Translations under genes and position numbers: made by a program
Assembly (NCBI GenBank): GCA_013360195.1
Contig: JABWCQ010000003.1
Location: forward strand, 62,001 to 126,000
Reading direction: 5' to 3'
Length of the DNA: 64,000 bases
From: a bacterium
Lineage (GTDB): Bacteria > Electryoneota > RPQS01
In this document: positions 1-64,000 of the stretch, in pieces
Layout of the letters: each line of letters begins with the position of its first letter
Numbering within the stretch: position 1 is the first letter of the stretch
Notes under the pieces: model-generated
The model's input: only the letters and a program-made list of their open reading frames with translations
Told to the model about the DNA's origin: nothing
Databases searched by the model: none

Positions 1-409
1 CTGGAAAGTACTTGTTCAACCCAAAGTGTCCGATTTTGGCACGCGCCCCTGGCTCCATATTTCCAGTCCCAAGCGCCAAGGCGAATTCAGTTGGCTTGGA
101 CCGCAAAGAGTCAAGCAGTTCTCGTACCCCTGCATGCACTTTTGCCCGCGGGCTTGACGAAATTGCCTCGGGCAGGTGCGCCAGATACCTAGGTTTGAAC
201 TCATCGTAACCTTGTCGCCAGTCACCTCTCAGTCCCGTGCGTTCAAAGCATTCCCTGAAAATCAGTGGGTCAGTCCGGCCATGCATGGAGAGTCCTTCGG
301 TAACCGGTTCGCGGCCGAAAACCTCAAGGAATGCTTTGGAGTATGCTCGATACGTTGCGCCGTCCAAACTAGTCAGGGTGCCGTCTATGTCGAAAATTAG
401 CAGTTTCAT
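1..409 (-). CDS. HAD-superfamily hydrolase, 3' end cut off by the window edge
   Basis: Reading the - strand from an ATG at 409 gives about 136 residues without a stop, beginning MKLLIFDIDGTLTSLDG. DIDGT is HAD motif I, with the nucleophile Asp and the acid/base Asp two residues on. A later LGTGN segment (about residues 113-117) fits motif II. The middle looks like the helical cap of a phosphoglycolate phosphatase or beta-phosphoglucomutase-like enzyme. HAD hydrolases of this type are cytosolic phosphatases; the substrate cannot be told. The C-terminal motifs III and IV lie outside the window. An ATG two codons upstream (415) is an alternative start, and neither has a clear ribosome binding site. 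The gene is divergent from the aldo/keto reductase. Confidence 0.8.
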   Translation of the reverse strand, partial: MKLLIFDIDGTLTSLDGATYRAYSKAFLEVFGREPVTEGLSMHGRTDPLIFRECFERTGLRGDWRQGYDEFKPRYLAHLPEAISSSPRAKVHAGVRELLDSLRSKPTEFALALGTGNMEPGARAKIGHFGLNKYFP

Positions 410-522
410 ATGCATTGCTGTTAATTTAAGCTAAGCCAACGGGATAATCAAGGAGAAAACTCCTGGCGCTTGCTTATCATGTAATTCACGGTTATCTTGC
501 ACAAAATCATGAAGGAGTCATC

Positions 523-1524
523 TTGAAGCTTGCAAATCTGGGCAAGACGGGCGTCAGAATAAGCCGTGTTTGTCTAGGTACCATGACCTTTGGGCATCCG
601 GAATACGGATGCGAGTTTGATGAGGCGCGGAGCATCGTCGATGCCTACATTGATGCGGGCGGGAATTTCATCGACACAGCCGATGTGTACGCAAAGGGGC
701 AATCTGAAGAATACCTTGGACGCATTCTGGGGGCCCGCCGGAAGGACGTGATTCTGGCTTCCAAAGGCTTCTGGGCGGTAGAACCCGGACCAAACAACTG
801 TGGCGCAACGAGAAAGCATCTGGTAGATGCATGCGAAGCCTCACTGCGTCGGCTCAAGACAGATTTTTTGGATCTCTATTACGTCCACATTTGGGACCCG
901 ATTACACCACTTGACGAGACCTTAAGCGCTCTCAATTCACTGGTAGAGCACGGTAAGGTCAGATATATTGGGGCAAGCGACTATTTCGGCTGGCAATTCA
1001 GTGAAGCAATTGGCCTCTCACGGCTGCGTAATTGGCATTCTTTTGTTGTACATCAGGCTGAATACTCAGTGCTGGCACGGGATATTGAAATTGAGATTGT
1101 CCCTTCAGCTTCCCACAATGGTGCCGGCATAATTGGCTGGTCACCTTTGGCAGGCGGCCTGTTGACGGGCAAGTATTTCACAAGTCCTCTCGGACGGTTC
1201 AGCAGCGGTGATGCCGGCAGGTGGTGGGGTGATCGGTTCGGGAATGAGGCAAACTACCGAGCAGTCGCCGAGCATAATCGCATTGCATCGAGCATTGGCG
1301 TTTCTCCGGTTAGTTTGGCAATTGCATTCACCTTGAAGCCGGAGTGGATGACATCGACAATAATTGGAGTTCGTACAGTTGATCAGTTAAGTGCAAACTT
1401 GGCGGGAGAATCTCTGGAAATTGATGAAACTGTATATGCAGACTTGCTGTCTATCAAACCTCCATACCGGCAGTTTCCATCTGCAATGCAGGAAAATGCC
1501 CTTAAACTTCGACAAAAATACTGA
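523..1524 (+). CDS. aldo/keto reductase family oxidoreductase
   Basis: A 333-residue NAD(P)H-dependent (alpha/beta)8-barrel reductase of the YajO/Tas-like, potassium-channel-beta-like branch. The family's catalytic tetrad is visible: Asp and Tyr in DTADVYAKGQSEEYLG (about residues 51-66), Lys in ILASKGFW, and His in YYVHIWDP. Near the C-terminus, IIGVRTVDQLSANL is the conserved NADP-phosphate binding region. The start is TTG, chosen because GGAG lies about 6 bases upstream (AAGGAGTCATC-TTG) and the protein then begins MKLANLGKTG, normal for the family. It is probably cytosolic and monocistronic. The substrate (an aldehyde or ketone) cannot be inferred from context. Confidence 0.93.
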   Translation: MKLANLGKTGVRISRVCLGTMTFGHPEYGCEFDEARSIVDAYIDAGGNFIDTADVYAKGQSEEYLGRILGARRKDVILASKGFWAVEPGPNNCGATRKHLVDACEASLRRLKTDFLDLYYVHIWDPITPLDETLSALNSLVEHGKVRYIGASDYFGWQFSEAIGLSRLRNWHSFVVHQAEYSVLARDIEIEIVPSASHNGAGIIGWSPLAGGLLTGKYFTSPLGRFSSGDAGRWWGDRFGNEANYRAVAEHNRIASSIGVSPVSLAIAFTLKPEWMTSTIIGVRTVDQLSANLAGESLEIDETVYADLLSIKPPYRQFPSAMQENALKLRQKY

Positions 1525-1544
1525 TAGTAACCGAATGGACTGGT

Positions 1545-1573
1545 CTGCTTGAGTACCGGAAAACCTCAAGCAG
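1545..1573. repeat. 9-bp perfect inverted repeat between two genes
   Basis: CTGCTTGAG at 1545-1553 is followed after 11 bases by its exact reverse complement CTCAAGCAG at 1565-1573. Two or three further wobble or Watson-Crick pairs are possible outside. It lies between the aldo/keto reductase stop and the AAAGGAAAGGA ribosome binding site of the next gene. There is no T-run, so it is not an intrinsic terminator. It could be an operator or a leader hairpin. No function is assigned. Confidence 0.45.
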
Positions 1574-1600
1574 GCTTCACAAAGGAAAGGAAAACCGGAC

Positions 1601-2287
1601 ATGCCTCTAATACTCAGTTTGTTGCTGATAGCTGTTTCTGTCCATGCCGCCGACACTTACGTAAATGGCCAACTGCATCGGGATTTTAACCGAGAGGTGT
1701 TCACCTCCACCGTGGAAGTTTGGAGTGGTGACAGAATCGGTTCAACATTCTTCTTTGCCGACTTTGATTTTGGTTCGAGCGGACAGGAGCAGTCGTATTT
1801 TGAGGTTTCAAGGCATTTTGAGTTAATGAGGCCACAGAAACTCGGACATTTGAACGCATCAGTGCAGTTCAACGATGGCGTAACGCCGTCAGACGGTTAT
1901 TCGGGCAAGCTGATTCCTCGTACGCTTCTCGCTGGTCTGGCCTTGACGGAACTGAAGTCGGGGAATGCAGTATTTGAACTCCAAATTCTTGCAAGACAAG
2001 AATTTGGAGCGAAACTGGGTTGGCAGTTAACCGGGGTATGGTTCGTGCCGGTTGCGAATTCCCCCTTTGAGATCCTGGGCTACGTTGACTGGAATACTAA
2101 CGAATATGGGGAACAACCTGTTTCCATTCAAGCCGAGCCCCAATTTCAGGTCCGAAGAGGACATGTTGTTTTCGGGTCGGAAATCGAGATTTCGCGCAAT
2201 TTCGCCGGAGCTTATACTGATGACGGAGGATATGAGACCGGCAAGTGGTATGTCCACCCCACGCTTTACCTTCGGTACGACCTGTAG
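1601..2287 (+). CDS. DUF5020-like outer-membrane protein (Tsx-like)
   Basis: A 228-residue protein with a short signal peptide (about residues 1-16, MPLILSLLLIAVSVHA before ADTY). Alternating hydrophobic and polar strands follow, ending in YLRYDL with the terminal aromatic/hydrophobic pattern of outer-membrane beta-barrels. The order of features (HRDFNREVFTSTVE, FADFDFG, SYFEVSRHFE, TGKWYVHPTLYLRYDL) recalls DUF5020 proteins of Bacteroidota, which are related to the nucleoside channel Tsx. That family match is from memory and only moderately certain. A purine-rich ribosome binding site (AAAGGAAAGGA) precedes the ATG. No operon partner is evident. Confidence 0.72.
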   Translation: MPLILSLLLIAVSVHAADTYVNGQLHRDFNREVFTSTVEVWSGDRIGSTFFFADFDFGSSGQEQSYFEVSRHFELMRPQKLGHLNASVQFNDGVTPSDGYSGKLIPRTLLAGLALTELKSGNAVFELQILARQEFGAKLGWQLTGVWFVPVANSPFEILGYVDWNTNEYGEQPVSIQAEPQFQVRRGHVVFGSEIEISRNFAGAYTDDGGYETGKWYVHPTLYLRYDL

Positions 2288-2390
2288 CTCAACGCAACAC
2301 GGCGAACTGCCCTCTCAAGCAGGAGGCGTTGTCAGAAATAAAGTCAAGAAAAACAAAAAGTTGATTATCTGACTAGGCAAATCGGGTGGC

Positions 2391-2418
2391 TTGACAAGTC
2401 ACGGTAGGTTTGTATATT
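2391..2418 (+). promoter_or_regulatory. sigma70-type promoter for the tRNA gene
   Basis: TTGACA at 2391-2396 is a perfect -35 consensus. It is followed after 16 bases by TATATT at 2413-2418, five of six matches to TATAAT. Transcription would start near 2425, leaving a leader of about 95 bases before the mature tRNA. This arrangement resembles the general bacterial consensus rather than the Bacteroidota-specific TAnnTTTG promoter. Confidence 0.65.
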
Positions 2419-2519
2419 AAGAGTCTACGCTGGTGATGGAGCTTCGGAGGACGCGCGGGTGTTGCGGTGACCGTGTGGAGTCGCCTCCTCCTCTGATGAA
2501 GAGGCAACTGGCGGAGCAT

Positions 2520-2592
<73 letters not shown>

Positions 2593-2713
2593 CCGCGCGG
2601 CGACCACCGGTACCAGCGATGAAAACGGAGTTCCTTGTCTTGCGCACCACGCTGTATTGTGATATCACATTTGACTCCCCGTGCAGTGTGGGCAGGGAAA
2701 TGCAGTTCGATTG

Positions 2714-2746
2714 AGGTGTGCGGACAAATCTTCGCGCACCTTTTTT
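2714..2746 (+). terminator. intrinsic terminator after the tRNA transcript
   Basis: AGGTGTGCG (2714-2722) pairs with CGCGCACCT (2733-2741) through nine pairs including one G-T. The loop is 10 bases and the stem runs into six T (2741-2746). It lies about 120 bases after the tRNA and just before the zinc-ribbon gene, so it probably ends the tRNA transcript. Confidence 0.75.
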
Positions 2747-2789
2747 CGTTTTAGTTTACACCATTTCAGTATAGGTAGGCAAAGTAGAA

Positions 2790-3533
2790 GTGATCATCCA
2801 GGACGCCACTCCGGAACAGGTTCGAAGTGCCTTGCGCGCACTGTCAGAAATTCAAGAAATTGATTTAGAATTGGCGGAAATTGCAGAAGAACGTGGAGGC
2901 CTCCCTGAGCAGGTTCATGATCTTGCTGAACGAATAAGGGAGTATGAATCCTTTATTTCTTCAAAGGATAAAGAACGGGAACAGTCGGAAAAGGTCGCGG
3001 GCGAGTCGGGTCACAAACTTGCAGTGGCCCGTGAGAAGCTGACGAAGTATCAGGAGCAGCTATACTCGGTTACGACGACCCGCGAATATGACGCAATCAC
3101 GACTGAGCAGGAAACCGCTAAGCGCGAGATAGGCGAGTTTGAGGCACTGATTTCAGCCAACACAACAAAGGCAGTTGAGCTGGCTCAATTGGTCGAAGAA
3201 CGGCAGACCGAACTCGAGCAACTTCGTTTGGATAAGATTGCCCGGGAAGAAGAACTTGAGCGCAAGTTGAAAGAAACGGCAGGCCTTGAAACCGAGTTGC
3301 TTGCACGCCGCAGTAAAGCCGCGGCGAACCTGAATGTGCGATTGCTCGCGCATTATGAGCGAATCCGGGATGCCAAGGATGGCCGCGGAATTGCTACTTT
3401 GGTTGGCGAAGCGTGCGGCGGCTGTTTCGCGTTGATTCCTCCGCAAACTCAAGTGATAATCAAGCAATCACGGGACATTTATGCCTGTGAGGCATGCGGT
3501 CGCTTTATCGCACCGGATCTCGACAGCCTGTAG
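2790..3533 (+). CDS. coiled-coil protein with C-terminal C4 zinc ribbon
   Basis: A 247-residue protein that is almost entirely charged helix (heptad-like E/K/R/L from residues 10 to 190) and ends in a zinc ribbon. The metal ligands are two CxxC-type pairs, CGGC (EACGGCFALIPP) and CEAC (YACEACGRFIAP). This is the architecture of the widespread 'C4-type zinc ribbon domain' family (zf-RING_7), found beside rnhA or Nif3/YqfO genes. It may bind nucleic acid, but no biochemical role is established to my knowledge. The start is GTG. The stop codon is immediately followed by the TTG start of RNase H with no gap, which implies translational coupling. Confidence 0.85.
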   Translation: MIIQDATPEQVRSALRALSEIQEIDLELAEIAEERGGLPEQVHDLAERIREYESFISSKDKEREQSEKVAGESGHKLAVAREKLTKYQEQLYSVTTTREYDAITTEQETAKREIGEFEALISANTTKAVELAQLVEERQTELEQLRLDKIAREEELERKLKETAGLETELLARRSKAAANLNVRLLAHYERIRDAKDGRGIATLVGEACGGCFALIPPQTQVIIKQSRDIYACEACGRFIAPDLDSL

Positions 3534-4454
3534 TTGGAACTTCACGCACATATTGACGGCGGCGCGCGCGGCAATCCCGGCCCGGCGGCGATTGGAATTG
3601 TGATACACGATGACAAGGGGAACCTGCTTTATGAAGAGGGGACCTACATCGGACACGGCACGAACAACGAAGCCGAGTATCGCGCGCTGATTCGCTTATT
3701 GGAAGTCTGCGCGACGGACCCGGTCATCACGTCCAGCGGAGCAAGCGTTTTGCGCGTAGCCTGCGACAGTTTGTTGATTGTCAATCAAGTTCTGGGCGAG
3801 TGGAAAATCAAAGAGCCGCGCTTGGCCACGCTTCATTCCGAAGTACGAGAAGCAAAGAAGAAAGTTGGTTTTCAGCTTAGAATTCGGTATATACCGCGGG
3901 AAGAAAACAAAGACGCGGATAGGTTAGTTAACAAGGCGCTCGATGGAGAATCCACGGAGCGGATTTTGACAAAGGAATCAGCAAGAGCTACAATAGATAC
4001 TGTCTTCGTAGTGTATGGAAGAGATTCAACTGCAAGGGATCAACTTGAGTTGATTCTTAGGCGGATTGACATAAACCCGATAATCATTGGTCGTATACAT
4101 CCTGATGGTTCGACGATCATTGACAGACTTGAACAGCATCTTAATGCTTGTACATTTGTGTGTGTGCTGCTTACTCCAGATGACGAAGGACGTCTACGAG
4201 ATAGTCACGGTTCACCTTTGGCGCTTAGAGCGAGACAAAATGTAGTTCTGGAGCTTGGGTGGGCACTTGGCCGCCTAGGCCGAGACAAAGTGGCAATAAT
4301 CCACAAGAGCGACGTCGATATGCCATTTGAAGATCCAACTGACCTAAGGGGGCTTGTGCACTATCAATACAAACATACTGTCGAAGAAATTAAGGTAGAT
4401 TTGGCAAAGCATCTTCAGAAGAATGGTTTCACAATTGACATCCAGAAGTTATAG
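3534..4454 (+). CDS. rnhA: RNase HI fused to a TIR-like (CAP12/PycTIR-type) domain
   Basis: Residues 1-138 are a complete RNase HI that cleaves RNA in RNA-DNA hybrids. The carboxylate tetrad is D8 (DGGARGNPGPA), E48 (NNEAEYRAL), D78 (CDSLLIVNQ) and D129 (ENKDADRLVNKAL). Ordinary short RNases H of this type end at about residue 138. Here the frame continues into residues 154-300, a PF10137-type TIR-like nucleotide-binding domain: VFVVYGRDS start, VLLTPDDEG, then ARQNVVLELGWALGRLGR with E240 as the expected NADase glutamate. This family occurs in CBASS Cap12 and Pycsar PycTIR effectors that degrade NAD. The start is TTG directly after the upstream stop codon. GC content falls sharply past residue 139. 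The protein may be a true fusion, or the 3' part may also be translated from an internal TTG at 3966. Confidence 0.88.
   Translation: MELHAHIDGGARGNPGPAAIGIVIHDDKGNLLYEEGTYIGHGTNNEAEYRALIRLLEVCATDPVITSSGASVLRVACDSLLIVNQVLGEWKIKEPRLATLHSEVREAKKKVGFQLRIRYIPREENKDADRLVNKALDGESTERILTKESARATIDTVFVVYGRDSTARDQLELILRRIDINPIIIGRIHPDGSTIIDRLEQHLNACTFVCVLLTPDDEGRLRDSHGSPLALRARQNVVLELGWALGRLGRDKVAIIHKSDVDMPFEDPTDLRGLVHYQYKHTVEEIKVDLAKHLQKNGFTIDIQKL
3956..3968 (+). promoter_or_regulatory. possible internal ribosome binding site and TTG start for the TIR-like domain
   Basis: GGAG at 3956-3959 is followed after six bases by TTG at 3966-3968, in frame with the fused ORF. Starting there gives a 162-residue protein beginning MTKESARATIDTVFVVYGRDS. 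That is the length and N-terminus expected of a stand-alone TIR-like protein. TTG starts are used elsewhere in this window (for example at 523), so internal initiation is plausible but unproven. Confidence 0.5.
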
Positions 4455-4480
4455 GATTATTTGGTTAAATAGGGGCAATT

Positions 4481-5533
4481 GTGGCAAATCTTACTGACTT
4501 GATTCGAGGTATGCTCCTAGAAGAGGCAATTCTGTATTTGCTTCGTAAGTCTGGCTACAGTGTGTTATTCTCTATTGATCCAAAAGACGAAACTTTGACA
4601 CCTCATTCCGCAGGAATTGCGGTTGTTGGACGTGGCGCGGAGCATCAGATTGACGCCATCGCAGACTATAAGTATCAAGCACCGTTCACGCATCCTCAGA
4701 GACTTCTTCTTGAAGCGAAAGCTTATACGCCTCCCAATTCAGTTGGCCTCCCGATTCTCCGGAGCACCCTTGGCGTTGCCGTCGATGTTCAACAATTCTG
4801 GAAAACGTGTGGATTACCACATACTCCGAGTTCTCGATACCATTATCAGCATGCGATCGTTTCCACATCAGGTTTTTCTCCTGAAGCTGAACGCTTCGGG
4901 TTTGCACACGATATATACATGATTCCAGTTGGAAACTCTGGTTTTCTTCGCGACCTTGTTAATGAAATGTTTGCCGTGACACATGAAGCCATGGGAATGG
5001 ACCCCAATATTCGCGAGCCAGGGAGAATCCAAAATGCGCGTAAATTTGTGCGAAGTGAATTGTATCCCGGGGAAACAGCTTTTAATGGCGGGCTTGTCGA
5101 ATCACGTACTCGAGCTTATAAAACTGCACTTGACAAATTTCTAACTGAGACTAAACGACTCGATACAGGCCTTTTGGCTATGCTTCCAGGAAACGTTCCG
5201 ATCTTCTTGGTGCCAAATAGCAATCCGAGAATTCGTGAAATGGCGCTTCAGAGCCAAGAAGTTAGGATCTATTATAATCTTGACGACGATCTGGGTGGGA
5301 AAATTCTGAATGCGAGGGATGAAGAGCTCTTCACATTTGATCTGCCCACCGAAATTGTTAAAATGTTACTTGCTGAGTCGACCGACACGGGCGGTGACGC
5401 TCCGCAAACCAAAAAAGAGAGACTTCATAGAATTTCTATCTTCTACGTTGATCAAGATTCAAACTCTTTGCGAACAATTGAGCTTTCACTCGATAAGGAC
5501 TGGCTCAAAAGTATAGAACATAGAGAAGAGTAA
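4481..5533 (+). CDS. putative PD-(D/E)XK nuclease of unknown family
   Basis: A 350-residue soluble protein that I do not recognise as a named family. The N-terminal 85 residues carry a restriction-endonuclease-like core. An early acidic helix (LIRGMLLEEAILYLLRKSGY, E14/E15) comes first, then GRGAEHQIDAI with D58, then LLLEAKAY with E78-x-K80. D58, E78 and K80 fit the D-(E/D)xK catalytic triad, and HQIDAI resembles Mrr-like and other nucleases that sense DNA. Residues 90-350 have no motif I can name. The start is GTG with AGGGG a few bases upstream, 26 bases after the RNase H-TIR stop, so the two are probably co-transcribed. GC is low, like the TIR-like segment. It is likely the second gene of a defence-type cassette, which is inference. 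Confidence 0.72.
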   Translation: MANLTDLIRGMLLEEAILYLLRKSGYSVLFSIDPKDETLTPHSAGIAVVGRGAEHQIDAIADYKYQAPFTHPQRLLLEAKAYTPPNSVGLPILRSTLGVAVDVQQFWKTCGLPHTPSSRYHYQHAIVSTSGFSPEAERFGFAHDIYMIPVGNSGFLRDLVNEMFAVTHEAMGMDPNIREPGRIQNARKFVRSELYPGETAFNGGLVESRTRAYKTALDKFLTETKRLDTGLLAMLPGNVPIFLVPNSNPRIREMALQSQEVRIYYNLDDDLGGKILNARDEELFTFDLPTEIVKMLLAESTDTGGDAPQTKKERLHRISIFYVDQDSNSLRTIELSLDKDWLKSIEHREE

Positions 5534-5547
5534 TACGCACAATTAAC

Positions 5548-5890
5548 GGTTCGCCGGGTGATCGCGCCTGATTTCAGGTGAGGAAAGTCCGAACTTCATA
5601 GAGCAGAGCGCCGGCTAACGGCCGGGTGCGGCAACGCAACGGAAAGTGCCACAGAAAATATACCGCCCGCAAGGGTAAGGGTGAAAAGGTGCGGTAAGAG
5701 CGCACCGCGCATTCAGTAATGGATGTGGCAGGGAAAACCCCGCTTGAAGCAAGGCCAAGTATGCCGGAAGTCTCCGTTGCTCGCGGGGCACAAGTTCCGG
5801 CGGGTAGGCCGCCCGAGGTGCTGAGTAATCAGTATCCCAGATAGATGATCACTGCCCGCAAGGGTACAGAATTCGGCTTATAGGCGAACC
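5548..5890 (+). ncRNA. rnpB: RNase P RNA, bacterial type A
   Basis: All universal RNase P RNA signatures are present in order. They are GAGGAAAGTCC (CR-I, P4 5' strand), GGTAAGGGTGAAAAGGTGCGGTAAGAGCGCACC split around P11/P12, GCAAGGCCAA, AGATAGATGATCACTGCC, and ACAGAA...CGGCTTATA (CR-V, P4 3' strand). The ends were set by helix P1: GGTTCGCC at 5548-5555 pairs with GGCGAACC at 5883-5890. The RNA is the catalytic subunit that matures tRNA 5' ends. It begins only 14 bases after the nuclease stop codon, so its promoter must lie inside that gene or further upstream. Confidence 0.96.
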
Positions 5891-5906
5891 CAGCAAACCA
5901 AAATAG

Positions 5907-5969
5907 GAAATAGGAAATTAGAAATTCGAAAAGCAGAATATCTTTGCCTTCTTTCTAATTTCTCATTTC
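5907..5969. repeat. AT-rich imperfect inverted repeat after rnpB
   Basis: Arms of 17 bases (5907-5923 and 5953-5969) are reverse complements with two mismatches, separated by 29 bases. A second nested pair, ATTCGAAA at 5925-5932 and TTTCGAAT at 5973-5980, overlaps it. The stretch 5900-5990 is low-complexity GAAATTAGAAATTCGAA-like sequence unlike the rest of the window. It ends in TTTTTCCCTACCCCC. It may serve as the 3' end or terminator of rnpB. There is no coding potential between 5891 and 6030. Confidence 0.5.
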
Positions 5970-6030
5970 AAATTTCGAATTTTTTCCCTACCCCCTAAGT
6001 TTTTTGTTTATATGACATACAGGAAGAGCC

Positions 6031-7728
6031 ATGCAACCCAAATGGGAAATGGTGGAGAGTCGGCCACATGAGGAGATTGAGCGCCTAAGCCGACAAGCCC
6101 AAGTCCCCTATACCGTCGCGCGGATTCTATTGAACCGCGGGATGGACACCCCTGAGCTGGTGGAGAGATTCTTTAATCCTTCGCCATCTCAGCTATATGA
6201 CCCGTTCCTGATGGCAGGAATGGATAAGGCCGTTGATCGTATCGTTGAAGCGCTTCAGAACCGCGACCGCATTGCGATTTACGGCGATTACGATGTTGAC
6301 GGAATCACGTCTGTCTCGATGCTCTATTTGTTCCTGCGGGATCTCGGTGGCGATGTTCTGGCCTACATTCCCGACCGCCAGAACGAGGGTTACGGAATAT
6401 CACAGGCCGGCCTCGATGAAGTTAAGAAACAGGGTGCGCAGCTTGTCATATCAGTTGACTGCGGTATCACATCCGTAGCAGAGGCCAGATATGCAAAGTC
6501 CCTTGGACTCGAGCTGATCATCAGTGACCACCACGAGCCGGCGGACGAGTTGCCGGATGCACTTGCCGTACTTGATCCGAAATGTGCCAATTCCGGCTAT
6601 CCGTTTACAGAGCTTGCTGGAGTAGGGGTTACTTTCAAGCTAGCCCAAGGCATTACAAAAACACTTGGGCTTGCCAGCGACTACGCCTTCAAGTATATAG
6701 ACCTTGTGGCACTCGGAACATCGGCGGATATCGTTCCTTTGGTGGATGAGAACAGGGTGTTAGTGAAAGAGGGGCTCGAGAAGCTGAACGATGCTCCCGA
6801 GGTTGGACTTGCCAGCCTAATTGAATCGGCCGGCGTTCGAGGCGGCAAAATTGATGTTGGACAAATTGTCTTCAACATCGCGCCTCGTATCAACGCTGTT
6901 GGACGCATGGGCAGCGCGATGCGTGCTGTGCAGCTTCTGACAACGCGGGATCAGGCACAGGCTCGGGAAGTCGCACAAGTATTGGAGCAGGAGAACCGTC
7001 GGCGCAAGGAAATTGACAACGACACCCTTGCACAGGCACTCGAAGAGATTCGCTACACCATGAATCCGCTTGAACGCCATTCCATCGTGCTGGCGCGCGA
7101 AGGATGGCACTCTGGAGTCATCGGGATAGTCGCTTCTCGTTTGATTGAGAAATTCTACCGTCCAACAGTCATGATATCGGTAGAAAATGGAATGGGAAAA
7201 GGTTCGGCAAGGTCCGTTTCAAATTTCGATATCTTTAATGCACTAAAGGCCTGTTCCGATTTGCTGGAGCAGTTTGGCGGCCACAAGTATGCCGCGGGAC
7301 TTACGATACCGGCCGAAAACATTGCAGCCTTCAAGGTAAGGTTTGAGGAGGCTTGCAAGGAATTGATGACAAGTGACGATTTGGTCCGCAAAGTGCGTAT
7401 CGAAAGCGAGATCGGACTTGATCAGATAACGCCTGAAGTTGTTGACACTTTGAAGAAGTTCGAGCCCTTTGGCCCGCAGAATATGCGGCCGACATTTGTC
7501 ACTCGAGACCTCTCCACGTCATACCCTCCGCGAATAGTCGGTCAGAATCACCTGAAACTGATGGCGTCTCAGCATGGCGCGCAGTTTGAGGCAATCGGCT
7601 TTAATCTCGGCGATCACATTGACAAATTCATGAATGGTCGGCGTACCTATGAAATGGTGTATGTGATTGAGGAGAACGAGTATCAGAATCGTAAGACGAC
7701 ACAACTTCGCATAAAGGACATTCGATGA
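6031..7728 (+). CDS. recJ: single-stranded-DNA-specific exonuclease RecJ
   Basis: A 565-residue DHH-superfamily 5'-3' exonuclease that acts in recombinational and mismatch repair. The metal-binding motifs are clear: YGDYDVDGITS (motif I, about residues 84-94), VISVDCGI (motif II), and LIISDHHEP (DHH, motif III, about residue 168). They are followed by APRINAVGRMG, and the DHHA1 domain with SGVIGIVASRL and QFGGHKYAAGLT. A C-terminal OB-like domain completes the normal length for RecJ. The ribosome binding site is AGGAAG nine bases before the ATG. The stop overlaps the next ATG (ATGA), so recJ heads an operon with the following exported proteins. Confidence 0.97.
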   Translation: MQPKWEMVESRPHEEIERLSRQAQVPYTVARILLNRGMDTPELVERFFNPSPSQLYDPFLMAGMDKAVDRIVEALQNRDRIAIYGDYDVDGITSVSMLYLFLRDLGGDVLAYIPDRQNEGYGISQAGLDEVKKQGAQLVISVDCGITSVAEARYAKSLGLELIISDHHEPADELPDALAVLDPKCANSGYPFTELAGVGVTFKLAQGITKTLGLASDYAFKYIDLVALGTSADIVPLVDENRVLVKEGLEKLNDAPEVGLASLIESAGVRGGKIDVGQIVFNIAPRINAVGRMGSAMRAVQLLTTRDQAQAREVAQVLEQENRRRKEIDNDTLAQALEEIRYTMNPLERHSIVLAREGWHSGVIGIVASRLIEKFYRPTVMISVENGMGKGSARSVSNFDIFNALKACSDLLEQFGGHKYAAGLTIPAENIAAFKVRFEEACKELMTSDDLVRKVRIESEIGLDQITPEVVDTLKKFEPFGPQNMRPTFVTRDLSTSYPPRIVGQNHLKLMASQHGAQFEAIGFNLGDHIDKFMNGRRTYEMVYVIEENEYQNRKTTQLRIKDIR

Positions 7729-8198
7729 ACTTTCGCAGAATAAGACTGGTTGCGATTCTCCTTATGGCGGTTAGCGCGTTTGGTATGGGTCGCAAGGAAG
7801 CTAAGAACCAAGACCCCCCGGCGGCTCCGGCGAGCGGTGTAACAGGTGTAGTCGAAATCTGGGAAGGCAACTTCATGCCGATGCTTGACAAAGAGACCCG
7901 CGACAAACAGATTAAACCGGGTTCAGGTCTTCGGGTGCGGCTCTATGAACCGGTTAAGGGACTTCCCGGGGCGAGTGTGGATTCTGTGTCAGCAAAGCTG
8001 GTGGCCGAAACTGTCTGCGACGAATCCGGCAAGTTCACTATCGCTTGCAAGGAGGGCAAATACAGCCTGTTTGTGGAAGATGGCGCAGGTTGGTATGCGA
8101 ATGGCTGGGATGGTGATGGGGTCCAGGGTGCTGTGATTGTTGAACCCATGAAGTTGACAGAAGTCCTTGTTAAGAACACTCGCAAAGCCACATTCTGA
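7725..8198 (+). CDS. exported protein with carboxypeptidase-regulatory-like fold
   Basis: A 157-residue protein with a signal peptide of about 20 residues (RRIRLVAILLMAVSAFG). A short KN/PPAAPAS linker and one beta-sandwich-like segment follow. GVTGVVEIWEGNF, the central VRLYEPVKG, CDESGKFTIACKEGKYSLFVED and VIVEPMKLTEVLV fit a carboxypeptidase-regulatory-like (CarboxypepD_reg) domain, as found in outer-membrane-associated proteins of FCB bacteria. No enzyme motif is seen. Its ATG overlaps the recJ stop and its stop overlaps the next ATG, so it is translationally coupled to both. Function unknown. Confidence 0.75.
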   Translation: MNFRRIRLVAILLMAVSAFGMGRKEAKNQDPPAAPASGVTGVVEIWEGNFMPMLDKETRDKQIKPGSGLRVRLYEPVKGLPGASVDSVSAKLVAETVCDESGKFTIACKEGKYSLFVEDGAGWYANGWDGDGVQGAVIVEPMKLTEVLVKNTRKATF

Positions 8199-8998
8199 TG
8201 CTCATTGCTCGCCACGCAGCACTTGCACTGCTTTTACTCATTCTGCTGCCTGCGCAGGCGCAATATTCTTATGACCCGAACAAGCCGAAAGTCAATGAAG
8301 ACTCACTGCAAACCGACTCGCTTGAAGCTGATACATCTTCGTCGGGTGAACTTAAGGATTTACAATTAAGCGAAGGTGACAAAACTTCGGAACTCAAGGC
8401 TCAGGCACTCACTTGGGTTCGCAGGTTGATTTATCGTGGATTTCTTGACGACGAGACTACCGGTACAAGCGCGACGTACGCGCTGACAGAATGGTCTGAG
8501 ACTTCCGGACCCTTTGGTCCTGTGCTTGCACATGTGACCGTGATTTATCTTGGGTCTGTAACCTGGCTTGGCAAGCCATCCGCTTGGTTTCAGGCCACAT
8601 TTAAGAGTTTTGAGGATGACCGACCTTCTGTGGACTTTGATCTCGTTCTCTCGGCTAATGGCGGCCTGGGCGAAGCCTATCGCTCTCTTTGGCGACTGAA
8701 CAAGGAAGAACTTGCCAACTGCTATTTTGGTCCGCCTACCGGGCAGCTTGACTATGACCGGGAAGATCATCCGCGGGCCGGCGAAGAACAGACTCTCAAA
8801 CTCTTCAGCGGCGAGTTTTTGGTTACCAAGTATGTTGGCTCCGGTGCAGATGGCGCGAAAGTAGTTGCTTATCGGGGTGCCGGAGTGCCACCTCTTGAAA
8901 TAGTGCGGTTGGGCTATGGCAATTACAGCCTTAATTTGCGCGACCGTGCGAGCGATGTTGAACCCAAATTTGAGGTCCCGCTTCCAACTTCACGTTAG
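8198..8998 (+). CDS. exported protein of unknown function
   Basis: A 266-residue protein with a strong signal peptide (MLIARHAALALLLLILLPAQAQ) and then an acidic, Ser/Asp-rich linker (residues 25-60, SLQTDSLEADTSSSGE). A mixed domain follows with many aromatic residues (WVRRLIYRGF, HVTVIYLGSVTWLGKPSAWFQATF, LWRLNKEEL). No known motif could be assigned. It is coupled to the preceding gene through TGATG and followed 13 bases later by the DUF4097-like gene. It is probably periplasmic or on the outer-membrane inner face. Confidence 0.72.
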   Translation: MLIARHAALALLLLILLPAQAQYSYDPNKPKVNEDSLQTDSLEADTSSSGELKDLQLSEGDKTSELKAQALTWVRRLIYRGFLDDETTGTSATYALTEWSETSGPFGPVLAHVTVIYLGSVTWLGKPSAWFQATFKSFEDDRPSVDFDLVLSANGGLGEAYRSLWRLNKEELANCYFGPPTGQLDYDREDHPRAGEEQTLKLFSGEFLVTKYVGSGADGAKVVAYRGAGVPPLEIVRLGYGNYSLNLRDRASDVEPKFEVPLPTSR

Positions 8999-9011
8999 AA
9001 AGGAAGCATTA

Positions 9012-9875
9012 ATGAAGAAAGTACTGTTTTGTGTGCTCGCATATCTGTCCGCAGCGAGCGCCGGCGAGTTTGCAAAAACGGGTGACGAATACGTCTATCG
9101 TGATACGCTTCGATTCGACGAATCCGCAATGGATTTGAAGACACTTGAGATCGAATCATTGAACGGCTTCATCCGGCTGACCGGCGAAGACCGCAGCTCT
9201 GTATATGTCGAAGCCTGCGTAGAGATCAAGGCAGACAATCTCGAGGACGGCGAGGAGTTTCTTAAGGAATTCAGACCCATAGTTAAGCGCTCTGGTGAAA
9301 ATTTGCGCGTTTATGGTGAATATCCAGAATCGAAATTGTCGTGGAACGACATAAGCGCCAACATCGATTTCATTATTTCCGCTCCACGTAGTATTGACTT
9401 GACCGCTTCTTGTGCGAACGGAGAAATTGAAGCTGCTGAAATGACAGGCAGCGCCGATCTTGAATGCGCAAATGGCGAGATTACGTTTCTGTCAGCAACG
9501 GGTGTAAGTGGTTTCTTGAATGCTTCGTGTGCGAACGGGCAGGTGACTGTTGACATCGGCACTTTGAATGGAAACAGCGAATTCAATACGGCTAACGGGG
9601 AGATCAACGTTTCCGTGCATAGGTCATTGGCAGGGAATATCTCTGCGTCAACAGCCAATGGAGTGATAACGCTGGCACTTCCGGAGAATTCGGATATGAA
9701 AGTTGTCGCGAATTCGGTTATAAACGGTTCTGTTTATTCGGAGTGGTCGGGTGACCACCAGAAGAAAATGATTGGCGACGAATTTGAACTTGTTGTAAAT
9801 GGCGGCAAGTATCTTGTGGAATGCAGTTCGGTGAATGGACAGATCGCCATTCGTAAGGCAAATCGAGCAAACTGA
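9012..9875 (+). CDS. DUF4097-like beta-repeat exported protein
   Basis: A 287-residue protein with a signal peptide ([18 protein letters not shown]). The body is made of about eight short repeats containing (C/S/T)xNGx[54 protein letters not shown] and VNGQIAI. Such NG-turn repeats form the right-handed beta-helix-like fold of DUF4097/DUF4098 'putative adhesin' proteins. I chose the ATG at 9012 because AGGAAG lies just upstream and the signal peptide begins there; an in-frame ATG 96 bases earlier lies inside the preceding gene. Four conserved Cys in the repeats could pair or line up. Function unknown. Confidence 0.8.
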
Positions 9876-9885
9876 ATTAATCCTC

Positions 9886-11496
9886 TTGAAGCGACTACCG
9901 ACTAACGTTCGTCCGACTGATCCGGGCTTTGCAGAGAATGCCGCAGCCATGCAGTCGCTCGTGGACAATTTGCGCTCAAAGCTTACGGCACTTCATCCTG
10001 CCGGCGGGCCAAAACAGCATATTGAGCGGCACATTGCCCGCGGCAAATTACCTGTAAGGGAACGCCTGAATCGTCTGTTTGATCCGGAAACTCCGTTTCT
10101 TGAGCTGAGTCCGCTGGCTGCGTTCGACATGTATGACAACGAAGCGCCCGGGGCAGGGATGGTAACTGGGATAGGGGTGGTACACGGCAAGGAAGTATTG
10201 GTGGTTGCGAACGACGCTACAGTCAAAGGGGGAACTTACTTCCCCATGACTATTAAGAAGCATCTTCGCGCTCAAGAAATCGCGATGCAAAATCACCTTC
10301 CTTGCGTGTATCTTGTAGATTCAGGCGGGATTTTTCTCCCGGAACAGGCTGGTACATTTGCGGACCGTGACCATTTCGGCAGAATATTCTTTAATCAAGC
10401 GAACTTGAGTGCGCGGAGAATTCCACAAATCGCAGTTGTCATGGGGTCCTGCACGGCTGGCGGCGCATATGTTCCTGCAATGTCAGATGAGACGATAATC
10501 GTCAAAGGTACCGGAACAATCTTCATCGGCGGTCCGCCACTCGTCAAGGCGGCGACAGGAATGGATGTTAGCGCGGAAGAACTTGGCGGTGCAGATGTTC
10601 ACACCAGAATCAGTGGCGTTGCAGACCATTTTGCCGAGAGCGATGCTCATGCCCTCGACATTGCCCGATCAGTTATTGAGTCATTAGGCGACTCAACGAA
10701 GTTTCAGTTTGATCACGAGTCGCCTGAAGCACCTTACTACGAACCGGAAGAACTTCTTGGCATCGTGCCGGTTGACGTCCGCAAGCCTTTTGATATGAAG
10801 GAAGTTATTGGCCGAATCGTCGACGGATCACGGTTTCAGGAATTCAAAGCCCGGTACGGAACATCACTTGTTTGCGGATTCGCTCGAATTCACGGCTATC
10901 TTGTCGGTATAGTTGCCAACAACGGTGTACTATTCGGTGAATCCGCGAAAAAAGGTGCACATTTCATCGAACTCTGTTGTTTGCGCAAAATCCCGCTTGT
11001 CTTTCTGCAGAACATTACGGGCTTCATAGTCGGCAAAGAATACGAGCATGGCGCAATTGCTTCTGACGGCGCAAAGATGGTGCATGCAGTAGCATGCGCA
11101 AATGTCCCTAAGTTCACAGTCGTAATCGGTTCCTCTGCGGGTGCCGGCAACTACGCGATGTGCGGGCGAGGATATTCCCCAAGATTGTTATGGATGTGGC
11201 CGCATTCACGGATTAACGTGATGGGAGCGCAACAAGCGGCGGATGTTTTGGTGCAAGTCAAGCGCGAGCAACTTGAGGCAAAGCAACAAAGATTGACGGA
11301 CGAAGAGGCAGAGGCAATCCGGCAGCCGGTTCTCGAACAATATGATCGGGAAGGCAATCCGTACTATTCGACATCTCGGATATGGGATGATGGGATCTTG
11401 GATCCGCTCTCAACAAGAGACGCGCTGGGATTGGGAATCGCGATGTCCGCCAACGCGCCTGTCCCTGAGTACCAGCCGGGCGTTTACCGAATGTAA
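9886..11496 (+). CDS. methylcrotonyl-CoA carboxylase beta (carboxyltransferase) subunit
   Basis: About 536 residues of a biotin-dependent carboxyltransferase. It transfers CO2 from carboxybiotin to 3-methylcrotonyl-CoA in leucine breakdown. [57 protein letters not shown] and [18 protein letters not shown] are hallmark segments of the MCC/geranyl-CoA branch. Propionyl-CoA carboxylases differ there. The start is uncertain. TTG at 9886 gives [22 protein letters not shown], which matches family N-termini. An ATG at 9835 would overlap the previous gene by 41 bases. The partner biotin carboxylase and biotin carrier are downstream at 12724 and 14223, which supports MCC. Confidence 0.92.
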
Positions 11497-11498
11497 CC

Positions 11499-11948
11499 AT
11501 GGAGAGCACGCTGTTTGAGGAGCAACAGGACATACCTTTGCGAGGACCTTTAACTCTTGCTTCCGCCGCGGCGTTCTTCGTGATACCGGTTTTTACCAAG
11601 ATGCCGCTGCTTGTTGTACTAAGTATGTTCGCGGCCGGGATTGGTATAAGCTGGCTGATGAGTTCCTTTATGCAAATGACAACGCGAGTGACGGCTTCCG
11701 GATTGACATTTGGGCCGAGCATTTGGACGAAACGAATACCATCGAACGAGATCGAAATAATAGGTCCGCAGAAAATTCCTTTTTTGGCTGGCGTTGGAAT
11801 CCACTTTTATCGCGGCAAGACCTACTACAATATGCGAATGGGCAAGGGACTCGAAGTTAAGCACGGACGGAAGACATATGTGATTGGTTCGGCGAAACTG
11901 GCTGAACTGGAAACCGCCCTCCGTGATTTACCGGGGGTTGTTAAGTGA
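11499..11948 (+). CDS. two-helix membrane protein with PH-like C-terminus
   Basis: A 149-residue protein with two adjacent transmembrane helices (about residues 18-34 and 36-57). A beta-rich cytosolic domain follows (TTRVTASGLTFG, KRIPSNEIEIIGPQKIP, GIHFYRGKTYYNMRMGKGLEVKHG, KTYVIGSAKLAELETAL). That layout is common to bacterial PH / YcxB-like membrane proteins. It sits inside the MCC operon. Its ATG is two bases after the carboxyltransferase stop, and its own stop overlaps the GTG of the hydratase. It is therefore co-expressed with the catabolic genes, but no role is known to me. Confidence 0.75.
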   Translation: MESTLFEEQQDIPLRGPLTLASAAAFFVIPVFTKMPLLVVLSMFAAGIGISWLMSSFMQMTTRVTASGLTFGPSIWTKRIPSNEIEIIGPQKIPFLAGVGIHFYRGKTYYNMRMGKGLEVKHGRKTYVIGSAKLAELETALRDLPGVVK

Positions 11949-12727
11949 GCTTTTTGAGACTCGAAGTCACTGACGGTATAGCCCGAATTGCTTTGGCAAG
12001 ACCCGAAGCTCGCAATGCATTGAATGCCGAAGTCATTGCCGAACTGACGGACAGTTTGAAATACCTTCGAAGCAACGACGATCTCAGAGTTCTTGTACTG
12101 ACTGCAGACGGCGAGACCTTTTGTGCAGGCGCAGATGCAAACTGGATGCGGGCGCAAAGGGACGTATCCATGCAGGAGAACATCGGGGATGCGGAGAAGA
12201 TATTTGATTTGTTCCGGTCTGTTTACGAGTTTCCCAGACCAATTATAGCTCGCGTTCAAGGGGGTGCATTTGGCGGAGGTGCGGGTCTGCTTTGCTGTTC
12301 AGATATTGTCGTGATGGCCGAGAATGCAGTGACGGCATTCAGCGAAGTGCGACTCGGCGTTGTACCGGCAACAATATCGCTTTTCGTGCTGCGCAGGATT
12401 GGAGAAGGTCGGGCACGTGAGTTGTTTTTGACGGGTCGTCGTATTTCAGCAAGGGAGTGCGAGAGAATTGGGCTTGCAACCGAGGTTGTTCCAGAATCCG
12501 GCTTGGATGAAGCCGTCGAGAAATGGATCAATGAGCTGTTAGCGGCTGCTCCAAGCGCGCAAGCAACTGCAAAGGAACTTCTTCGTGATGTTCCCAGAAT
12601 GTCGCTTGACATTGCCCGAGAGTACGCTCCCAAGAAAATAGCAAGTCAAAGAGTAAGTCCGGAAGGTCAGGAAGGTCTCACGGCTTTGCTTGAAAAGCGT
12701 AAACCTAGCTGGAGCGTTAGAAAGTGA
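11945..12727 (+). CDS. enoyl-CoA hydratase, probably methylglutaconyl-CoA hydratase
   Basis: A 260-residue crotonase-fold enzyme. Oxyanion-hole segments are ADGETFCAGADANWM and QGGAFGGGAGLLCCSDIVV. AFSEVRLGVVPATISLFVLRRIG carries the catalytic glutamate region, and EVVPESGLDEAVEKW the late helix. The E-V-R-L-G-V-V-P-A-T-I pattern is typical of methylglutaconyl-CoA hydratases (LiuC/AUH), which hydrate the MCC product to HMG-CoA. Placement between the MCC beta and alpha genes supports this. The start is GTG, overlapping the previous stop by 4 bases, and the stop overlaps the next GTG. HMG-CoA lyase, the next step, is not in the window. Confidence 0.9.
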   Translation: MSFLRLEVTDGIARIALARPEARNALNAEVIAELTDSLKYLRSNDDLRVLVLTADGETFCAGADANWMRAQRDVSMQENIGDAEKIFDLFRSVYEFPRPIIARVQGGAFGGGAGLLCCSDIVVMAENAVTAFSEVRLGVVPATISLFVLRRIGEGRARELFLTGRRISARECERIGLATEVVPESGLDEAVEKWINELLAAAPSAQATAKELLRDVPRMSLDIAREYAPKKIASQRVSPEGQEGLTALLEKRKPSWSVRK

Positions 12728-14226
12728 TTCGCAAGCTCCTTGTAGCAAACAGGGGTGAAATTGCCGTCCGCATAATGCGGACAGCACGCGCACTAGGAAT
12801 CAAGACAGTCGCAATATACAGCGATGCCGATCGCGATTCGCTTCATGTTGAAACCGCAGATGAAGCGGTTCACCTTGGATCGTCCCCGGCGGGCGAAAGC
12901 TATCTGAATATTGAGAAGATAATTGCTGCGGCGCGTGAGCACGGCGCTGATGCCGTGCATCCAGGCTACGGATTTCTGTCTGAAAACCCGAAATTTTCTA
13001 ACGCCGTACAACTCGCCGGTTTGATCTTTGTTGGTCCGCCCGCCGAAGCCATGGGACTTCTGGGCGACAAGATTGCATCTCGTGAGTTAGCGTTAAGAAA
13101 CAATGTTCCGGTCACGCCTGGCGCGTTGCTGCCGAATGCAACCGCCGAGCAAGCTTTGCAGGAAGCAGAGCGAATCGGATACCCGGTCCTAGTCAAGGCC
13201 GCAGCTGGTGGTGGCGGCAAAGGCATGCGCGTTGTACTGCGTTCCTCTGAAATGCAGTCGTCGATTGATGCCGCCAAGCGAGAAGCGATGTCTGCCTTCG
13301 GAGATGACGCGGTCTACCTGGAAAAGTACATTAAGAATCCCCGTCACATCGAATTTCAAGTATTCTGTGACAATACGGGGAATGCGGTGCACTTGGGCGA
13401 ACGGGAGTGCTCAATTCAACGTCGTCATCAGAAGATTATTGAAGAGAGTCCGAGTGTTGCCCTTTCTCCGGAACTGCGTGAGCAAATGGGTGAAGCTGCC
13501 ATCAGGATTGTGAAGGCGGCCGACTACCGTAACGCTGGCACGGTTGAATTTCTTCTGAACGGAAGTGAATTCTATTTTCTGGAAGTGAATGCCCGATTGC
13601 AGGTTGAACATCCTGTGACCGAAATGGTTACAGGTGAAGATTTGGTCGCATGGCAGCTTGCCGTCGCCGCCGGACAAAGTTTACCAAAAACCCAGAATGA
13701 GATCAAGTTCCAGGGTCATGCGATAGAGTGCCGAATCTACGCAGAGGACCCGGATAATGGATTCCTTCCTTCAACAGGAACAATCTTGAAGCTTGACGAA
13801 CCTCATGCACCTGGAGTGAGAATTGACAGCGGGATCTGTGAAGGATTTCAAGTGCCAGTATATTACGACCCAATCCTGAGTAAAGTGATTTGCTGGGCAG
13901 ACAATCGCGACCACGCAATTCGCAGGATGCGAGACGCATTGAAGCACTATATCTTGTTAGGAGTCAAGACTCCCATTGGTTTCATGCAAGAAGTCTTGGC
14001 ACATCCAGAGTTTAACAAAGGCAATCTAACAACGCATTTTCTTTCAGAGTTTTTTGATGATTGGAAGCAGCCGAAGCCGTCGGGGGATAAACTGGCAGCT
14101 GTCCTTTCTGTGGCGCACGAGTTCAGTCGTATTGCACATCGAACCTCCGGTAATCAAAGAACTGAATCAGCATCAACACCATGGATAACGCTTGGTGACT
14201 GGCGGCTTGCAGGGACTGGATCGTGA
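12724..14226 (+). CDS. methylcrotonyl-CoA carboxylase alpha, biotin carboxylase part (split subunit)
   Basis: A 500-residue ATP-dependent biotin carboxylase. MIRKLLVANRGEIAVRIMRT begins the BC N-domain, AAAGGGGKGMR is the ATP-grasp glycine loop, and FLEVNARLQVEHPVTEMVTG holds metal-binding and catalytic residues. RIYAEDP and SGICEGFQVPVYYDPILSKV complete the C-domain. The ORF continues about 50 residues past the BC core and stops at TPWITLGDWRLAG. In full MCC alpha that position lies inside the BT domain, upstream of the biotin carrier. The rest follows in the next ORF, overlapping by GTGA. The two together (662 residues) equal a normal MCC alpha, so this is a split gene or a one-base frameshift. 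Confidence 0.93.
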   Translation: MIRKLLVANRGEIAVRIMRTARALGIKTVAIYSDADRDSLHVETADEAVHLGSSPAGESYLNIEKIIAAAREHGADAVHPGYGFLSENPKFSNAVQLAGLIFVGPPAEAMGLLGDKIASRELALRNNVPVTPGALLPNATAEQALQEAERIGYPVLVKAAAGGGGKGMRVVLRSSEMQSSIDAAKREAMSAFGDDAVYLEKYIKNPRHIEFQVFCDNTGNAVHLGERECSIQRRHQKIIEESPSVALSPELREQMGEAAIRIVKAADYRNAGTVEFLLNGSEFYFLEVNARLQVEHPVTEMVTGEDLVAWQLAVAAGQSLPKTQNEIKFQGHAIECRIYAEDPDNGFLPSTGTILKLDEPHAPGVRIDSGICEGFQVPVYYDPILSKVICWADNRDHAIRRMRDALKHYILLGVKTPIGFMQEVLAHPEFNKGNLTTHFLSEFFDDWKQPKPSGDKLAAVLSVAHEFSRIAHRTSGNQRTESASTPWITLGDWRLAGTGS

Positions 14227-14711
14227 AAAGGTGTTTTCAAATCGGGGATGCGACAGTTTGTGCGTCATTTCAACGGCGGTCACCGACAGAAGTCGAAATA
14301 GCCATTGGTGATGACGCTACTACGTTTCGGGTCGCACAAAGTGGTCAACGGGTCAGTCTTCGGACCTCAGAACGGAACTACACGGCAGTCAGCGCCAGAG
14401 AGAAGGACAAAGCATATGTCTGGCTTGACGGGTATGTGTATGAGTTGACCGAGCTTGAAGAATCGACTGAAGGACACACGGTGCATGGAGACGCTGATGT
14501 CATTCGCGCACCGATGCCTGGCATTGTGATAAAGATTGATACGAGACCCGGTGAATTTGTGGCCAAAGATCAAATTGTTGCTGTACTTGAAGCAATGAAG
14601 ATGGAGCATAATCTGCGGGCGCCGAGGGCGGGCACGATTGAAGCTGTTCATGTATCCAACGGACAAACTGTGTCTGCAGATACACCGCTTGTCCAGCTAA
14701 AGAAGCCATGA
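14223..14711 (+). CDS. methylcrotonyl-CoA carboxylase alpha, BT remnant and biotin carrier domain
   Basis: 162 residues. The C-terminal 80 are a biotinyl/lipoyl carrier domain (IRAPMPGIVIKIDTRPGE ... VLEAMKMEHNLRAP) with the biotin-accepting lysine at K126. The first 90 are short beta strands (ATVCASFQRR, EVEIAIGDDATTFRVAQ, AYVWLDGYVYELTELEE) matching the second half of the MCC-specific BT domain that ties alpha to beta. The GTG start lies in the -1 frame relative to the preceding ORF with 4-base overlap. If expressed as a separate polypeptide it must reassemble with the biotin carboxylase part through the interrupted BT barrel. Confidence 0.9.
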   Translation: MKRCFQIGDATVCASFQRRSPTEVEIAIGDDATTFRVAQSGQRVSLRTSERNYTAVSAREKDKAYVWLDGYVYELTELEESTEGHTVHGDADVIRAPMPGIVIKIDTRPGEFVAKDQIVAVLEAMKMEHNLRAPRAGTIEAVHVSNGQTVSADTPLVQLKKP

Positions 14712-15517
14712 CAGACATCCTGCATCCACGGTGTGTCTATATCGGGATTCGAGACGTTGCCATGGCGATTCCAAGAGTCTCAGACATCGGTCTTGGAATA
14801 GAAATAGTATTCAATGACACCTCGGATTTGTGGCCCCGGGTTAAGTGGGACACCCTGCTTGGATTATCGGATGATCTTGCGGAGGCACAGCTGCCGGTCG
14901 CATGCCACGGTCCGTTCAATAGCATTGCCATTGCGTCTAAAGACGATCATATTGCCGAGTATTCGTACCAGTGTCTGGCGGCAAGCATCGAAGGCGCGCG
15001 GATTCTTGGTTCACCTCTGATTGTTTTTCACACGGGCTATTTGCCTCAGTACCCGACGACTTACAGACCTGTCTGGCTTGACAAGTTCTGCGTCAAGCTA
15101 AACCAGCTGCTCGATATTGCATCGAACAATGGTATTGTACTGGCCATGGAAAACACCTACGAGCTCGACACAACATTGTTTGAGGAGATATTCGAACGGG
15201 TTCAACATCCTTTCCTCGGAATGTGTTTCGATACAGGTCACTCTGCGTGCTTTTCAAAGGTTCCTGCCAAATCTTGGATTGATAGCTTTTCGGAGCAAAT
15301 CGTTCATCTGCATCTTAGCGACAATGACGGAGAATCCGATCTGCATTGGGGACTTGGCCGGGGTGTAGTAAATATCTCAACCTTAATCGGACCGCTTATT
15401 GCGCGCGGCGCGAGACCGTCCGTAACATTCGAAGTCCCACTGGACGAGACGCAATCTTCGAATGACTATTTGACGCGGTCAATCGCCGCTGCGATTGGAT
15501 CTACTCATGAAAAGTAA
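14708..15517 (+). CDS. sugar phosphate isomerase/epimerase-like TIM-barrel protein
   Basis: A 269-residue protein of the xylose-isomerase-like / AP-endonuclease-2 superfamily. Metal-ligand positions are visible: CHGPF near residue 63, VFHTGY near 109, AMENTYE (Glu), FDTGHSACF (Asp/His), VHLHLSDNDGESDLHWGLGRG (His and Asp) and VTFEVP (Glu). These proteins act on sugars or keto acids with divalent metals, or resemble endonuclease IV; no substrate can be deduced. ATGA overlap with the biotin carrier gene places it in the acyl-CoA operon, perhaps by chance. It ends 11 bases inside the next small gene. Confidence 0.82.
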   Translation: MTDILHPRCVYIGIRDVAMAIPRVSDIGLGIEIVFNDTSDLWPRVKWDTLLGLSDDLAEAQLPVACHGPFNSIAIASKDDHIAEYSYQCLAASIEGARILGSPLIVFHTGYLPQYPTTYRPVWLDKFCVKLNQLLDIASNNGIVLAMENTYELDTTLFEEIFERVQHPFLGMCFDTGHSACFSKVPAKSWIDSFSEQIVHLHLSDNDGESDLHWGLGRGVVNISTLIGPLIARGARPSVTFEVPLDETQSSNDYLTRSIAAAIGSTHEK

Positions 15518-15698
15518 TGATAAGAAATCAGCGGACAAGAAAAAGTTGCCTGATCTCGAGAAGATTGAGCGGATGCTGCGTGATGCAGACATCTCTCCAG
15601 AGGAGTATCAGGCGCTTAAAGACGAATTGAAACGAAACCGGCGAAGGAATGAAGGTGCCGGTGATAATCCACTAGATAATTTGTACGACGAACCTTAA
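15507..15698 (+). CDS. small charged protein of unknown function
   Basis: A 63-residue protein rich in Lys, Glu and Arg, predicted as mostly helix (LPDLEKIERMLRDADISPEEYQAL, then LKRNRRR and an acidic tail). It may be a SHOCT-like or short coiled-coil protein, but I recognise no family. The ATG at 15507 was chosen over an in-frame TTG four codons earlier. It overlaps the preceding stop by 11 bases and is followed 15 bases later by the acyl-CoA dehydrogenase ATG (AAGGAACC ribosome binding site). Position and coding-like composition support it as real. Confidence 0.6.
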   Translation: MKSNDKKSADKKKLPDLEKIERMLRDADISPEEYQALKDELKRNRRRNEGAGDNPLDNLYDEP

Positions 15699-15713
15699 GG
15701 AACCAGACCTCCG

Positions 15714-16886
15714 ATGAGCCTTGGAGACAGACTCCCTCTGACTGAAGAGCAGAAAATGCTTCGTGACATGGTGCGCGATTTTGCTCAAACTAGAATTAAG
15801 CCTATTGCTGCGGAAATTGATGAGACGGAACGATTTCCTGAAGAAATCTTTGCGGAAATGGGCGAGCTCGGACTGATGGGCATTCCGTACCCTGAGGAGT
15901 ACGGTGGTGCCGGAATGGACTACACTTCGTATGCCTTGGCGGTTGAAGAAGTCGCCAAAGTCTGCGGCTCAACAGCGCTAGGATTAGCTGCACACATCTC
16001 GTTAGGTTGTGGCCCCATCTACTTGTTTGGAACTGAGGCGCAGAAGAAGAAGTACCTTCCTGACCTGTGTGCAGGCAAGCACATGGGTGGGTTTGGTCTT
16101 ACGGAGCCGCAAGCCGGTAGTGATGCCGGCGCGACGCAGACGACATGCCTTGATCAGGGTGATCACTACCTTCTTAACGGCACAAAAGTGTATTGCACGA
16201 ATGGATCTTATTCAAAGACGTATGTGGTAAGTGCCGTCACCGAAAAAGGCAAAGGTACTCGTGGGATTTCCTGCTTCATCGTCGAACGCGACTGGGACGG
16301 ATTTGCCGTTGGCAAGAAGGAGCGAAAACTAGGGGTCCGCGGTTCCGACACTGTTGTGCTCCACTTCAACGATGTAAGAGTTCCTAAAGACAATTTATTA
16401 GGACGACCCGGCGAGGGCTTTAAGCAGATGCTTATGACGCTCGATGGAGGTCGAATCTCCATTGGCGCGATGGCGCTGGGCTTGGCGGAAGGCGCATATC
16501 TCGAAACGCTAAAATACGTTACCGGGAGAAAGGCCTTTGACCAGAGAGTCGCGGATTTTCAAGCTACACAATTCAAGTTGGCCGACATGTACGTGAATAT
16601 CGAAGCTGCACGTCATATGATTTTTGATGCCGCTAGGAAGAAAGATCAGGGCGAAGACTTCTCTCAGGAAGCTGCGATGGCAAAGCTTTTTGCCAGCGAA
16701 GTCGGAGCCAAAGTGACATCTCAAGCTATCCAACTTCACGGCGGATATGGTTACATTCGCGAATACCCCGTGGAACGAATGTTTCGCGACAACAAATTGA
16801 CTGAAATTGGTGAAGGAACATCAGAGATTCAACGATTAGTCATTGCGCGAGCGATTCTCAAAGAATGGGACGCTGCAAACGGTTGA
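15714..16886 (+). CDS. acyl-CoA dehydrogenase
   Basis: A 390-residue flavoprotein that forms the 2,3-double bond of acyl-CoAs and passes electrons to ETF. FGLTEPQAGSDAG is the FAD/substrate loop, YCTNGSYSKTYVV the beta-sheet domain, and QLHGGYGYIREYPVERMFRD the signature helix. The base is E367 in [11 protein letters not shown], the position used by short- and medium-chain and branched-chain enzymes. Isovaleryl-CoA dehydrogenases have Ala or Gly there and use an earlier Glu. So despite its place in a leucine-type cluster it does not look like a classical isovaleryl-CoA dehydrogenase. Its stop directly abuts the next ORF. Confidence 0.94.
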   Translation: MSLGDRLPLTEEQKMLRDMVRDFAQTRIKPIAAEIDETERFPEEIFAEMGELGLMGIPYPEEYGGAGMDYTSYALAVEEVAKVCGSTALGLAAHISLGCGPIYLFGTEAQKKKYLPDLCAGKHMGGFGLTEPQAGSDAGATQTTCLDQGDHYLLNGTKVYCTNGSYSKTYVVSAVTEKGKGTRGISCFIVERDWDGFAVGKKERKLGVRGSDTVVLHFNDVRVPKDNLLGRPGEGFKQMLMTLDGGRISIGAMALGLAEGAYLETLKYVTGRKAFDQRVADFQATQFKLADMYVNIEAARHMIFDAARKKDQGEDFSQEAAMAKLFASEVGAKVTSQAIQLHGGYGYIREYPVERMFRDNKLTEIGEGTSEIQRLVIARAILKEWDAANG

Positions 16887-16925
16887 TTGTTTTCGCCTGA
16901 TGTATATCGTGCGCGCACATTCGAC

Positions 16926-17786
16926 ATGCGTTTGACTGTTGGTAAAGTCCAGGTTGATGTGTTGGACGATGGTCTGTTTGAATTGCGTCCCGAGACTTTC
17001 GTGAAGATCGCAAAAGGCCGGAACGCTGAACTGCTCAACAAGTCAAAGTTTCGGCCGAGGATCAAGGTCGGGTTCAATAGTCTGCTGCTTCGTGGCGACG
17101 ACTTGACGGTTATTGTTGATCCGGGTACGGGTGACAAGGAACGAATCGCGGAGCGACGCAGTTACAATCTTGACTGGCCAAGGAGAGTCTTTAGTCGGCT
17201 TAAAACTCTTGGTCTGAGACGTGAAGACATTGACCTCGTTGTATTGACTCATTTGCACTGGGACCATGCCGGGGCGTGCACGACCATTGGATTCAGCGGT
17301 CAACTTGAGCCTACATTTCCAAGAGCAAAGGTGGTCTTGCAAGCAACCGAACTGGAAAACGCGCGCCGCTTACACCTTGCCGGCGACGACGGTTATAGCG
17401 CGGATGATTATGAACCGCTAGACGCAAGTCGAAAATTCGAATTGCTGACCGAACAGAATAGTCAAGTTCTTCCGTGGTTAGGTTGCCATTGGACTGGCGG
17501 ACACACTGCGGGGCATATGGCTGTTAGAGTCGGAAATGATGGACAACCTGGGCTGTTTTACTTGAGCGATCTGCTTCCCACAACGGCTCAGCTCGCGATG
17601 GACAGCGGGATGTCTTACGACCAGAATCCGGACGAACTTGCGGCCGCCAAAAGGAAGTATTTGTCGCTTGCGGCAGAAAATGAGGACGCGGTCGTACTTG
17701 TACACGCACCGCGAAACCGGCTCGGAAGATTGAAACGAGTGTCGGAAGACAATTTCACTTTTGAACATATAGTTCAACAATCATAA
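16926..17786 (+). CDS. metallo-beta-lactamase-fold hydrolase
   Basis: About 286 residues. The zinc signature is THLHWDHAGA (HxHxDH, near residue 106 from this start), with WTGGHTAGHM as the next histidine. FYLSDLLPT gives the bridging Asp and VLVHAPR the last region. Proteins of this shape include lactonases, glyoxalase II-like thioesterases and AHL-lactonase-like enzymes. A thioesterase role would suit the acyl-CoA neighbours but is only inference. I start it at ATG 16926 (MRLTVGKVQVDVLDDG), the usual family N-terminus. A TTG at 16887, directly after the dehydrogenase stop, is the alternative. Confidence 0.83.
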   Translation: MRLTVGKVQVDVLDDGLFELRPETFVKIAKGRNAELLNKSKFRPRIKVGFNSLLLRGDDLTVIVDPGTGDKERIAERRSYNLDWPRRVFSRLKTLGLRREDIDLVVLTHLHWDHAGACTTIGFSGQLEPTFPRAKVVLQATELENARRLHLAGDDGYSADDYEPLDASRKFELLTEQNSQVLPWLGCHWTGGHTAGHMAVRVGNDGQPGLFYLSDLLPTTAQLAMDSGMSYDQNPDELAAAKRKYLSLAAENEDAVVLVHAPRNRLGRLKRVSEDNFTFEHIVQQS

Positions 17787-17809
17787 TACACTAAAGTCCA
17801 TTAAACGTA

Positions 17810-18991
17810 ATGAACCCGAATACACCTGTCATAACATCAGGCGCACGCACGGCAATTGGAACCTTTATGGGGTCGCTTGCATCAGTTCCCGCGCCAGCAT
17901 TGGCGGCACATGTTCTGAAAGCGAATCTCGATAAATCAAACGTCGAAGCCAATGAGGTTGATGAAGTAATCCTTGGTCAGGTATTGCAGGGCGGGGCAGG
18001 ACAAGCACCCGCTCGCCAAGCTGCACTTTTTGCAGGAATCCCCGATACAGTATCTGCATGGACAGTCAACAAGGTTTGTTCATCGGGATTGCGTGCCATC
18101 ATGTCCGCAGCTCAAAGTATCGCGCTGGGGGAAGCAAAGATTATGCTTGCCGGCGGCATGGAAAACATGTCCCTTGCGCCATACATTCTTGATCGCGCTC
18201 GCAGTGGATACCGTTTAGGTAACGGCTCAATAAATGACCTTATGATCACTGACGGACTTTGGGACCCGCATAACAACATCCACATGGGATCATGCGCTGA
18301 AAAGTGCGCACGCGAGCACAAGATTTCTCGAGAGGAACAGGACGAATTCGCAGCTGAATCATACCGCCGTGCCATTTCCGCTCAGAAGGATGGCAAGTTC
18401 AAGAACGAAATCGTCCCGGTCGTGATTAAAGGCAAAAAGGGTGAGGTGTCAATCGAAGTTGATGAAGAGCCCCCCAATGTCAATTTTGAAAAGATGTCCC
18501 AGCTGAAGCCTGCATTCGAGAAAGACGGCACAATCACGGCGGCAAATGCATCGAAGATCAACGACGGTGCATCGGCTGTCATGATGATGTCGTTTGAGGA
18601 GGCACACCGACGCGGACTGAAACCGTTGGCCAGAGTTGTCGGCTATACTACATACAGTCATGAGCCTGTGTGGTTCGCTACTGCACCGGCACCGGCTGTT
18701 CAGAAATTGCTGCGACGTATTGACTGGAAGGTCTCTGATGTTGATTTGTTTGAGCTGAATGAGGCTTTTGCTGTGGTTGGACTCTATAACATGAAGCAGA
18801 TCGGTGCATCCGCAGACAAAGTAAACGTTTGGGGCGGTGCAGTGGCTTTGGGGCATCCAATAGGCTCCTCTGGATGCCGAATTGTTGTTACCTTGCTTCA
18901 TGCGCTTCGTGATCGTGGTGCGAAGCGGGGTGTTGTTGGAATTTGCAATGGCGGTGGCGAGGCGACTGCACTCGCCGTTGAAATGCTATAA
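17810..18991 (+). CDS. acetyl-CoA C-acetyltransferase (thiolase)
   Basis: A 393-residue thiolase of the biosynthetic/short-chain class. The nucleophile is C90 in NKVCSSGLRAI. ELNEAFAVV and the catalytic His in WGGAVALGHPIGSSG are present, as is the second Cys in VGICNGGGEATALAVE. It makes or cleaves acetoacetyl-CoA, consistent with the next gene, a 3-hydroxyacyl-CoA dehydrogenase. Together they can form or break 3-hydroxybutyryl-CoA. The only upstream gap is 23 bases, so it belongs to the same transcript as the acyl-CoA genes. Confidence 0.95.
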   Translation: MNPNTPVITSGARTAIGTFMGSLASVPAPALAAHVLKANLDKSNVEANEVDEVILGQVLQGGAGQAPARQAALFAGIPDTVSAWTVNKVCSSGLRAIMSAAQSIALGEAKIMLAGGMENMSLAPYILDRARSGYRLGNGSINDLMITDGLWDPHNNIHMGSCAEKCAREHKISREEQDEFAAESYRRAISAQKDGKFKNEIVPVVIKGKKGEVSIEVDEEPPNVNFEKMSQLKPAFEKDGTITAANASKINDGASAVMMMSFEEAHRRGLKPLARVVGYTTYSHEPVWFATAPAPAVQKLLRRIDWKVSDVDLFELNEAFAVVGLYNMKQIGASADKVNVWGGAVALGHPIGSSGCRIVVTLLHALRDRGAKRGVVGICNGGGEATALAVEML

Positions 18992-19009
18992 ATTAAATCA
19001 TAATTCATA

Positions 19010-19864
19010 ATGACAATTTCAAATGTAGCCGTGATTGGCGGCGGTACAATGGGCAACGGGATTGCTCACATTTGTGCACAGAAAGGCTGCACAGTTCAGC
19101 TTATCGAAACATCACAGGCACTGCTTGATCGCGCATTGTCGACGATTGACAAGAACCTGGCTCGCCAGGTGAGCAAGGGAACCTTGTCCGAGGAAGATAA
19201 AACTGCAACACTAAGCAGGATTAATGGATCACTTTCTGTTGAAAGTGTGCGGAATGCGGATATCGTGATAGAGGCAATCGTCGAGAGTGAGTCCGTTAAG
19301 AAGGATCTTTTCACGAAAGTGGATTCTCTTGCCAAGCCGGACGCGATTCTTGCGTCAAATACGTCCACAATTTCAATAACAACAATCGCGGCTTCAACGA
19401 AAAGGGCAAACAAGTTCATCGGCATGCACTTTATGAATCCCGTTCCGATGATGCAGCTGGTTGAAGTCATACGTGGTCTTGCCACGGATAACTCAACCCA
19501 CGAAGCAGTCGTCGAGTTCTCAAAGGCTCTCGGCAAGACTCCGATTACGGTTAATGACTTTCCCGGCTTTGTGTCTAACCGGATACTTATGCCGATGATA
19601 AATGAGGCCGTGTACTGCTTGATGGAAGGTGTTGGCGAAGCTGAAGCAATCGACGGAGTCATGAAACTCGGCATGAACCATCCGATGGGACCGTTGGCAC
19701 TTGCAGACCTAATTGGTTTGGACGTATGCCTCGCGATTATGGATGTCCTGCACCGAGATTTGGGTGACTCGAAATACCGTCCATGTCCTTTGCTGAAGAA
19801 ATATGTAGCTGCAGGTTATCTGGGACGAAAGTCTGGCCGCGGATTTTACGACTACGCAAAATAG
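19010..19864 (+). CDS. 3-hydroxybutyryl-CoA dehydrogenase
   Basis: A 284-residue NAD(P)-dependent single-domain dehydrogenase. The Rossmann motif [16 protein letters not shown] is at the N-terminus. IVIEAIVES and [11 protein letters not shown] contain substrate-side residues, and [17 protein letters not shown] carries the catalytic His. [19 protein letters not shown] begins the C-terminal helical domain, and [14 protein letters not shown] is the usual end. Length and motifs match Hbd/PaaH. It follows the thiolase by 18 bases, forming a C4 module. Confidence 0.95.
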
Positions 19865-19875
19865 GAAGCAACTTC

Positions 19876-20199
19876 ATGATTATCACAACTACCCCCGGCG
19901 TCGACGGGCGAAAGATAGAAGCGTACCTCGGTGTAGTGGCGGGCGAGGCAATTGTGGGAGCGAACATCTTCAAGGATTTGTTCGCCGGTATCAGAGATAT
20001 TGTTGGGGGTCGAAGCTCCGCGTATGAGAACGAATTGCGGAAGGCGCGTGACATTGCATTGCAGGAACTTGCGGACAATGCCAAGCAACTTGGTGCGAAT
20101 GCAGTGGTTGGAGTCGACCTTGATTACGAAGTGATTGGCTCCGGCGGATCGATGCTCATGGTCTCGGCAAGTGGTACAGCAGTCAAAGTGTCAGTGTAA
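19876..20199 (+). CDS. YbjQ/UPF0145 family protein
   Basis: A 107-residue protein of the YbjQ (UPF0145) 'heavy-metal-binding' family. It begins [21 protein letters not shown] and continues [50 protein letters not shown] is the strongly conserved core, and [11 protein letters not shown] the end. The fold is a pentameric ring in known structures and its role is uncertain. The ATG at 19876 gives the family's normal N-terminus. It is 11 bases after the dehydrogenase gene, so it is embedded in the acyl-CoA operon. Confidence 0.9.
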
Positions 20200-20238
20200 C
20201 GAAACCAATTCGATTATTTAAATTACGCAGTATTTAAC

Positions 20239-21381
20239 ATGGATCACCTCCTTTCCGAACAGCACCTTGAAGTAAAGAATGTAATTCGCCAATTTGCCGA
20301 AAAAGAGGTGGCTCCTACAACGGCATTGCGCGACGAGAAAAGTATCTTTCCTGTCGAAATCTGCAAGAAGATCGCCGAGCTCGGGTTCATGGGAGTAAAC
20401 ACTCCAGAAGAACTTGGCGGGGCGGGGATGGATACGGTGACATATGCCATCGTTATCGAAGAGCTGTCACGCGTTGATCCGGCAGTAGGTGTCGTTGTGT
20501 CCGTGAACAACTCCCTCGTTTGCTATCCCCTCCAAAAATATGGTTCACCGGACCAGCACGCTCGTTACCTGCGTCCTCTGGCGGAAGGCAAGAAACTTGG
20601 CGCATTCTGCTTGACGGAACCTGGATCAGGATCTGATGCTTCCGGGCTATCGATGTCTGCGATAAGAGACGGGGATGACTATATCTTAAGCGGCGAAAAA
20701 GCCTTCATTACGAATGGCATCATTGCAGATACATTTATTGTAATGGCACGTACGGACAAGACGCAAAAGGCGAAGGGAATCAGTGCATTCATCGTCGAGG
20801 ATGGTTTCCCGGGCTTTAAGCGCGGTCCGAATGAAAAGAAGATGGGAATCCGGTCCTCCGACTGTTGCATGATCATTCTCGATGAGTGCCGCGTGCCTAA
20901 AGAGAATCTATTGGGCAAGGAAGGCGATGGTTTCAAGGTTGCCATGACAGCATTGGATAGCGGCAGAATTGGAATCGCCGCACAGGCCATTGGTCTTGCG
21001 CAAGGCGCTTTGGACGAGGCCGTCAAATATTCGAAAATACGCGAACAGTTTGGCAAACCAATATCGGAATTTCAGGCGATACAGTTCAAACTTGCCGACA
21101 TGCAAGTAATGACGGAATCTGCACGCTTGTTGAATTACAGCGCGGCACGCAAGAAGGACACGGGTCAGAAATTTACAAATGAGGCGGCCATGGCTAAGCT
21201 CTATGCATCCGACGTGGTCATGAAGGTAGCCATGGAAGCAGTGCAAATTCACGGTGGCAACGGCTATCTCAAGGATTTTCCAGTCGAGCGAATGCTGCGA
21301 GACGCGAAAGTAACTGAGATTTACGAGGGCACATCTGAAATACAACGAACTATCATTGCACGAACTTTACTGAGCAGCTAA
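20239..21381 (+). CDS. acyl-CoA dehydrogenase (short/branched-chain type)
   Basis: A 380-residue flavoenzyme, paralogous to the one at 15714. Motifs are [51 protein letters not shown] and [20 protein letters not shown]. The base Glu is E363 in [13 protein letters not shown]. This combination is typical of butyryl-CoA or 2-methyl-branched-chain acyl-CoA dehydrogenases. Electron-transfer flavoprotein genes are not in the window. Its stop shares a base with the aminotransferase ATG (TAATG), linking fatty or branched acyl oxidation with transamination. Confidence 0.95.
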
Positions 21382-22340
21382 TGGAAACAGTTATACAAAA
21401 GGAGCCGAGAGTGGCGAAATCGGCATTTGACGAAACACTTAAGATCTGGATGAGTGGCAAACTCGTCAAGTGGGAAGATGCAACGACACATGTTGCCACC
21501 CACGCACTTCACTATGGTTCAGCCGTGTTTGAAGGTATTCGCGCGTACAAGACGGAGCGCGGAACCACAATTTGGGGACTGAAGCAGCATATCCGCCGTT
21601 TCTTTGACTCGGCGAAAATATACCGCATGCCCATGCCGTTTACTCACGAGCAGATTGAACTGGCGTGTGCTGAAGTGGTGATTGCAAACAATATGGAAGA
21701 GGCGTATCTCAGACCACTCTTCTACAGAGGATACAACTCATTGGGTGTGCATCCGCGTGCTTGTCCCACTGAATGTGTGATCATCCCATTAAGGTGGGGT
21801 AAATACCTTGGCCCTGAGGCGCTTGAGCAGGGTGTTGACGTGATGGTATCAAGCTGGACTCGAATTGCGCCAAACACGCTCCCGGCTCTGGCCAAGTCTG
21901 CGGCAAACTATGCGAATTCGCATCTGACCGTGGTTGACGCGCAGAATCTTGGTTTTACGGAAGGCATAGCATTGGACATGAATGGATATGTGTCTGAGGG
22001 ATCAGGTGAGAATGTGTTCGTCATTCGAGACGGCAAGATTGTGACCCCGCCGCTTGGTGCTTCTGTCCTGCCGGGAATCACCCGTGGCTGCATTATCCAA
22101 TTGGCTAAAGAGCTTGGTGTTACGGTGACCGAGACACTGATTCCTCGCGAACTTCTTTACATTGCTGACGAGGTGTTCTTTACCGGCACTGCTGCAGAAG
22201 TTACACCGGTTCGTTCGGTAGACAAGGTCATCATTGGCGAAGGAAAGGCCGGGCCGATTACCAAGAAGATTCAATCAGCGTTTTTCGACTTGATTGAAGG
22301 TCGCCGCGAAGATTCTTTGAACTTGCATTATTGGCTATAG
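21381..22340 (+). CDS. ilvE: branched-chain amino acid aminotransferase
   Basis: A 319-residue fold-type IV PLP enzyme that interconverts Leu/Ile/Val and their 2-oxo acids. HALHYGSAVFEGIRAYKT, YLRPLFYRGYNSLGV, ALAKSAANYANS (PLP lysine region), EGIALDMNGYVSEGSGENVFVI and VFFTGTAAEVTPVRSVD are the standard IlvE segments. Translational coupling to the acyl-CoA dehydrogenase suggests that here it feeds branched-chain amino acids into catabolism, although the same enzyme also serves synthesis. The branched-chain oxo-acid dehydrogenase needed between them is not in this window. Confidence 0.96.
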   Translation: METVIQKEPRVAKSAFDETLKIWMSGKLVKWEDATTHVATHALHYGSAVFEGIRAYKTERGTTIWGLKQHIRRFFDSAKIYRMPMPFTHEQIELACAEVVIANNMEEAYLRPLFYRGYNSLGVHPRACPTECVIIPLRWGKYLGPEALEQGVDVMVSSWTRIAPNTLPALAKSAANYANSHLTVVDAQNLGFTEGIALDMNGYVSEGSGENVFVIRDGKIVTPPLGASVLPGITRGCIIQLAKELGVTVTETLIPRELLYIADEVFFTGTAAEVTPVRSVDKVIIGEGKAGPITKKIQSAFFDLIEGRREDSLNLHYWL

Positions 22341-22353
22341 GACATTAATCTGA

Positions 22354-22803
22354 ATGCGAAGTAGACGATCCGCTCGCGAGTGGGCGCTGCGGGTGCTTTA
22401 TGCCACCCGGCTTACCGGATATCCCGTCGAGCAGTGTTTCGGCGACATACTCAAAGATGCCAAGGAAGACCCAAATTTGGGTTTCTGCAGAAAACTCTGT
22501 GAACATGTTGCTTCCGGTGACGAGCGAATCGACGAGTCAATTCGCAAGGCCGTGCAGAAATGGGATTTAGCTCGTTTGGCGGTAATTGATTTGATCATTC
22601 TTCGCATGGCCATTGCGGAATTTCTGTACTTCGATGATATCCCGTACAAAGTTACCATTAACGAGGCGATTGAACTGGCCAAAGAGTATTCTACCGGGCA
22701 AAGCGGACGTTTCGTAAACGGAATTTTGGATGCAGTATGTGCAGATCTGAAGAAGAACGACCTGCGCAAACAGAAACTTGAGTCCGAAACTGTGCAACGA
22801 TGA
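22354..22803 (+). CDS. nusB: transcription antitermination factor NusB
   Basis: A 149-residue all-helical protein that binds boxA RNA with NusE (S10) in rRNA antitermination. It begins RRSAREWALRVLYATRL. The C-terminal half has the family core: WDLARLAVIDLIILRMAIAEF, DIPYKVTINEAIELAKEYSTGQSGRFVNGILDAV. Length is normal. The TGA stop overlaps the ATG of the phosphoesterase (CGATGA). It follows ilvE by 13 bases. Confidence 0.96.
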   Translation: MRSRRSAREWALRVLYATRLTGYPVEQCFGDILKDAKEDPNLGFCRKLCEHVASGDERIDESIRKAVQKWDLARLAVIDLIILRMAIAEFLYFDDIPYKVTINEAIELAKEYSTGQSGRFVNGILDAVCADLKKNDLRKQKLESETVQR

Positions 22804-23480
22804 AGATCGGCGTTATATCCGATATTCACGGCAACTTGCCCGCTCTTGAAGCGGTCATGGAAGATTGCGGTCGCCAGAATCTCGAGAAAATTGTATGTCT
22901 TGGCGATGTTGTCGGATATGGAGCAAGTCCGAATGAATGCTGTGAACTGGTCCGGGAACACTGTGCCGCAACGGTTATGGGCAATCACGATAGCGCCCTT
23001 TGCGGCATTACACCGATGCAGTTCTTTAACGCGTATGCGCGCGCAGCAATTGAGTGGTCGCAGAAATGCATTGAGGACTCATTCCAGCAGTGGCTCGGAG
23101 AGTTACCTCTGACTCACATGGAAGAGGAAGTGCTGTTTGTGCACTCAACTCCAAAGGATCCAAGTGCATGGAATTACATTCACAACCCAGATGAAGCGGC
23201 ACAGCACTTTGCCATAATGCCGCCAGGCCGGACAGCATTCATTGGTCATTCGCACATACCTGCACATTTTGCTGGACCTGAAGGTCGAAGAATCATTAAC
23301 ATCGGGTCAGTCGGCCAACCTCGCGATAGAAATCCACACGCAAGTTATTTAGTATATGATACAGAAACAGGGAATTTCCAGTGGTCTCGCGTGAGTTATG
23401 ATGTTCAAAAAGCGGCCCAGAAGATCCGAGATGCGGGCTTGCCTGAATTCCTTGCGTCCCGATTATTCATAGGGATGTAG
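22800..23480 (+). CDS. calcineurin-like metallophosphoesterase
   Basis: A 226-residue two-metal phosphoesterase. In order are MKIGVISDIHGN (motif I), CLGDVVGYGASPNECCELV (motif II), TVMGNHDSAL (motif III), LFVHSTPKDP and AFIGHSHIPAHF (motif V), then NIGSVGQPRDRNPHASY. That is the pattern of the YfcE/YvnB-like 'DNA methylase-adjacent' phosphoesterases seen in many bacteria. The substrate is unknown. It is coupled to nusB by overlap and followed by a hairpin. Confidence 0.92.
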   Translation: MKIGVISDIHGNLPALEAVMEDCGRQNLEKIVCLGDVVGYGASPNECCELVREHCAATVMGNHDSALCGITPMQFFNAYARAAIEWSQKCIEDSFQQWLGELPLTHMEEEVLFVHSTPKDPSAWNYIHNPDEAAQHFAIMPPGRTAFIGHSHIPAHFAGPEGRRIINIGSVGQPRDRNPHASYLVYDTETGNFQWSRVSYDVQKAAQKIRDAGLPEFLASRLFIGM

Positions 23481-23499
23481 TAACAAAACGGAAACTGAC

Positions 23500-23519
23500 G
23501 GGCGGCACAAATGCCGCCC
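23500..23519 (+). terminator. terminator-like hairpin before secA
   Basis: GGGCGGCA (23500-23507) pairs perfectly with TGCCGCCC (23512-23519) across a CAAA tetraloop. The following bases ATTCATTAG are AT-rich but lack a long T-run, so termination may be partial. It separates the nusB-phosphoesterase unit from secA. Confidence 0.55.
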
Positions 23520-23543
23520 ATTCATTAGACGAGAATCATCTAA

Positions 23544-26500
23544 ATGTTCGATTTCTTTCTGTCCAAGATCTTCGGCACCAAACATGAGCGATTAGCCAAG
23601 AAGTTGTTGCCTCTCGTTGGTGCCATAAACCAAATCGAAGAGCAGTACCAATCCTTGACGGAGCAGGAACTGCGCGCCAAAACAGATGAATTTCGGTCGC
23701 GTTTATCTTCCGGCGAATCAGTCGATGATTTGATGGTCGAGGCATTCGCAGCCGTCAAGAATGCGTGTCGTCGTCTAGTTGGTTATGAGTATGAGGTTCG
23801 CGGACAGAAAATGACCTGGAACATGATTCCGTATGATGTGCAAATCATCGGCGGCATTGCCCTGCATCAAGGGAAGATTGCGGAAATGGCAACCGGCGAG
23901 GGCAAAACTCTTGTCGCAACTTTTGCGCTCTATCTCAACGCTCTTCCTGGTCTCGGCGTCCACTTGGTGACGGTCAATGACTATCTCGCACAGCGCGACT
24001 CCGAATGGATGTCTCCGGTATTTCACATGCTTGGCTTAACCGTCGGAGTTATCACTTCGGATATGTCTCCGACCAAACGTCGCGAGGAGTATGCGAAAGA
24101 TATTACTTACGGAACCAATAACGAATTCGGATTCGATTATCTGCGCGACAATATGGCACACCATATTGACTTCGTAGTCCAGCGCGGGCATCACTATGCG
24201 ATTGTCGACGAAGTAGACAGCGTCTTGATTGACGAGGCACGCACGCCGCTCATTATCTCCGGGCCGGTTGAGCATTCAACTCAGCGCTATGAAGAAATGA
24301 AACCTTCGGTTGAGCAGCTGGTTCGTTTGCAATCTCAATTGGCAATTAAAGTTGCGGACGAAATTGAGAAAATGCTTCAAGAGTCGAAGCCTGATGAGTT
24401 CGAGATAGGGAAACGGTTATTGATGCTTCAACGTGGCTTTCCCAAACATAAGCGCACGCTGAAGCTGTTTCAAGAACCGGGCAACGCTCAGCTTCGGCAA
24501 CGAGTCGAGAACGAGTATCTCCGTGACAAGAAGATGCACACTCTTGATGAAGAACTCTACTTTGCCATTGACGAGAAGTCTCATCAAGCAGATCTGTCTG
24601 AGAAGGGCAGACAACAGTTAACGAAGTATTTTGGAGGGGACCCAGATCTTTTTCTCTTGCCGGATATCGCCGACGAGTTTGCAAAACTGGACGCGAACCC
24701 TGAGCTTTCACAGGAGGCAAAGGCTGAAGAGAAGACCCGAATTCAGAATTTGTACGCACATCGTGCGGAGCGTGTACAGAATGTGTCGCAACTGCTGAAA
24801 GCGTACACGATTTACGAGAAGGATGTCGAATATGTGGTCCAGGATGGAAAGGTCCAAATTGTGGACGAATTCACCGGCCGAATCCTCTCGGGACGGCGAT
24901 ACTCGGATGGATTACATCAGGCAATCGAGGCGAAGGAAGGGGTAAAGGTAGAACGAGAGACCCAGACGATTGCCACGATTACTTTGCAAAACTACTTCCG
25001 TCTTTACTCGAAACTCGCAGGTATGACCGGGACGGCTGAAACTGAAGAAACGGAATTCTATTCGATCTACAAGTTGGAAGTAATGGTCATTCCGACTCAT
25101 CAGAAGATACGCCGGATTGACATGGACGACCTGATTTATCGCACGAAGCGCGAGAAGTACAACGCCATAATCGATCGGGTCACTGAACTGCATGCACGTC
25201 GCCAACCAGTCCTTGTGGGCACGACATCTGTGGACGTTTCCGAGGTTATTTCTCGAATGCTAAAGGGCAAGCGCATTCCGCATAGTGTTTTGAATGCCAA
25301 GCAGCACGAGAAAGAGGCCGAGATAATCGCGAAGGCCGGAGAACCCGGCGCTGTTACAATTGCGACGAACATGGCGGGCCGGGGTACGGACATCAAGTTG
25401 GGAAAGGGAGTTGTCCAATGGAAAGGCAAGGAAGGCGATAAGAGTAGCGCGGAAGGCGGGCTCTTCATTCTGGGTACGGAACGACATGAATCTCGCCGGA
25501 TCGACCGCCAGTTGCGAGGTCGTGCGGGACGCCAAGGCGACCCTGGCGCGAGTCAGTTTTACGTATCAGTGGAAGACGACTTGATGCGACTGTTCGGGTC
25601 AGACCGAATGGCGTCGGTTATGGACAGGCTTGGGCTCAAAGAGGGAGAAGTGATTTCGGCAGGCATGATTACCCGGTCAATAAGCCGGGCTCAGCAACGG
25701 GTCGAAGCCTACAACTTCGGCATCCGAAAGCACTTGCTTGAATACGACGATGTCATGAATCAACAGAGGTCTGTTGTCTATTCGAGACGGAACATTGCAT
25801 TGCGGGGTGAAGACCCAGCGCCTCTGGTTGAAGAGATGATTGGCGATTTTGTGGATTACATCTTCGAGAAGCATGGCGAAGGAGATGGCATAGCACGGGA
25901 TGCCTTTGTGGAAGAGGTAATGCGAACATTCCTGATTGATTTCTCACGGGATGATGCCTTCTTCCTGGCAAAGCCATCGGACCAGACTGCTATGTTAATG
26001 GACCGGATTCAAGAGGCAAAAAAGAACAGAGAGCTTCTGCTTGGGTCCGACTTGTTCCGAGACCTCCAGAGGCAAGCTATTCTGCGAGTAATAGATATTC
26101 GCTGGAAAGACCACCTCTATGCAATGGATGGCTTGAAAGAAGGAGTTGGGCTTCGAGCCTATGGCCAGAAGGACCCCCTCATCGAATACAAGAAGGAGGG
26201 GTTTGCGCTGTTTCAGCGCATGTTGGACGAAGTCAACGCCGATGCCTTGAGAATCATCTTTAGTTACCGTTTACAGCCAAGCTCACAGACTGAACCTCAG
26301 CAGCGACCATCGACGGTAACACGAACTCCGGCGATGACTTACTCACATGCAAGCGCCTCCGGACTCGCTTATGCCCAGGCACCTCGCGGCGGTGACCAGC
26401 AGAGCCGTCCCCAGGGCGGCACTGAAGCCGTTGGCAAGAAGGAGCCTGTCAGAGTAGGCGAAAGAGTGGGTAGAAATGACCCATGCCCGTGCGGGAGTGG

Positions 26501-26549
26501 GAAGAAATACAAGAAGTGCCACGGTGCGGCGGAAGAAGTTTCCGATTGA
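23544..26549 (+). CDS. secA: preprotein translocase ATPase SecA
   Basis: A 1001-residue Sec motor. Walker A is [18 protein letters not shown]-box-like Walker B is [22 protein letters not shown], and the second nucleotide-binding fold contains [13 protein letters not shown] and [20 protein letters not shown]. The C-terminus ends in the SEC-C zinc motif [14 protein letters not shown]. It is longer than the E. coli protein because of an insert after the first Walker B region (about residues 255-400, rich in charged helix), which is usual for FCB-group SecA. A Pro/Gln/Ser linker precedes SEC-C. It lies at the cytosolic face of the inner membrane. Confidence 0.98.
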
Positions 26550-26697
26550 GAAGGCTTGCCTTTAGTAGTTTTTTTCGCTAAAATTGGCTTGAGCCTCGTC
26601 CGAATGGCTAAAAGCAGATCTGTCTATGACTTAGGCTATAGACATAAGTACCGTGGAACTCGCCCACCCCGGCAAGGGTAAAATGGAAGGCCACTGC

Positions 26698-27174
26698 ATG
26701 GACCAACGAATAGTTGAGATTATTTTGTACGTAATTGGTGAGATTGAATCTCGCCGCGTGAATCTGGATGAAATTGATGGAATCTCGGAAGACCTGATCA
26801 AGCAGGGTTTTTCGAGGCGAGAAGTGGCCACGGCGTTCTCAGTTTTTAACCAGCGCGTCATGGGAAACCGTGATCGCTCGCAAATCGCTGAACCACAAAA
26901 CCCCAATGCCTTCCGCGTTCTTCATGACATTGAATCGCAATACATCAGCAGTGATGCGTTGGGACACGTCCTTCAGCTTTTGCGCCTTGGTGTGCTGACG
27001 CATTCTGATATTGAAGAACTGATTGAGAGATGTGTAATGATGGGCTCGCCTGCCGCCGAAATGTCAGAAATGAAGATGATGGTGGCAACCCATTTGTTTG
27101 AAAAGGAGCTCCTGCCGGGGGAAAGCATGGTCCCTGTGGCTTCAGCTCGTATGACTCCTGAACTGATTCACTGA
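26698..27174 (+). CDS. smg: Smg/DUF494 family protein
   Basis: A 158-residue helical protein that begins MDQRIVEIILYVIGEI. It contains ISEDLIKQGFSRREVATAFSVF, GHVLQLLRLGVLTHSDIEELIERCV and MMVATHLFEKELL, the typical Smg (DUF494) layout. Its molecular role is not established. Two starts compete. ATG 26698 has GGAAGG seven bases upstream and gives the family N-terminus. ATG 26683 or GTG 26653 would add unconserved residues. It precedes topA, the same neighbourhood as in many proteobacteria. Confidence 0.9.
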   Translation: MDQRIVEIILYVIGEIESRRVNLDEIDGISEDLIKQGFSRREVATAFSVFNQRVMGNRDRSQIAEPQNPNAFRVLHDIESQYISSDALGHVLQLLRLGVLTHSDIEELIERCVMMGSPAAEMSEMKMMVATHLFEKELLPGESMVPVASARMTPELIH

Positions 27175-27303
27175 CATAACTGATCCGGGATTTAGGCGAA
27201 AACGCCGAATTTCTATGTATTTAGCCGATGTTACACGGCTGTCACAATTCTCGTCAAATCAAAGCTTTGAGCTCGCGCTTGAAGCTTTTGCTTTCTAACT
27301 GAA

Positions 27304-29772
27304 ATGCCCATAAAGACCAAAAAGAAGAAAACCTCGACGACGTCCAAGTCAGCATCCAAGTCACCTGACAAGAAGGCGGCGGCAAAGCGGACATCGGCCG
27401 GAAAGACGAAATCTGCCCCGGGTCGTTCGAATACGGCTTCGGCAAATAAGACATCCGCCAAGAGAGCGCAATCGCGATCTTCAAACGGAACCTTTGCCGA
27501 TGTATCATCGCTTGGCAGAAAGTTTGTCATTGTTGAATCGCCTGCCAAAGCAAGAACTCTGTCCGGCTATTTAGGAAAAGATTTCGCAGTTGCAGCGTCA
27601 GTCGGGCATGTCCGTGATCTTCCGGAGAAGAAACTTGGAGTTAATCTCAAGAAGAACTTTGAACCTGAGTATGTGACGATTTCTGGCAAGGAAGACGTCA
27701 TCTCTATGCTCAGAAGGAATGCGCGCGATGCGAATGAAGTGTTCATAGCAACTGACCCCGATCGTGAAGGTGAGGCAATCGCGTATCATATCGCGCATGA
27801 GATCGGCGATGAACACAGACACAAGATTCAGCGCGTACTATTCAATGAAATTACCCGCGACGCGGTAAAGAAAGCGCTTGCAAAACCTGGCAGAATAGAC
27901 GAGCAGAAGGTTGATGCACAGCAGGCACGTCGGGTTCTTGACCGTCTTGTCGGCTATCTTGTTTCTCCGTTGCTGCAAAAGATTGTGGCAAAAGGTACTT
28001 CGGCCGGGCGCGTGCAGTCTGTTGCATTACGGCTGATTTGCGAACGCGAAGAGGAAATTCGTGCGTTTGTTCCTCAAGAGTACTGGACAATCGCGGCATT
28101 GCTTGCTGCAAACAAGAAGGAAACTTTCGAGGCCCGGCTGTCGAAGATTGACGGAAAGAAAGCCGAGGTTCCTGATGAAAAGACGGCGAAGAAGATTGTC
28201 AAGGATTGTACCGGTCAGGAGTTTACATTAACTGACCTCAAGTCCCGGCCATCCAAGTCGTCACCTGCCGCGCCCTACACGACATCAACTCTCCAGCAGG
28301 ATGCCGCCCGCAGACTGGGATTCTCAAATGACCGCACAATGTCGGCTGCACAGCAGTTGTATGAAGGAATCGAACTCGGGAAAGATGGCTCAGTCGGTTT
28401 AATTACCTACATGCGAACGGACTCAGTCCGGGTATCACCGGAAGCCCTTGAAAGCGTCAGGGAGTTCATCAAGAACCGTTATGGCAAAGAGTACCTGCCC
28501 GGGTCTCCCCGCATCTTCAAAACCAAGAATTCCGCTCAGGATGCCCATGAAGCGATTCGCCCGACGGATATCAGCAGGGATCCTTCTTCACTGAAGAAGT
28601 TCCTGAAGCCCGAACAATTCAAACTGTATGAGCTGATATGGAAGAGATTTGTCGCGTCTCAAACCGAGGATGCGAGATTCGAAGTCACTACCGCGACTTT
28701 AATAGTCGGCAAGTATGAGTTCAAAGCGGGCGGTCGCCGAATGTTGTTTCCCGGCCATTTGCAGGTTCTTGCTGAGGCGATCGACGAGACTCCGAAAGAC
28801 GCGCGTGAGCAGATTGAAGCGGACATGACCAACGAACTCCCTGAGTTAAAAGTTGGCAAGAAGTATCCGTCGGAAAAGATCACGCCGACCCAACATTTCA
28901 CGGAACCCCCACCGCGATATAATCCTGGCTCGTTGGTCAAAACATTAGATGAACTTGGTATCGGCCGGCCGAGTACATATGCACAGATTATTTCGGTGCT
29001 CATCAAACGCAAGTACATTACGAATGAACAGCGGCGTTTTCAGCCGACAGACTTGGGCGAGGCAGTAAACAAAGTTCTTGTGGAGCAGTTTCCTGACATT
29101 TTCAATGTTTCCTTTACCGCGCAAATGGAAGAAGAACTTGATTCGATTGAAAACGATAGTATTGCGTGGCAGAAAGTTGTCAAGGATTTCTATAAGCCCT
29201 TTTCTGTTGACCTTGAGCGGGTCAACCAGAATAGACAGGAGTTAAAGAAAGCTATCCAGGAAACTGTGGACAAGCCGTGCCCTGAGTGCGGAGGCGAGTT
29301 GGTTGTAAAATGGGGCAGGGCAGGTAAATTCATCGCGTGTACGAACTATCCCGAGTGCCGGTACACGGAACCACTGGAAGCCGAAAAGACTCCCGAGTTC
29401 CCGCCTACAGATTGCCCGAAATGCGGTAAGCCTATGGCACCAAAGAAGAGTCGATTTGGATGGTTCCTGGGTTGCACAGGCTACCCGGAGTGCAAGACCA
29501 TTCAGCCGATGCCTGACCCCAATGCAATTGATTGTCCACGCGAAGGATGCGGCGGCAAAGTCGGAGCCAGAAAGTCCCGTCGCGGAAAAGTGTTCTTTGG
29601 CTGCTCGAACTACCCCAATTGCGATTTTGTAAGCTGGTACAAGCCGATTGCTGTGAAATGCCCAGAGTGCGGTAATGCCTACATGGAGGAGAAGAACCTT
29701 AAAGCAGGTCTTGTTCACCAATGTCCGAAGTGCAAACACAAAATCGAGAAAGAAACGGCAGCAAAACCCTGA
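27304..29772 (+). CDS. topA: DNA topoisomerase I
   Basis: An 822-residue type IA topoisomerase that relaxes negative supercoils. Residues 1-70 are a Lys/Ser/Ala-rich disordered extension. The Toprim domain follows (KFVIVESPAKARTLSGYL ... ATDPDREGEAIAYHI), then the active-site tyrosine in GLITYMRTDSVR and KNSAQDAHEAIRPTD. The C-terminus carries four zinc-ribbon units: CPECGGEL...CTNYPEC, CPKCGKPM...CTGYPEC, CPREGCGG...CSNYPNC and CPECGNAY...CPKC. The lysine-rich head is an unusual but not unknown addition that may increase DNA affinity. It overlaps the recombinase gene by 52 bases. Confidence 0.97.
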   Translation: MPIKTKKKKTSTTSKSASKSPDKKAAAKRTSAGKTKSAPGRSNTASANKTSAKRAQSRSSNGTFADVSSLGRKFVIVESPAKARTLSGYLGKDFAVAASVGHVRDLPEKKLGVNLKKNFEPEYVTISGKEDVISMLRRNARDANEVFIATDPDREGEAIAYHIAHEIGDEHRHKIQRVLFNEITRDAVKKALAKPGRIDEQKVDAQQARRVLDRLVGYLVSPLLQKIVAKGTSAGRVQSVALRLICEREEEIRAFVPQEYWTIAALLAANKKETFEARLSKIDGKKAEVPDEKTAKKIVKDCTGQEFTLTDLKSRPSKSSPAAPYTTSTLQQDAARRLGFSNDRTMSAAQQLYEGIELGKDGSVGLITYMRTDSVRVSPEALESVREFIKNRYGKEYLPGSPRIFKTKNSAQDAHEAIRPTDISRDPSSLKKFLKPEQFKLYELIWKRFVASQTEDARFEVTTATLIVGKYEFKAGGRRMLFPGHLQVLAEAIDETPKDAREQIEADMTNELPELKVGKKYPSEKITPTQHFTEPPPRYNPGSLVKTLDELGIGRPSTYAQIISVLIKRKYITNEQRRFQPTDLGEAVNKVLVEQFPDIFNVSFTAQMEEELDSIENDSIAWQKVVKDFYKPFSVDLERVNQNRQELKKAIQETVDKPCPECGGELVVKWGRAGKFIACTNYPECRYTEPLEAEKTPEFPPTDCPKCGKPMAPKKSRFGWFLGCTGYPECKTIQPMPDPNAIDCPREGCGGKVGARKSRRGKVFFGCSNYPNCDFVSWYKPIAVKCPECGNAYMEEKNLKAGLVHQCPKCKHKIEKETAAKP

Positions 29773-30689
29773 GTATCGCGGAGCTCGCTGACGAATACCT
29801 ATCCGAGCTTTCGGCACGACGCCGATCCGCTCATACGCAAGCTGCGTACAACCGGGATCTTGCGCAGGCATTGCAACTCCTCAGAACAAACCTAAGTCGT
29901 GAACCTCAGATAGTTGACTGGGATTTCACGAACCTTCGGGATATCGTGTACGCGTGGGCTTCAACTAACCTTGCTGCAAGCTCGCTGCAGCGCAAGCGCG
30001 CCGTTCTCAGTGATTTCTCAAAATATCTTCGTCGTCGCGGATTGCTTAGAGATAATCCACTTGTTCTCCTTGACCCGCCGCGTGTTAAAAAGAGTCTGCC
30101 CAGGGTGTTCAGCGAGGAGACATTAGCCCAGGCGATCGATGCACTTGGGAATTCGTGGCCAAACGTTCGTGACCGCGCACTGTTTGAATTGCTTTACGGC
30201 GGCGGCCTTCGCATTTCAGAAGCTTTAAGTCTTACTATGGAGACTCTCGACTTGCGCGCAGGTACGGTAAGGGTTCTTGGAAAGGGCAACAAGGAGCGAG
30301 TGGTACCGCTTTCACGTGGTGCGGTTCGCGCAATGTGGGACTACATAACGGCGAAGAATAAACAGTTTCCGTCACTGGCAAGTTCTCATCTGTGGGTATC
30401 AGATAGAGGACTGCCGTTAACAAGATTCAGGGCTGCGAAGATTGTCAAGCAAAGGCTTGGTGCTTGGCTTCCGGGAGCAAGCCCGCACAAGCTTCGACAC
30501 AGTTTTGCCACACATTTGCTGTCGCGCGGTGCCGACCTTCGTGCGGTACAGGAATTGCTCGGACATTCATCGGTCAGGACGACCGAACGCTATACGCACG
30601 TAACAGCTCGGCGGCTGAAGGAAGTGTACAACCAAGCTCATCCTCATGCCGGCGAACCATCACCCGAAAACCAGACGGCGGACAAGTAA
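29721..30689 (+). CDS. xerC: XerC/XerD-type tyrosine recombinase
   Basis: A 322-residue site-specific recombinase likely to resolve chromosome dimers. The N-terminal SAM-like core-binding domain spans residues 18-110 (SIAELADEYLSELSARRRSAHT). Catalytic residues are Arg in GGGLRISEALSL, Lys in VLGKGNKERVVPL, His/Arg in HKLRHSFATHLLSRGADL, His in LLGHSSVRTTERY, and Tyr in the same segment (TERYTHV). Only the ATG at 29721, inside the end of topA, gives a standard start; a later start would need CTG. XerC and XerD cannot be told apart from this sequence alone; the topA-xerC order favours XerC. Confidence 0.92.
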   Translation: MSEVQTQNRERNGSKTLSIAELADEYLSELSARRRSAHTQAAYNRDLAQALQLLRTNLSREPQIVDWDFTNLRDIVYAWASTNLAASSLQRKRAVLSDFSKYLRRRGLLRDNPLVLLDPPRVKKSLPRVFSEETLAQAIDALGNSWPNVRDRALFELLYGGGLRISEALSLTMETLDLRAGTVRVLGKGNKERVVPLSRGAVRAMWDYITAKNKQFPSLASSHLWVSDRGLPLTRFRAAKIVKQRLGAWLPGASPHKLRHSFATHLLSRGADLRAVQELLGHSSVRTTERYTHVTARRLKEVYNQAHPHAGEPSPENQTADK

Positions 30690-30707
30690 CGCCAAAAGGA
30701 CGGAGCC

Positions 30708-30998
30708 ATGAGAACCCAGATCACCGCAGTTCATTTCAACGCTACAGACACCTTAAAAGACTTCGCCGAAACCGAAGTTCAGCGACTATTGAAATTTGCA
30801 GACGACATTCTGCACTGCGAAATCGAGTTCACCTTCAATAAGCAAGACAAAAAGACAAATATTCATATTTCGGTTGACGGAACAGTTCTTAATGCCTCGG
30901 CGATTTCCGACGACTTCCGAAAGTCCACCGTACTTGCGGTTGATAAGTTGGAAGTACAAGTTAAGAAGTACAAAGAAAAGACTCACGCTAAGCATTAG
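30708..30998 (+). CDS. hpf: ribosome hibernation promoting factor (short HPF/YfiA family)
   Basis: A 96-residue protein beginning MRTQITAVHFNATDTLKDFAE. It has the beta-alpha-beta-beta-beta-alpha pattern of short HPF/RaiA and the typical late helix (DDFRKSTVLAVDKLEVQVKKYKEK). It binds the decoding centre of idle ribosomes. It lacks the C-terminal dimerisation domain of long HPF. Placement directly before hprK and PTS genes mirrors the hpf-ptsN-rapZ neighbourhood of proteobacteria. It starts 18 bases after the recombinase stop, with AAAAGGACGGAG upstream. Confidence 0.93.
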   Translation: MRTQITAVHFNATDTLKDFAETEVQRLLKFADDILHCEIEFTFNKQDKKTNIHISVDGTVLNASAISDDFRKSTVLAVDKLEVQVKKYKEKTHAKH

Positions 30999-31012
30999 GC
31001 GGCCCAAGATAG

Positions 31013-31984
31013 ATGACCGACACCCTGCAAGTAAGTGCCTTCTACCAGGAGAATCAGGCCAGGCTGAAGCTGAAACTGCGGAATAACCCGCGTGGATTGT
31101 CGCGCGAAATCACGCAGAAGGAATTGCACAGACCTGGACTGGCATTGGCGGGGTTCATTGAGCTCTTTACATATGACAGGGTGCAGGTTCTCGGGAATAC
31201 CGAGATTCAGTACCTTGCAAGTCTGACTGACGAACAACGCCGGAAGACGCTTTCACGGGTCTTTGAGTTCAACATTCCGTGTCTTATTGTTACAAACGAT
31301 AATTCACTTCCTGTTGAGTTGGTCGAAGCGGCTGACAGAGCAAATGTCGCCATCTTTTCATCTCCTTTAACGACGACGGAGATGACGCACCTTCTGTCAG
31401 ATTATCTTGATCACAAATTTGCTCCGACTGAGTCGATTCACGCATCGCTCGTGGATGTTTACGGTACCGGATTGCTCTTTACCGGTCGAAGCGGAATCGG
31501 CAAGTCGGAAGTATCTCTTGACCTTGTCGAAAGGGGACATCGGCTTGTTTCGGACGACATGGTCAAACTCACGCGAACCGCTGAAAATGTTTTAATGGGT
31601 ACGGGGCGTGAGAAACTTCGGCACTACATGGAAATCCGCGGAATCGGAATCATAGACGTCGGAAGGATGTTTGGTGTTCGCGCCATTCGCATGCAGAAGC
31701 GGGTTGAGACCGAAGTAGAACTTGTCGATTGGCGTGGAGATGTGGACTATGAGAGAATCGGACTTGAAGAACAATACAAGGAATATTTGGGCGTTAGAAT
31801 TCCACATGTTATCCTTCCGATTTTCCCTGGCAAGAATATTACGGTGATTGCAGAGGCAATTGCGCTGAACCTTCATCTGAAAGTCTACGGATATCACCCC
31901 GCAAAAGAGTTTGGAAAAGCTCTTTCAGAGATGATGGAGAACCGCACATCGCTTCAGTCCTATTTGGAAAAAGACTTTGAATAA
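31013..31984 (+). CDS. hprK: HPr kinase/phosphorylase
   Basis: A 323-residue bifunctional enzyme that phosphorylates Ser-46 of HPr-like proteins and reverses it. The N-terminal domain (about residues 1-130) is MurF-like. The catalytic half has HASLVDVYGTGLLFTGRSGIGKSEVSLDLV with the P-loop GRSGIGKS, RLVSDDMVKL, and the HprK signature EIRGIGIIDVGRMFG. The C-terminal VRIPHVILPIFPGKNITVIAEAIAL follows. All regions are present. In FCB and proteobacteria it often regulates processes other than sugar uptake. No ptsH lies in the window. Confidence 0.97.
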   Translation: MTDTLQVSAFYQENQARLKLKLRNNPRGLSREITQKELHRPGLALAGFIELFTYDRVQVLGNTEIQYLASLTDEQRRKTLSRVFEFNIPCLIVTNDNSLPVELVEAADRANVAIFSSPLTTTEMTHLLSDYLDHKFAPTESIHASLVDVYGTGLLFTGRSGIGKSEVSLDLVERGHRLVSDDMVKLTRTAENVLMGTGREKLRHYMEIRGIGIIDVGRMFGVRAIRMQKRVETEVELVDWRGDVDYERIGLEEQYKEYLGVRIPHVILPIFPGKNITVIAEAIALNLHLKVYGYHPAKEFGKALSEMMENRTSLQSYLEKDFE

Positions 31985-31987
31985 CCT

Positions 31988-32365
31988 ATGATTCGCGCGA
32001 TACTTGTCACGCATGGAACTCTGGGAAAGTCACTGTATGAGGCGGCGGAATCCGTTCTCGGTCCACAAGAAGGTGCAAGTGTCCTGTCGAATAGCGGACT
32101 GTCACTTGAACAGATTCAAAGCAAGGTCAGAGAATTGCTTACGAATGAACCTACACTGATTATGGTAGATCTGTGTGGTGGTTCCCCGTTCATGGCCTGC
32201 TGTTCTTTGGGCAAGATTCAAGGCGATACAGCCATTGTTTCCGGCGTTAATCTTCCCATGCTTCTATCTTACTTTACCAAGCGCGAAAAGCTGTCGCTTG
32301 CGGAGCTGTCCCGGACAGTGGAAAATGACGCCGTGCGCGGAATTCAGACACGACAACCTGCATGA
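31988..32365 (+). CDS. PTS mannose-family EIIA domain protein
   Basis: A 125-residue stand-alone EIIA of the mannose/fructose (Man) family. The phosphorylated His is H9 in LVTHGTLGKSLYEA. MVDLCGGSPFMACCSL is the second conserved strand-turn, and VSGVNLPMLLSYFTKR the third. It accepts a phosphate from HPr and passes it to EIIB. It starts 3 bases after hprK and overlaps the EIIB gene by 4 bases. There is no EIIC or EIID permease nearby, so a regulatory role is at least as likely as transport. Confidence 0.92.
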   Translation: MIRAILVTHGTLGKSLYEAAESVLGPQEGASVLSNSGLSLEQIQSKVRELLTNEPTLIMVDLCGGSPFMACCSLGKIQGDTAIVSGVNLPMLLSYFTKREKLSLAELSRTVENDAVRGIQTRQPA

Positions 32366-32859
32366 TTTCTTTTCTTTGGAATAGAAAGAAGAACGAGTAC
32401 CCGATTGTTCGCATTGACGACAGATTGCTGCACGGACAGGTAATGGTCGGTTGGGTAAGTGCGCTTGGATTGGAATGGCTGATACTTGCGAACGACCGCA
32501 TGGTCCTCGATTCCGGAATGTCTGCCGCACTAAAGGCCGGTGCACCCTCAGGAACCAAGATTGACATTGTGGATTTGGATGAAGCAGGACTTGGACTTTC
32601 TGAAGGTAGTTACTCGAAATCAAAGTCAATGCTCGTACTTGAAAGCCCTGGCGACGCCCTTAAGCTTGTCCACAAAGGTGCGCACTTGCCCAAACTTCAC
32701 ATTGGCGGCTTGCACTTCCGTGAGGAGAGCGAGGAATTCCTCCCGTATGTATTTCTATCAAACTGGGATCGCATGGCGCTGGACGAAATGATTCAACGTG
32801 GAATTCGAATCACTTGTCAGGACCTCCCTTCAACAACTCCGGTCGCATATCGCGGCTAA
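32362..32859 (+). CDS. PTS mannose/sorbose-family EIIB protein
   Basis: A 165-residue EIIB. The phosphocysteine-free, histidine-type active loop is VRIDDRLLHGQVMVGWV with H24 as the phosphorylation site. LILANDRMVLD and KLHIGGLHFREESEEFLPYVFLS fit the rest of the fold. It receives phosphate from the EIIA protein encoded just upstream. The usual membrane partners EIIC and EIID are missing here, as is EI. It overlaps the EIIA stop, while the MCE gene begins 5 bases after its own stop. Confidence 0.9.
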   Translation: MISFLWNRKKNEYPIVRIDDRLLHGQVMVGWVSALGLEWLILANDRMVLDSGMSAALKAGAPSGTKIDIVDLDEAGLGLSEGSYSKSKSMLVLESPGDALKLVHKGAHLPKLHIGGLHFREESEEFLPYVFLSNWDRMALDEMIQRGIRITCQDLPSTTPVAYRG

Positions 32860-32863
32860 CTTC

Positions 32864-33748
32864 ATGAAGCAAGAACTAAAGGTCGGAATAACCGTGTTGG
32901 TCTCTCTAGTAATTCTGATTGGAGGAATCATGTGGGGCAAGGGATTCCGACTACAGGCTAAACGCTATGAATTCACTGTCCTGTTTAAAAACACGGGCGG
33001 ACTCGAAGAGGGTGCTAACCTCCTTGCAAACGGCGTCATAAAGGGACATGTTGTCAGTATCGACTTTTACGACGGATACGTTCGAGTATCGGCAACCGTT
33101 GATGAAGATGTCATAATATACTCTGACTATGTGATTACGATTGAGTCTCCGACGGTGATGGCCGGACAAGCTCTGAGCATTTATACAGGCACAAGTCAGC
33201 CGCGAGCCGACATTACCGTCGACCTGCAGGGTACCGATCCTCAGGGAATGGCGGCGATGATGAACAAAATGCAGGACTTCACCGGTCGTATCGAAGTAAC
33301 GCTTAACCATCTTGATTCAGTCTTGATCGACGCGCACAGGGTGCTTGGCGATTCTTCGAATCAGTCAAATCTCTCAAGGACCATGCAAAGCACGGCCGAG
33401 CTCGCGGAAACATCAGCCTCTATGTTGAAAGCAAATCGGGAAGAGTTAGAAGCGTCGCTTGCCGATCTTCGGGCAACAATGGCATCCGCCCGTGAATTGA
33501 CAGAAACTTTGAATGCCAAGTCGGACGGAACGCTTGCTTCGGTGGATAGTGCAATGACATCCCTCACTAATGTGGCGAATGAGATTCGAACCTTAGTAGC
33601 GAACTTGAACAGCGGAACTGGGACTGCGGGTAAGCTGATGACAGATGACGAGCTCTATCACCGTCTGACTGAGACGCTTACTGAAGTAGACTCTTTGTCT
33701 CGTCACCTCAGGATAAACGGTTTGCGGCACAAGATAGTATTCTTCTAA
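32864..33748 (+). CDS. MCE/MlaD-family substrate-binding protein
   Basis: A 294-residue protein with one N-terminal membrane helix (KVGITVLVSLVILIGGIMWG) and an MCE domain (residues 35-120, FTVLFKNTGGLEEGANLLANGVIKGHV). A long coiled-coil follows (SSNQSNLSRTMQSTAELAETSASML onward, residues 165-265). Such proteins are the periplasmic lipid-binding part of Mla-type ABC transporters that move lipids between membranes. MlaE and MlaF are not adjacent. I use ATG 32864; an in-frame start at 32798 would lie inside the EIIB gene. It is the last gene before an intrinsic terminator. Confidence 0.93.
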   Translation: MKQELKVGITVLVSLVILIGGIMWGKGFRLQAKRYEFTVLFKNTGGLEEGANLLANGVIKGHVVSIDFYDGYVRVSATVDEDVIIYSDYVITIESPTVMAGQALSIYTGTSQPRADITVDLQGTDPQGMAAMMNKMQDFTGRIEVTLNHLDSVLIDAHRVLGDSSNQSNLSRTMQSTAELAETSASMLKANREELEASLADLRATMASARELTETLNAKSDGTLASVDSAMTSLTNVANEIRTLVANLNSGTGTAGKLMTDDELYHRLTETLTEVDSLSRHLRINGLRHKIVFF

Positions 33749-33898
33749 TTGTCGGCTGACTTGTACAAGTCAAAAAGACCATTTTCAGCATTCCTACAAA
33801 TTGTCCTACAACATGAACTGATTTCGCTGTCAGAACCTCCGGAATTGAATAAGAGTTTAATAGCTGGTCTAAAGCAGGCTATGAGTTTTCACATGATG

Positions 33899-33926
33899 AA
33901 ACTGCCATTGAAGTTGGCAGTTTTTT
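33899..33926 (+). terminator. intrinsic terminator after the hprK-MCE operon
   Basis: AAACTGCC (33899-33906) pairs perfectly with GGCAGTTT (33916-33923) over a 9-base loop, followed by a T6 run (33921-33926). It lies in the 248-base gap between the MCE gene and adenine deaminase. I see no convincing gene in that gap. Confidence 0.85.
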
Positions 33927-33996
33927 CTATTGATAAGAATTGAAAATCGGCGCAATCTGTGCTAACTTAACTGATTGGAAAAGGAATTCCATTCCC

Positions 33997-35739
33997 ATGA
34001 ATCTGGAAACCAAAAAGCGATTGCTCGCGGTATCTCGCGGTGACAAGCCGGCGGACCTGCTCTTGAAAAATGTGACGCTGGCCAACACGATTTCGCATGA
34101 AATGGAGCAAACCAATGTCGCGATTTTTGAGGGAAGAATAGCCGGCTTCGGTGAGTATCAAGCTGTGGAGACAATTGACTTGCACGGCGGTTTGATCGGG
34201 CCTGCACTGCTTGACGGTCATATTCACATTGAGTCGACTCTGCTGACTCCGCCGGAGTTTGCCAGAATAGTGGTTCCGTTTGGTACGGGTGGCGTGTTTT
34301 GCGATCCCCATGAAATAGCAAATGTTCTTGGTTCCGGCGGCATTCAGTATATACTGGAGAGCTCGGAAGGACTTCCGATGACTGTCTGGGTGATGATTCC
34401 TTCATGTGTTCCCGCAACTAATATGGAAACGTCTGGAGCCAAAATGCTTGCGCGGGACATGCAGCCGTTTCTTGGTCATCCACGTGTGCGAGGAATTGCG
34501 GAAGTAATGAACTTCCCCGGTGTGGTCCTGGGTCTCGACGAGGTACTGGAGAAGATCGAATTGGGCACCGGACGTCCTATTGATGGTCATGCCCCGGGAG
34601 TTCGCGGCAAGTGGCTGAACGCATATGTTGCTGCGGGTGTTGAAACGGACCATGAAAGCACAAGCCTTGCTGAAGCGCACGAAAAATTGCGTCGAGGCAT
34701 GGCTGTGTTCATTCGAGAGGGTTCAACGGCAAAGAACCTTGAAGCATTGCTTCCGCTGGTAAAACCTGAGACTGCTCACTTATTTGCATTTGTGTCGGAT
34801 GACAGACACGCCGATGAACTTCTGACCGAAGGCCACATGAATGCAACGCTGCAAAAGGCCGTGAAGATGGGACTTGACCCGTTGACCGCACTGTCTATGT
34901 CGAGCACCAATACGGCACGACTGTTCGGAGTCATGGACACTGGTGTGGTTGCGCCGGGACGTTTTGCCGACCTCGTCCATTATGAAGACTTGAAAAGTTT
35001 TCGAGCCTTGCGAGTTTGGCATAAAGGATCTGAAGTTGCGCGTGACGGTGAATTGCTCGTGAGCATTCAGAAGCCTGCCTTACATGGTGTTAAGGACACG
35101 GTGAAACTGCCTCCCGTCTCTTTGGACTCAATCAAGATTCCAAGTCATGCGGAAGTTAACATCATTGATGTCATCCCGGACCAGATAGTGACTGGCGGCT
35201 CAACTGCTCGGCTGCCTGAAAGCAACGGTAACTTAACGTGCTCACCCGGGCAAGATATCGCAAAGTTGATAGTAATAGAGAGGCATGGAAAGTCAGGTTC
35301 GATAGGCAGAGGCTTTGTTCGCGGATTTGGAATTTCTTCCGGCGCGATTGCTTCTACGGTTGCACACGACTCGCACAACCTGATTTGCTGCGGAATGTCG
35401 GACGACGATATGCTCGTCGCGACGAGGACCTTAGGAGAAGTTGGTGGAGGCTGGATCGTTGTGCAGAAAGGAAAAGTCCTGGCCTGCCTGCCACTCCCTA
35501 TTGCCGGTCTAATGTCTGACAAGTCGGCTTCGGAGATCGCTCCAGAGCTTGATGAATTGCATAACGCTGCGAAAAGCCTTGGCTGCAAGCTTAACTCACC
35601 ATTTATGACATTATCATTCTTAGCACTACCAGTTATTCCCAGCTTGAAACTAACAGATCAAGGGCTGGTTGACGTAAACAAATTCTCTATCATTCCATTG
35701 GGGGTATCTCATGAAGGCGAGGCCGCAAACCTCTTTTGA
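33997..35739 (+). CDS. ade: adenine deaminase
   Basis: A 580-residue amidohydrolase that turns adenine into hypoxanthine and ammonia. Metal ligands appear in DGHIHIESTLLTP (HxH) and FCDPHEIANVLG. GHAPGVRGKWLNAYVAAGVETDHES and FVSDDRHADELLTEGHM (Asp) follow. The C-terminal half has the Ade-specific VIERHGKSGSIGRGFVRGFG and ASTVAHDSHNLI segments. Length is as expected. ATG 33997 gives MNLETKKRLLAVSRGDKPADL, the family N-terminus, with AAAAGGA upstream. The last 29 bases overlap the start of the regulator gene. Confidence 0.95.
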   Translation: MNLETKKRLLAVSRGDKPADLLLKNVTLANTISHEMEQTNVAIFEGRIAGFGEYQAVETIDLHGGLIGPALLDGHIHIESTLLTPPEFARIVVPFGTGGVFCDPHEIANVLGSGGIQYILESSEGLPMTVWVMIPSCVPATNMETSGAKMLARDMQPFLGHPRVRGIAEVMNFPGVVLGLDEVLEKIELGTGRPIDGHAPGVRGKWLNAYVAAGVETDHESTSLAEAHEKLRRGMAVFIREGSTAKNLEALLPLVKPETAHLFAFVSDDRHADELLTEGHMNATLQKAVKMGLDPLTALSMSSTNTARLFGVMDTGVVAPGRFADLVHYEDLKSFRALRVWHKGSEVARDGELLVSIQKPALHGVKDTVKLPPVSLDSIKIPSHAEVNIIDVIPDQIVTGGSTARLPESNGNLTCSPGQDIAKLIVIERHGKSGSIGRGFVRGFGISSGAIASTVAHDSHNLICCGMSDDDMLVATRTLGEVGGGWIVVQKGKVLACLPLPIAGLMSDKSASEIAPELDELHNAAKSLGCKLNSPFMTLSFLALPVIPSLKLTDQGLVDVNKFSIIPLGVSHEGEAANLF

Positions 35740-37057
35740 ACAGAAAGTTCTTGATATTGCATTGATAACCGCAAAGTACCGTGGACTGGAAGTTGACGAG
35801 CAGCTTCAATCTCACATCGAAACTGAAATCCGGGAATTGATTTCCGGAACTGACGTCGGAAGTCGTCCGAACGGCCGTAGGAAGCTGGAAGACTTAGATG
35901 TATTGGGACATGTTTTTCCGGCCGGACTACCCGACTTTGGTTGCGGTATTGATGATGAAACATCGCCGCAGGTCGCAAGAAATGACGCAAGGATTATTGG
36001 CAATTCTGAGGCAATTAAAGCTGCCGTAGGTCGTGCCTTGGGTCTTGCGTGCACGAATGCAAGAGTACTTATACACGGGGAAAGCGGAACCGGTCGAGGT
36101 CAATTTGCCCGGCTTATTCATGATCACTCAGTTCGCCGGGACAACGCGTTTATTGAAGTGCACTGTGAAGCGCTCGACCCGAATTTTGCTCTTTCGGACT
36201 TGTTTGGAAACAGGTTTGCCGAGGCGGAATCGCAGGCGCAAATTGGAAAAGTTGAGGCCGCAGATGGCGGAACACTATACTTAAGCGAAGTGACCGAGTT
36301 ACCGGCAAGTGCACAAGCGGCATTGCTTCGACTCCTCGATACAGGAGAGATTCAGCCAACGGGATGCGCATTCGCAAGAAAGATCGACGTACGAGTGATT
36401 TCATCGACAAAGGCGAATTTGCGCGAAGAAGTGTTGCGTGGCAATCTCAAGCCAGAACTTTTTTACCGGCTTTTCTCGACCGAACTCTTGATACCTTCTC
36501 TTCGCGACCGGAAGGAGGATATCCCCGAGATCTCGCGATGCCTTCTAAAGAAAATGAAAATGATATATGGAAAGAAGACACCGGCTGGGTTTGCCGTCGA
36601 GACCGAAAAACTTCTTTGTGCTTATGATTGGCCCGGAAATGTTCGTCAATTGGAGCAGGTAATCGAACGGACGGTTCTTGAATGCGACTCAGAGTTCATT
36701 TCGGTTGACGACATCGCACCTACTTTGGGATCCTTCACGAATCATTTCTGTGAAGTGCCGAGGGAGATTGCCGAATCTCTTGCGGAAACGATTTGCGGCG
36801 CAATTGGCCCTCAATCCAGCCTGTTTGTCAGCCATCTCGTTCGCACGCGTGGCCACTGGTTCACGACGTCATCAGTTGCGGAAGCAACGGGAATGTCAGA
36901 ATCCTGCATGAGGGTAAAGCTTCGAGGGCTGGCCGCCGCGGGTGTTTTGGCTGCAGAAGGCGACAGGCGCGGACGAAGATACCGATTGGCGGATGAGTTG
37001 GAGCTTGATTTTCCGTCTAAAAACTCTGATATTAATAGGTTAGGCGAACCGGACTAA
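35711..37057 (+). CDS. sigma54-activator-like AAA+ protein with degenerate ATPase motifs
   Basis: A 448-residue protein. Residues 1-90 are a helical and linker region, 94-330 a bEBP-type AAA+ domain, and 390-440 a winged-helix-like DNA-binding end (ATGMSESCMRVKLRGLAAAG). The AAA+ core is altered. Walker A reads GESGTGRG, with R129 where Lys is expected. Walker B reads TLYLSEV, with S192 replacing Asp. The GAFTGA sigma54-contact loop is absent between LFGNRF and GKVEAADGGTLY. Later parts (LFYRLFSTELLIPSLRDRKEDIPEI, YDWPGNVRQLEQVIERTVL) are well conserved. It is therefore probably a regulator that no longer hydrolyses ATP or opens sigma54 promoters. It is coupled to ade by a 29-base overlap. 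Confidence 0.88.
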   Translation: MKARPQTSFEQKVLDIALITAKYRGLEVDEQLQSHIETEIRELISGTDVGSRPNGRRKLEDLDVLGHVFPAGLPDFGCGIDDETSPQVARNDARIIGNSEAIKAAVGRALGLACTNARVLIHGESGTGRGQFARLIHDHSVRRDNAFIEVHCEALDPNFALSDLFGNRFAEAESQAQIGKVEAADGGTLYLSEVTELPASAQAALLRLLDTGEIQPTGCAFARKIDVRVISSTKANLREEVLRGNLKPELFYRLFSTELLIPSLRDRKEDIPEISRCLLKKMKMIYGKKTPAGFAVETEKLLCAYDWPGNVRQLEQVIERTVLECDSEFISVDDIAPTLGSFTNHFCEVPREIAESLAETICGAIGPQSSLFVSHLVRTRGHWFTTSSVAEATGMSESCMRVKLRGLAAAGVLAAEGDRRGRRYRLADELELDFPSKNSDINRLGEPD

Positions 37058-37083
37058 GCAAGCAAGCATAATTTGACTTTGCG

Positions 37084-37109
37084 AAAAAGCTCCGGACTCG
37101 GAGCTTTTT
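37084..37109 (+). terminator. strong intrinsic terminator
   Basis: AAAAAGCTCCG (37084-37094) and CGGAGCTTTTT (37099-37109) form a perfect 11-pair stem with a GACT loop. Because the stem begins with A5 and ends in T5 it could work on both strands. It closes the ade-regulator unit. Confidence 0.9.
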
Positions 37110-37112
37110 GCG

Positions 37113-37118
37113 TATAAT
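37113..37118 (+). promoter_or_regulatory. candidate -10 element for hisS
   Basis: A perfect TATAAT lies 18 bases before the hisS TTG, just after the terminator, and TG occurs two bases upstream of it. No good -35 hexamer is visible because that region is the terminator stem. If used, the transcript would have an extremely short leader. Confidence 0.35.
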
Positions 37119-37135
37119 AAACAATAATTTAAGTT

Positions 37136-38491
37136 TTGAAACGAATCGAACCACGCACTTTCCGAGGAACAAGGGACTTTCTGCCATCAGAACTGATTCC
37201 ACGGCGTAAGATCCTGCGAGTTATCGAGGAGGCATATCAGCGGTACGGATTTCAGCCGTTGGAGACACCAGCCATCGAGTATTTGGATATTTTGACCGGC
37301 AAGTCCGAAGAAAACGACAAGCTGATTTATGAAATCAAGCGAGCCCGGGGTGAAACCGACGAGTCTGCCGAAAGTGCCATTGCCCTGCGATACGACCTGA
37401 CGGTACCATTGGCGCGCGTGATCGCCCAGTATGCGGAATTGCCTAGACCATTCAAACGCTATCAAATTCAGCCGGTATGGCGCGCAGACAGACCACAACC
37501 GAGACAAGGAAGATACCGCGAGTTCGTACAATGTGATGCCGACATTCTGGGGACAAACTCACCACTTGCTGATGCGGAAATTCTCGCGCTAACAAATGAA
37601 ATTCTTTCGGCAATTGGATTGCGCGGGTTCAAGATTCGACTTTCATCAAGGAAATTCTTGGCCGGCTTGTCAGAAATTGTTACAGGTGACAGCACACATT
37701 TCTACGATTTCTGCCGATGTCTCGACAAACTCGACAAAATCGGCTGGGACGGGGTCGAAGAAGAGTTTCGCAAAAACAGTATACCTGCAGACGCCGCGCG
37801 AAGCCTGATCACAGACTTGATCAAAGTGAGTGGCGAGTCTCCGGACTTACTAGAGGTGCGCAGCCGCGTGGCAAAGAGCAATATGGCAAGTCAAGGGTTA
37901 TCAGAGATTGAGGAAGTCTATTTTTCTGCTTGCAGTCTTGGTGTGCCAAAGGAGAGATTGCATTTTGACCCGACTTTGGCACGAGGTCTGGATTACTACA
38001 CCGGTCCCATATTTGAAACCACATTGCCTGAATTGCCGCATCTTGGATCGCTGACTGGCGGAGGCCGGTATGACGGATTGGTGGCAACTTTTTCTAAACA
38101 GAATGTTTCTGCGACGGGCACAACAATAGGATTGGACAGGATTCAAACTGCACTCACACAACTTAATCAGTTTGTCCAAGTACCATCAGAAACTCAGGTA
38201 CTAATTGCGCGCTTTGACGATGAAGGTGTTTCGCACAACCTGGAAGTGGCCGCGGAATTGAGACGCGCTGGGCTTCGAGTTGAGATATGGTATGACAGTG
38301 ACCGACTAAAGAGGCAGTTTTCCTATGCGGATCAGCAGCGGATTCCACTTGTGGTGATTTGCGGGCCTGAGGAACGTTCACGTGGTGAAATATCGATTAA
38401 GGATATGCGATCGCAGACACAGGTAAGTCTGTCGCGGAGTACTTTGACTGCCAGCCTGCAGGTGATGTTGGAGCCGATTGAAGTCTCGTGA
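37136..38491 (+). CDS. hisS: histidyl-tRNA synthetase
   Basis: A 451-residue class II synthetase. Motif 1 is in LIPRRKILRVIEEAYQRYGF, followed by ETPAIEYLDIL. Motif 2 is KRYQIQPVWRADRPQPRQGRYREFVQCDADI. His-specific segments are ARGLDYYTGPIFE and GSLTGGGRYDGL, and motif 3 is TGTTIGLDRI. The C-terminal anticodon-binding domain begins near residue 345 (TQVLIARFDDEG). The start is TTG, giving MKRIEPRTFRGTRDFLP, the standard N-terminus. No Shine-Dalgarno sequence is seen. The stop overlaps the sfsA GTG by 4 bases. Confidence 0.96.
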   Translation: MKRIEPRTFRGTRDFLPSELIPRRKILRVIEEAYQRYGFQPLETPAIEYLDILTGKSEENDKLIYEIKRARGETDESAESAIALRYDLTVPLARVIAQYAELPRPFKRYQIQPVWRADRPQPRQGRYREFVQCDADILGTNSPLADAEILALTNEILSAIGLRGFKIRLSSRKFLAGLSEIVTGDSTHFYDFCRCLDKLDKIGWDGVEEEFRKNSIPADAARSLITDLIKVSGESPDLLEVRSRVAKSNMASQGLSEIEEVYFSACSLGVPKERLHFDPTLARGLDYYTGPIFETTLPELPHLGSLTGGGRYDGLVATFSKQNVSATGTTIGLDRIQTALTQLNQFVQVPSETQVLIARFDDEGVSHNLEVAAELRRAGLRVEIWYDSDRLKRQFSYADQQRIPLVVICGPEERSRGEISIKDMRSQTQVSLSRSTLTASLQVMLEPIEVS

Positions 38492-39177
38492 AACTGCCAC
38501 AGCCTCTGCAACGCGGAAGATTGCTGCGCAGGTATAAGCGGTTTCTCGCAGACATTTTGATGGACGACGGGCGGGAGATCACGGCCGTGACTCCCAATAC
38601 CGGCAGCATGAAAGGGTTATGTGTAACAAATGCGCCTGTCATGGTGAGTTATTCCAACTCCCCGTCGCGCAAGATTCCTTACACCTGGGAATTAGTTGAA
38701 ATTCAGGGGAAATGGGTCGGAATAAACACACATCTTCCCAATGCTCTTGTTGCAGAGTGCCTGGATAAGCGGAGCATACCCGAACTGGCAGAATTCGAAA
38801 CCTATCGCCGTGAAGTTCGATTGCAAAGCGGATCCCGTATTGATTTCGGTCTTGGGAATGACGAAGCACTGCTGGAAGTCAAGAATGTAACCCTTGTAGA
38901 AAACAGTGTTGCATTATTCCCTGACAGCATCACTGAAAGGGGCACAAAACATCTTCATGAACTCATGGGGGCCGTATCCAGGGGCGTGAAGGCGTACATG
39001 GTCTACGTGGTGCAGCATCATTTAGCCGAATCTTTTTCACCTGCCGACGGGATTGATCCGGTGTATGGCAAGGCACTTCGTGCCGCTGAGAACCGAGGGG
39101 TTAAACTACTCGCTTTGAAGGCCAAAGTCAGCGAATTCGAAATCTCTCTTACCGAACAAATACCAATCCACCTCTAA
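38488..39177 (+). CDS. sfsA: SfsA (sugar fermentation stimulation) family protein
   Basis: A 229-residue protein of the SfsA family, a predicted DNA-binding/nuclease-like fold (OB plus PD-(D/E)XK-like). Family segments are present: KLPQPLQRGRLLRRYKRFLADI, NTGSMKGLCV, YTWELVEIQGKWVGINTHLPN, SRIDFGL, LLEVKNVTLVE and FPDSITERGTKHLHEL. ID and EVKNV give the D...ExK pattern. Function in the cell is poorly known. The start is GTG, coupled to hisS. Confidence 0.94.
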   Translation: MKLPQPLQRGRLLRRYKRFLADILMDDGREITAVTPNTGSMKGLCVTNAPVMVSYSNSPSRKIPYTWELVEIQGKWVGINTHLPNALVAECLDKRSIPELAEFETYRREVRLQSGSRIDFGLGNDEALLEVKNVTLVENSVALFPDSITERGTKHLHELMGAVSRGVKAYMVYVVQHHLAESFSPADGIDPVYGKALRAAENRGVKLLALKAKVSEFEISLTEQIPIHL

Positions 39178-39179
39178 AA

Positions 39180-40568
39180 TTGCACGAACTCGTCACACTT
39201 CAGCATGGACTAAGCGAGTCCGCACGCAAACCGTTCCCGCATTCCGATGGAACCGGTCCGCGTGTGTACATACAGACATACGGTTGTCAGATGAATGTCT
39301 CCGACTCTCAAACTATTGAGAGCATGCTGGCAGATTCCGGCTATCGTTTCTGCGGTTCAGCAGAAGAAGCGGATGTAGTTCTAATTAATACCTGCATGAT
39401 CCGCGAAACAGCAGAGGTACGAGCGCTTGGTCAGCTTGCAAATCTCTCTGCACTCAAGAAAGGTAATCCGTCAAGAGTTATCGGAATTCTGGGATGCGTT
39501 GCGCAAGCTAAGCGAAGAGAGATACTTGAGTCTCACCCGTACGTCGACATTGTGGTGGGGCCGGACTCGTACCGACGTCTACCAATATTACTTGAAGAAC
39601 GGTTCATTTCGCCGCCGGGTAGTCCGGGACTGCTGGAAACTACCCTTCTTCGTGAAGAACTTTACGATGATATCCTGCCCCGTCATCACGGTGGTGTTAC
39701 CGCTTTTGTGACAATTATACGCGGATGTGACAAGTTCTGCAGCTTCTGTGTTGTGCCCAGAACCAGAGGACGGGAGCGCAGCCGTCCGTTGCCGAGCATT
39801 CTGCGCGAGGTCGAGCATCTTTCTTCGAAAGGTGTCCGAGATGTCATGCTGCTTGGTCAGAATGTCGACTCATACCGGTGGGAAGGTCACGACTTTGCGG
39901 ACTGTTTGGCGGCCGTTGCGGATCTTGATGGCATTTCGCGGGTTCGTTATATGACTTCTCACCCAAGTGACATCTCCGACAAGTTACTGGAAACGATGGG
40001 CGGGCATTCCAAGATATGCCCTTATCTGCACCTTCCCGTACAGGCCGGCAGCAACAGAATACTGCGGGAAATGAACAGGCCATACACAAGGGAACATTAC
40101 CTCGGAATAGTCACGCGTGCGCGGCGGCTTGTTCCCGGCATTGCGCTCTCTACAGATGTCATAGTTGGTTTCCCTTCTGAAACTGATGCAGAGTTTGAGG
40201 AGACCTATAGCTTGATGAATGAAGTGCGGTACGACACAGCGTTCATGTTCAAGTATTCAGAACGCCCGTTGACCAAGGCGTCGAGAATTGCGGATGATGT
40301 GCCGGATGCAGTCAAGGTATCGCGTCTCGAACGTCTGATTGAACTGCAGCAGAAAATCGCCCGGGAGCGTAACGAGCTGCAGTTGGGAACAACAACTGAA
40401 GTACTCATAGAAGGACCTGCACCGAAAGACAAGTCAATGTGGTCCGGCAGAACTCCGGACTTTCGGCCCGTGGTCTTCCCGAAGCAGGAAGAGCAGGTCG
40501 GAGACTTGGTCAGAGTCCGCCTTGATTCGCTTTCCGGATTTACATTTCATGCTTCTAGACTCCCCTAA
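39180..40568 (+). CDS. miaB: tRNA-2-methylthio-N6-isopentenyladenosine-37 synthase MiaB
   Basis: A 462-residue radical-SAM methylthiotransferase. The N-terminal UPF0004 domain has IQTYGCQMNVSDSQ, VLINTCMIRETAE and GILGCVAQ, supplying the three auxiliary-cluster cysteines. The radical-SAM cluster is GCDKFCSFCVVPRTRGRERSR. HLPVQAGSNRILREMNRPYTRE and DVIVGFPSETDAEFEET follow, with a C-terminal TRAM domain. These match MiaB rather than MtaB or RimO. The start is TTG two bases after the sfsA stop and has no clear ribosome binding site. Confidence 0.95.
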   Translation: MHELVTLQHGLSESARKPFPHSDGTGPRVYIQTYGCQMNVSDSQTIESMLADSGYRFCGSAEEADVVLINTCMIRETAEVRALGQLANLSALKKGNPSRVIGILGCVAQAKRREILESHPYVDIVVGPDSYRRLPILLEERFISPPGSPGLLETTLLREELYDDILPRHHGGVTAFVTIIRGCDKFCSFCVVPRTRGRERSRPLPSILREVEHLSSKGVRDVMLLGQNVDSYRWEGHDFADCLAAVADLDGISRVRYMTSHPSDISDKLLETMGGHSKICPYLHLPVQAGSNRILREMNRPYTREHYLGIVTRARRLVPGIALSTDVIVGFPSETDAEFEETYSLMNEVRYDTAFMFKYSERPLTKASRIADDVPDAVKVSRLERLIELQQKIARERNELQLGTTTEVLIEGPAPKDKSMWSGRTPDFRPVVFPKQEEQVGDLVRVRLDSLSGFTFHASRLP

Positions 40569-40594
40569 TTTTCATCCATAATCGGAGCAAATCC

Positions 40595-40915
40595 ATGTGG
40601 ATTATACGCTGGCTGCTATTTCTAATTGTGATATTCTTTCTGGTCGGATTCCTTTCGCAGAATTCTGAACCAAAAGTGCAAATTCAGATAATTACTTGGC
40701 AATCACCGCAGCTGCCTCTCTCTTTTATGTTGTTTCTCGCCGCGCTTGTGGGATACATTGTGAGCCTGCTGGTTGCTGTTATCAATCAATTGCGGTTAAG
40801 AAGTGAAATTTCGGCACAAAAGCGGCGGAATCAAGCCCTTCAAAGTGAGTTGGAAAGACTACGGAATTTCATGATTGAAGAGGAAGGAACTGAAAGCGGA
40901 GTGCCCCATCCATGA
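40595..40915 (+). CDS. lapA: LapA-like inner-membrane protein (DUF1049)
   Basis: A 106-residue protein with two transmembrane helices (about residues 2-20 and 45-68) separated by NSEPKVQIQIITWQSPQLPLS. A C-terminal coiled-coil follows (LRLRSEISAQKRRNQALQSELERL). This is the LapA/DUF1049 layout. LapA works with LapB to control LpxC turnover and LPS assembly in E. coli. The next gene, overlapping by 4 bases, encodes a LapB-like protein, which supports the call. Confidence 0.87.
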   Translation: MWIIRWLLFLIVIFFLVGFLSQNSEPKVQIQIITWQSPQLPLSFMLFLAALVGYIVSLLVAVINQLRLRSEISAQKRRNQALQSELERLRNFMIEEEGTESGVPHP

Positions 40916-42054
40916 CATTCTTTGAGTTCCTGTTCCTGCTGGTCATCATTGCCGGTGGAATTGGCGCCGCGTCCTATTTCAAGGACTGGAAAGTAAGACG
41001 TAGTTCTTCTCCTACCACCTCGTACGCCGAAGGCCTGCGAGCAATCCTCGATGGTGACAATCCGCGCGCGATTCAGAAACTCCGCGACACGGTTACTGCC
41101 GATACCAATAACATCGACGCGTACTTGCGTCTTGGTCAGCTCTACGCGCAGGCCGGCGACATTTCCCGCGCCATAAAGATTCACCGTGCACTGACTTTGC
41201 GCGGTGACTTGGTCGACAAACAGAAGCTCGACATTTACCGTTCTCTCACAGAAGATTACGTGAAAAGTGGCGATAACAATCGTGCGCTGGAGAGCGTTAA
41301 CCAAATGCTGGGCATTTCCAAAAAGGATGCGTGGGCGCTCCAGCAGAAGAGTGAACTTTTGGCTGCACAGGGTCAATGGCAGGCTGCATACGAATCCGCA
41401 GAGAAACTGAATGGCCATGCCCAGCCAGGTACAAGCCGCAGACTTGCAGTTCTGAAGACGCTCGAGGGAGTGCGGTTGTGCCAGAGCGGGAAAGAGCGAG
41501 ATGGGCGTATCCAGTTCAGACAGGCCATTAAGCACGACGCCGCACTTGTCGCTCCCTACCTATATTGGGGAGATTCCTATGTCAGGGAAAACAGAATTGA
41601 AGACGCGGTCAAGATTTGGCGGCGACTTATTGATGTGAATCCTGCCCAGAGCTATGTTGCTTTTGAGAGGCTTGAGTCACAATTGTTTGACCTCGGGCGG
41701 TTTTCCGAAATTGAGCAGATTTACAGGAGTGTTATCCAGAATTACCCGCAGAATGTTCATGCATATGCGGCACTTTCGAGATTCATGCGAAAGAAAGGTG
41801 ATGCAGGGGGCGCTATTACCATCTTGCGTAATGGTCTGGAATTGAATCCGGAGAGTTTGTGGCTGCGAAGAAGACTCATTCGAATGTATCATGACGTCCA
41901 TGATGTTGACGGAGTGTTGCAGATGTCACGTGACGTGCTTTCCCGTGTCATGAAGGAAAACTACGAGTATTCCTGCTCAAGCTGCGGGAATATTTCCCGC
42001 GAGCCATTGTGGATGTGTCCAAAGTGCAGTAAGGTGGATACTTATAATGTATAG
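40912..42054 (+). CDS. lapB: LapB-like TPR protein with rubredoxin-type zinc end
   Basis: A 380-residue protein with one N-terminal membrane anchor (FFEFLFLLVIIAGGIGAASYF). Tandem TPR repeats fill residues 35-345 (for example YLRLGQLYAQAGDISRAIKIHRAL and PYLYWGDSYVRENRIEDAVK). A C-terminal rubredoxin-like metal site closes the protein, with CSSCG and CPKCSK (residues about 356-376). This three-part architecture is that of LapB/YciM, the adaptor for FtsH-dependent LpxC degradation. It overlaps lapA upstream and the SPOR gene by 8 bases downstream. Confidence 0.9.
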   Translation: MTFFEFLFLLVIIAGGIGAASYFKDWKVRRSSSPTTSYAEGLRAILDGDNPRAIQKLRDTVTADTNNIDAYLRLGQLYAQAGDISRAIKIHRALTLRGDLVDKQKLDIYRSLTEDYVKSGDNNRALESVNQMLGISKKDAWALQQKSELLAAQGQWQAAYESAEKLNGHAQPGTSRRLAVLKTLEGVRLCQSGKERDGRIQFRQAIKHDAALVAPYLYWGDSYVRENRIEDAVKIWRRLIDVNPAQSYVAFERLESQLFDLGRFSEIEQIYRSVIQNYPQNVHAYAALSRFMRKKGDAGGAITILRNGLELNPESLWLRRRLIRMYHDVHDVDGVLQMSRDVLSRVMKENYEYSCSSCGNISREPLWMCPKCSKVDTYNV

Positions 42055-42952
42055 GATTATCTTTGTGCTCTTAATTGCCTCCCTGAGTGTGGGACAGACG
42101 GTAAGGAAGTCACCGGTCGATCTGCTGAGGGAAGGCCGCTTCCTTGAAGCACAGCGAATACTGGAGGAATCCGAGGCACCGGAGCGATATCACCTGCTGC
42201 TTGACGCCCTTCGTGAACCCAACGCAATCGAAGCGTGTTTTCTCTATCGCGAAATCTCTGCTCGTTTTCCGGGCACAGACTGTGACGAATTCGCTCAGGA
42301 ACGCCTGCTTCAGGCTGCTTCGATGGGGATTGACATATCATCACTTGTACTGGAGTCGACTCCGGTAGCCGAGCCTGGTCAGTGGACGTCGGATGAGCAA
42401 AGCACGTATGAAATGGAAAGACCGTTGATTGCTTCGGTGACTCGTGACGCATTGCCGAATGATGAGACTGCCTCTGAGTTGACCGTCAGCGATAGTTCGG
42501 ACCAAGCAAAGCGGTTGGACACGACGCCGGCGAATTCAGAGTCGCACACAGACGGCAAGGAAAGAGCCGAGAGTATCACACTGGACTACAGCAAGGCAGT
42601 GGAAGCAAGGACGGACACCGGTATCATGAATTCAAGTTTGAGCTCTTTGCAGGCCAGTGCCGCCGAACCTGAGAGCGTAAGGCCGCTTGAAGAGCCGAAA
42701 CAGCCGCATGACGTTGTTCGAAAAAATCCTCTGGGCTGGTACGTTCAAGTTGGAGCTTTTGCTTTGCATGACAACGCTCACAAGATTGCGGCCAAGTTGC
42801 GATCTGAAGGATTTGACGTATTCCTTGTCCCGCGAGACAATTTGATGCAGGTCCGAGTCGGCACGTTTGAATCCAAAGAGCAGGCGCGCGCTGTTGGTGA
42901 CAAAATTAAGGCGAAATTCGACGTGCCGGCGGTTCTGGTTACAGTACCTTAA
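42047..42952 (+). CDS. exported SPOR-domain protein
   Basis: A 301-residue protein with a signal peptide (MYRIIFVLLIASLSVGQT) and a short TPR/tol-pal-like helical stretch (LLREGRFLEAQRILEE ... ACFLYREISARFPGTDCDEFAQERLL). A long acidic Ser/Glu-rich linker follows (residues 115-240), then a C-terminal SPOR domain (GWYVQVGAFALHDNAHKIAAKL, FLVPRDNLMQVRVGTFESKEQAR). SPOR domains bind glycan strands lacking stem peptides, usually at division sites. The start ATG lies inside the end of lapB. Confidence 0.87.
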   Translation: MYRIIFVLLIASLSVGQTVRKSPVDLLREGRFLEAQRILEESEAPERYHLLLDALREPNAIEACFLYREISARFPGTDCDEFAQERLLQAASMGIDISSLVLESTPVAEPGQWTSDEQSTYEMERPLIASVTRDALPNDETASELTVSDSSDQAKRLDTTPANSESHTDGKERAESITLDYSKAVEARTDTGIMNSSLSSLQASAAEPESVRPLEEPKQPHDVVRKNPLGWYVQVGAFALHDNAHKIAAKLRSEGFDVFLVPRDNLMQVRVGTFESKEQARAVGDKIKAKFDVPAVLVTVP

Positions 42953-42965
42953 TTGTCCTGCGCGG

Positions 42966-43015
42966 GAATGAATCTTGACATGACTTGCGCCGTCCGTGAG
43001 GACGGCGCTTCATTC
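42966..43015 (+). terminator. long GC hairpin between the SPOR gene and mutS
   Basis: GCGCCGTCC (42987-42995) and GGACGGCGC (43000-43008) pair perfectly over a GTGA tetraloop. Outer arms GAATGAA (42966-42972) and TTCATTC (43009-43015) are also complementary. No T-run follows. It probably acts as a transcript end or processing site. It lies just upstream of mutS. Confidence 0.55.
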
Positions 43016-43029
43016 TGACTGACAGAAAT

Positions 43030-45639
43030 ATGTCCACACCTATGCTCAAACAATATGCAGAGATCAAATCCCAGTATCCGGATGTGATCCTGTTCTATCG
43101 CATGGGGGACTTCTATGAGCTGTTCTATGAAGATGCGGTGACGGCGGCCAATGTGCTTGGCCTGACCCTCACTCGTCGAAACCACGGGCGTGAAGGGGAC
43201 GTACCTTTAGCCGGATTTCCACATCATCAGCTCGAAAGCTACTTAAGCAAGATGACGCGTGCGGGTTACCGAGTTGCGGTCTGCGATCAACTTGAGGATC
43301 CCAAGCTTGCAAAAGGAATTGTCAAGCGAGGGGTGACGGAAGTCGTCAGCGCAGGTACGACGTTTTCAGAGACACAGCTTGAGGATCAAAAGAATAACTA
43401 CTTGGCGGCCGTTACATTCGAAGACGATGTTTGTGGTCTGGCATATGCGGATATCACCGCGCAGGAGTTTTTTACAGGAGTCTTGCCTGCGAGTGAATTG
43501 CCGGCCCGTTTGGTGTCGTTGGAACCGGCGGAAGTAGTTGCAAGCGTTGAGGATGTTGAGAGAGTGCGGGCAGCGATTACCTCGCTGCATGGCTGTGCAG
43601 TGACTACCGTCCCGCAGTGGCAATTCGCGGCCGACGGAGCCGATAGAGCGCTGAAAAGCCATTTGAATGTTGCGAACTTAAAAGGTTATGGCCTTTCGGA
43701 TATGCTGCCTGCAATGAGATCAGCCGGAGCATTGATCCATTATCTTCGCATGCAGCAAAAGGATCCGCAAGAACTGCTGCCAGACTTACGGGTCTTTTCC
43801 AGCGGACGGGAATTGGTCTTGGATCCTTCGACAAGAAGAAATCTGGAACTTGTTGATTCTCAAAGCGGGAAGAAGGAAGCGACGCTGCTGCATGCAATTG
43901 ACAAAACGAGAACGGCTGCAGGCGGACGGCTTCTGCGAAGATGGCTTCTGGCACCCTTGACAGATTTGAAAGCGATAACAGAGCGTTTGGATACCGTTGA
44001 AGCGTTGGTCTCAGAACCTCAAGTACTTTCAACGCTGTCCGAGAAGCTCCGTGAGACTGCTGACTTGCAGCGGGTCATGTCTCGTTTGACAACTCGGCGT
44101 GCATCGCCACGGGACGCACTGGCAATCAGAGCAACGTTGGAAATGCTTCCCGGCATTCAACGTACGCTGTTCAACTTGCCGCAGTCTCCGCTCATACGGA
44201 TAGCGGCGGATCTCGACGAACCCAAGGAGATTTCAGGTCTGATCGCTTCCATCATTGCTGACGATCCCCCGGCAATGATAGGAGAAGGTAAGTCAGTTCG
44301 AACGGGTTATTCGGAAGAATTGGACGAACTCCGGTCAATTGGGACACGTGCGCGGACATGGATGCAGGAACATCAAATCCAGGAGCGTAATCGCACGGGA
44401 ATACAGTCTCTCAAGATTGGCTACAACCGGGTATTCGGTTATTACATTGAGGTTACAAACGCGCACAAAGAGCGGATTCCGGCTGATTACATAAGGAAAC
44501 AGACTCTTACTGGTGCAGAACGATTTGTGACCCAAGACTTAAAGATTTGGGAAGAGAAGATTCTGCACGCCGATGAGAGACTAGAGCGGCTTGAACAGGA
44601 GATCTGGGAGAAACTGCGGACGGAGTTGATTAGCCACGGACCAATTCTGACTCGAATTGCAAGGTCACTCGCGGAACTTGACGTTTTTGTCAGCTTTGCG
44701 GTGGTTGCGCGCGACCACAGATATGTTAGACCGGTTGTAAACGAGGGAACCAAGCTCTCGATAGTGAATGGTCGGCATCCTGTCGTTGAGAGGCTGGTGT
44801 CTGGTGCCAACGGATTCATTGCCAACGATCTTGATTTGGATGCGTCCGGCCGACAGATCATGATCTTAACCGGACCAAATATGTCTGGGAAGTCCACCTA
44901 CCTGCGGCAAGCAGCGCTCATAGTTCTTCTTGCCCAAATTGGCTCATTCGTACCTGCGGACTTTGCCGAGGTTGGCATCGTTGACAGAATATTCACGCGA
45001 ATCGGAGCTGGTGACAATTTGGCAGGAGGTGAGTCAACATTCCTGGTTGAGATGTCGGAAGTCGCAAACATCTTACGAAGTGCGACTCCAAGATCCCTTA
45101 TCATTCTTGATGAGGTCGGACGAGGTACTTCCACCTTCGACGGTCTTTCACTTGCCTGGGCAATTACGGAGTATCTTCATGAACGCGATGACGTGGCGGG
45201 CAAGACTCTCTTTGCCACACACTATCATGAACTAAACAAAATGGCCGAGCGATTTCCGCGGATATTTAACGCAAGAGTCGATGTTGAGGAGTGGGGTGAC
45301 CGCGTTGTTTTCCTTCACAGAATTTCTCATGGTGAAACTGACCGGTCTTATGGGGTGGAGGTAGCGCGGCTGGCTGGGCTCCCGCATGAAGTCGTTGCAA
45401 GAGCCCGTGAATTACTACCAATTTGGGAAGATTCGCACAAAATACCGAACGAGCCGCCCCCCAAATCAGCGTCCAAAATCCAGCTAACTCTATTTGAATC
45501 TGATACTCAGGTGGTAGCCGATGCCCTCCAAAACCTCAATTTGGACGACTTAACTCCGCGTGACGCTCTATCTAAATTATATGAAATTAAGAAGTTAGTT
45601 GATGAGCGTCGGAGTGCAAACTCACGCCAGAAGTCTTGA
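43030..45639 (+). CDS. mutS: DNA mismatch repair protein MutS
   Basis: An 869-residue MutS. The mismatch-binding N-terminus has MLKQYAEIKSQYPDVILFYRMGDFYELF, containing the FYE reading residues (Phe-x-Glu in GDFYELF). Connector, core and clamp domains follow. The ATPase has GPNMSGKSTYLRQ (Walker A), ILDEVGRGTSTFDGLSLAWAI (Walker B) and FATHYHEL. Length matches MutS1. It is transcribed after a GC hairpin, with an unusual leader lacking a strong ribosome binding site. Confidence 0.98.
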   Translation: MSTPMLKQYAEIKSQYPDVILFYRMGDFYELFYEDAVTAANVLGLTLTRRNHGREGDVPLAGFPHHQLESYLSKMTRAGYRVAVCDQLEDPKLAKGIVKRGVTEVVSAGTTFSETQLEDQKNNYLAAVTFEDDVCGLAYADITAQEFFTGVLPASELPARLVSLEPAEVVASVEDVERVRAAITSLHGCAVTTVPQWQFAADGADRALKSHLNVANLKGYGLSDMLPAMRSAGALIHYLRMQQKDPQELLPDLRVFSSGRELVLDPSTRRNLELVDSQSGKKEATLLHAIDKTRTAAGGRLLRRWLLAPLTDLKAITERLDTVEALVSEPQVLSTLSEKLRETADLQRVMSRLTTRRASPRDALAIRATLEMLPGIQRTLFNLPQSPLIRIAADLDEPKEISGLIASIIADDPPAMIGEGKSVRTGYSEELDELRSIGTRARTWMQEHQIQERNRTGIQSLKIGYNRVFGYYIEVTNAHKERIPADYIRKQTLTGAERFVTQDLKIWEEKILHADERLERLEQEIWEKLRTELISHGPILTRIARSLAELDVFVSFAVVARDHRYVRPVVNEGTKLSIVNGRHPVVERLVSGANGFIANDLDLDASGRQIMILTGPNMSGKSTYLRQAALIVLLAQIGSFVPADFAEVGIVDRIFTRIGAGDNLAGGESTFLVEMSEVANILRSATPRSLIILDEVGRGTSTFDGLSLAWAITEYLHERDDVAGKTLFATHYHELNKMAERFPRIFNARVDVEEWGDRVVFLHRISHGETDRSYGVEVARLAGLPHEVVARARELLPIWEDSHKIPNEPPPKSASKIQLTLFESDTQVVADALQNLNLDDLTPRDALSKLYEIKKLVDERRSANSRQKS

Positions 45640-45799
45640 CTCTGCATCAGTTTATCCTTATTTTTACAGAATATAGGAGTATGGTAGGAGACCGCTCGCG
45701 CCGTTTGCGCTCAAAAATTGATCTCTGCTTTTCAAATCCCCCGTCTGAAAATCCAAGCGGGGCACTGTAGTTTTTGCGATTAGTAAGATGGAGCGGAGT

Positions 45800-46774
45800 A
45801 TGCGCTTAACTTGGTGCAGCACCATAACACTTCTCATTCTCTGCGTCGGCCAAAATGCTCATGCACAATGGGTTATCGGTCGGTATGCCGGAGAGTTCAT
45901 GTCGTTGGGGGCAGGCGCGCGTGCGTTGGCAATGGGGGGAGCATCAATTGCATCGCCGCTAATGTCTACGGCTGGTTATTATAACCCAGCCGCGTTGGCG
46001 ACACTTGAGAAGCGATCGGCAGAATTCATGCATGCCTCCCAGTTTGACAATCTGTTTACATATGACTTCGCTTCATATGCGACTCCCATGAGAAGCGGAG
46101 TATCCGGCGCAATTTCTGTTCTATATGCACGCGTTGGCGACATTCCGTTGACCAAACTTAGCGATCCATCCCGTCCTCTTTCTGACGACAATCGTGTCGA
46201 GGTAAGTGGTGAAACTGGAGACCACGAATTCGCTGTGCTTGCCTCTGGAGGAAGGGAACTCGGAAATGGTTGGAATTGCGGCGCTTCCGCAAAATTGCTC
46301 ACAAAATCCTTGGCCTCCGAAACTGCGCTGGGGTTGGGATTTGATCTGGCAGTGCAACGAAGAATCGGATCCCATGCGGAGTTTGGTGCAATCGTGAAGG
46401 ATTTAACAACTAGCACGATTACTTGGTCGACGGGGAGAACTGAGTCAATACTTCCGAATGTTGGAGTCGGCGGAAGCTGGTCTGCGCCTTTGCAGGCCAT
46501 GAATGCGGATATTACCGTTGTCGGTGATGCAGAAGTGCGATTTGAAACACGCGGTGAGGCAGAACTAATCGCCGCAGGACCAGTTTCTATTGAGCCGCGA
46601 CTTGGACTTGAGTATCTGATTTCCAAGGCTGTGGCGATACGCGCAGGTGTGAAAGGTGAACGATTCACCGCCGGAGCCGGACTCCAGTTTGGAAGTCTGG
46701 CTGTGCACGCTGCGCTCGAGGATCATGAAGACTTAGGATTAACCCACCGTGCGTCACTCGGAGTCGAATTCTAA
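45800..46774 (+). CDS. PorV/PorQ-like outer-membrane barrel protein
   Basis: A 324-residue protein with a signal peptide (MRLTWCSTITLLILCVGQNAHA). The diagnostic opening of the PorV/PorQ/UPF0164 family follows: GEFMSLGAGARALAMGGASIAS ... AGYYNPAALATLEKRSAEFMHA. The rest is amphipathic beta strand and ends RASLGVEF with a C-terminal Phe. Such proteins are FadL-like barrels; PorV shuttles type IX secretion cargo. I chose ATG 45800, because GGAG is six bases upstream, over ATG 45788. A TGTAGTTTTTG element lies 24 bases before the start. Confidence 0.83.
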   Translation: MRLTWCSTITLLILCVGQNAHAQWVIGRYAGEFMSLGAGARALAMGGASIASPLMSTAGYYNPAALATLEKRSAEFMHASQFDNLFTYDFASYATPMRSGVSGAISVLYARVGDIPLTKLSDPSRPLSDDNRVEVSGETGDHEFAVLASGGRELGNGWNCGASAKLLTKSLASETALGLGFDLAVQRRIGSHAEFGAIVKDLTTSTITWSTGRTESILPNVGVGGSWSAPLQAMNADITVVGDAEVRFETRGEAELIAAGPVSIEPRLGLEYLISKAVAIRAGVKGERFTAGAGLQFGSLAVHAALEDHEDLGLTHRASLGVEF

Positions 46775-46807
46775 CTTGTTTACCCGTACTCATCTCGCAA
46801 AGTTGAT

Positions 46808-47686
46808 ATGATTTATTCAATGACCGGCTTTGGGCGAGGCGAGGCCACGGAAGACGGAACAACGGTTAGCGCAGAGCTTCGCACACTTAATAATCGATAT
46901 TTCGATTTTGGGCTAAGGGCTCCCCGCACCATATCCAATTTTGAGTCGGAGTTGCGGGAGCTTTGTCGAAAGGGAGTCGAGCGGGGCAAGATAACTCTGA
47001 CGTTGAATGAAGTGCGTGCCACCGGAGCGATGGTTGCGCGCATAGATTTTGACGCGGCGCGAAGAGTCGCAGGGCAATTACAGGATCTTTGCACTGACTT
47101 GCGCATAACTGAGTCAATTCACCTTGAGCATCTGCTTCAGTTCCCGGAAGTGATAACTCCTGTTGACCCGCCCGAAGTTGCAGAACGAACCCTCCGGCTT
47201 GCAGCGGCCGCGACGGAAAGGGCAATTGAGAACCTTCGTCAAATGCGGCTGGAAGAAGGACAAGTCCTCACTCGCGATATGATGGAGCGGCTTGACGTTA
47301 TCACAGGTGCCTTGGAGGAAGTTCGGAAAGCGCAGGAGGGCCTTCCAACTCGTGCGCTGGAGAAGCTAAGAGATAGAATACAGCGGTTGGTTCCGTCCGA
47401 AAGCTACGACAGCAACCGCTTGGAGATGGAGCTCGCGTTGATTGCGGATCGACTTGACATCACAGAAGAATGTGTGCGCCTTGACGGACATGTCGGGGCG
47501 TTTCGCAAATCGCTCGACAAACCGGATGGTCCTGTCGGCAAGAAGCTGGGTTTCCTCCTGCAGGAGATGAACAGGGAAGCGAATACTATTTCATCAAAAA
47601 CATCCAGTCTGGAGATATCGCATTTGACGGTTAGTATACGGGAGGAAATAGAGAGACTGCGCGAGCAGGTGCAGAATCTTGAGTGA
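46808..47686 (+). CDS. yicC: YicC family protein (predicted endoribonuclease)
   Basis: A 292-residue protein. It begins MIYSMTGFGRGEATEDG and has ELRTLNNRYFDFGLRAPRTI and RGKITLTLNEV. At the C-terminus are ELALIADRLDITEECVRLDGHV and KLGFLLQEMNREANTISSKTSSLEISHL, all YicC hallmarks. YicC proteins have been reported as endoribonucleases acting on small RNAs. The yicC-gmk-rpoZ-coaBC order is conserved in many bacteria. It overlaps gmk by 8 bases. Confidence 0.95.
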   Translation: MIYSMTGFGRGEATEDGTTVSAELRTLNNRYFDFGLRAPRTISNFESELRELCRKGVERGKITLTLNEVRATGAMVARIDFDAARRVAGQLQDLCTDLRITESIHLEHLLQFPEVITPVDPPEVAERTLRLAAAATERAIENLRQMRLEEGQVLTRDMMERLDVITGALEEVRKAQEGLPTRALEKLRDRIQRLVPSESYDSNRLEMELALIADRLDITEECVRLDGHVGAFRKSLDKPDGPVGKKLGFLLQEMNREANTISSKTSSLEISHLTVSIREEIERLREQVQNLE

Positions 47687-48248
47687 TACAGGCCGGTTGA
47701 TCGTATTTGCGGCGCCTGCCGGCGCTGGAAAGACGACAGTCATTAGAGCCGTCAGAGTGAGAAATCCGGAGTGGAAATTCTCATGCAGCGCGACGACTCG
47801 GCCGCCGCGTCCTGGTGAGGTTCATGGGCAGGACTACTTCTTCCTCACTCGACCGGAGTTCATGCAACGTGTAGATGCCGGCGCCTTTCTGGAATACGAA
47901 GAAGTCCACGGAAACATGTACGGGACATTGAAAGCAATCGTGGATGAAGCGCTTCGAAACAAGAACACAATGGTGTTAGATCTTGATGTCAAAGGCGCAT
48001 CGAACATCAAACGTCACTATCCTGATGCTTTGACAATCTTCATCAAACCTCCATCAATGGAAGTGCTGAAGCAACGGCTTTCTAAACGGGGAACAGACAG
48101 TCCTGAAGTTATCCACAAGCGGCTCGAACGTGTCGAAATGGAGATGGCGTATATGGATAAATTCGACTGCATTATTGTAAATAACGAAATTGAGCAGGCC
48201 GTCGCGGACGTATTGCGCTGCGTTGAGAGCAAATGGCCGCTTGCCTGA
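47679..48248 (+). CDS. gmk: guanylate kinase
   Basis: A 189-residue nucleoside monophosphate kinase that converts GMP to GDP. The P-loop is APAGAGKTTVIRA. SCSATTRPPRPGEVHGQDYFFLT holds the GMP-binding Ser, Arg and Tyr, and AFLEYEEVHGNMYGT the lid. LDLDVKGASNIKRHYPDALTIFI and RLSKRGTDSPEVIHKRLE follow. The start is TTG inside the end of yicC, giving MSDTGRLIVFAAPAGAGK. It lies in the conserved yicC-gmk-rpoZ cluster. Confidence 0.96.
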   Translation: MSDTGRLIVFAAPAGAGKTTVIRAVRVRNPEWKFSCSATTRPPRPGEVHGQDYFFLTRPEFMQRVDAGAFLEYEEVHGNMYGTLKAIVDEALRNKNTMVLDLDVKGASNIKRHYPDALTIFIKPPSMEVLKQRLSKRGTDSPEVIHKRLERVEMEMAYMDKFDCIIVNNEIEQAVADVLRCVESKWPLA

Positions 48249-48312
48249 CAGATCAAGTATTCGCGAAGACTCAATGGGGGATCTTCGCAGGGATTATCAA
48301 AAAGAGAGAAAC

Positions 48313-48618
48313 ATGGCTTACACACGTGACACGCATCCAGAATCATTTGTTGGCAAGGCAGAAAACGTTTACGAAGCAGTGCTCGTAATCGCGCGTCGGG
48401 CTCGACAGATTGGCGAATTGCAGAAGCGACGAATTGACAGACATCTGGGGCAGACGGAGGTTCTGGAACAAGCCGCTGCCCGCGCTCGCGCCGAAAGCGG
48501 TGACGATACCGTGGAAATTGAAGAGATTGAACGCGAAAAGATTCAGTTTACCAAGCCCGTTGTCCTCGCGATAAACGAAATGGTCGACGGTAAGATCGAG
48601 AAGCGCTATGAAGAGTAG
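48313..48618 (+). CDS. rpoZ: RNA polymerase omega subunit
   Basis: A 101-residue protein. KAENVYEAVLVIARRARQIGELQKRRID is the conserved omega core (matching the AxxRARQI pattern), followed by an acidic helix and KPVVLAINEMVDGKIEKRY. Omega assists beta-prime folding and can form part of the ppGpp site. I start it at ATG 48313 (MAYTRDTHPES) with AAAGAGAGAAAC upstream; the open frame extends further back without conservation. It overlaps coaBC by 11 bases. Confidence 0.9.
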   Translation: MAYTRDTHPESFVGKAENVYEAVLVIARRARQIGELQKRRIDRHLGQTEVLEQAAARARAESGDDTVEIEEIEREKIQFTKPVVLAINEMVDGKIEKRYEE

Positions 48619-50575
48619 CCGCCGCCCGGATCGCGAAACGCGACAGGCAGGTGAACTTGGGGGGCGGCGAATACTGTTGGGAGTTACGGGAGGTATCGCG
48701 GCATACAAAGCGGTGGAAGTAGCCCGTCTGTTCATTCAGGCCGGTGCCAAAGTACAGGTTGTAATGACGACCGCTGCTACGAAGTTTGTATCGCCGCTCA
48801 CTTTCGAGACGGTAACTGGTCGGCAAGTCTACGTCGAGATGTTTCCTGAGCATGGCAAGGAGTCGCCTTGGCATACCGAACTCTCTTCGTGGGCTGAAGT
48901 AATTCTGGTTGCACCTGCAACTGCCGATAATATTGGCCGAATAGCATGCGGACTTGGGGACGACTTGTTGACAACCATTCTGCTTGCTTATGAACGTCGC
49001 CGTGTGATCTGCCCGTCCATGAATCCGCGAATGTGGGCGAACCCTGCTGTGCAGGACAATTTGAACACAATTCGCAAGCGTGGATTCAGAATTATTCCTC
49101 CTGAATCCGGAGATATGGCAAGGCCAGGCGAGGAGCAAGGCATAGGCAGACTCGCCGAGCCCGAGACAATTTATGCGGAAGTCAGGCATCTGCTTAGCGC
49201 GCCGCAAGACTTGCGCGGTGTTAAAGTCCTCGTAACTGGCGGTCGAACCGAAGAGAGTTGGGATCCTGTGCGCGTTCTGACGAATCGCGCCTCCGGCCGA
49301 ATGGGTTTTGCGCTCGCAGAAGAGGCGCGTGAACGAGGCGCCGATGTGTCATTGATTTCCGGACCGAGCGAAGTTATCCCGCCGAGCGGAGTTCGTCTGA
49401 CGAGGATAACAACAGCGCGCCAAATGGCCGAAGCCGTTAAGCGCGAGTTTCCATACTGCAACATTCTTTTAATGTCTGCGGCCGTCAGCGACTATACATT
49501 TGATCAGACTGCCAAGAACAAAATAAAGAAGGGCGATCCAGATCCTGAGATTAATCTCGTGCCGACCGAGGACATTTTGAAAGGCATTTCTCAGAACAAA
49601 GGAAACCGTGTCATCGTCGGATTTGCATTGGAAACCGAGAATGTGCTTGATAATGCGCTCCGAAAGCTTCGCGAAAAGCACCTGGACATCGTTGTGGCAA
49701 ACAATCCGCTCGCACAAGGCAGCGGGTTTCAAGTGGAAACAAATCAAGTTTTCATTATCCACCGCAACGGTAGCGTTCAAGACTTGCCGCTTCAGTCAAA
49801 ACGGGAAGTGGCAAGGGAAATCTTGAATGCGGTTATGGAGCTTTATCGAAATCCGCTTCCCGAACTTGAGGTAGAACCTGAATTGGATTTGGAAGTCGAT
49901 GTCGATCCCGATGAAGTCCTGGACGATACAGATCTTGGATTAATTAAGCTGGATGGTCTCGACTTGGAGGAGCCGCAGCTTCCTAAGAGACAGGATCGCA
50001 AGACCAAAAGGGGCAAGCACAAGAAGGGCGACAGACCCAAGATCATAGACCAGAACGGACAGGCACCAAAAACTGCGGAAGTGACTCAGGTTCGAAAGGA
50101 AGAGGCCGAGCCGCGAACAGTGCAGCCGGAGGTCTCGAAGCCGCAGCAATCTCTGGCTCAACCTGCCGCGCAGCAGCAATCAGCTCAGAGCAAAAAGAAA
50201 TCACGACGCGGCGGACGGAGAGCGCGGGAACGCAGGGAGCGGCTTGCCGCGCTGGCAGCTCAGCAATCAGGTCTGCCTCAGATACCTGCGGGTGTGCCTG
50301 CTCCGCCACCGACTACTGCAGCAGTCGCGGCCAATCAGCCTGCCAGCGGTGACGTGAAGCCAAACGCGAAATCAAAGGGAAGACCAAAATCATCGCAGTC
50401 GGTTGAAGCAAGACTTCCCGAAGCAGCAAGCACGGAGAAGCCTGTGGCAGAGAAGAAATCTGTAAGGAAGAAAGCCGCGAAGACTGCGGCAAGCACGGAC
50501 GGAGGTCAGAAGGCTTCGAAGAAAGCTTCCAAGAAGTCTGCAAAGAAGACCGAAGCAACAGAACCGGTTGCATGA
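48608..50575 (+). CDS. coaBC: CoaBC: phosphopantothenoylcysteine decarboxylase/synthase with long basic tail
   Basis: A 655-residue protein. Residues 20-190 are the flavin-dependent decarboxylase CoaC: LLGVTGGIAAYKAVEVARL, WHTELSSWAEVILVAPATADNIG and VICPSMNPRMW. Residues 205-410 are the CTP-dependent synthase CoaB: VLVTGGRTEESWDPVRVLTN, SGRMGFALAEEA, AAVSDY and KIKKG. Together they make 4'-phosphopantetheine for coenzyme A. Normal CoaBC ends near residue 410. Here about 240 residues follow: an acidic stretch (EVEPELDLEVDVDPDEV), then low-complexity K/A/Q/P sequence with KKSRRGGRRARERRERLAAL and an end rich in KKASKKSAKK. The tail looks disordered and nucleic-acid-binding. It overlaps udg by 4 bases. 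Confidence 0.95.
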   Translation: MKSSRRPDRETRQAGELGGRRILLGVTGGIAAYKAVEVARLFIQAGAKVQVVMTTAATKFVSPLTFETVTGRQVYVEMFPEHGKESPWHTELSSWAEVILVAPATADNIGRIACGLGDDLLTTILLAYERRRVICPSMNPRMWANPAVQDNLNTIRKRGFRIIPPESGDMARPGEEQGIGRLAEPETIYAEVRHLLSAPQDLRGVKVLVTGGRTEESWDPVRVLTNRASGRMGFALAEEARERGADVSLISGPSEVIPPSGVRLTRITTARQMAEAVKREFPYCNILLMSAAVSDYTFDQTAKNKIKKGDPDPEINLVPTEDILKGISQNKGNRVIVGFALETENVLDNALRKLREKHLDIVVANNPLAQGSGFQVETNQVFIIHRNGSVQDLPLQSKREVAREILNAVMELYRNPLPELEVEPELDLEVDVDPDEVLDDTDLGLIKLDGLDLEEPQLPKRQDRKTKRGKHKKGDRPKIIDQNGQAPKTAEVTQVRKEEAEPRTVQPEVSKPQQSLAQPAAQQQSAQSKKKSRRGGRRARERRERLAALAAQQSGLPQIPAGVPAPPPTTAAVAANQPASGDVKPNAKSKGRPKSSQSVEARLPEAASTEKPVAEKKSVRKKAAKTAASTDGGQKASKKASKKSAKKTEATEPVA

Positions 50576-51267
50576 GTAACCACTCAGTAATCGGCTACCT
50601 TGAGAACCTTTCGCTCTTTGAAGACGACTTATATCTTCCCGCTGGACACCAGGTGGCACGTATTGCGAAAACGAGAGAATTGCTGGTCTTAAGGGATTCG
50701 ATAACCCCGCTGCCGTCCAGCCTTGCTGAGTTTGAAGCACAAATCTGCTCATGCACAAAGTGCGAGTTGGGTAAAACGAGAACGAAGTTTGTCTTTGGGG
50801 ATGGAAACCCGAATGCTCGAATTGTGTTCGTTGGTGAAGCACCGGGACACGACGAAGATCTGTCGGGCAGCCCATTCGTCGGACGGGCCGGACAGCTGCT
50901 GAATGCGATGTTGTCTGAAGTAGGTATCAATCGCAAGGATGTTTACATTTGCAATACTCTCAAATGTCGTCCGCCGGGGAATCGAGACCCGCTTCCGTCT
51001 GAAAAGGCCACCTGCCGGCCCTATTTGAGAACACAATTGTCTTTAATAAGTCCCGACATAGTGGTGTGTTTAGGTAAGCATGCTGCGAATGAGCTCCTTG
51101 GCACTGACGAACCGATGAAGGATTTGAGGGGAAGGGTGATTCCGTGGGAAGGCATGAGCCTGTTGGTGACCTATCATCCTGCGTATTTTCTGCGCAATAT
51201 GACGCAGAAAGTTCACGGCGATGCGGACTTTCGATTGCTGCGAAAGCTCTTGGATGAATTGACGTGA
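50572..51267 (+). CDS. family 4 (type 4) uracil-DNA glycosylase
   Basis: A 231-residue iron-sulfur uracil-DNA glycosylase. CTKCELGKTR supplies the first two cluster cysteines, and CNTLKCRPPGNRDP plus the later Cys in EKATCRPYL the others. The active-site segment is FVGEAPGHDEDLSGSPFVGRAGQLL, and LLVTYHPAYFLRN carries the late His. It removes uracil from deaminated DNA. About 50 unconserved residues precede the domain. ATGA overlap with coaBC; the dnaB gene follows after 38 bases. Confidence 0.95.
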   Translation: MSNHSVIGYLENLSLFEDDLYLPAGHQVARIAKTRELLVLRDSITPLPSSLAEFEAQICSCTKCELGKTRTKFVFGDGNPNARIVFVGEAPGHDEDLSGSPFVGRAGQLLNAMLSEVGINRKDVYICNTLKCRPPGNRDPLPSEKATCRPYLRTQLSLISPDIVVCLGKHAANELLGTDEPMKDLRGRVIPWEGMSLLVTYHPAYFLRNMTQKVHGDADFRLLRKLLDELT

Positions 51268-51305
51268 TGATTGATCACGTTTTGCAGGCAGAATAAGGTA
51301 AGATT

Positions 51306-52793
51306 GTGGCACACCCAGCAACATCCGATCGATCACAGAATCCCGATCTTGCCGGAGTGCGCGTGCCTCCGCAAGCGCCTGAGATGGAACGGGCATTGCT
51401 TGGTGCCCTGCTCTCCGATGGGGCTGCATTCGCAAGGATAGCGCATCTGGTTGAACAGGCTTCTTTTTATAGACCGAACCATCGCGCGTTGTTTCTATGC
51501 ATGAGCGAGTTGGACGCGCGCCGTGAACCGATTGATCTGATAACGGTCACGGGTGAACTTCGCCGAATCGGAAAACTCGATGAAGTCGGCGGCGTTCCAT
51601 TCTTAAGCGAGCTCGCCGCGGAAGTGCCCACATCGGCGAATATCGAACACTATGCCGGCGTTGTGCACGAAAAGGCGCTTCTGCGAAATGTAATTTCGCT
51701 TAGTGCGGAGGCGGTCGGCGCTGCCAGCGATCCGACAGCGCGTGCCGACGAGGTCTTTGAAAAAGTGCAGACCGGTCTTGTGGATTTAATCGGCAGACGC
51801 CGCGGTCGGAACGCTCTTTCTTCACTTGAAGCGGTGAAGTCAACAATTGAGCATATCGAGCACATGAAGCAGCGTGAAGGCCATGTGCATGGTGTTTCGT
51901 CAGGGTTTGACAGACTTGATGACTTCACCACCGGTTTCAACCCCGGCGAACTCATCATTATAGCTGCCCGTCCTTCAATGGGCAAGACGGCACTTGCGAT
52001 GAACATTGCCACCGGTGCCGCGCATGCAAGCAACGCGCGTGTCGCAATATTCTCGCTGGAAATGGACGTCAGGCAGCTTGTGCTGCGTATGCTTTCCGGT
52101 GAGGCGCATATTAGTCTGCAGAGACTTCGCACCGGCCGCATGACCAAGGAAGAATACGGTCGGTTGTCCGTGCATGCAGGCCGGCTTGCCGACCTGAATC
52201 TGTTCTTTGACGACCAACCCGGCTTGGACATGAGCACGCTGCGTGCTCGTGCGAGGCAACTTTGGTTGGAGTATAAGGTTGATCTCATTGTCATAGATTA
52301 CCTGCAGCTGATTACTCCTCCCCAAATGGTGGACAATCAACAGCAGTGGATTGCCTATGTCTCTGCGTCTCTGAAGAATCTAGCCAAAGAGCTCAAGATT
52401 CCGATCATTGTGCTCTCGCAGCTGTCCAGGGCGCCTGAATCCAGAGGCGGCGATCGCCGCCCATTGCTGTCAGATTTGCGGGATTCCGGTGCTATTGAAC
52501 AGGATGCCGACGTCGTGATGTTTGTTTACCGGCCCGAGTACTACAAGGATTTGTTCAAGGGCAAAAAGGATCCGCAGTACGAGATCGGGACTCAGTCCTA
52601 TCCGATCGAAGGATTGGCCGAGATTATTGTGGCTAAGAACCGTAACGGCCCGACAGGCTCATTGCCGCTTTCATTTGTAAAGGAGTTTACAATGTTCGCG
52701 CCGCTTGAATCTGAACGGCCGGCACCGGCATTTGATCAGTCCGTTGACTTCGGTGATAACTCCATGCCATCGATCGACGACACCCCTTTCTGA
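51306..52793 (+). CDS. dnaB: replicative DNA helicase DnaB
   Basis: A 495-residue helicase. The N-terminal DnaB domain has PPQAPEMERALLGALLSDGAAFARI and FYRPNHRALF. The RecA-like motor contains LIIIAARPSMGKTALAMNIA (Walker A), VAIFSLEMDVRQLVLRML, LIVIDYLQLI (Walker B) and the arginine-rich LSQLSRAPESRGGDRRPLLSDLRDSGAIEQDADVV. No intein is present. The start is GTG. A weak stem ahead of a T6 run near 52836-52846 may end the transcript. Confidence 0.97.
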   Translation: MAHPATSDRSQNPDLAGVRVPPQAPEMERALLGALLSDGAAFARIAHLVEQASFYRPNHRALFLCMSELDARREPIDLITVTGELRRIGKLDEVGGVPFLSELAAEVPTSANIEHYAGVVHEKALLRNVISLSAEAVGAASDPTARADEVFEKVQTGLVDLIGRRRGRNALSSLEAVKSTIEHIEHMKQREGHVHGVSSGFDRLDDFTTGFNPGELIIIAARPSMGKTALAMNIATGAAHASNARVAIFSLEMDVRQLVLRMLSGEAHISLQRLRTGRMTKEEYGRLSVHAGRLADLNLFFDDQPGLDMSTLRARARQLWLEYKVDLIVIDYLQLITPPQMVDNQQQWIAYVSASLKNLAKELKIPIIVLSQLSRAPESRGGDRRPLLSDLRDSGAIEQDADVVMFVYRPEYYKDLFKGKKDPQYEIGTQSYPIEGLAEIIVAKNRNGPTGSLPLSFVKEFTMFAPLESERPAPAFDQSVDFGDNSMPSIDDTPF

Positions 52794-52867
52794 AGCCTGA
52801 TAGCTGACAAAACACAGACGGTCGGAATACGTTAGCTTTTTTGGGAAAACATGATTGAAGCAATAAA

Positions 52868-55126
52868 ATGTCAGAGCCTGCGCCTAAACTCGCCGAGAAC
52901 GAGCCGCATTCAAGTGTAGCCATTCTCCCACAACTGGCAGGTCCTCAGTTCTCGAGGATCGAGCCTGAGTTTCTGCGGTCTCTTGACACGATTCGACTTG
53001 CTCTTTTCCAAAACTTCCCCAATGCCGACCTCGCAACAGTTGAGCGTGCATTCTTGTTTGCTTTTGATGCGCACAAGAACCAACGCAGACTGTCAGGCGA
53101 GCCTTACATCACGCACCTGCTGGCAGTTGCGGAAATTCTCGCTGAACTCCACATGCGCGAGGACGTGATAGTAGCCGGACTGCTTCATGACGTGGTTGAA
53201 GATACCGAAACCACCACGGAACAGTTGCGTGCGGCATTTGGCGACGGAATCGCCAAATTGGTTGACGGTGTCACCAAAATACCCGAACTCAAGTACGAGT
53301 CCAAAGAAAAGCAGCAGGCAGAAAATCTGCACAAAATGTTGCTCTCGATGGTCAATGACTTGCGGGTAATCCTGATAAAGTTTGCGGACCGCTTGCACAA
53401 CATGCGGACGATTGGGCATATGACCCGCAAGCAGCAGGAGCGCATTGCCCTTGAGACGATGGATGTCTATGCGCCACTTGCGCACAGACTTGGTGTCTAT
53501 CAAATCAAGTGGGAACTTGAAGACCTGGCTTTCAAAGTCTTGAATCCGCGCGAGTATCACGAACTTGCTGAGAAGGTTTCGCTGAAGAGAACTGAACGCG
53601 AACGTATCATTCAGCGAGAGTGTGCAAGGATACAGGCGGAACTGCGAAAGGCAGGGGTAAAAGGTCAGGTTCTCGGCCGGCCCAAGCATCTGTACTCAAT
53701 CTACAACAAGATTAAGACTCGCGGCTACTCGTTCGAGGAAATCCTAGATCTGCTTGCGATACGAATTATTGTCCCGAAGATGGAAGAGTGCTATTTTGCG
53801 CTGGGCATTGTCCACTCGCTGTACACTCCGATTCAGGACAAGTTTACTGATTACATTGCGACACCGAAGTCAAATATGTATCAGTCGCTTCACACCAAGG
53901 TCTTTGGACCGGATGGCCGAAAGATCGAGGTGCAGATTCGTACCGATGATATGCACAGTCGCGCAGAGTACGGAATTGCTGCGCATTGGCGATATAAAGA
54001 AGGCGATCAAAGCCGCAAAGAGTTGGATCGCCAAATTGAATGGCTGCGCAGTCTTCTTGATAATCAGTCCGAGGCGGGAGATTCGAAAGAGTATCTTGAG
54101 GACCTCAAGATTAATCTTTTCGAAGGCGAAATTTTCGTTTTCACTCCCCGTGGCAAGTTGCTGACTCTGCCCGTCGGTGCGACGCCTGTTGATTTTGCGT
54201 TTGCCGTGCATACCGACGTTGGGCTGCACGCCATGGCCGTCAAGATAAACGGACACATTGCACCGTTGAAGGCAACATTGCATTCCGGCGACTTGGTTGA
54301 AGTCATCGTTTCGCCAAACCAGAAGCCAAACCCGGATTGGCTGCAGTTTGTCAAGACCAGCCGCGCTCGAAACAAGATTAAGAAGTGGCTGAAGGAACAA
54401 CACTTCGAGGAATCGCAAAAGCTCGGCCGGGAAATGTTAACGCGTGAATTGTCGCGGCTCCGTTACAAAAAGACGGACAAGGATCTTTCGGAAACAGCCC
54501 AGCTCTTCGGACACAATACGCTTGATAGTTTTCTTGCGGCAATTGGTTCAGGAGACTTGACCATTGAGAATGTTTTGCGGAAGTTGGCGCCTGAGCCTGT
54601 TCCCTCAAGCCCTGTTGCAAGTGTACTCTCCAAGGTAATTCGCCGGGTCAAGGGCAGCGACACGGGCATCCGTATTCATGGCATGGATCAGGTCGCCATT
54701 TCATTCGGCACTTGTTGCCAGCCTTTACCCGGTGATCAGATAACGGGTTTCATTAGCACCGGAAAAGGTGTGGTCGTGCACCGGGTTGATTGCAAAAACA
54801 TTCCGTTCCTGATGAAGCATCCGGAGCGGAATATCCAGGTTGAATGGGATGCCGATAGAGAAGCAAAGTTCAATGTGCGCATTCGTCTAATGGCAGAGGA
54901 TCGTGCACAAATGCTGGGCGACATCACGGTTGCCCTTGCAAAGGAAGATGTGAGCATGCTCTATATCGAAATGAAGCGTGAGGACAACTTTGCTTCGGGA
55001 CGCTTGGTGCTAGAAGTGAAGTCTTTGCTTCATTTACAACGTGTTCTGAAACGAATAAGGGCGATCCCCGGAGTGCTTCACGTGGAACGGTTGGACGAAG
55101 ATATTCCCGGCAATCAGCCGATGTAG
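52868..55126 (+). CDS. RelA/SpoT-family (p)ppGpp synthetase/hydrolase
   Basis: A 752-residue long RSH enzyme. The HD hydrolase (about residues 60-210) has AGLLHDVVEDTE and LIKFADRLHNMRTIGHM intact. The synthetase (about 270-400) has HLYSIYNKIKTRGYSFEEILDLLAIRIIV and IATPKSNMYQSLHTKV. TGS (EIFVFTPRGKLLTLPVGATPVDFAF), zinc-finger-like (GTCCQPLPGDQITGF) and ACT domains follow. The charge motif that is RxKD in bifunctional and ExDD in RelA-type enzymes reads K-F-T-D at residues 325-328. The intact HD site argues for hydrolase activity, with synthetase likely. It stands between dnaB and HU. Confidence 0.95.
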   Translation: MSEPAPKLAENEPHSSVAILPQLAGPQFSRIEPEFLRSLDTIRLALFQNFPNADLATVERAFLFAFDAHKNQRRLSGEPYITHLLAVAEILAELHMREDVIVAGLLHDVVEDTETTTEQLRAAFGDGIAKLVDGVTKIPELKYESKEKQQAENLHKMLLSMVNDLRVILIKFADRLHNMRTIGHMTRKQQERIALETMDVYAPLAHRLGVYQIKWELEDLAFKVLNPREYHELAEKVSLKRTERERIIQRECARIQAELRKAGVKGQVLGRPKHLYSIYNKIKTRGYSFEEILDLLAIRIIVPKMEECYFALGIVHSLYTPIQDKFTDYIATPKSNMYQSLHTKVFGPDGRKIEVQIRTDDMHSRAEYGIAAHWRYKEGDQSRKELDRQIEWLRSLLDNQSEAGDSKEYLEDLKINLFEGEIFVFTPRGKLLTLPVGATPVDFAFAVHTDVGLHAMAVKINGHIAPLKATLHSGDLVEVIVSPNQKPNPDWLQFVKTSRARNKIKKWLKEQHFEESQKLGREMLTRELSRLRYKKTDKDLSETAQLFGHNTLDSFLAAIGSGDLTIENVLRKLAPEPVPSSPVASVLSKVIRRVKGSDTGIRIHGMDQVAISFGTCCQPLPGDQITGFISTGKGVVVHRVDCKNIPFLMKHPERNIQVEWDADREAKFNVRIRLMAEDRAQMLGDITVALAKEDVSMLYIEMKREDNFASGRLVLEVKSLLHLQRVLKRIRAIPGVLHVERLDEDIPGNQPM

Positions 55127-55193
55127 CTACAAATTGAATAGTTTCAACATAGTGCAGATACCAAACTCGCAGAGGAACAGCAGAGGAGGCTGA

Positions 55194-55520
55194 ATGCGAA
55201 CTTACATCAAGAAAGATGTGGTAGAGCGTGTAGCCGTGCTCAGCAACGAGCGTCCGGATACGGTGGCCAAGGTGGTCAACGATACGTTCACCGTGCTGCG
55301 CCAAATTATGGCAGGAGATGAATCAGAATTGCGAATTGAGATTCGCGATTTCGGCGTCTTTGAAGTCAAGAAGACGAAACCGAAACCGAAAGCGCGCAAT
55401 CCCAAGACCAACGAAATCATCTACGTCGCCGCACGGCGTAAGACCCATTTCAAACCGGGTAAGCTATTGAAGGAGTCACTCAAAACTCCGTTAGACCAGA
55501 TTCCACCCAACGAACGCTGA
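55194..55520 (+). CDS. HU/IHF-family DNA-binding protein
   Basis: A 108-residue histone-like protein. It begins MRTYIKKDVVERVAVLSNERPDTVAKVVNDTF. The DNA-bending arm region is EIRDFGVFEVKKTKPKPKARNPKTNEIIYVAARRKTHFKPGKLLKE. The Pro in RNPKT and the FKPGK end are typical. It forms dimers that bend DNA; HU and IHF cannot be separated on sequence alone. A strong AGGAGG lies before the ATG. ruvX begins 2 bases after its stop. Confidence 0.94.
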   Translation: MRTYIKKDVVERVAVLSNERPDTVAKVVNDTFTVLRQIMAGDESELRIEIRDFGVFEVKKTKPKPKARNPKTNEIIYVAARRKTHFKPGKLLKESLKTPLDQIPPNER

Positions 55521-55522
55521 AA

Positions 55523-55948
55523 ATGTCGCGTGTCCTCGGGTTAGACTGGGGTACGCGCCGAATCGGTGTTGCAATTTCGGATGAACAACGGCGAATTGCC
55601 GTTGGTCTCGCCGTCTGGTCGGCTGAACCGTCAGAGTTCCTTCCTCTGCTGAAGAAGACAATCAGCGAAGAGGGTATTGCTCTCGTCGTAATAGGCATGC
55701 CACTGAAACTGGACGGCAGTGAGGGTGAATCCGCGGTTGCTGTCCGCGAATTCGCGTTGCACGTGCGCAGCGCAGGAGTGGATGTCGAATTCTGCGATGA
55801 AAGAATGACTTCTTTTCAAGCAAGTCGTTCGTTGTCGCAAATAGGGATAAAGCAGAAGAAACAACGTGGCAAACTCGACATGGCGGCAGCGGTATTGCTG
55901 CTGCAGTCGTTTTTGGATGAACAGGTCAACTCTTCAAGAGAGAGATAG
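55523..55948 (+). CDS. ruvX: Holliday-junction-resolvase-like protein RuvX/YqgF
   Basis: A 141-residue RNase H-fold protein. It begins MSRVLGLDWGTRRIGVAISDE with the first catalytic Asp. LVVIGMPLKLDGSEGESA, VEFCDERMTSFQA (Glu) and KLDMAAAVLLLQSFLD (final Asp) follow. YqgF proteins process 16S rRNA 5' ends, and some resolve Holliday junctions. Length is normal. The gene is packed between HU and the oxidoreductase, with gaps of 2 and 6 bases. Confidence 0.95.
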   Translation: MSRVLGLDWGTRRIGVAISDEQRRIAVGLAVWSAEPSEFLPLLKKTISEEGIALVVIGMPLKLDGSEGESAVAVREFALHVRSAGVDVEFCDERMTSFQASRSLSQIGIKQKKQRGKLDMAAAVLLLQSFLDEQVNSSRER

Positions 55949-55954
55949 TCGAAG

Positions 55955-56983
55955 ATGGCTGAGAAGTTCAGAGTCGGTGTTATCGGTGTTGGAGGTGTAA
56001 GTCAGCTCTTCCACATTCCGATCCTGAAGAAGAGCGGGCTTGCGGAGATACATGCCGTCGCCGATGCCGATTACGCAAAAGTAGCGGCATTTGCCGAGAA
56101 GGAAAAGATTCCCCGGTTTTACCGCGACGCCGAGAAAGTCTTCGCGGATCCCGATATTGATGCGGTGCACATCAATACGCCAACAAATTCCCATCTTGCT
56201 CTGACATTGGCCGCGCTGGAAGCGGGCAAACACGTTCTTGTCGAGAAGCCGATGGCAAGAAAATCGGAAGAGGCACAGCGAATGGTGCAAGCCGCCAAGA
56301 AGGCAGGTAAACACCTGATGGTGGGCATGAATTTGCGATTTCGACCTGATGTGATGATCTTGCACGAATTTGTGCGGGGAGGCGAGCTCGGCACGGTAAG
56401 GGTAATTCGCGCATCCTGGTTGAAACGAAAGGAAACTTGGTCTCGGAGTCCCTGGTTGCACGAGTCGAGGATTTCCGGCGGTGGCGTGTTGATGGACCTC
56501 GGCCTCCAGCTTCTCGATGTATGCTGGTGGACTCTTGGCAAGCCTAAGATCAAACGAGTGTCTTGCAACACTTCAAGAGACCGTTTGAATCTTCGGGTCG
56601 AAGATACGTTTTCCGCTTATTTCACTTTTCAAGGCGGCGCGGCGCTCCAGCTTAACTCTACATGGGCATATATGTCCGATGAATCGGCAGCCATGACTGT
56701 CTTCAGCGGCAACAAAGGTATTGCGGAGCTGAATCCACTGAAGATTACAAAGGTAATTCACGGTAATCTCGTGAACGTAACACCGGCAGGTCCGCAGTTG
56801 AAAGCGACGACATTGTACAATAAGTCTTTCGAGTACGAGCTTGAGCATTTCTACAACGTGATCGCTGGCAAGGCAAAGCCTGTTTCAATCGCTGAAGACT
56901 CTGCCTATATTTTAGAGGTAATTGAAGCTGCATATCGATCGGCCGCCGAAAATCGCGAAATCGTTATCGGGGCTGACGACTAG
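55955..56983 (+). CDS. Gfo/Idh/MocA-family oxidoreductase
   Basis: A 342-residue NAD(P)-dependent dehydrogenase. RVGVIGVGGVSQLFHIPIL is the Rossmann motif, INTPTNSHLALTLAALEAGKHVLVEKPMA the family's EKP motif, and SGGGVLMDLGLQLLDVCWW the substrate-side helix with a lysine/histidine-type active site. Members oxidise sugars, inositols or related alcohols; the substrate is not predictable. It is followed after 4 bases by lnt. Confidence 0.93.
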   Translation: MAEKFRVGVIGVGGVSQLFHIPILKKSGLAEIHAVADADYAKVAAFAEKEKIPRFYRDAEKVFADPDIDAVHINTPTNSHLALTLAALEAGKHVLVEKPMARKSEEAQRMVQAAKKAGKHLMVGMNLRFRPDVMILHEFVRGGELGTVRVIRASWLKRKETWSRSPWLHESRISGGGVLMDLGLQLLDVCWWTLGKPKIKRVSCNTSRDRLNLRVEDTFSAYFTFQGGAALQLNSTWAYMSDESAAMTVFSGNKGIAELNPLKITKVIHGNLVNVTPAGPQLKATTLYNKSFEYELEHFYNVIAGKAKPVSIAEDSAYILEVIEAAYRSAAENREIVIGADD

Positions 56984-56987
56984 GAAA

Positions 56988-58493
56988 ATGTTGTCCCGGA
57001 GAGGATTTCTGATCGCGGCAATCCTCGGTGCGCTTGCTTTTCCGCCCGTTTCTCTATGGCCACTCGCATACGTTGCGTTGGTTCCTTTCCTGATTGCTGC
57101 GGCGGACATGTCCAGCGCACGGAAATTTGGATCAGCTTGGCGCGGGGGAGTAGTTTTTTATGGCGGGGTACTTTATTGGGTGGGATTAAATTCCGGCGCG
57201 CCTTGGTGGGTTTCGGCAATTGCAGGCGTAGCTCTAATCTGTGTTCTTGCGACGATCTGGGGCCTTGCGGCAATTGCGGTGAAATGGGCGGCCGACCGAC
57301 TGTCTGTTGCAGCGGCCGCATTATTCTTTGTCGTTGCCTATCAGGGATTGGAAACTTTTTGGGGCACCGGCGAGTTGAGTTTCCCTTGGGCAACCTGGGC
57401 GTTGCCCTTGTCTGCTTTTCTCCCTGCAGTTCAAATCGCGGAGTGGGTTGACGTTCAGGGACTTGCTTTTCAAGTCTTGTGTGTCAATGCACTGTTCTTT
57501 CTTGCCTGGCACCATCGGCGGCTGCTCTTCGTGTGGCTGGCGCTGACTGCTATACTCGTTCCAATCTCTATCGGATACTTTCGCCTGAACTACGTCGCTT
57601 CCGGCGAACCCATCATTAAGGCTGCAAGTGTTCAGGCAAACACACCTGCCGAGAGCAAATGGCAAATGAGTTCGGCAGATATCCTGTCCGATCACGTGGA
57701 GATTACAGACGGCCTTGGCGGCAGAGGGGTTGATTTTGTGTGTTGGCCGGAAACGGCCGTTCCGATGCCGATCCGTTTTCGAGGCTGGGCTGCAGACACG
57801 ATTAGAAACGTTGTTAAACGTAACAACGTTGTTCTGTTGACCGGAGCAACCGACTATGATGTGTCTCCGGATGGACAGCAGATTCCGTACAACGCAGCTT
57901 TCGCAATTCGTCCGGATTCACTTGCTCTGCAGAGATCCTCTAAGATCCACCTTGTTCCATTCGGAGAGAGAATACCGGGGCAGAACTGGTTTCCGATTTT
58001 AGGGAATCTTCATCTTGGCCAGGCGGAATTCAAACCCGGCGATTCTGTTGTAGTGTTCTCCGGTGGCAAGGTACCGCCGTTTGCTTGCTTGATTTGCTTT
58101 GAAGTAGTTTATCCGGAGATTGCAGCGGAAGCGGTCCTGAAGGGAGCGCAGTTTTTCGGGCATGTTACAAATGACGGCTGGTATGGTCACTCAAGCGGAC
58201 CATATCAACATCTTTCCCTTGCCCGGCTGCGTGCCGTTGCGACACACAGATCAATAGTTCGTGCCGCGAATACCGGAATCAGCGCAATCATTTTGCCAAA
58301 CGGTCGGATTGTTGAGTCACTTGGATTTGATACGGCGGGCGCGATTTTCGGGGAAATCCCCGCTCGTCAAGACATTACTATTGCCGTGAGATTCGCCAAG
58401 TTGTGGCCTTTACTTTACTATGGTCTATTCGCCGTTGTATTTGCAGGATTGTGGATGCGTGCGCAACGGTATGGCACAACTGAAAGCGGATGA
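56988..58493 (+). CDS. lnt: apolipoprotein N-acyltransferase
   Basis: A 501-residue inner-membrane enzyme that adds the third acyl chain to lipoproteins. Several N-terminal transmembrane helices fill residues 8-210. A periplasmic nitrilase domain follows, with the triad Glu in FVCWPETAVPMP, Lys in SSKIHLVPFGERIP and Cys in FACLICFEVVYPE. VTNDGWYGHSSGPYQHLSLARLRAVATHRSIVRAANTGIS is the Lnt signature, and a last helix lies near the C-terminus. ATG 56988 has AGGA 4 bases upstream and gives MLSRRGFLIAAILGALAF. Supports an outer-membrane lipoprotein system including BamD downstream. Confidence 0.95.
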   Translation: MLSRRGFLIAAILGALAFPPVSLWPLAYVALVPFLIAAADMSSARKFGSAWRGGVVFYGGVLYWVGLNSGAPWWVSAIAGVALICVLATIWGLAAIAVKWAADRLSVAAAALFFVVAYQGLETFWGTGELSFPWATWALPLSAFLPAVQIAEWVDVQGLAFQVLCVNALFFLAWHHRRLLFVWLALTAILVPISIGYFRLNYVASGEPIIKAASVQANTPAESKWQMSSADILSDHVEITDGLGGRGVDFVCWPETAVPMPIRFRGWAADTIRNVVKRNNVVLLTGATDYDVSPDGQQIPYNAAFAIRPDSLALQRSSKIHLVPFGERIPGQNWFPILGNLHLGQAEFKPGDSVVVFSGGKVPPFACLICFEVVYPEIAAEAVLKGAQFFGHVTNDGWYGHSSGPYQHLSLARLRAVATHRSIVRAANTGISAIILPNGRIVESLGFDTAGAIFGEIPARQDITIAVRFAKLWPLLYYGLFAVVFAGLWMRAQRYGTTESG

Positions 58494-59479
58494 TTCGTTG
58501 CCTCTTCATCCTGTTGATAGTGTCCAGGTCGTTTGGAATGACGTGGACCCCGCTTCTGCTGCAGAGCGGCGTGGCGCGTGATTTCGCGATGGGAGGTGCA
58601 ACGGGAGCAATGTTTGGTTCAACTAGCGCGACCAGCGCCAACCCGGCGGGAATCGTAGCGTTTCCGTTGTCCAAGAGAACCGGAGTGTCATCAGTCATTC
58701 AGGCGAATGGTGCTTTTGGAGTTCGTAATTATTTCGAGAACAGCGCTGAGAAACGCAGTTCTTTGAGTGAGCTAGGTGACGTAGCCTCACACTTCGTACG
58801 ATCAGTATCGGCACGACACCGCTGGGCAGCGGTGACGGCCATTCTGGCAGAACCTGTGATGCATCGGAGTGACAGCAGTCGCTTCGACGGGGAAACCGGG
58901 AAACAACTTCTGGCTGAGTATCAAACCAGTGTCGTGCTGAACCTCCTGCTTCATCCGCGAGTTCAGGTGGGTGGACGCGTTGACTTCTATTCTCGCAGCT
59001 TTCAGGGCGACGGAGAAGGCTTTACATACGGTGTTATCCTGAAACCTCGGGGCGTTCAAGTGGGTTTACATTATCAGAGGTTCCCTGTTACAGGTCCTCG
59101 CTGGTTGCATCCTCTCGATCGTCGGATTGACAAAGGCACTACTGCCTCAGTTGCGGTGCAACAGGAGGACTATTCGCTGGCATTTCAGCTTGGTAATCTA
59201 AGTTCTTCAGGAGCCTTAGGTTTTCTTGAACCAAGAGTTGGAGCAGAATTCAGACCTGTTCGAGCCGTAGCGCTGCGTGCTGGAGGATCACTGTTTACAC
59301 GCAGCCATGGCTCCGTAGCTACTTTTGGAATGGGACTTGTGGACGCAAACTGGTTCCGTGACAAGAGTGACCGGCTAAAAGTCCCGGACGATGTGCTGAC
59401 GGTTGGCATCGCCATACTGTATGACAAAGGCAAACCGGTGCATGGGTATTCCACGATGACCTTGGCATGGCGGTTATAG
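58490..59479 (+). CDS. PorV/PorQ-like exported barrel protein
   Basis: A 329-residue protein with a short signal peptide (MIRCLFILLIVSRSFG). The opening SGVARDFAMGGATGAMFGSTSATSANPAGI echoes the GARAxAMGGA...NPA motif of the PorV/PorQ family seen in the gene at 45800. Beta strands follow and the protein ends STMTLAWRL. It is probably an outer-membrane barrel; a type IX secretion role is possible but unproven. ATGA overlap with lnt and 13-base overlap with the next small gene. Confidence 0.75.
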   Translation: MIRCLFILLIVSRSFGMTWTPLLLQSGVARDFAMGGATGAMFGSTSATSANPAGIVAFPLSKRTGVSSVIQANGAFGVRNYFENSAEKRSSLSELGDVASHFVRSVSARHRWAAVTAILAEPVMHRSDSSRFDGETGKQLLAEYQTSVVLNLLLHPRVQVGGRVDFYSRSFQGDGEGFTYGVILKPRGVQVGLHYQRFPVTGPRWLHPLDRRIDKGTTASVAVQQEDYSLAFQLGNLSSSGALGFLEPRVGAEFRPVRAVALRAGGSLFTRSHGSVATFGMGLVDANWFRDKSDRLKVPDDVLTVGIAILYDKGKPVHGYSTMTLAWRL

Positions 59480-59700
59480 CAAGAGTTGTACTCATAGCTT
59501 TACTTGCGGCTGCCGCTTTTGCGCAGGAACCAGAAAGCGTTTCAAGCGACTCATTGTTGGGGGATTCGCTGTTGACCGCTGCGATTGACACCACAATGAA
59601 GTCCTCTGCAGTAGTATCCTCATGGCTGCTCCCGCTTGGTGTAATTGCCGCGACAGCCGGAGTGTTTTTGTTTTTGTTTTCCGCTCGAACAAGAAATTGA
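59467..59700 (+). CDS. small exported or membrane protein of unknown function
   Basis: A 77-residue protein with a signal peptide (ARVVLIALLAAAAFAQ). A Ser/Asp-rich stretch follows (SVSSDSLLGDSLLTAAIDTT), then one C-terminal membrane helix (WLLPLGVIAATAGVFLFLFS) ending in ARTRN. No family is recognised. It overlaps the barrel protein by 13 bases and shares the TGATG junction with bamD, which supports translation. It may help barrel assembly, which is a guess from position only. Confidence 0.65.
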   Translation: MAVIARVVLIALLAAAAFAQEPESVSSDSLLGDSLLTAAIDTTMKSSAVVSSWLLPLGVIAATAGVFLFLFSARTRN

Positions 59701-60476
59701 TGTTAACAACTTCGCGATATTTAGTTCAAATCATGGCGCTCCTGCTCTTTGTCGGGTGCGCCTCTCAGACTCAGTTTGTCACCCAAGACGGAGCTGACGC
59801 AGACTGGCAGCGTGCCAAAAAGCTGTATGAGCGAGAGCGATTCTACCGTGCCTCACAGTTGTTGCGTGACATTACCCTGAATTACTCGGGCTCCGCGTTC
59901 ATTGATTCAGCTTACTACCTGCTTGGAAGGGCAGGTTTTGAGCAGTCCGATTACATCGTGGCGGCGGATGACTTCCGGCGACTCGTTCAGCAGTTTCCTT
60001 CCAGTCAACTTGCCGGTTCGGCGGCGTACTATGAATCTCGCTGTTATTACGAGCTTGCACCTGACTACCGGCTTGATCAGACGACAACGGAACAGGCATT
60101 CGACGGTTTTCAAAGATTCCTCGAGGATTATCCTCAAAGCGAGTTTGCGGACAGCGCGTACGCCTATATGGCAAAGTGCCGGGACAAACTCGCGCACAAG
60201 GTTTTTGCAGCCCTCAAGTTGTACCTGAAGGTGGAAGAGTACGCCGCCGCTGTGATTTACGCGGATGCGGTGCTATCCGACTACTATGACACGAGGTGGG
60301 CTGACGAAGCTGCCTATGAAAAGGTTCGATCTCTTGTTAAACTTGACGAGATTGAAAAGGCAATTGCAGCTGCAAAGGACTATAAGCGGAGGTTTCCTGC
60401 CGGCAAATTCCTTGGGAAGGTCGAAGAGTTGGAAAAAACGCTGGACGTTGGAACCGAGCAAGCTGCGACTCCATGA
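59700..60476 (+). CDS. bamD: outer-membrane assembly lipoprotein BamD
   Basis: A 258-residue lipoprotein. The signal peptide ends in a lipobox (LLLFVGC, acylated Cys at about residue 20). Five TPR-like repeats follow: WQRAKKLYERERFYRASQLLRDIT, DSAYYLLGRAGFEQSDYIVAADDFRRLVQQFPSSQ, AFDGFQRFLEDYPQSEFADSAYAYMAKCRDKLAHK and DEAAYEKVRSLVKLDEIEKAI. This is the YfiO/BamD family, a partner of BamA. ATG 59700 was chosen because it gives the signal peptide. It overlaps nadD by 4 bases. Confidence 0.93.
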   Translation: MLTTSRYLVQIMALLLFVGCASQTQFVTQDGADADWQRAKKLYERERFYRASQLLRDITLNYSGSAFIDSAYYLLGRAGFEQSDYIVAADDFRRLVQQFPSSQLAGSAAYYESRCYYELAPDYRLDQTTTEQAFDGFQRFLEDYPQSEFADSAYAYMAKCRDKLAHKVFAALKLYLKVEEYAAAVIYADAVLSDYYDTRWADEAAYEKVRSLVKLDEIEKAIAAAKDYKRRFPAGKFLGKVEELEKTLDVGTEQAATP

Positions 60477-61060
60477 CCCGGCTCGGTCTTTTTGGCGGAA
60501 CATTCGATCCTGTTCACTATGGCCATCTTCGCACGGTGGAGGCAGCCCGAATTGAACTTGGACTTCCTGAAGTCTGGATGTTGCCAAACCCATTTCCGCC
60601 TCACAAATTGCACACTCCGATTACGCCGTACGCGCATCGGAAAGCGATGCTTGCCCTCGCACTCAAAGAGTTTCCGTTACTGAAAATTTCAGATTTGGAA
60701 GAGAAGGTCAAGGGCCCGGCCTATACGACAGAGACGATTCAGAGAGTGATCAGTGAACTGCCGCCGGGCGGCAAAGACCTTTGGCTGATCGTCGGCGCGG
60801 ATTCGCTGATTGACTTGCCCAAATGGAAGAATCCGGAAGATCTGTTTAGCCATGCGCGGGTTGCGGTACTCAGACGTCCTGGAGTAGACCTTCGCGAAGC
60901 TCCATCTCAGTACGTCTCAAGGGTGAAGCTGCTGACAACTCCGATGGTTGCCATCTCTGCCACTGAGATACGCGACGCCATCCGCATTGGTCTTGACACT
61001 TCTCAATGGTTGCCCGAGAAAGTGCGCAACTACATAGCAGAAAACAGGCTCTATCAGTAA
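60473..61060 (+). CDS. nadD: nicotinate-nucleotide adenylyltransferase
   Basis: A 195-residue nucleotidyltransferase of NAD synthesis that joins ATP and nicotinate mononucleotide. LGLFGGTFDPVHYGHLRTVEAA carries the GTFDPVHxGH motif. LPNPFPPHK, WLIVGADSLIDLPKWKNPEDLF and the ISATEIRDAIR end motif are all as expected. The ATGA junction couples it to bamD. A GC hairpin lies about 55 bases downstream. Confidence 0.96.
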   Translation: MTRLGLFGGTFDPVHYGHLRTVEAARIELGLPEVWMLPNPFPPHKLHTPITPYAHRKAMLALALKEFPLLKISDLEEKVKGPAYTTETIQRVISELPPGGKDLWLIVGADSLIDLPKWKNPEDLFSHARVAVLRRPGVDLREAPSQYVSRVKLLTTPMVAISATEIRDAIRIGLDTSQWLPEKVRNYIAENRLYQ

Positions 61061-61114
61061 GGGAACGGGAATCTTCTACTTTCCTTTCTCGTCTTAAATT
61101 CTTATCTTTTGGGA

Positions 61115-61132
61115 GGGTCCGAATGGGCCCTG
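61115..61132 (+). terminator. short hairpin after nadD
   Basis: AGGGTCC (61115-61121) pairs with GGGCCCT (61126-61132), including one G-T pair, over a GAAT loop. GATTTCTCAT follows without a clear T-run. A terminator or leader element for the next gene is possible. The rest of 61061-61215 shows only the GGAGG ribosome binding site of the next gene. Confidence 0.4.
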
Positions 61133-61215
61133 ATTTCTCATCCCATTGATTCTTAGGTGGTTTTGTCCCGGAAACTATTGAAATGTTTGTAGATACACCA
61201 ATTTGGAGGAAACCC

Positions 61216-63282
61216 ATGCGTTGGACCCACTGGCTCCTGCTCCTCTGCCTGACAACTGCGATGTCCGCCATGGCCTCGGACAACGTGGCTTTGGTCTGGC
61301 CGAGTGACATGAACAACCGCACCGTATCGAACGGCGCGCTCGATGATCCCCAGCCGGATACCCTGTTGTACGACAACAACTCCCCGGCAGCCCTGAACAC
61401 GGGCACAAATTACTGGTGCCGTGTGCGCTTTACTGCACCGGTCGACTTTGCTGTCATTAGCGCTTACTGCTATACCATTGACGGCGAGACTTCCCCAGCT
61501 CCTTGTTCTTTATTTGTTTACACGTCAACGCCCGCACCGGGTGGAGAACAGGCTTGGGCTCGGGCAGCGGCACCGCTGCCGGATTTCGGATGGTTTGACG
61601 TGAATTTCAACGATACCGTTAATGTAGTCGGTGGTACTGATTTTTGGGTCGTATTTGGCCCGGTTCCTGGCGGACCGCAGTTTGATACAAATTGGAATCC
61701 TGTATGGGATAACGGAGCGACTGGAAACCGGTCAGGCTTGTCCACTCAGGGCAAATTCGGTAACTACTCAAACGTAGCTGGTGACTTCTTGCTGCGTATC
61801 GGTGGAATTTCCGGCGGCGTATTTACTGACCTGTCCGCTGGCGATTTGTCGAATGAAGTTGCCGGTGAAACATCCTACAATTTCTTGCCTGGCGAGTCTG
61901 TGTTCTTTACACAGGAGTTTGACAACATTGGAACCCAAGACATTGAGGCATACGTAGGCGAGTTGACGGTTAGAGGTCCTTCCGGAACGACAGTGTTTTC
62001 CGAGGATCTTCTTGGCAGTGAACTTGACGCCGAGGCCTCCGCGTCCTTGACAACCGGCACCCCGTTTGTTCCAACCGAGGAAGGCGAATACCTTGCCCGT
62101 TGCGTTGCGCTGGCTGGCGGCGATAACAATCTCGAAAACGATACAACTTGGCTGCGTTTCTTTGTTGGCGGAAACAACCGCTGGTACCTGTACGACGACA
62201 ATGATGATGCGGACACATATCTTGGTTTTTCGACCGGTTCAGGCTGGGCGCTTAAGTTTAAGCCCGCGGAATACCCGGCGTCAATAACAAGAATTCGCAT
62301 TAACGTCGGCGGCAATGCCAATGGCGATTTCCGCATCTGGATGAATGATAATCAGGAATTGCCGACAGGAACGCCAGTATGGACAGGGACTCCTGCCGTT
62401 GTCACTGGCTGGAACGAAATCACCGTAAATCCGCCTGTGCTTGTTTTTGAAGGACAGTCCGTGACATTGGGCTATCTCTTCCAGACTGGCGCACCGATGG
62501 GATTTGACGACAACCCGCCGAACGCTGCTCAGAACGCCGCGATGGGACTTCTCGCCCTGCAGATTGCCAACAACGGCGGTCAGTTCTTCGAAGATGACGG
62601 TGGCAACCTGTGCATGCAAGTGTTCTTTGACACAACGTCGGCTACTCCGCCGTTCCCAGTCATTGATACCGACCGCGACACCGTGAATTTCGGTGCCGTT
62701 CATCCTGCTGCCCCGCCGGTTGAGCAAACCTTGACCATTTTCAACAATGGTGGTCAGGATGCCCTGAACGTGACCGGTATTACGATTACGCCGAATGCGG
62801 TCGCGCCGGCCTATCAGATTACTCCGACTACATTCTCGGTGGCTGCGGGCCAAAGCCGTGACATCACGATCAGATTCGATCCGCTGATTCACCGTGCATG
62901 GAACGGAATCATCACCATCAACAGCAACGCTGGCAATAATCCGGCGTTCCCGGTGATCTTACGTGGTCAGGGTGACACGACGGTTTCGGCTTCTCGTGAG
63001 CACAATATGCCCTTGCCGACTGAGTTCTCGTTGAACCAGAACTATCCGAACCCGTTCAACCCGACGACGGATATTCAGTTCTCGCTTCCGGTGCAGGCAA
63101 ATGTTCGCTTGAGCGTGGTCAACATGCTGGGCCAGGAAGTGGCTGTGTTAGCAAATGGTTACCACGCGGCCGGGGTTTATACGGCCACATTTGATGCCGC
63201 CGCTCTTCCGTCCGGACTGTACTTCTACCGCATGGATGCGGGTGACTTCACGTCTGTTCGTAAGATGATGCTGCTTAAGTAA
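61216..63282 (+). CDS. secreted protein with type IX secretion C-terminal domain
   Basis: A 688-residue secreted protein with a signal peptide (MRWTHWLLLLCLTTAMSAMA). It carries beta-sandwich segments of the 'choice-of-anchor' type (residues 20-470). An ASH/HYDIN-like Ig domain spans about residues 490-595 (RDTVNFGAVHPAAPPVEQTL, NNGGQDALNVTGITI, RDITIRFDPL). A type A T9SS sorting domain ends the protein, with LPTEFSLNQNYPNPFNPTTD, RLSVVNMLGQEVAVLANG, AGVYTATFDA and LPSGLYFYRM. The C-terminal domain directs export through the outer membrane. No catalytic motif is seen; it may be structural or adhesive. ATG 61216 has TTGGAGGAA upstream and gives the signal peptide. Confidence 0.92.
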   Translation: MRWTHWLLLLCLTTAMSAMASDNVALVWPSDMNNRTVSNGALDDPQPDTLLYDNNSPAALNTGTNYWCRVRFTAPVDFAVISAYCYTIDGETSPAPCSLFVYTSTPAPGGEQAWARAAAPLPDFGWFDVNFNDTVNVVGGTDFWVVFGPVPGGPQFDTNWNPVWDNGATGNRSGLSTQGKFGNYSNVAGDFLLRIGGISGGVFTDLSAGDLSNEVAGETSYNFLPGESVFFTQEFDNIGTQDIEAYVGELTVRGPSGTTVFSEDLLGSELDAEASASLTTGTPFVPTEEGEYLARCVALAGGDNNLENDTTWLRFFVGGNNRWYLYDDNDDADTYLGFSTGSGWALKFKPAEYPASITRIRINVGGNANGDFRIWMNDNQELPTGTPVWTGTPAVVTGWNEITVNPPVLVFEGQSVTLGYLFQTGAPMGFDDNPPNAAQNAAMGLLALQIANNGGQFFEDDGGNLCMQVFFDTTSATPPFPVIDTDRDTVNFGAVHPAAPPVEQTLTIFNNGGQDALNVTGITITPNAVAPAYQITPTTFSVAAGQSRDITIRFDPLIHRAWNGIITINSNAGNNPAFPVILRGQGDTTVSASREHNMPLPTEFSLNQNYPNPFNPTTDIQFSLPVQANVRLSVVNMLGQEVAVLANGYHAAGVYTATFDAAALPSGLYFYRMDAGDFTSVRKMMLLK

Positions 63283-63298
63283 ATCTATGCAACAAATC

Positions 63299-63334
63299 AT
63301 GGCCCCCGGAGTCTATTACTTCGGGGGCCATTTT
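63299..63334 (+). terminator. strong intrinsic terminator after the secreted protein gene
   Basis: ATGGCCCCCG (63299-63308) pairs perfectly with CGGGGGCCAT (63322-63331) around a 13-base loop, running into TTTT. It ends the preceding monocistronic gene. Confidence 0.9.
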
Positions 63335-63429
63335 GTTCGCGTCCCTTCAGAATCCACCCGGAGTCATCTTCGGTTTGCCCCTCCACAACCCCATTTTGGA
63401 ACCTATCCTGTAGTTTTTAAGGAACCCGC

Positions 63430-64000
63430 ATGAAACTACTTATTTCAAGCCTTGCCCTATTAGCTTTGGGTCTGACCAGCGCAATTGCCTCGACTGAAGA
63501 CGGATACTATCGCTGGCCAACTGCTCACGGCAATCACGTCGCCTTTATTGCCGACAATGATTTGTGGGTCGCTCCGCTCAGCGGAGGTAATGCCCGCCGG
63601 TTGACTTCAGCCGCCGGTGAGGAACGATTTGCCATGTTCTCCCCGGACGGGAAATGGATTGCCTTCAGCGGCAATTACGACGGTAATATTGATGTCTATC
63701 TAATCTCTCCGGAGGGCGGGGAGCCGCGCCGCCTTACTTACCATCCGTCCGCAGACTATGTTGCAGCGTGGACCAATGATGGAAAAGTGGCCTATCGGAA
63801 CTGGGCTGACAACGGAGCCGGCTACTGGCAGATGTTCATCGTCAATACTGAAGGTGAATGGCCGGTCAAGATGGATATTCCCGAAATCGCACACGTCACG
63901 TTCGAACCTGGCGGCGACCGTATTGCCTATACTCGGTTTTCCCTTGGTACACGCACCTGGAAGCGTTACAAGGGAGGCTGGGCGGAAGACATCTACGTAG
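63430..64000 (+). CDS. Tricorn-protease-like protein, N-terminal part (cut by window end)
   Basis: 190 residues are visible with no stop. There is a signal peptide (MKLLISSLALLALGLTSAIA). WD40/TolB-like propeller repeats follow: YYRWPTAHGNHVAFIADNDLWVAPLSGGNARRLTS, MFSPDGKWIAFSGNYDGNIDVYLISPEGGEPRRLT and FEPGGDRIAYTRF. This N-terminus matches exported Tricorn homologues that end in PDZ and S41 peptidase domains, which are common in FCB bacteria. The catalytic half lies beyond the window. The start was chosen at the first ATG with a signal peptide, AAGGAAC upstream. Confidence 0.85.
   Translation, partial: MKLLISSLALLALGLTSAIASTEDGYYRWPTAHGNHVAFIADNDLWVAPLSGGNARRLTSAAGEERFAMFSPDGKWIAFSGNYDGNIDVYLISPEGGEPRRLTYHPSADYVAAWTNDGKVAYRNWADNGAGYWQMFIVNTEGEWPVKMDIPEIAHVTFEPGGDRIAYTRFSLGTRTWKRYKGGWAEDIYV

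Follow-up and report, generated by a model that had tools for sequence, protein, structure and literature searches.

Can a sigma54 activator lose its ATPase and still be kept as a regulator? The question is raised by a gene between ade and hisS in the 64,000-nucleotide stretch of DNA analyzed here (the window, to which all coordinates refer), whose product has the layout of a bEBP with what appears to be a degenerate motor. The gene (positions 35711 to 37057, on the plus strand like every feature described below) begins with ATG and runs for 448 codons without an internal stop, and is thus intact, as the original prediction had stated. Its product comprises a short N-terminal region (residues 1 to 93; 35711 to 35989) with an FPAGLP-like motif common to the orthologues found on the hisS side, an AAA+ core (residues 94 to 262; 35990 to 36496), an AAA+ lid (residues 263 to 338; 36497 to 36724), and a C-terminal winged helix (residues 355 to 430; 36773 to 37000) that can be aligned with those of the orthologues. 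Pfam places Sigma54_activat on residues 95 to 258 (6e-43, 146.9 bits against a cutoff of 20.2) and AAA_lid_14 on residues 265 to 340 (1.5e-19). The upstream neighbor, assigned to adenine deaminase by Pfam (ade, 33991 to 35739, with a start that is not fixed), overlaps the bEBP gene by 29 bp (35711 to 35739), so that the latter starts inside the ade frame; elsewhere the overlap is 4 bp (G003, G005, and G007) or 8 bp (G006). Downstream lies hisS (37136 to 38491), named from sequence.

The original prediction read three catalytic features as lost, and alignment with orthologues bears out each of them. The Walker A motif is GESGTGRG (36077 to 36100), in which the Lys has become Arg (K129R) and the next residue has changed too (E130G). 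The Walker B motif is LYLSEV (36275 to 36292; TLYLSEV in its wider context), with D192S and with E193 kept. In the L1 loop (36206 to 36226), NRFAEA stands in place of GAFTGA and the loop is three residues shorter than in orthologues, reading LFG-NRFAEA against, for example, LFGYEPGAFTGA; the T and G are gone, and F169 and A172 are retained. The further claim that the later motifs are intact holds for sensor II (GNVRQL, in the lid) and fails for the first Arg-finger motif (36446 to 36472), where the usual FRxDLYYRL has become LKPELFYRL (R247K and D249E, with R253 kept); a change at the switch Asn position, N151H (36161 to 36163), had also been missed. PspF numbering, transferred by alignment, pairs N151 with N64 and R247 and D249 with R162 and D164. 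As far as the excerpts of the two papers go, the roles of PspF N64 (glutamate switch), E108, R162, D164, and R227 are as given in PMC4132715, which has the first Arg-finger motif reaching the neighboring subunit, and that of R168 is as given in PMC7175178. The sigma54-contacting GAFTGA loop, the Walker A Lys, and the Walker B Asp, which are expected of a functional bEBP, are all missing or altered.

These changes fall preferentially on functional columns, defined as those that belong to the nucleotide site or contact sigma54 and that at least 9 of the 10 intact family members conserve. With a list of such columns chosen from PspF residues after the alignment had been viewed, 8 of 15 are changed in the window protein versus 7 of 54 other conserved AAA+ and lid columns (Fisher P = 0.0023), and moving the P-loop glycines to the other class gives 8/12 versus 7/57 (P = 0.00025). 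Three of the ten intact orthologues served as controls, each compared with the other intact members (at least eight of nine agreeing): G006, G003, and G012 have none of the 15 functional columns changed, and their changes in other conserved columns amount to 8/59, 2/54, and 10/60, respectively.

Six full-length orthologues (in G002, G003, G005, G006, G007, and G012; loci L021 to L026) share with the window protein the FPAGLP-like region, the AAA+ core, the winged helix, and the position upstream of hisS. All six are normal at the altered sites, retaining the Walker A Lys, the Walker B Asp, the switch Asn, the FTG of GAFTGA, and both Arg fingers; the lesions of the window protein are matched in no orthologue compared. 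The loss of the ATPase site is therefore specific, among the genomes compared, to the species of the window's genome (G000). That orthologues are normal, with only a single species known to carry the change, goes half of the way toward the recent local mutation that the original prediction had named as the outcome telling against it.

Gene order around the locus is largely kept in family f1: hprK, two PTS genes, mce, ade, the bEBP gene, hisS, sfsA, and miaB (names assigned from sequence, that of ade also by Pfam). The bEBP gene adjoins hisS in seven of the seven f1 genomes that have it (G000, G002, G003, G005, G006, G007, and G009, where a contig end interrupts the copy). In three genomes, namely, G001 (a member of the same genus, 98% complete), G008, and G010, the slot between ade and hisS has no bEBP gene and is occupied by another gene, OsmC-like by eye; the gene is therefore dispensable in the family. 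The sole winged-helix match in G001 is weak and lies elsewhere, in a 132-amino-acid frame. For G004 (56% complete), 9.0 kb of a 9.9-kb contig was covered, and neither the bEBP gene nor ade was matched there. In family f2, the gene lies about 1.4 kb from hisS in G012, and the winged-helix profile found no match in G011. Members from families outside this hisS-side subgroup are located elsewhere in their genomes. Since ade is present without the gene in three genomes, and in G002 the gene directly follows mce with no ade between, hisS is the closer companion and the steadier neighbor of the bEBP gene. The same observations leave the proposal that the protein regulates purine salvage, which had been drawn from its coupling to ade, weak.

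Dispensability invites the reading that the gene is a regulator in early loss, in which selection on the ATPase has been relaxed, the frame is not yet broken, and there is no present function. We regard this as unlikely, although several observations fit it. The gene is missing from its slot in a member of the same genus and in two further genomes, none of the six orthologues on the hisS side has the dead residues, and the gene-tree branch is about twice that of the sister sequence from G006 (1.36 versus 0.67), with little or no excess in the neighboring genes (G000/G006 branches of 0.31/0.31 for hisS, 0.18/0.18 for miaB, and 0.37/0.26 for ade). For the core, relative-rate tests gave P values from 7e-6 to 0.028 across six single outgroups, and with the functional sites taken out, the excess kept P < 0.05 for four of the six (not G003 or G021). 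Over the full length, the counts with G003 were 57 versus 38 (P = 0.064) and the other five outgroups gave P values of 0.0006 to 0.037; without functional sites, the full-length excess was not significant with G003, G002, or G021. The winged helix alone reached P < 0.05 with none of the six, leaning faster in the window's genome with G012 (13 versus 5, P = 0.096) and G005 (9 versus 5) and not with the other four.

Against early loss stands the distribution of the excess within the protein. Among positions with a consensus (at least four of five other orthologues agreeing, with the N terminus, residues 1 to 93, and the linker, residues 339 to 354, left out), the window protein has lost 26 of 103 consensus residues in the AAA+ core, two of them deleted columns, versus 2 in G006. 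The corresponding losses are 4 versus 7 of 32 in the lid and 2 versus 2 of 27 in the winged helix, so that neither domain has lost more than its counterpart in the sister, and the contrast between the core and these two domains (Fisher P = 3.4e-4) is based on one sister genome and small counts. Ten of 11 near-invariant positions are retained in the lid, and likewise 10 of 11 in the winged helix, which aligns with the family pattern S....R..L..L.....G...GR.Y. As judged from these alignments, the excess change is confined to the AAA+ core, with no relaxation of the lid or winged helix beyond that in G006.

The open frame argues in the same direction. Between G000 and G001, ade, hisS, and miaB are saturated at fourfold sites (27 to 32% identical), and a neutral copy of this open reading frame would stay open with a probability of about 0.11 at 0.05 substitutions per site and 0.016 at 0.1; long neutral drift would therefore have introduced stops, although relaxation within the last 0.05 or so substitutions per site is still compatible with 448 open codons. 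Identity to G006 at AAA+ codon positions 1, 2, and 3 is 56, 74, and 30%, the pattern of a coding sequence along most of the branch and a further point against early loss. The gene does not look like plain decay, in agreement with the view originally taken of it.

The explanation we favor, with a probability of roughly 55%, is that the protein is an ATP-independent and sigma54-independent DNA-binding regulator. It would descend from a sigma54 activator with a winged helix, the ATPase having been lost in the lineage of this species. We infer DNA binding, oligomeric state, and direction of regulation as follows: the winged helix would bind an operator, the dead AAA+ core and lid would provide the scaffold on which dimers or oligomers form, and the protein would act by repression or by direct contact at sigma70 promoters rather than by remodeling sigma54-RNA polymerase. 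The nearest candidate targets would be the ade operon to which the gene itself belongs or the promoter region of neighboring hisS. The loss of catalytic residues from the core alongside a retained winged helix lends support to the earlier suggestion of a DNA-binding pseudo-ATPase or a sigma70-type regulator.

Precedents exist for bEBPs that have abandoned sigma54, and single bEBPs without a GAFTGA loop are already known. The DNA-binding domains of VpsR (Vibrio cholerae), TyrR, DhaR, and HupR are Fis-type or related HTH domains, whereas the DNA-binding end of the window protein is a C-terminal winged helix. All of them have, like the window protein, a bEBP fold without a working GAFTGA loop; the comparison with this group is by GAFTGA only, whereas here the Walker A Lys, Walker B Asp, switch Asn, and Arg-finger motif are altered together. 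According to the available excerpts, TyrR, DhaR, and HupR are sigma70 dependent and VpsR is judged not to depend on sigma54 (PMC3162934), V. cholerae VpsR regulates sigma70 promoters and needs no ATP (PMC10274813), and, more generally, sigma70 promoters can be under the control of bEBPs lacking GAFTGA, some of which do not need to hydrolyze ATP for this (PMC10274813, PMC3162934). The NtrC proteins of Caulobacter and Rhodobacter capsulatus offer a second parallel, since a lineage-specific deletion in their L1/GAFTGA loop, like that in the window protein, sits in an otherwise recognizable bEBP. They differ in having kept their nucleotide-site needs: according to the same source, NtrC of R. capsulatus depends on binding ATP, and that of Caulobacter depends on its Walker A and B residues (PMC10274813).

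An AlphaFold model, built on an alignment of generic bEBPs plus the window protein, is confident in the core and lid (10-residue means of about 75 to 96 from residue 101 to 340) and poor in the N terminus and winged helix, so it speaks to the core and lid only; there the AAA+ fold is retained as predicted. The best PDB matches of the model are NtrX, NtrC1, LuxO, and FleQ, and VpsR (7v2b) first appears at rank 43. The presence of VpsR among both sequence and fold matches, in an entry whose title names c-di-GMP binding, brings up the notion of a ligand-gated regulator like VpsR or FleQ, with c-di-GMP or some other ligand occupying the dead nucleotide pocket; distant family members in G018 and G015 also follow a gene read by eye as a GGDEF response regulator. 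We consider this improbable, as many ordinary activators outrank VpsR in both kinds of search and inspection by eye found no GGDEF gene among the window open reading frames from 31000 to 42000. It is more improbable still that the protein acts as a dominant-negative subunit in oligomers with active bEBPs of the same cell, for although there are 12 other strong Sigma54_activat matches (>200 bits) in the genome, the core fold is predicted to be intact, and Arg finger R253 is kept, the protein retains its own winged helix and is altered in the very Arg-finger motif that reaches the neighboring subunit in PspF.

Is the favored regulator an isolated case? A winged-helix profile, which weakly resembles IclR/HTH_24-type models, matched once in the window's genome (9.2e-30, a value that is not independent because this protein was part of the profile), and there is therefore no second copy there. 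At E = 0.001, the profile found matches in 16 of 39 genomes of the phylum, among which the weak 132-amino-acid frame in G001 was not counted and a second match in G012 is, by eye, not a bEBP; a wider search added matches in G030 and, weakly, G032. The alignment and tree hold 15 members, with G009 left out as incomplete at a contig end. Motifs are intact in 10 of the 15 (G002, G003, G005, G006, G007, G012, G021, G016, G018, and G013), and the five degenerate members are the window protein and the f5 clade (G015, G030, G033, and G024). In G015, the GAFTGA loop is gone and the Walker A Lys and Walker B Asp are retained. G030 and G033 lack the loop and have Ala and Ser, respectively, at the Walker B Asp, Glu at the second Arg finger, and Ser at the sensor II Arg. 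G024 is missing most of its core and lid, with the N terminus and winged helix remaining, in a draft genome where the missing core could be an assembly fault.

The f5 members thus resemble the window protein as winged-helix bEBPs without the GAFTGA loop, but they keep the Walker A Lys (4/4) and mostly the first Arg finger (3/4) and lie on a separate branch: tree support is 1.000 for the f5 group and 0.991 for the pairing of G000 with G006. Because the clade stands apart from G000, the tree is most simply read as showing two or more independent losses. G030 and G033, which belong to one genus and both have dead sites, are 61, 75, and 38% identical at codon positions 1, 2, and 3, indicating constraint. 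Near-invariant winged-helix positions are less well kept in f5 than in G000 (8/11 in G015, 7/11 in G024, 6/11 in G030, and 5/11 in G033), which counts against the winged helix always being the protected part. In the wider search, which covered 386 genomes, the profile at 1e-4 matched 66. Among the matches listed there are 30 loci, 16 inside the phylum and 14 outside, and searching those 14 with the window protein gave a bEBP only in L201, where it ends, by eye, in a Fis-type HTH. In a further 80 loci listed from a genome-contig scan, several of them from Desulfovibrionaceae, no open reading frame of at least 150 amino acids matched the winged-helix profile at E = 0.01. A likeness by description is found in Desulfovibrio vulgaris DVU0151, a bEBP for which no Fis HTH is annotated and which has some orthologues reported to match a winged-helix model (PMC4641369).

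From these patterns we tentatively propose, at somewhat less than even odds, that a winged-helix sigma54-activator lineage, seen only in this phylum in the searches made, repeatedly sheds its ATPase and keeps its winged helix, with at least two independent conversions to plain winged-helix regulators. On the same provisional footing, its members might form a natural series from full activators (10 members) through loss of the loop (G015) and of the pocket (G030, G033, and G000) to loss of most of the core (G024). Among the open-licence papers listed, judged by title and the opening of the abstract, none dealt with this family or with a bEBP reduced to a winged helix. What the family would add is a range, from intact to dead, among orthologues at a single conserved locus, with the change concentrated in the motor; the matched pair of G006 and G000 proteins allows a switch from activating with sigma54 to regulating without ATP to be put to the test. 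It also advises caution in annotation, as not every Sigma54_activat match should be called a sigma54 activator.

The rpoN search that had been suggested with the prediction returned one strong Sigma54_DBD match in the window's genome, so that absence of rpoN does not account for the loss of the ATPase. A Sigma54_DBD match was found in seven of eight genomes searched and none in G002, which is 97% complete and has an intact bEBP orthologue, so that an assembly gap or a real loss is possible there. Exact TGGCAC-N5-TTGCW sites, resembling -24/-12 promoters, number eight in the window's genome versus three for a reversed control. Within the window, a sigma54 promoter pattern with one mismatch allowed occurred 8 times versus 11.0 expected, and a scored scan of locus regions from 14 genomes gave 2 weak matches, in G008 and G018; these promoter searches found no sigma54 target of the intact relatives. 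Matches to RNA elements in the hisS leader, listed up to E = 5, were all well under gathering scores. Upstream of hisS, over the 3' end of the bEBP gene, lies a promoter-like element, TTGATT-N17-GATATT (37005 to 37033), with 8 of 12 consensus bases by eye; a consensus scan at 9 or more of 12 does not list it. An aligned element is present in G001, G004, G008, and G010, where no bEBP gene was found beside hisS. The C-terminal tail LDFPS..S.I..LGE, which the window protein has in common with its G006 orthologue, was set aside as a candidate for protein constraint because it overlies this element, which is found also in genomes without the gene.

Another bEBP-like protein is encoded outside the window, on contig C7 of the same genome (locus L181:7869-8726, minus strand). 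This 286-aa AAA+ protein keeps the Walker A lysine and has lost both the GAFTGA loop and the Walker B aspartate, features that are common to all five members aligned (from G000, G001, G004, G005, and G007); inspection by eye found no helix-turn-helix in it. Clear orthologues (E value of 4e-59 or better) were recovered from 9 of the 12 relatives searched, with partial orthologues only in G003 and G009 and none in G006, the genome that carries the sister orthologue of the window bEBP gene. Judged by its sequence, the protein looks like a conserved pseudo-activator.

A search of G002, a relative whose genome is 97% complete, gave no match to the rpoN marker domain Sigma54_DBD; this genome has an intact-motif orthologue of the window bEBP gene. 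Within the wider winged-helix family, one member in G024 (L179:462-1445) is without most of the AAA+ core and retains its N terminus and winged helix in frame.

The bEBP gene carries within its 3' end a promoter-like element, TTGATT-N17-GATATT (window positions 37005 to 37033), that stands upstream of hisS. This element was not among the matches of a promoter consensus scan (at least 9 of 12 bases); by eye, a similar element is present in 12 of 13 aligned hisS upstream sequences, the exception being G011. Between this element and hisS, a terminator-like hairpin, AAAAAGCTCC...GGAGCTTTTT, was recognized by eye at positions 37084 to 37109. The same consensus scan did not list it either, and an Rfam search of the hisS leader yielded no matches at the gathering score. 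Similar stretches occupy the same place in G001, from the same genus, and in G006, and the hairpin-like stretch could be an attenuator of hisS.

Finally, gene neighbors were read by eye at two other winged-helix bEBP loci, in G018 (L163:247-3448) and G015 (L165:4352-7446). In both, the bEBP gene comes after a putative endonuclease V gene and a putative gene for a GGDEF response regulator, which may point to a connection with c-di-GMP.
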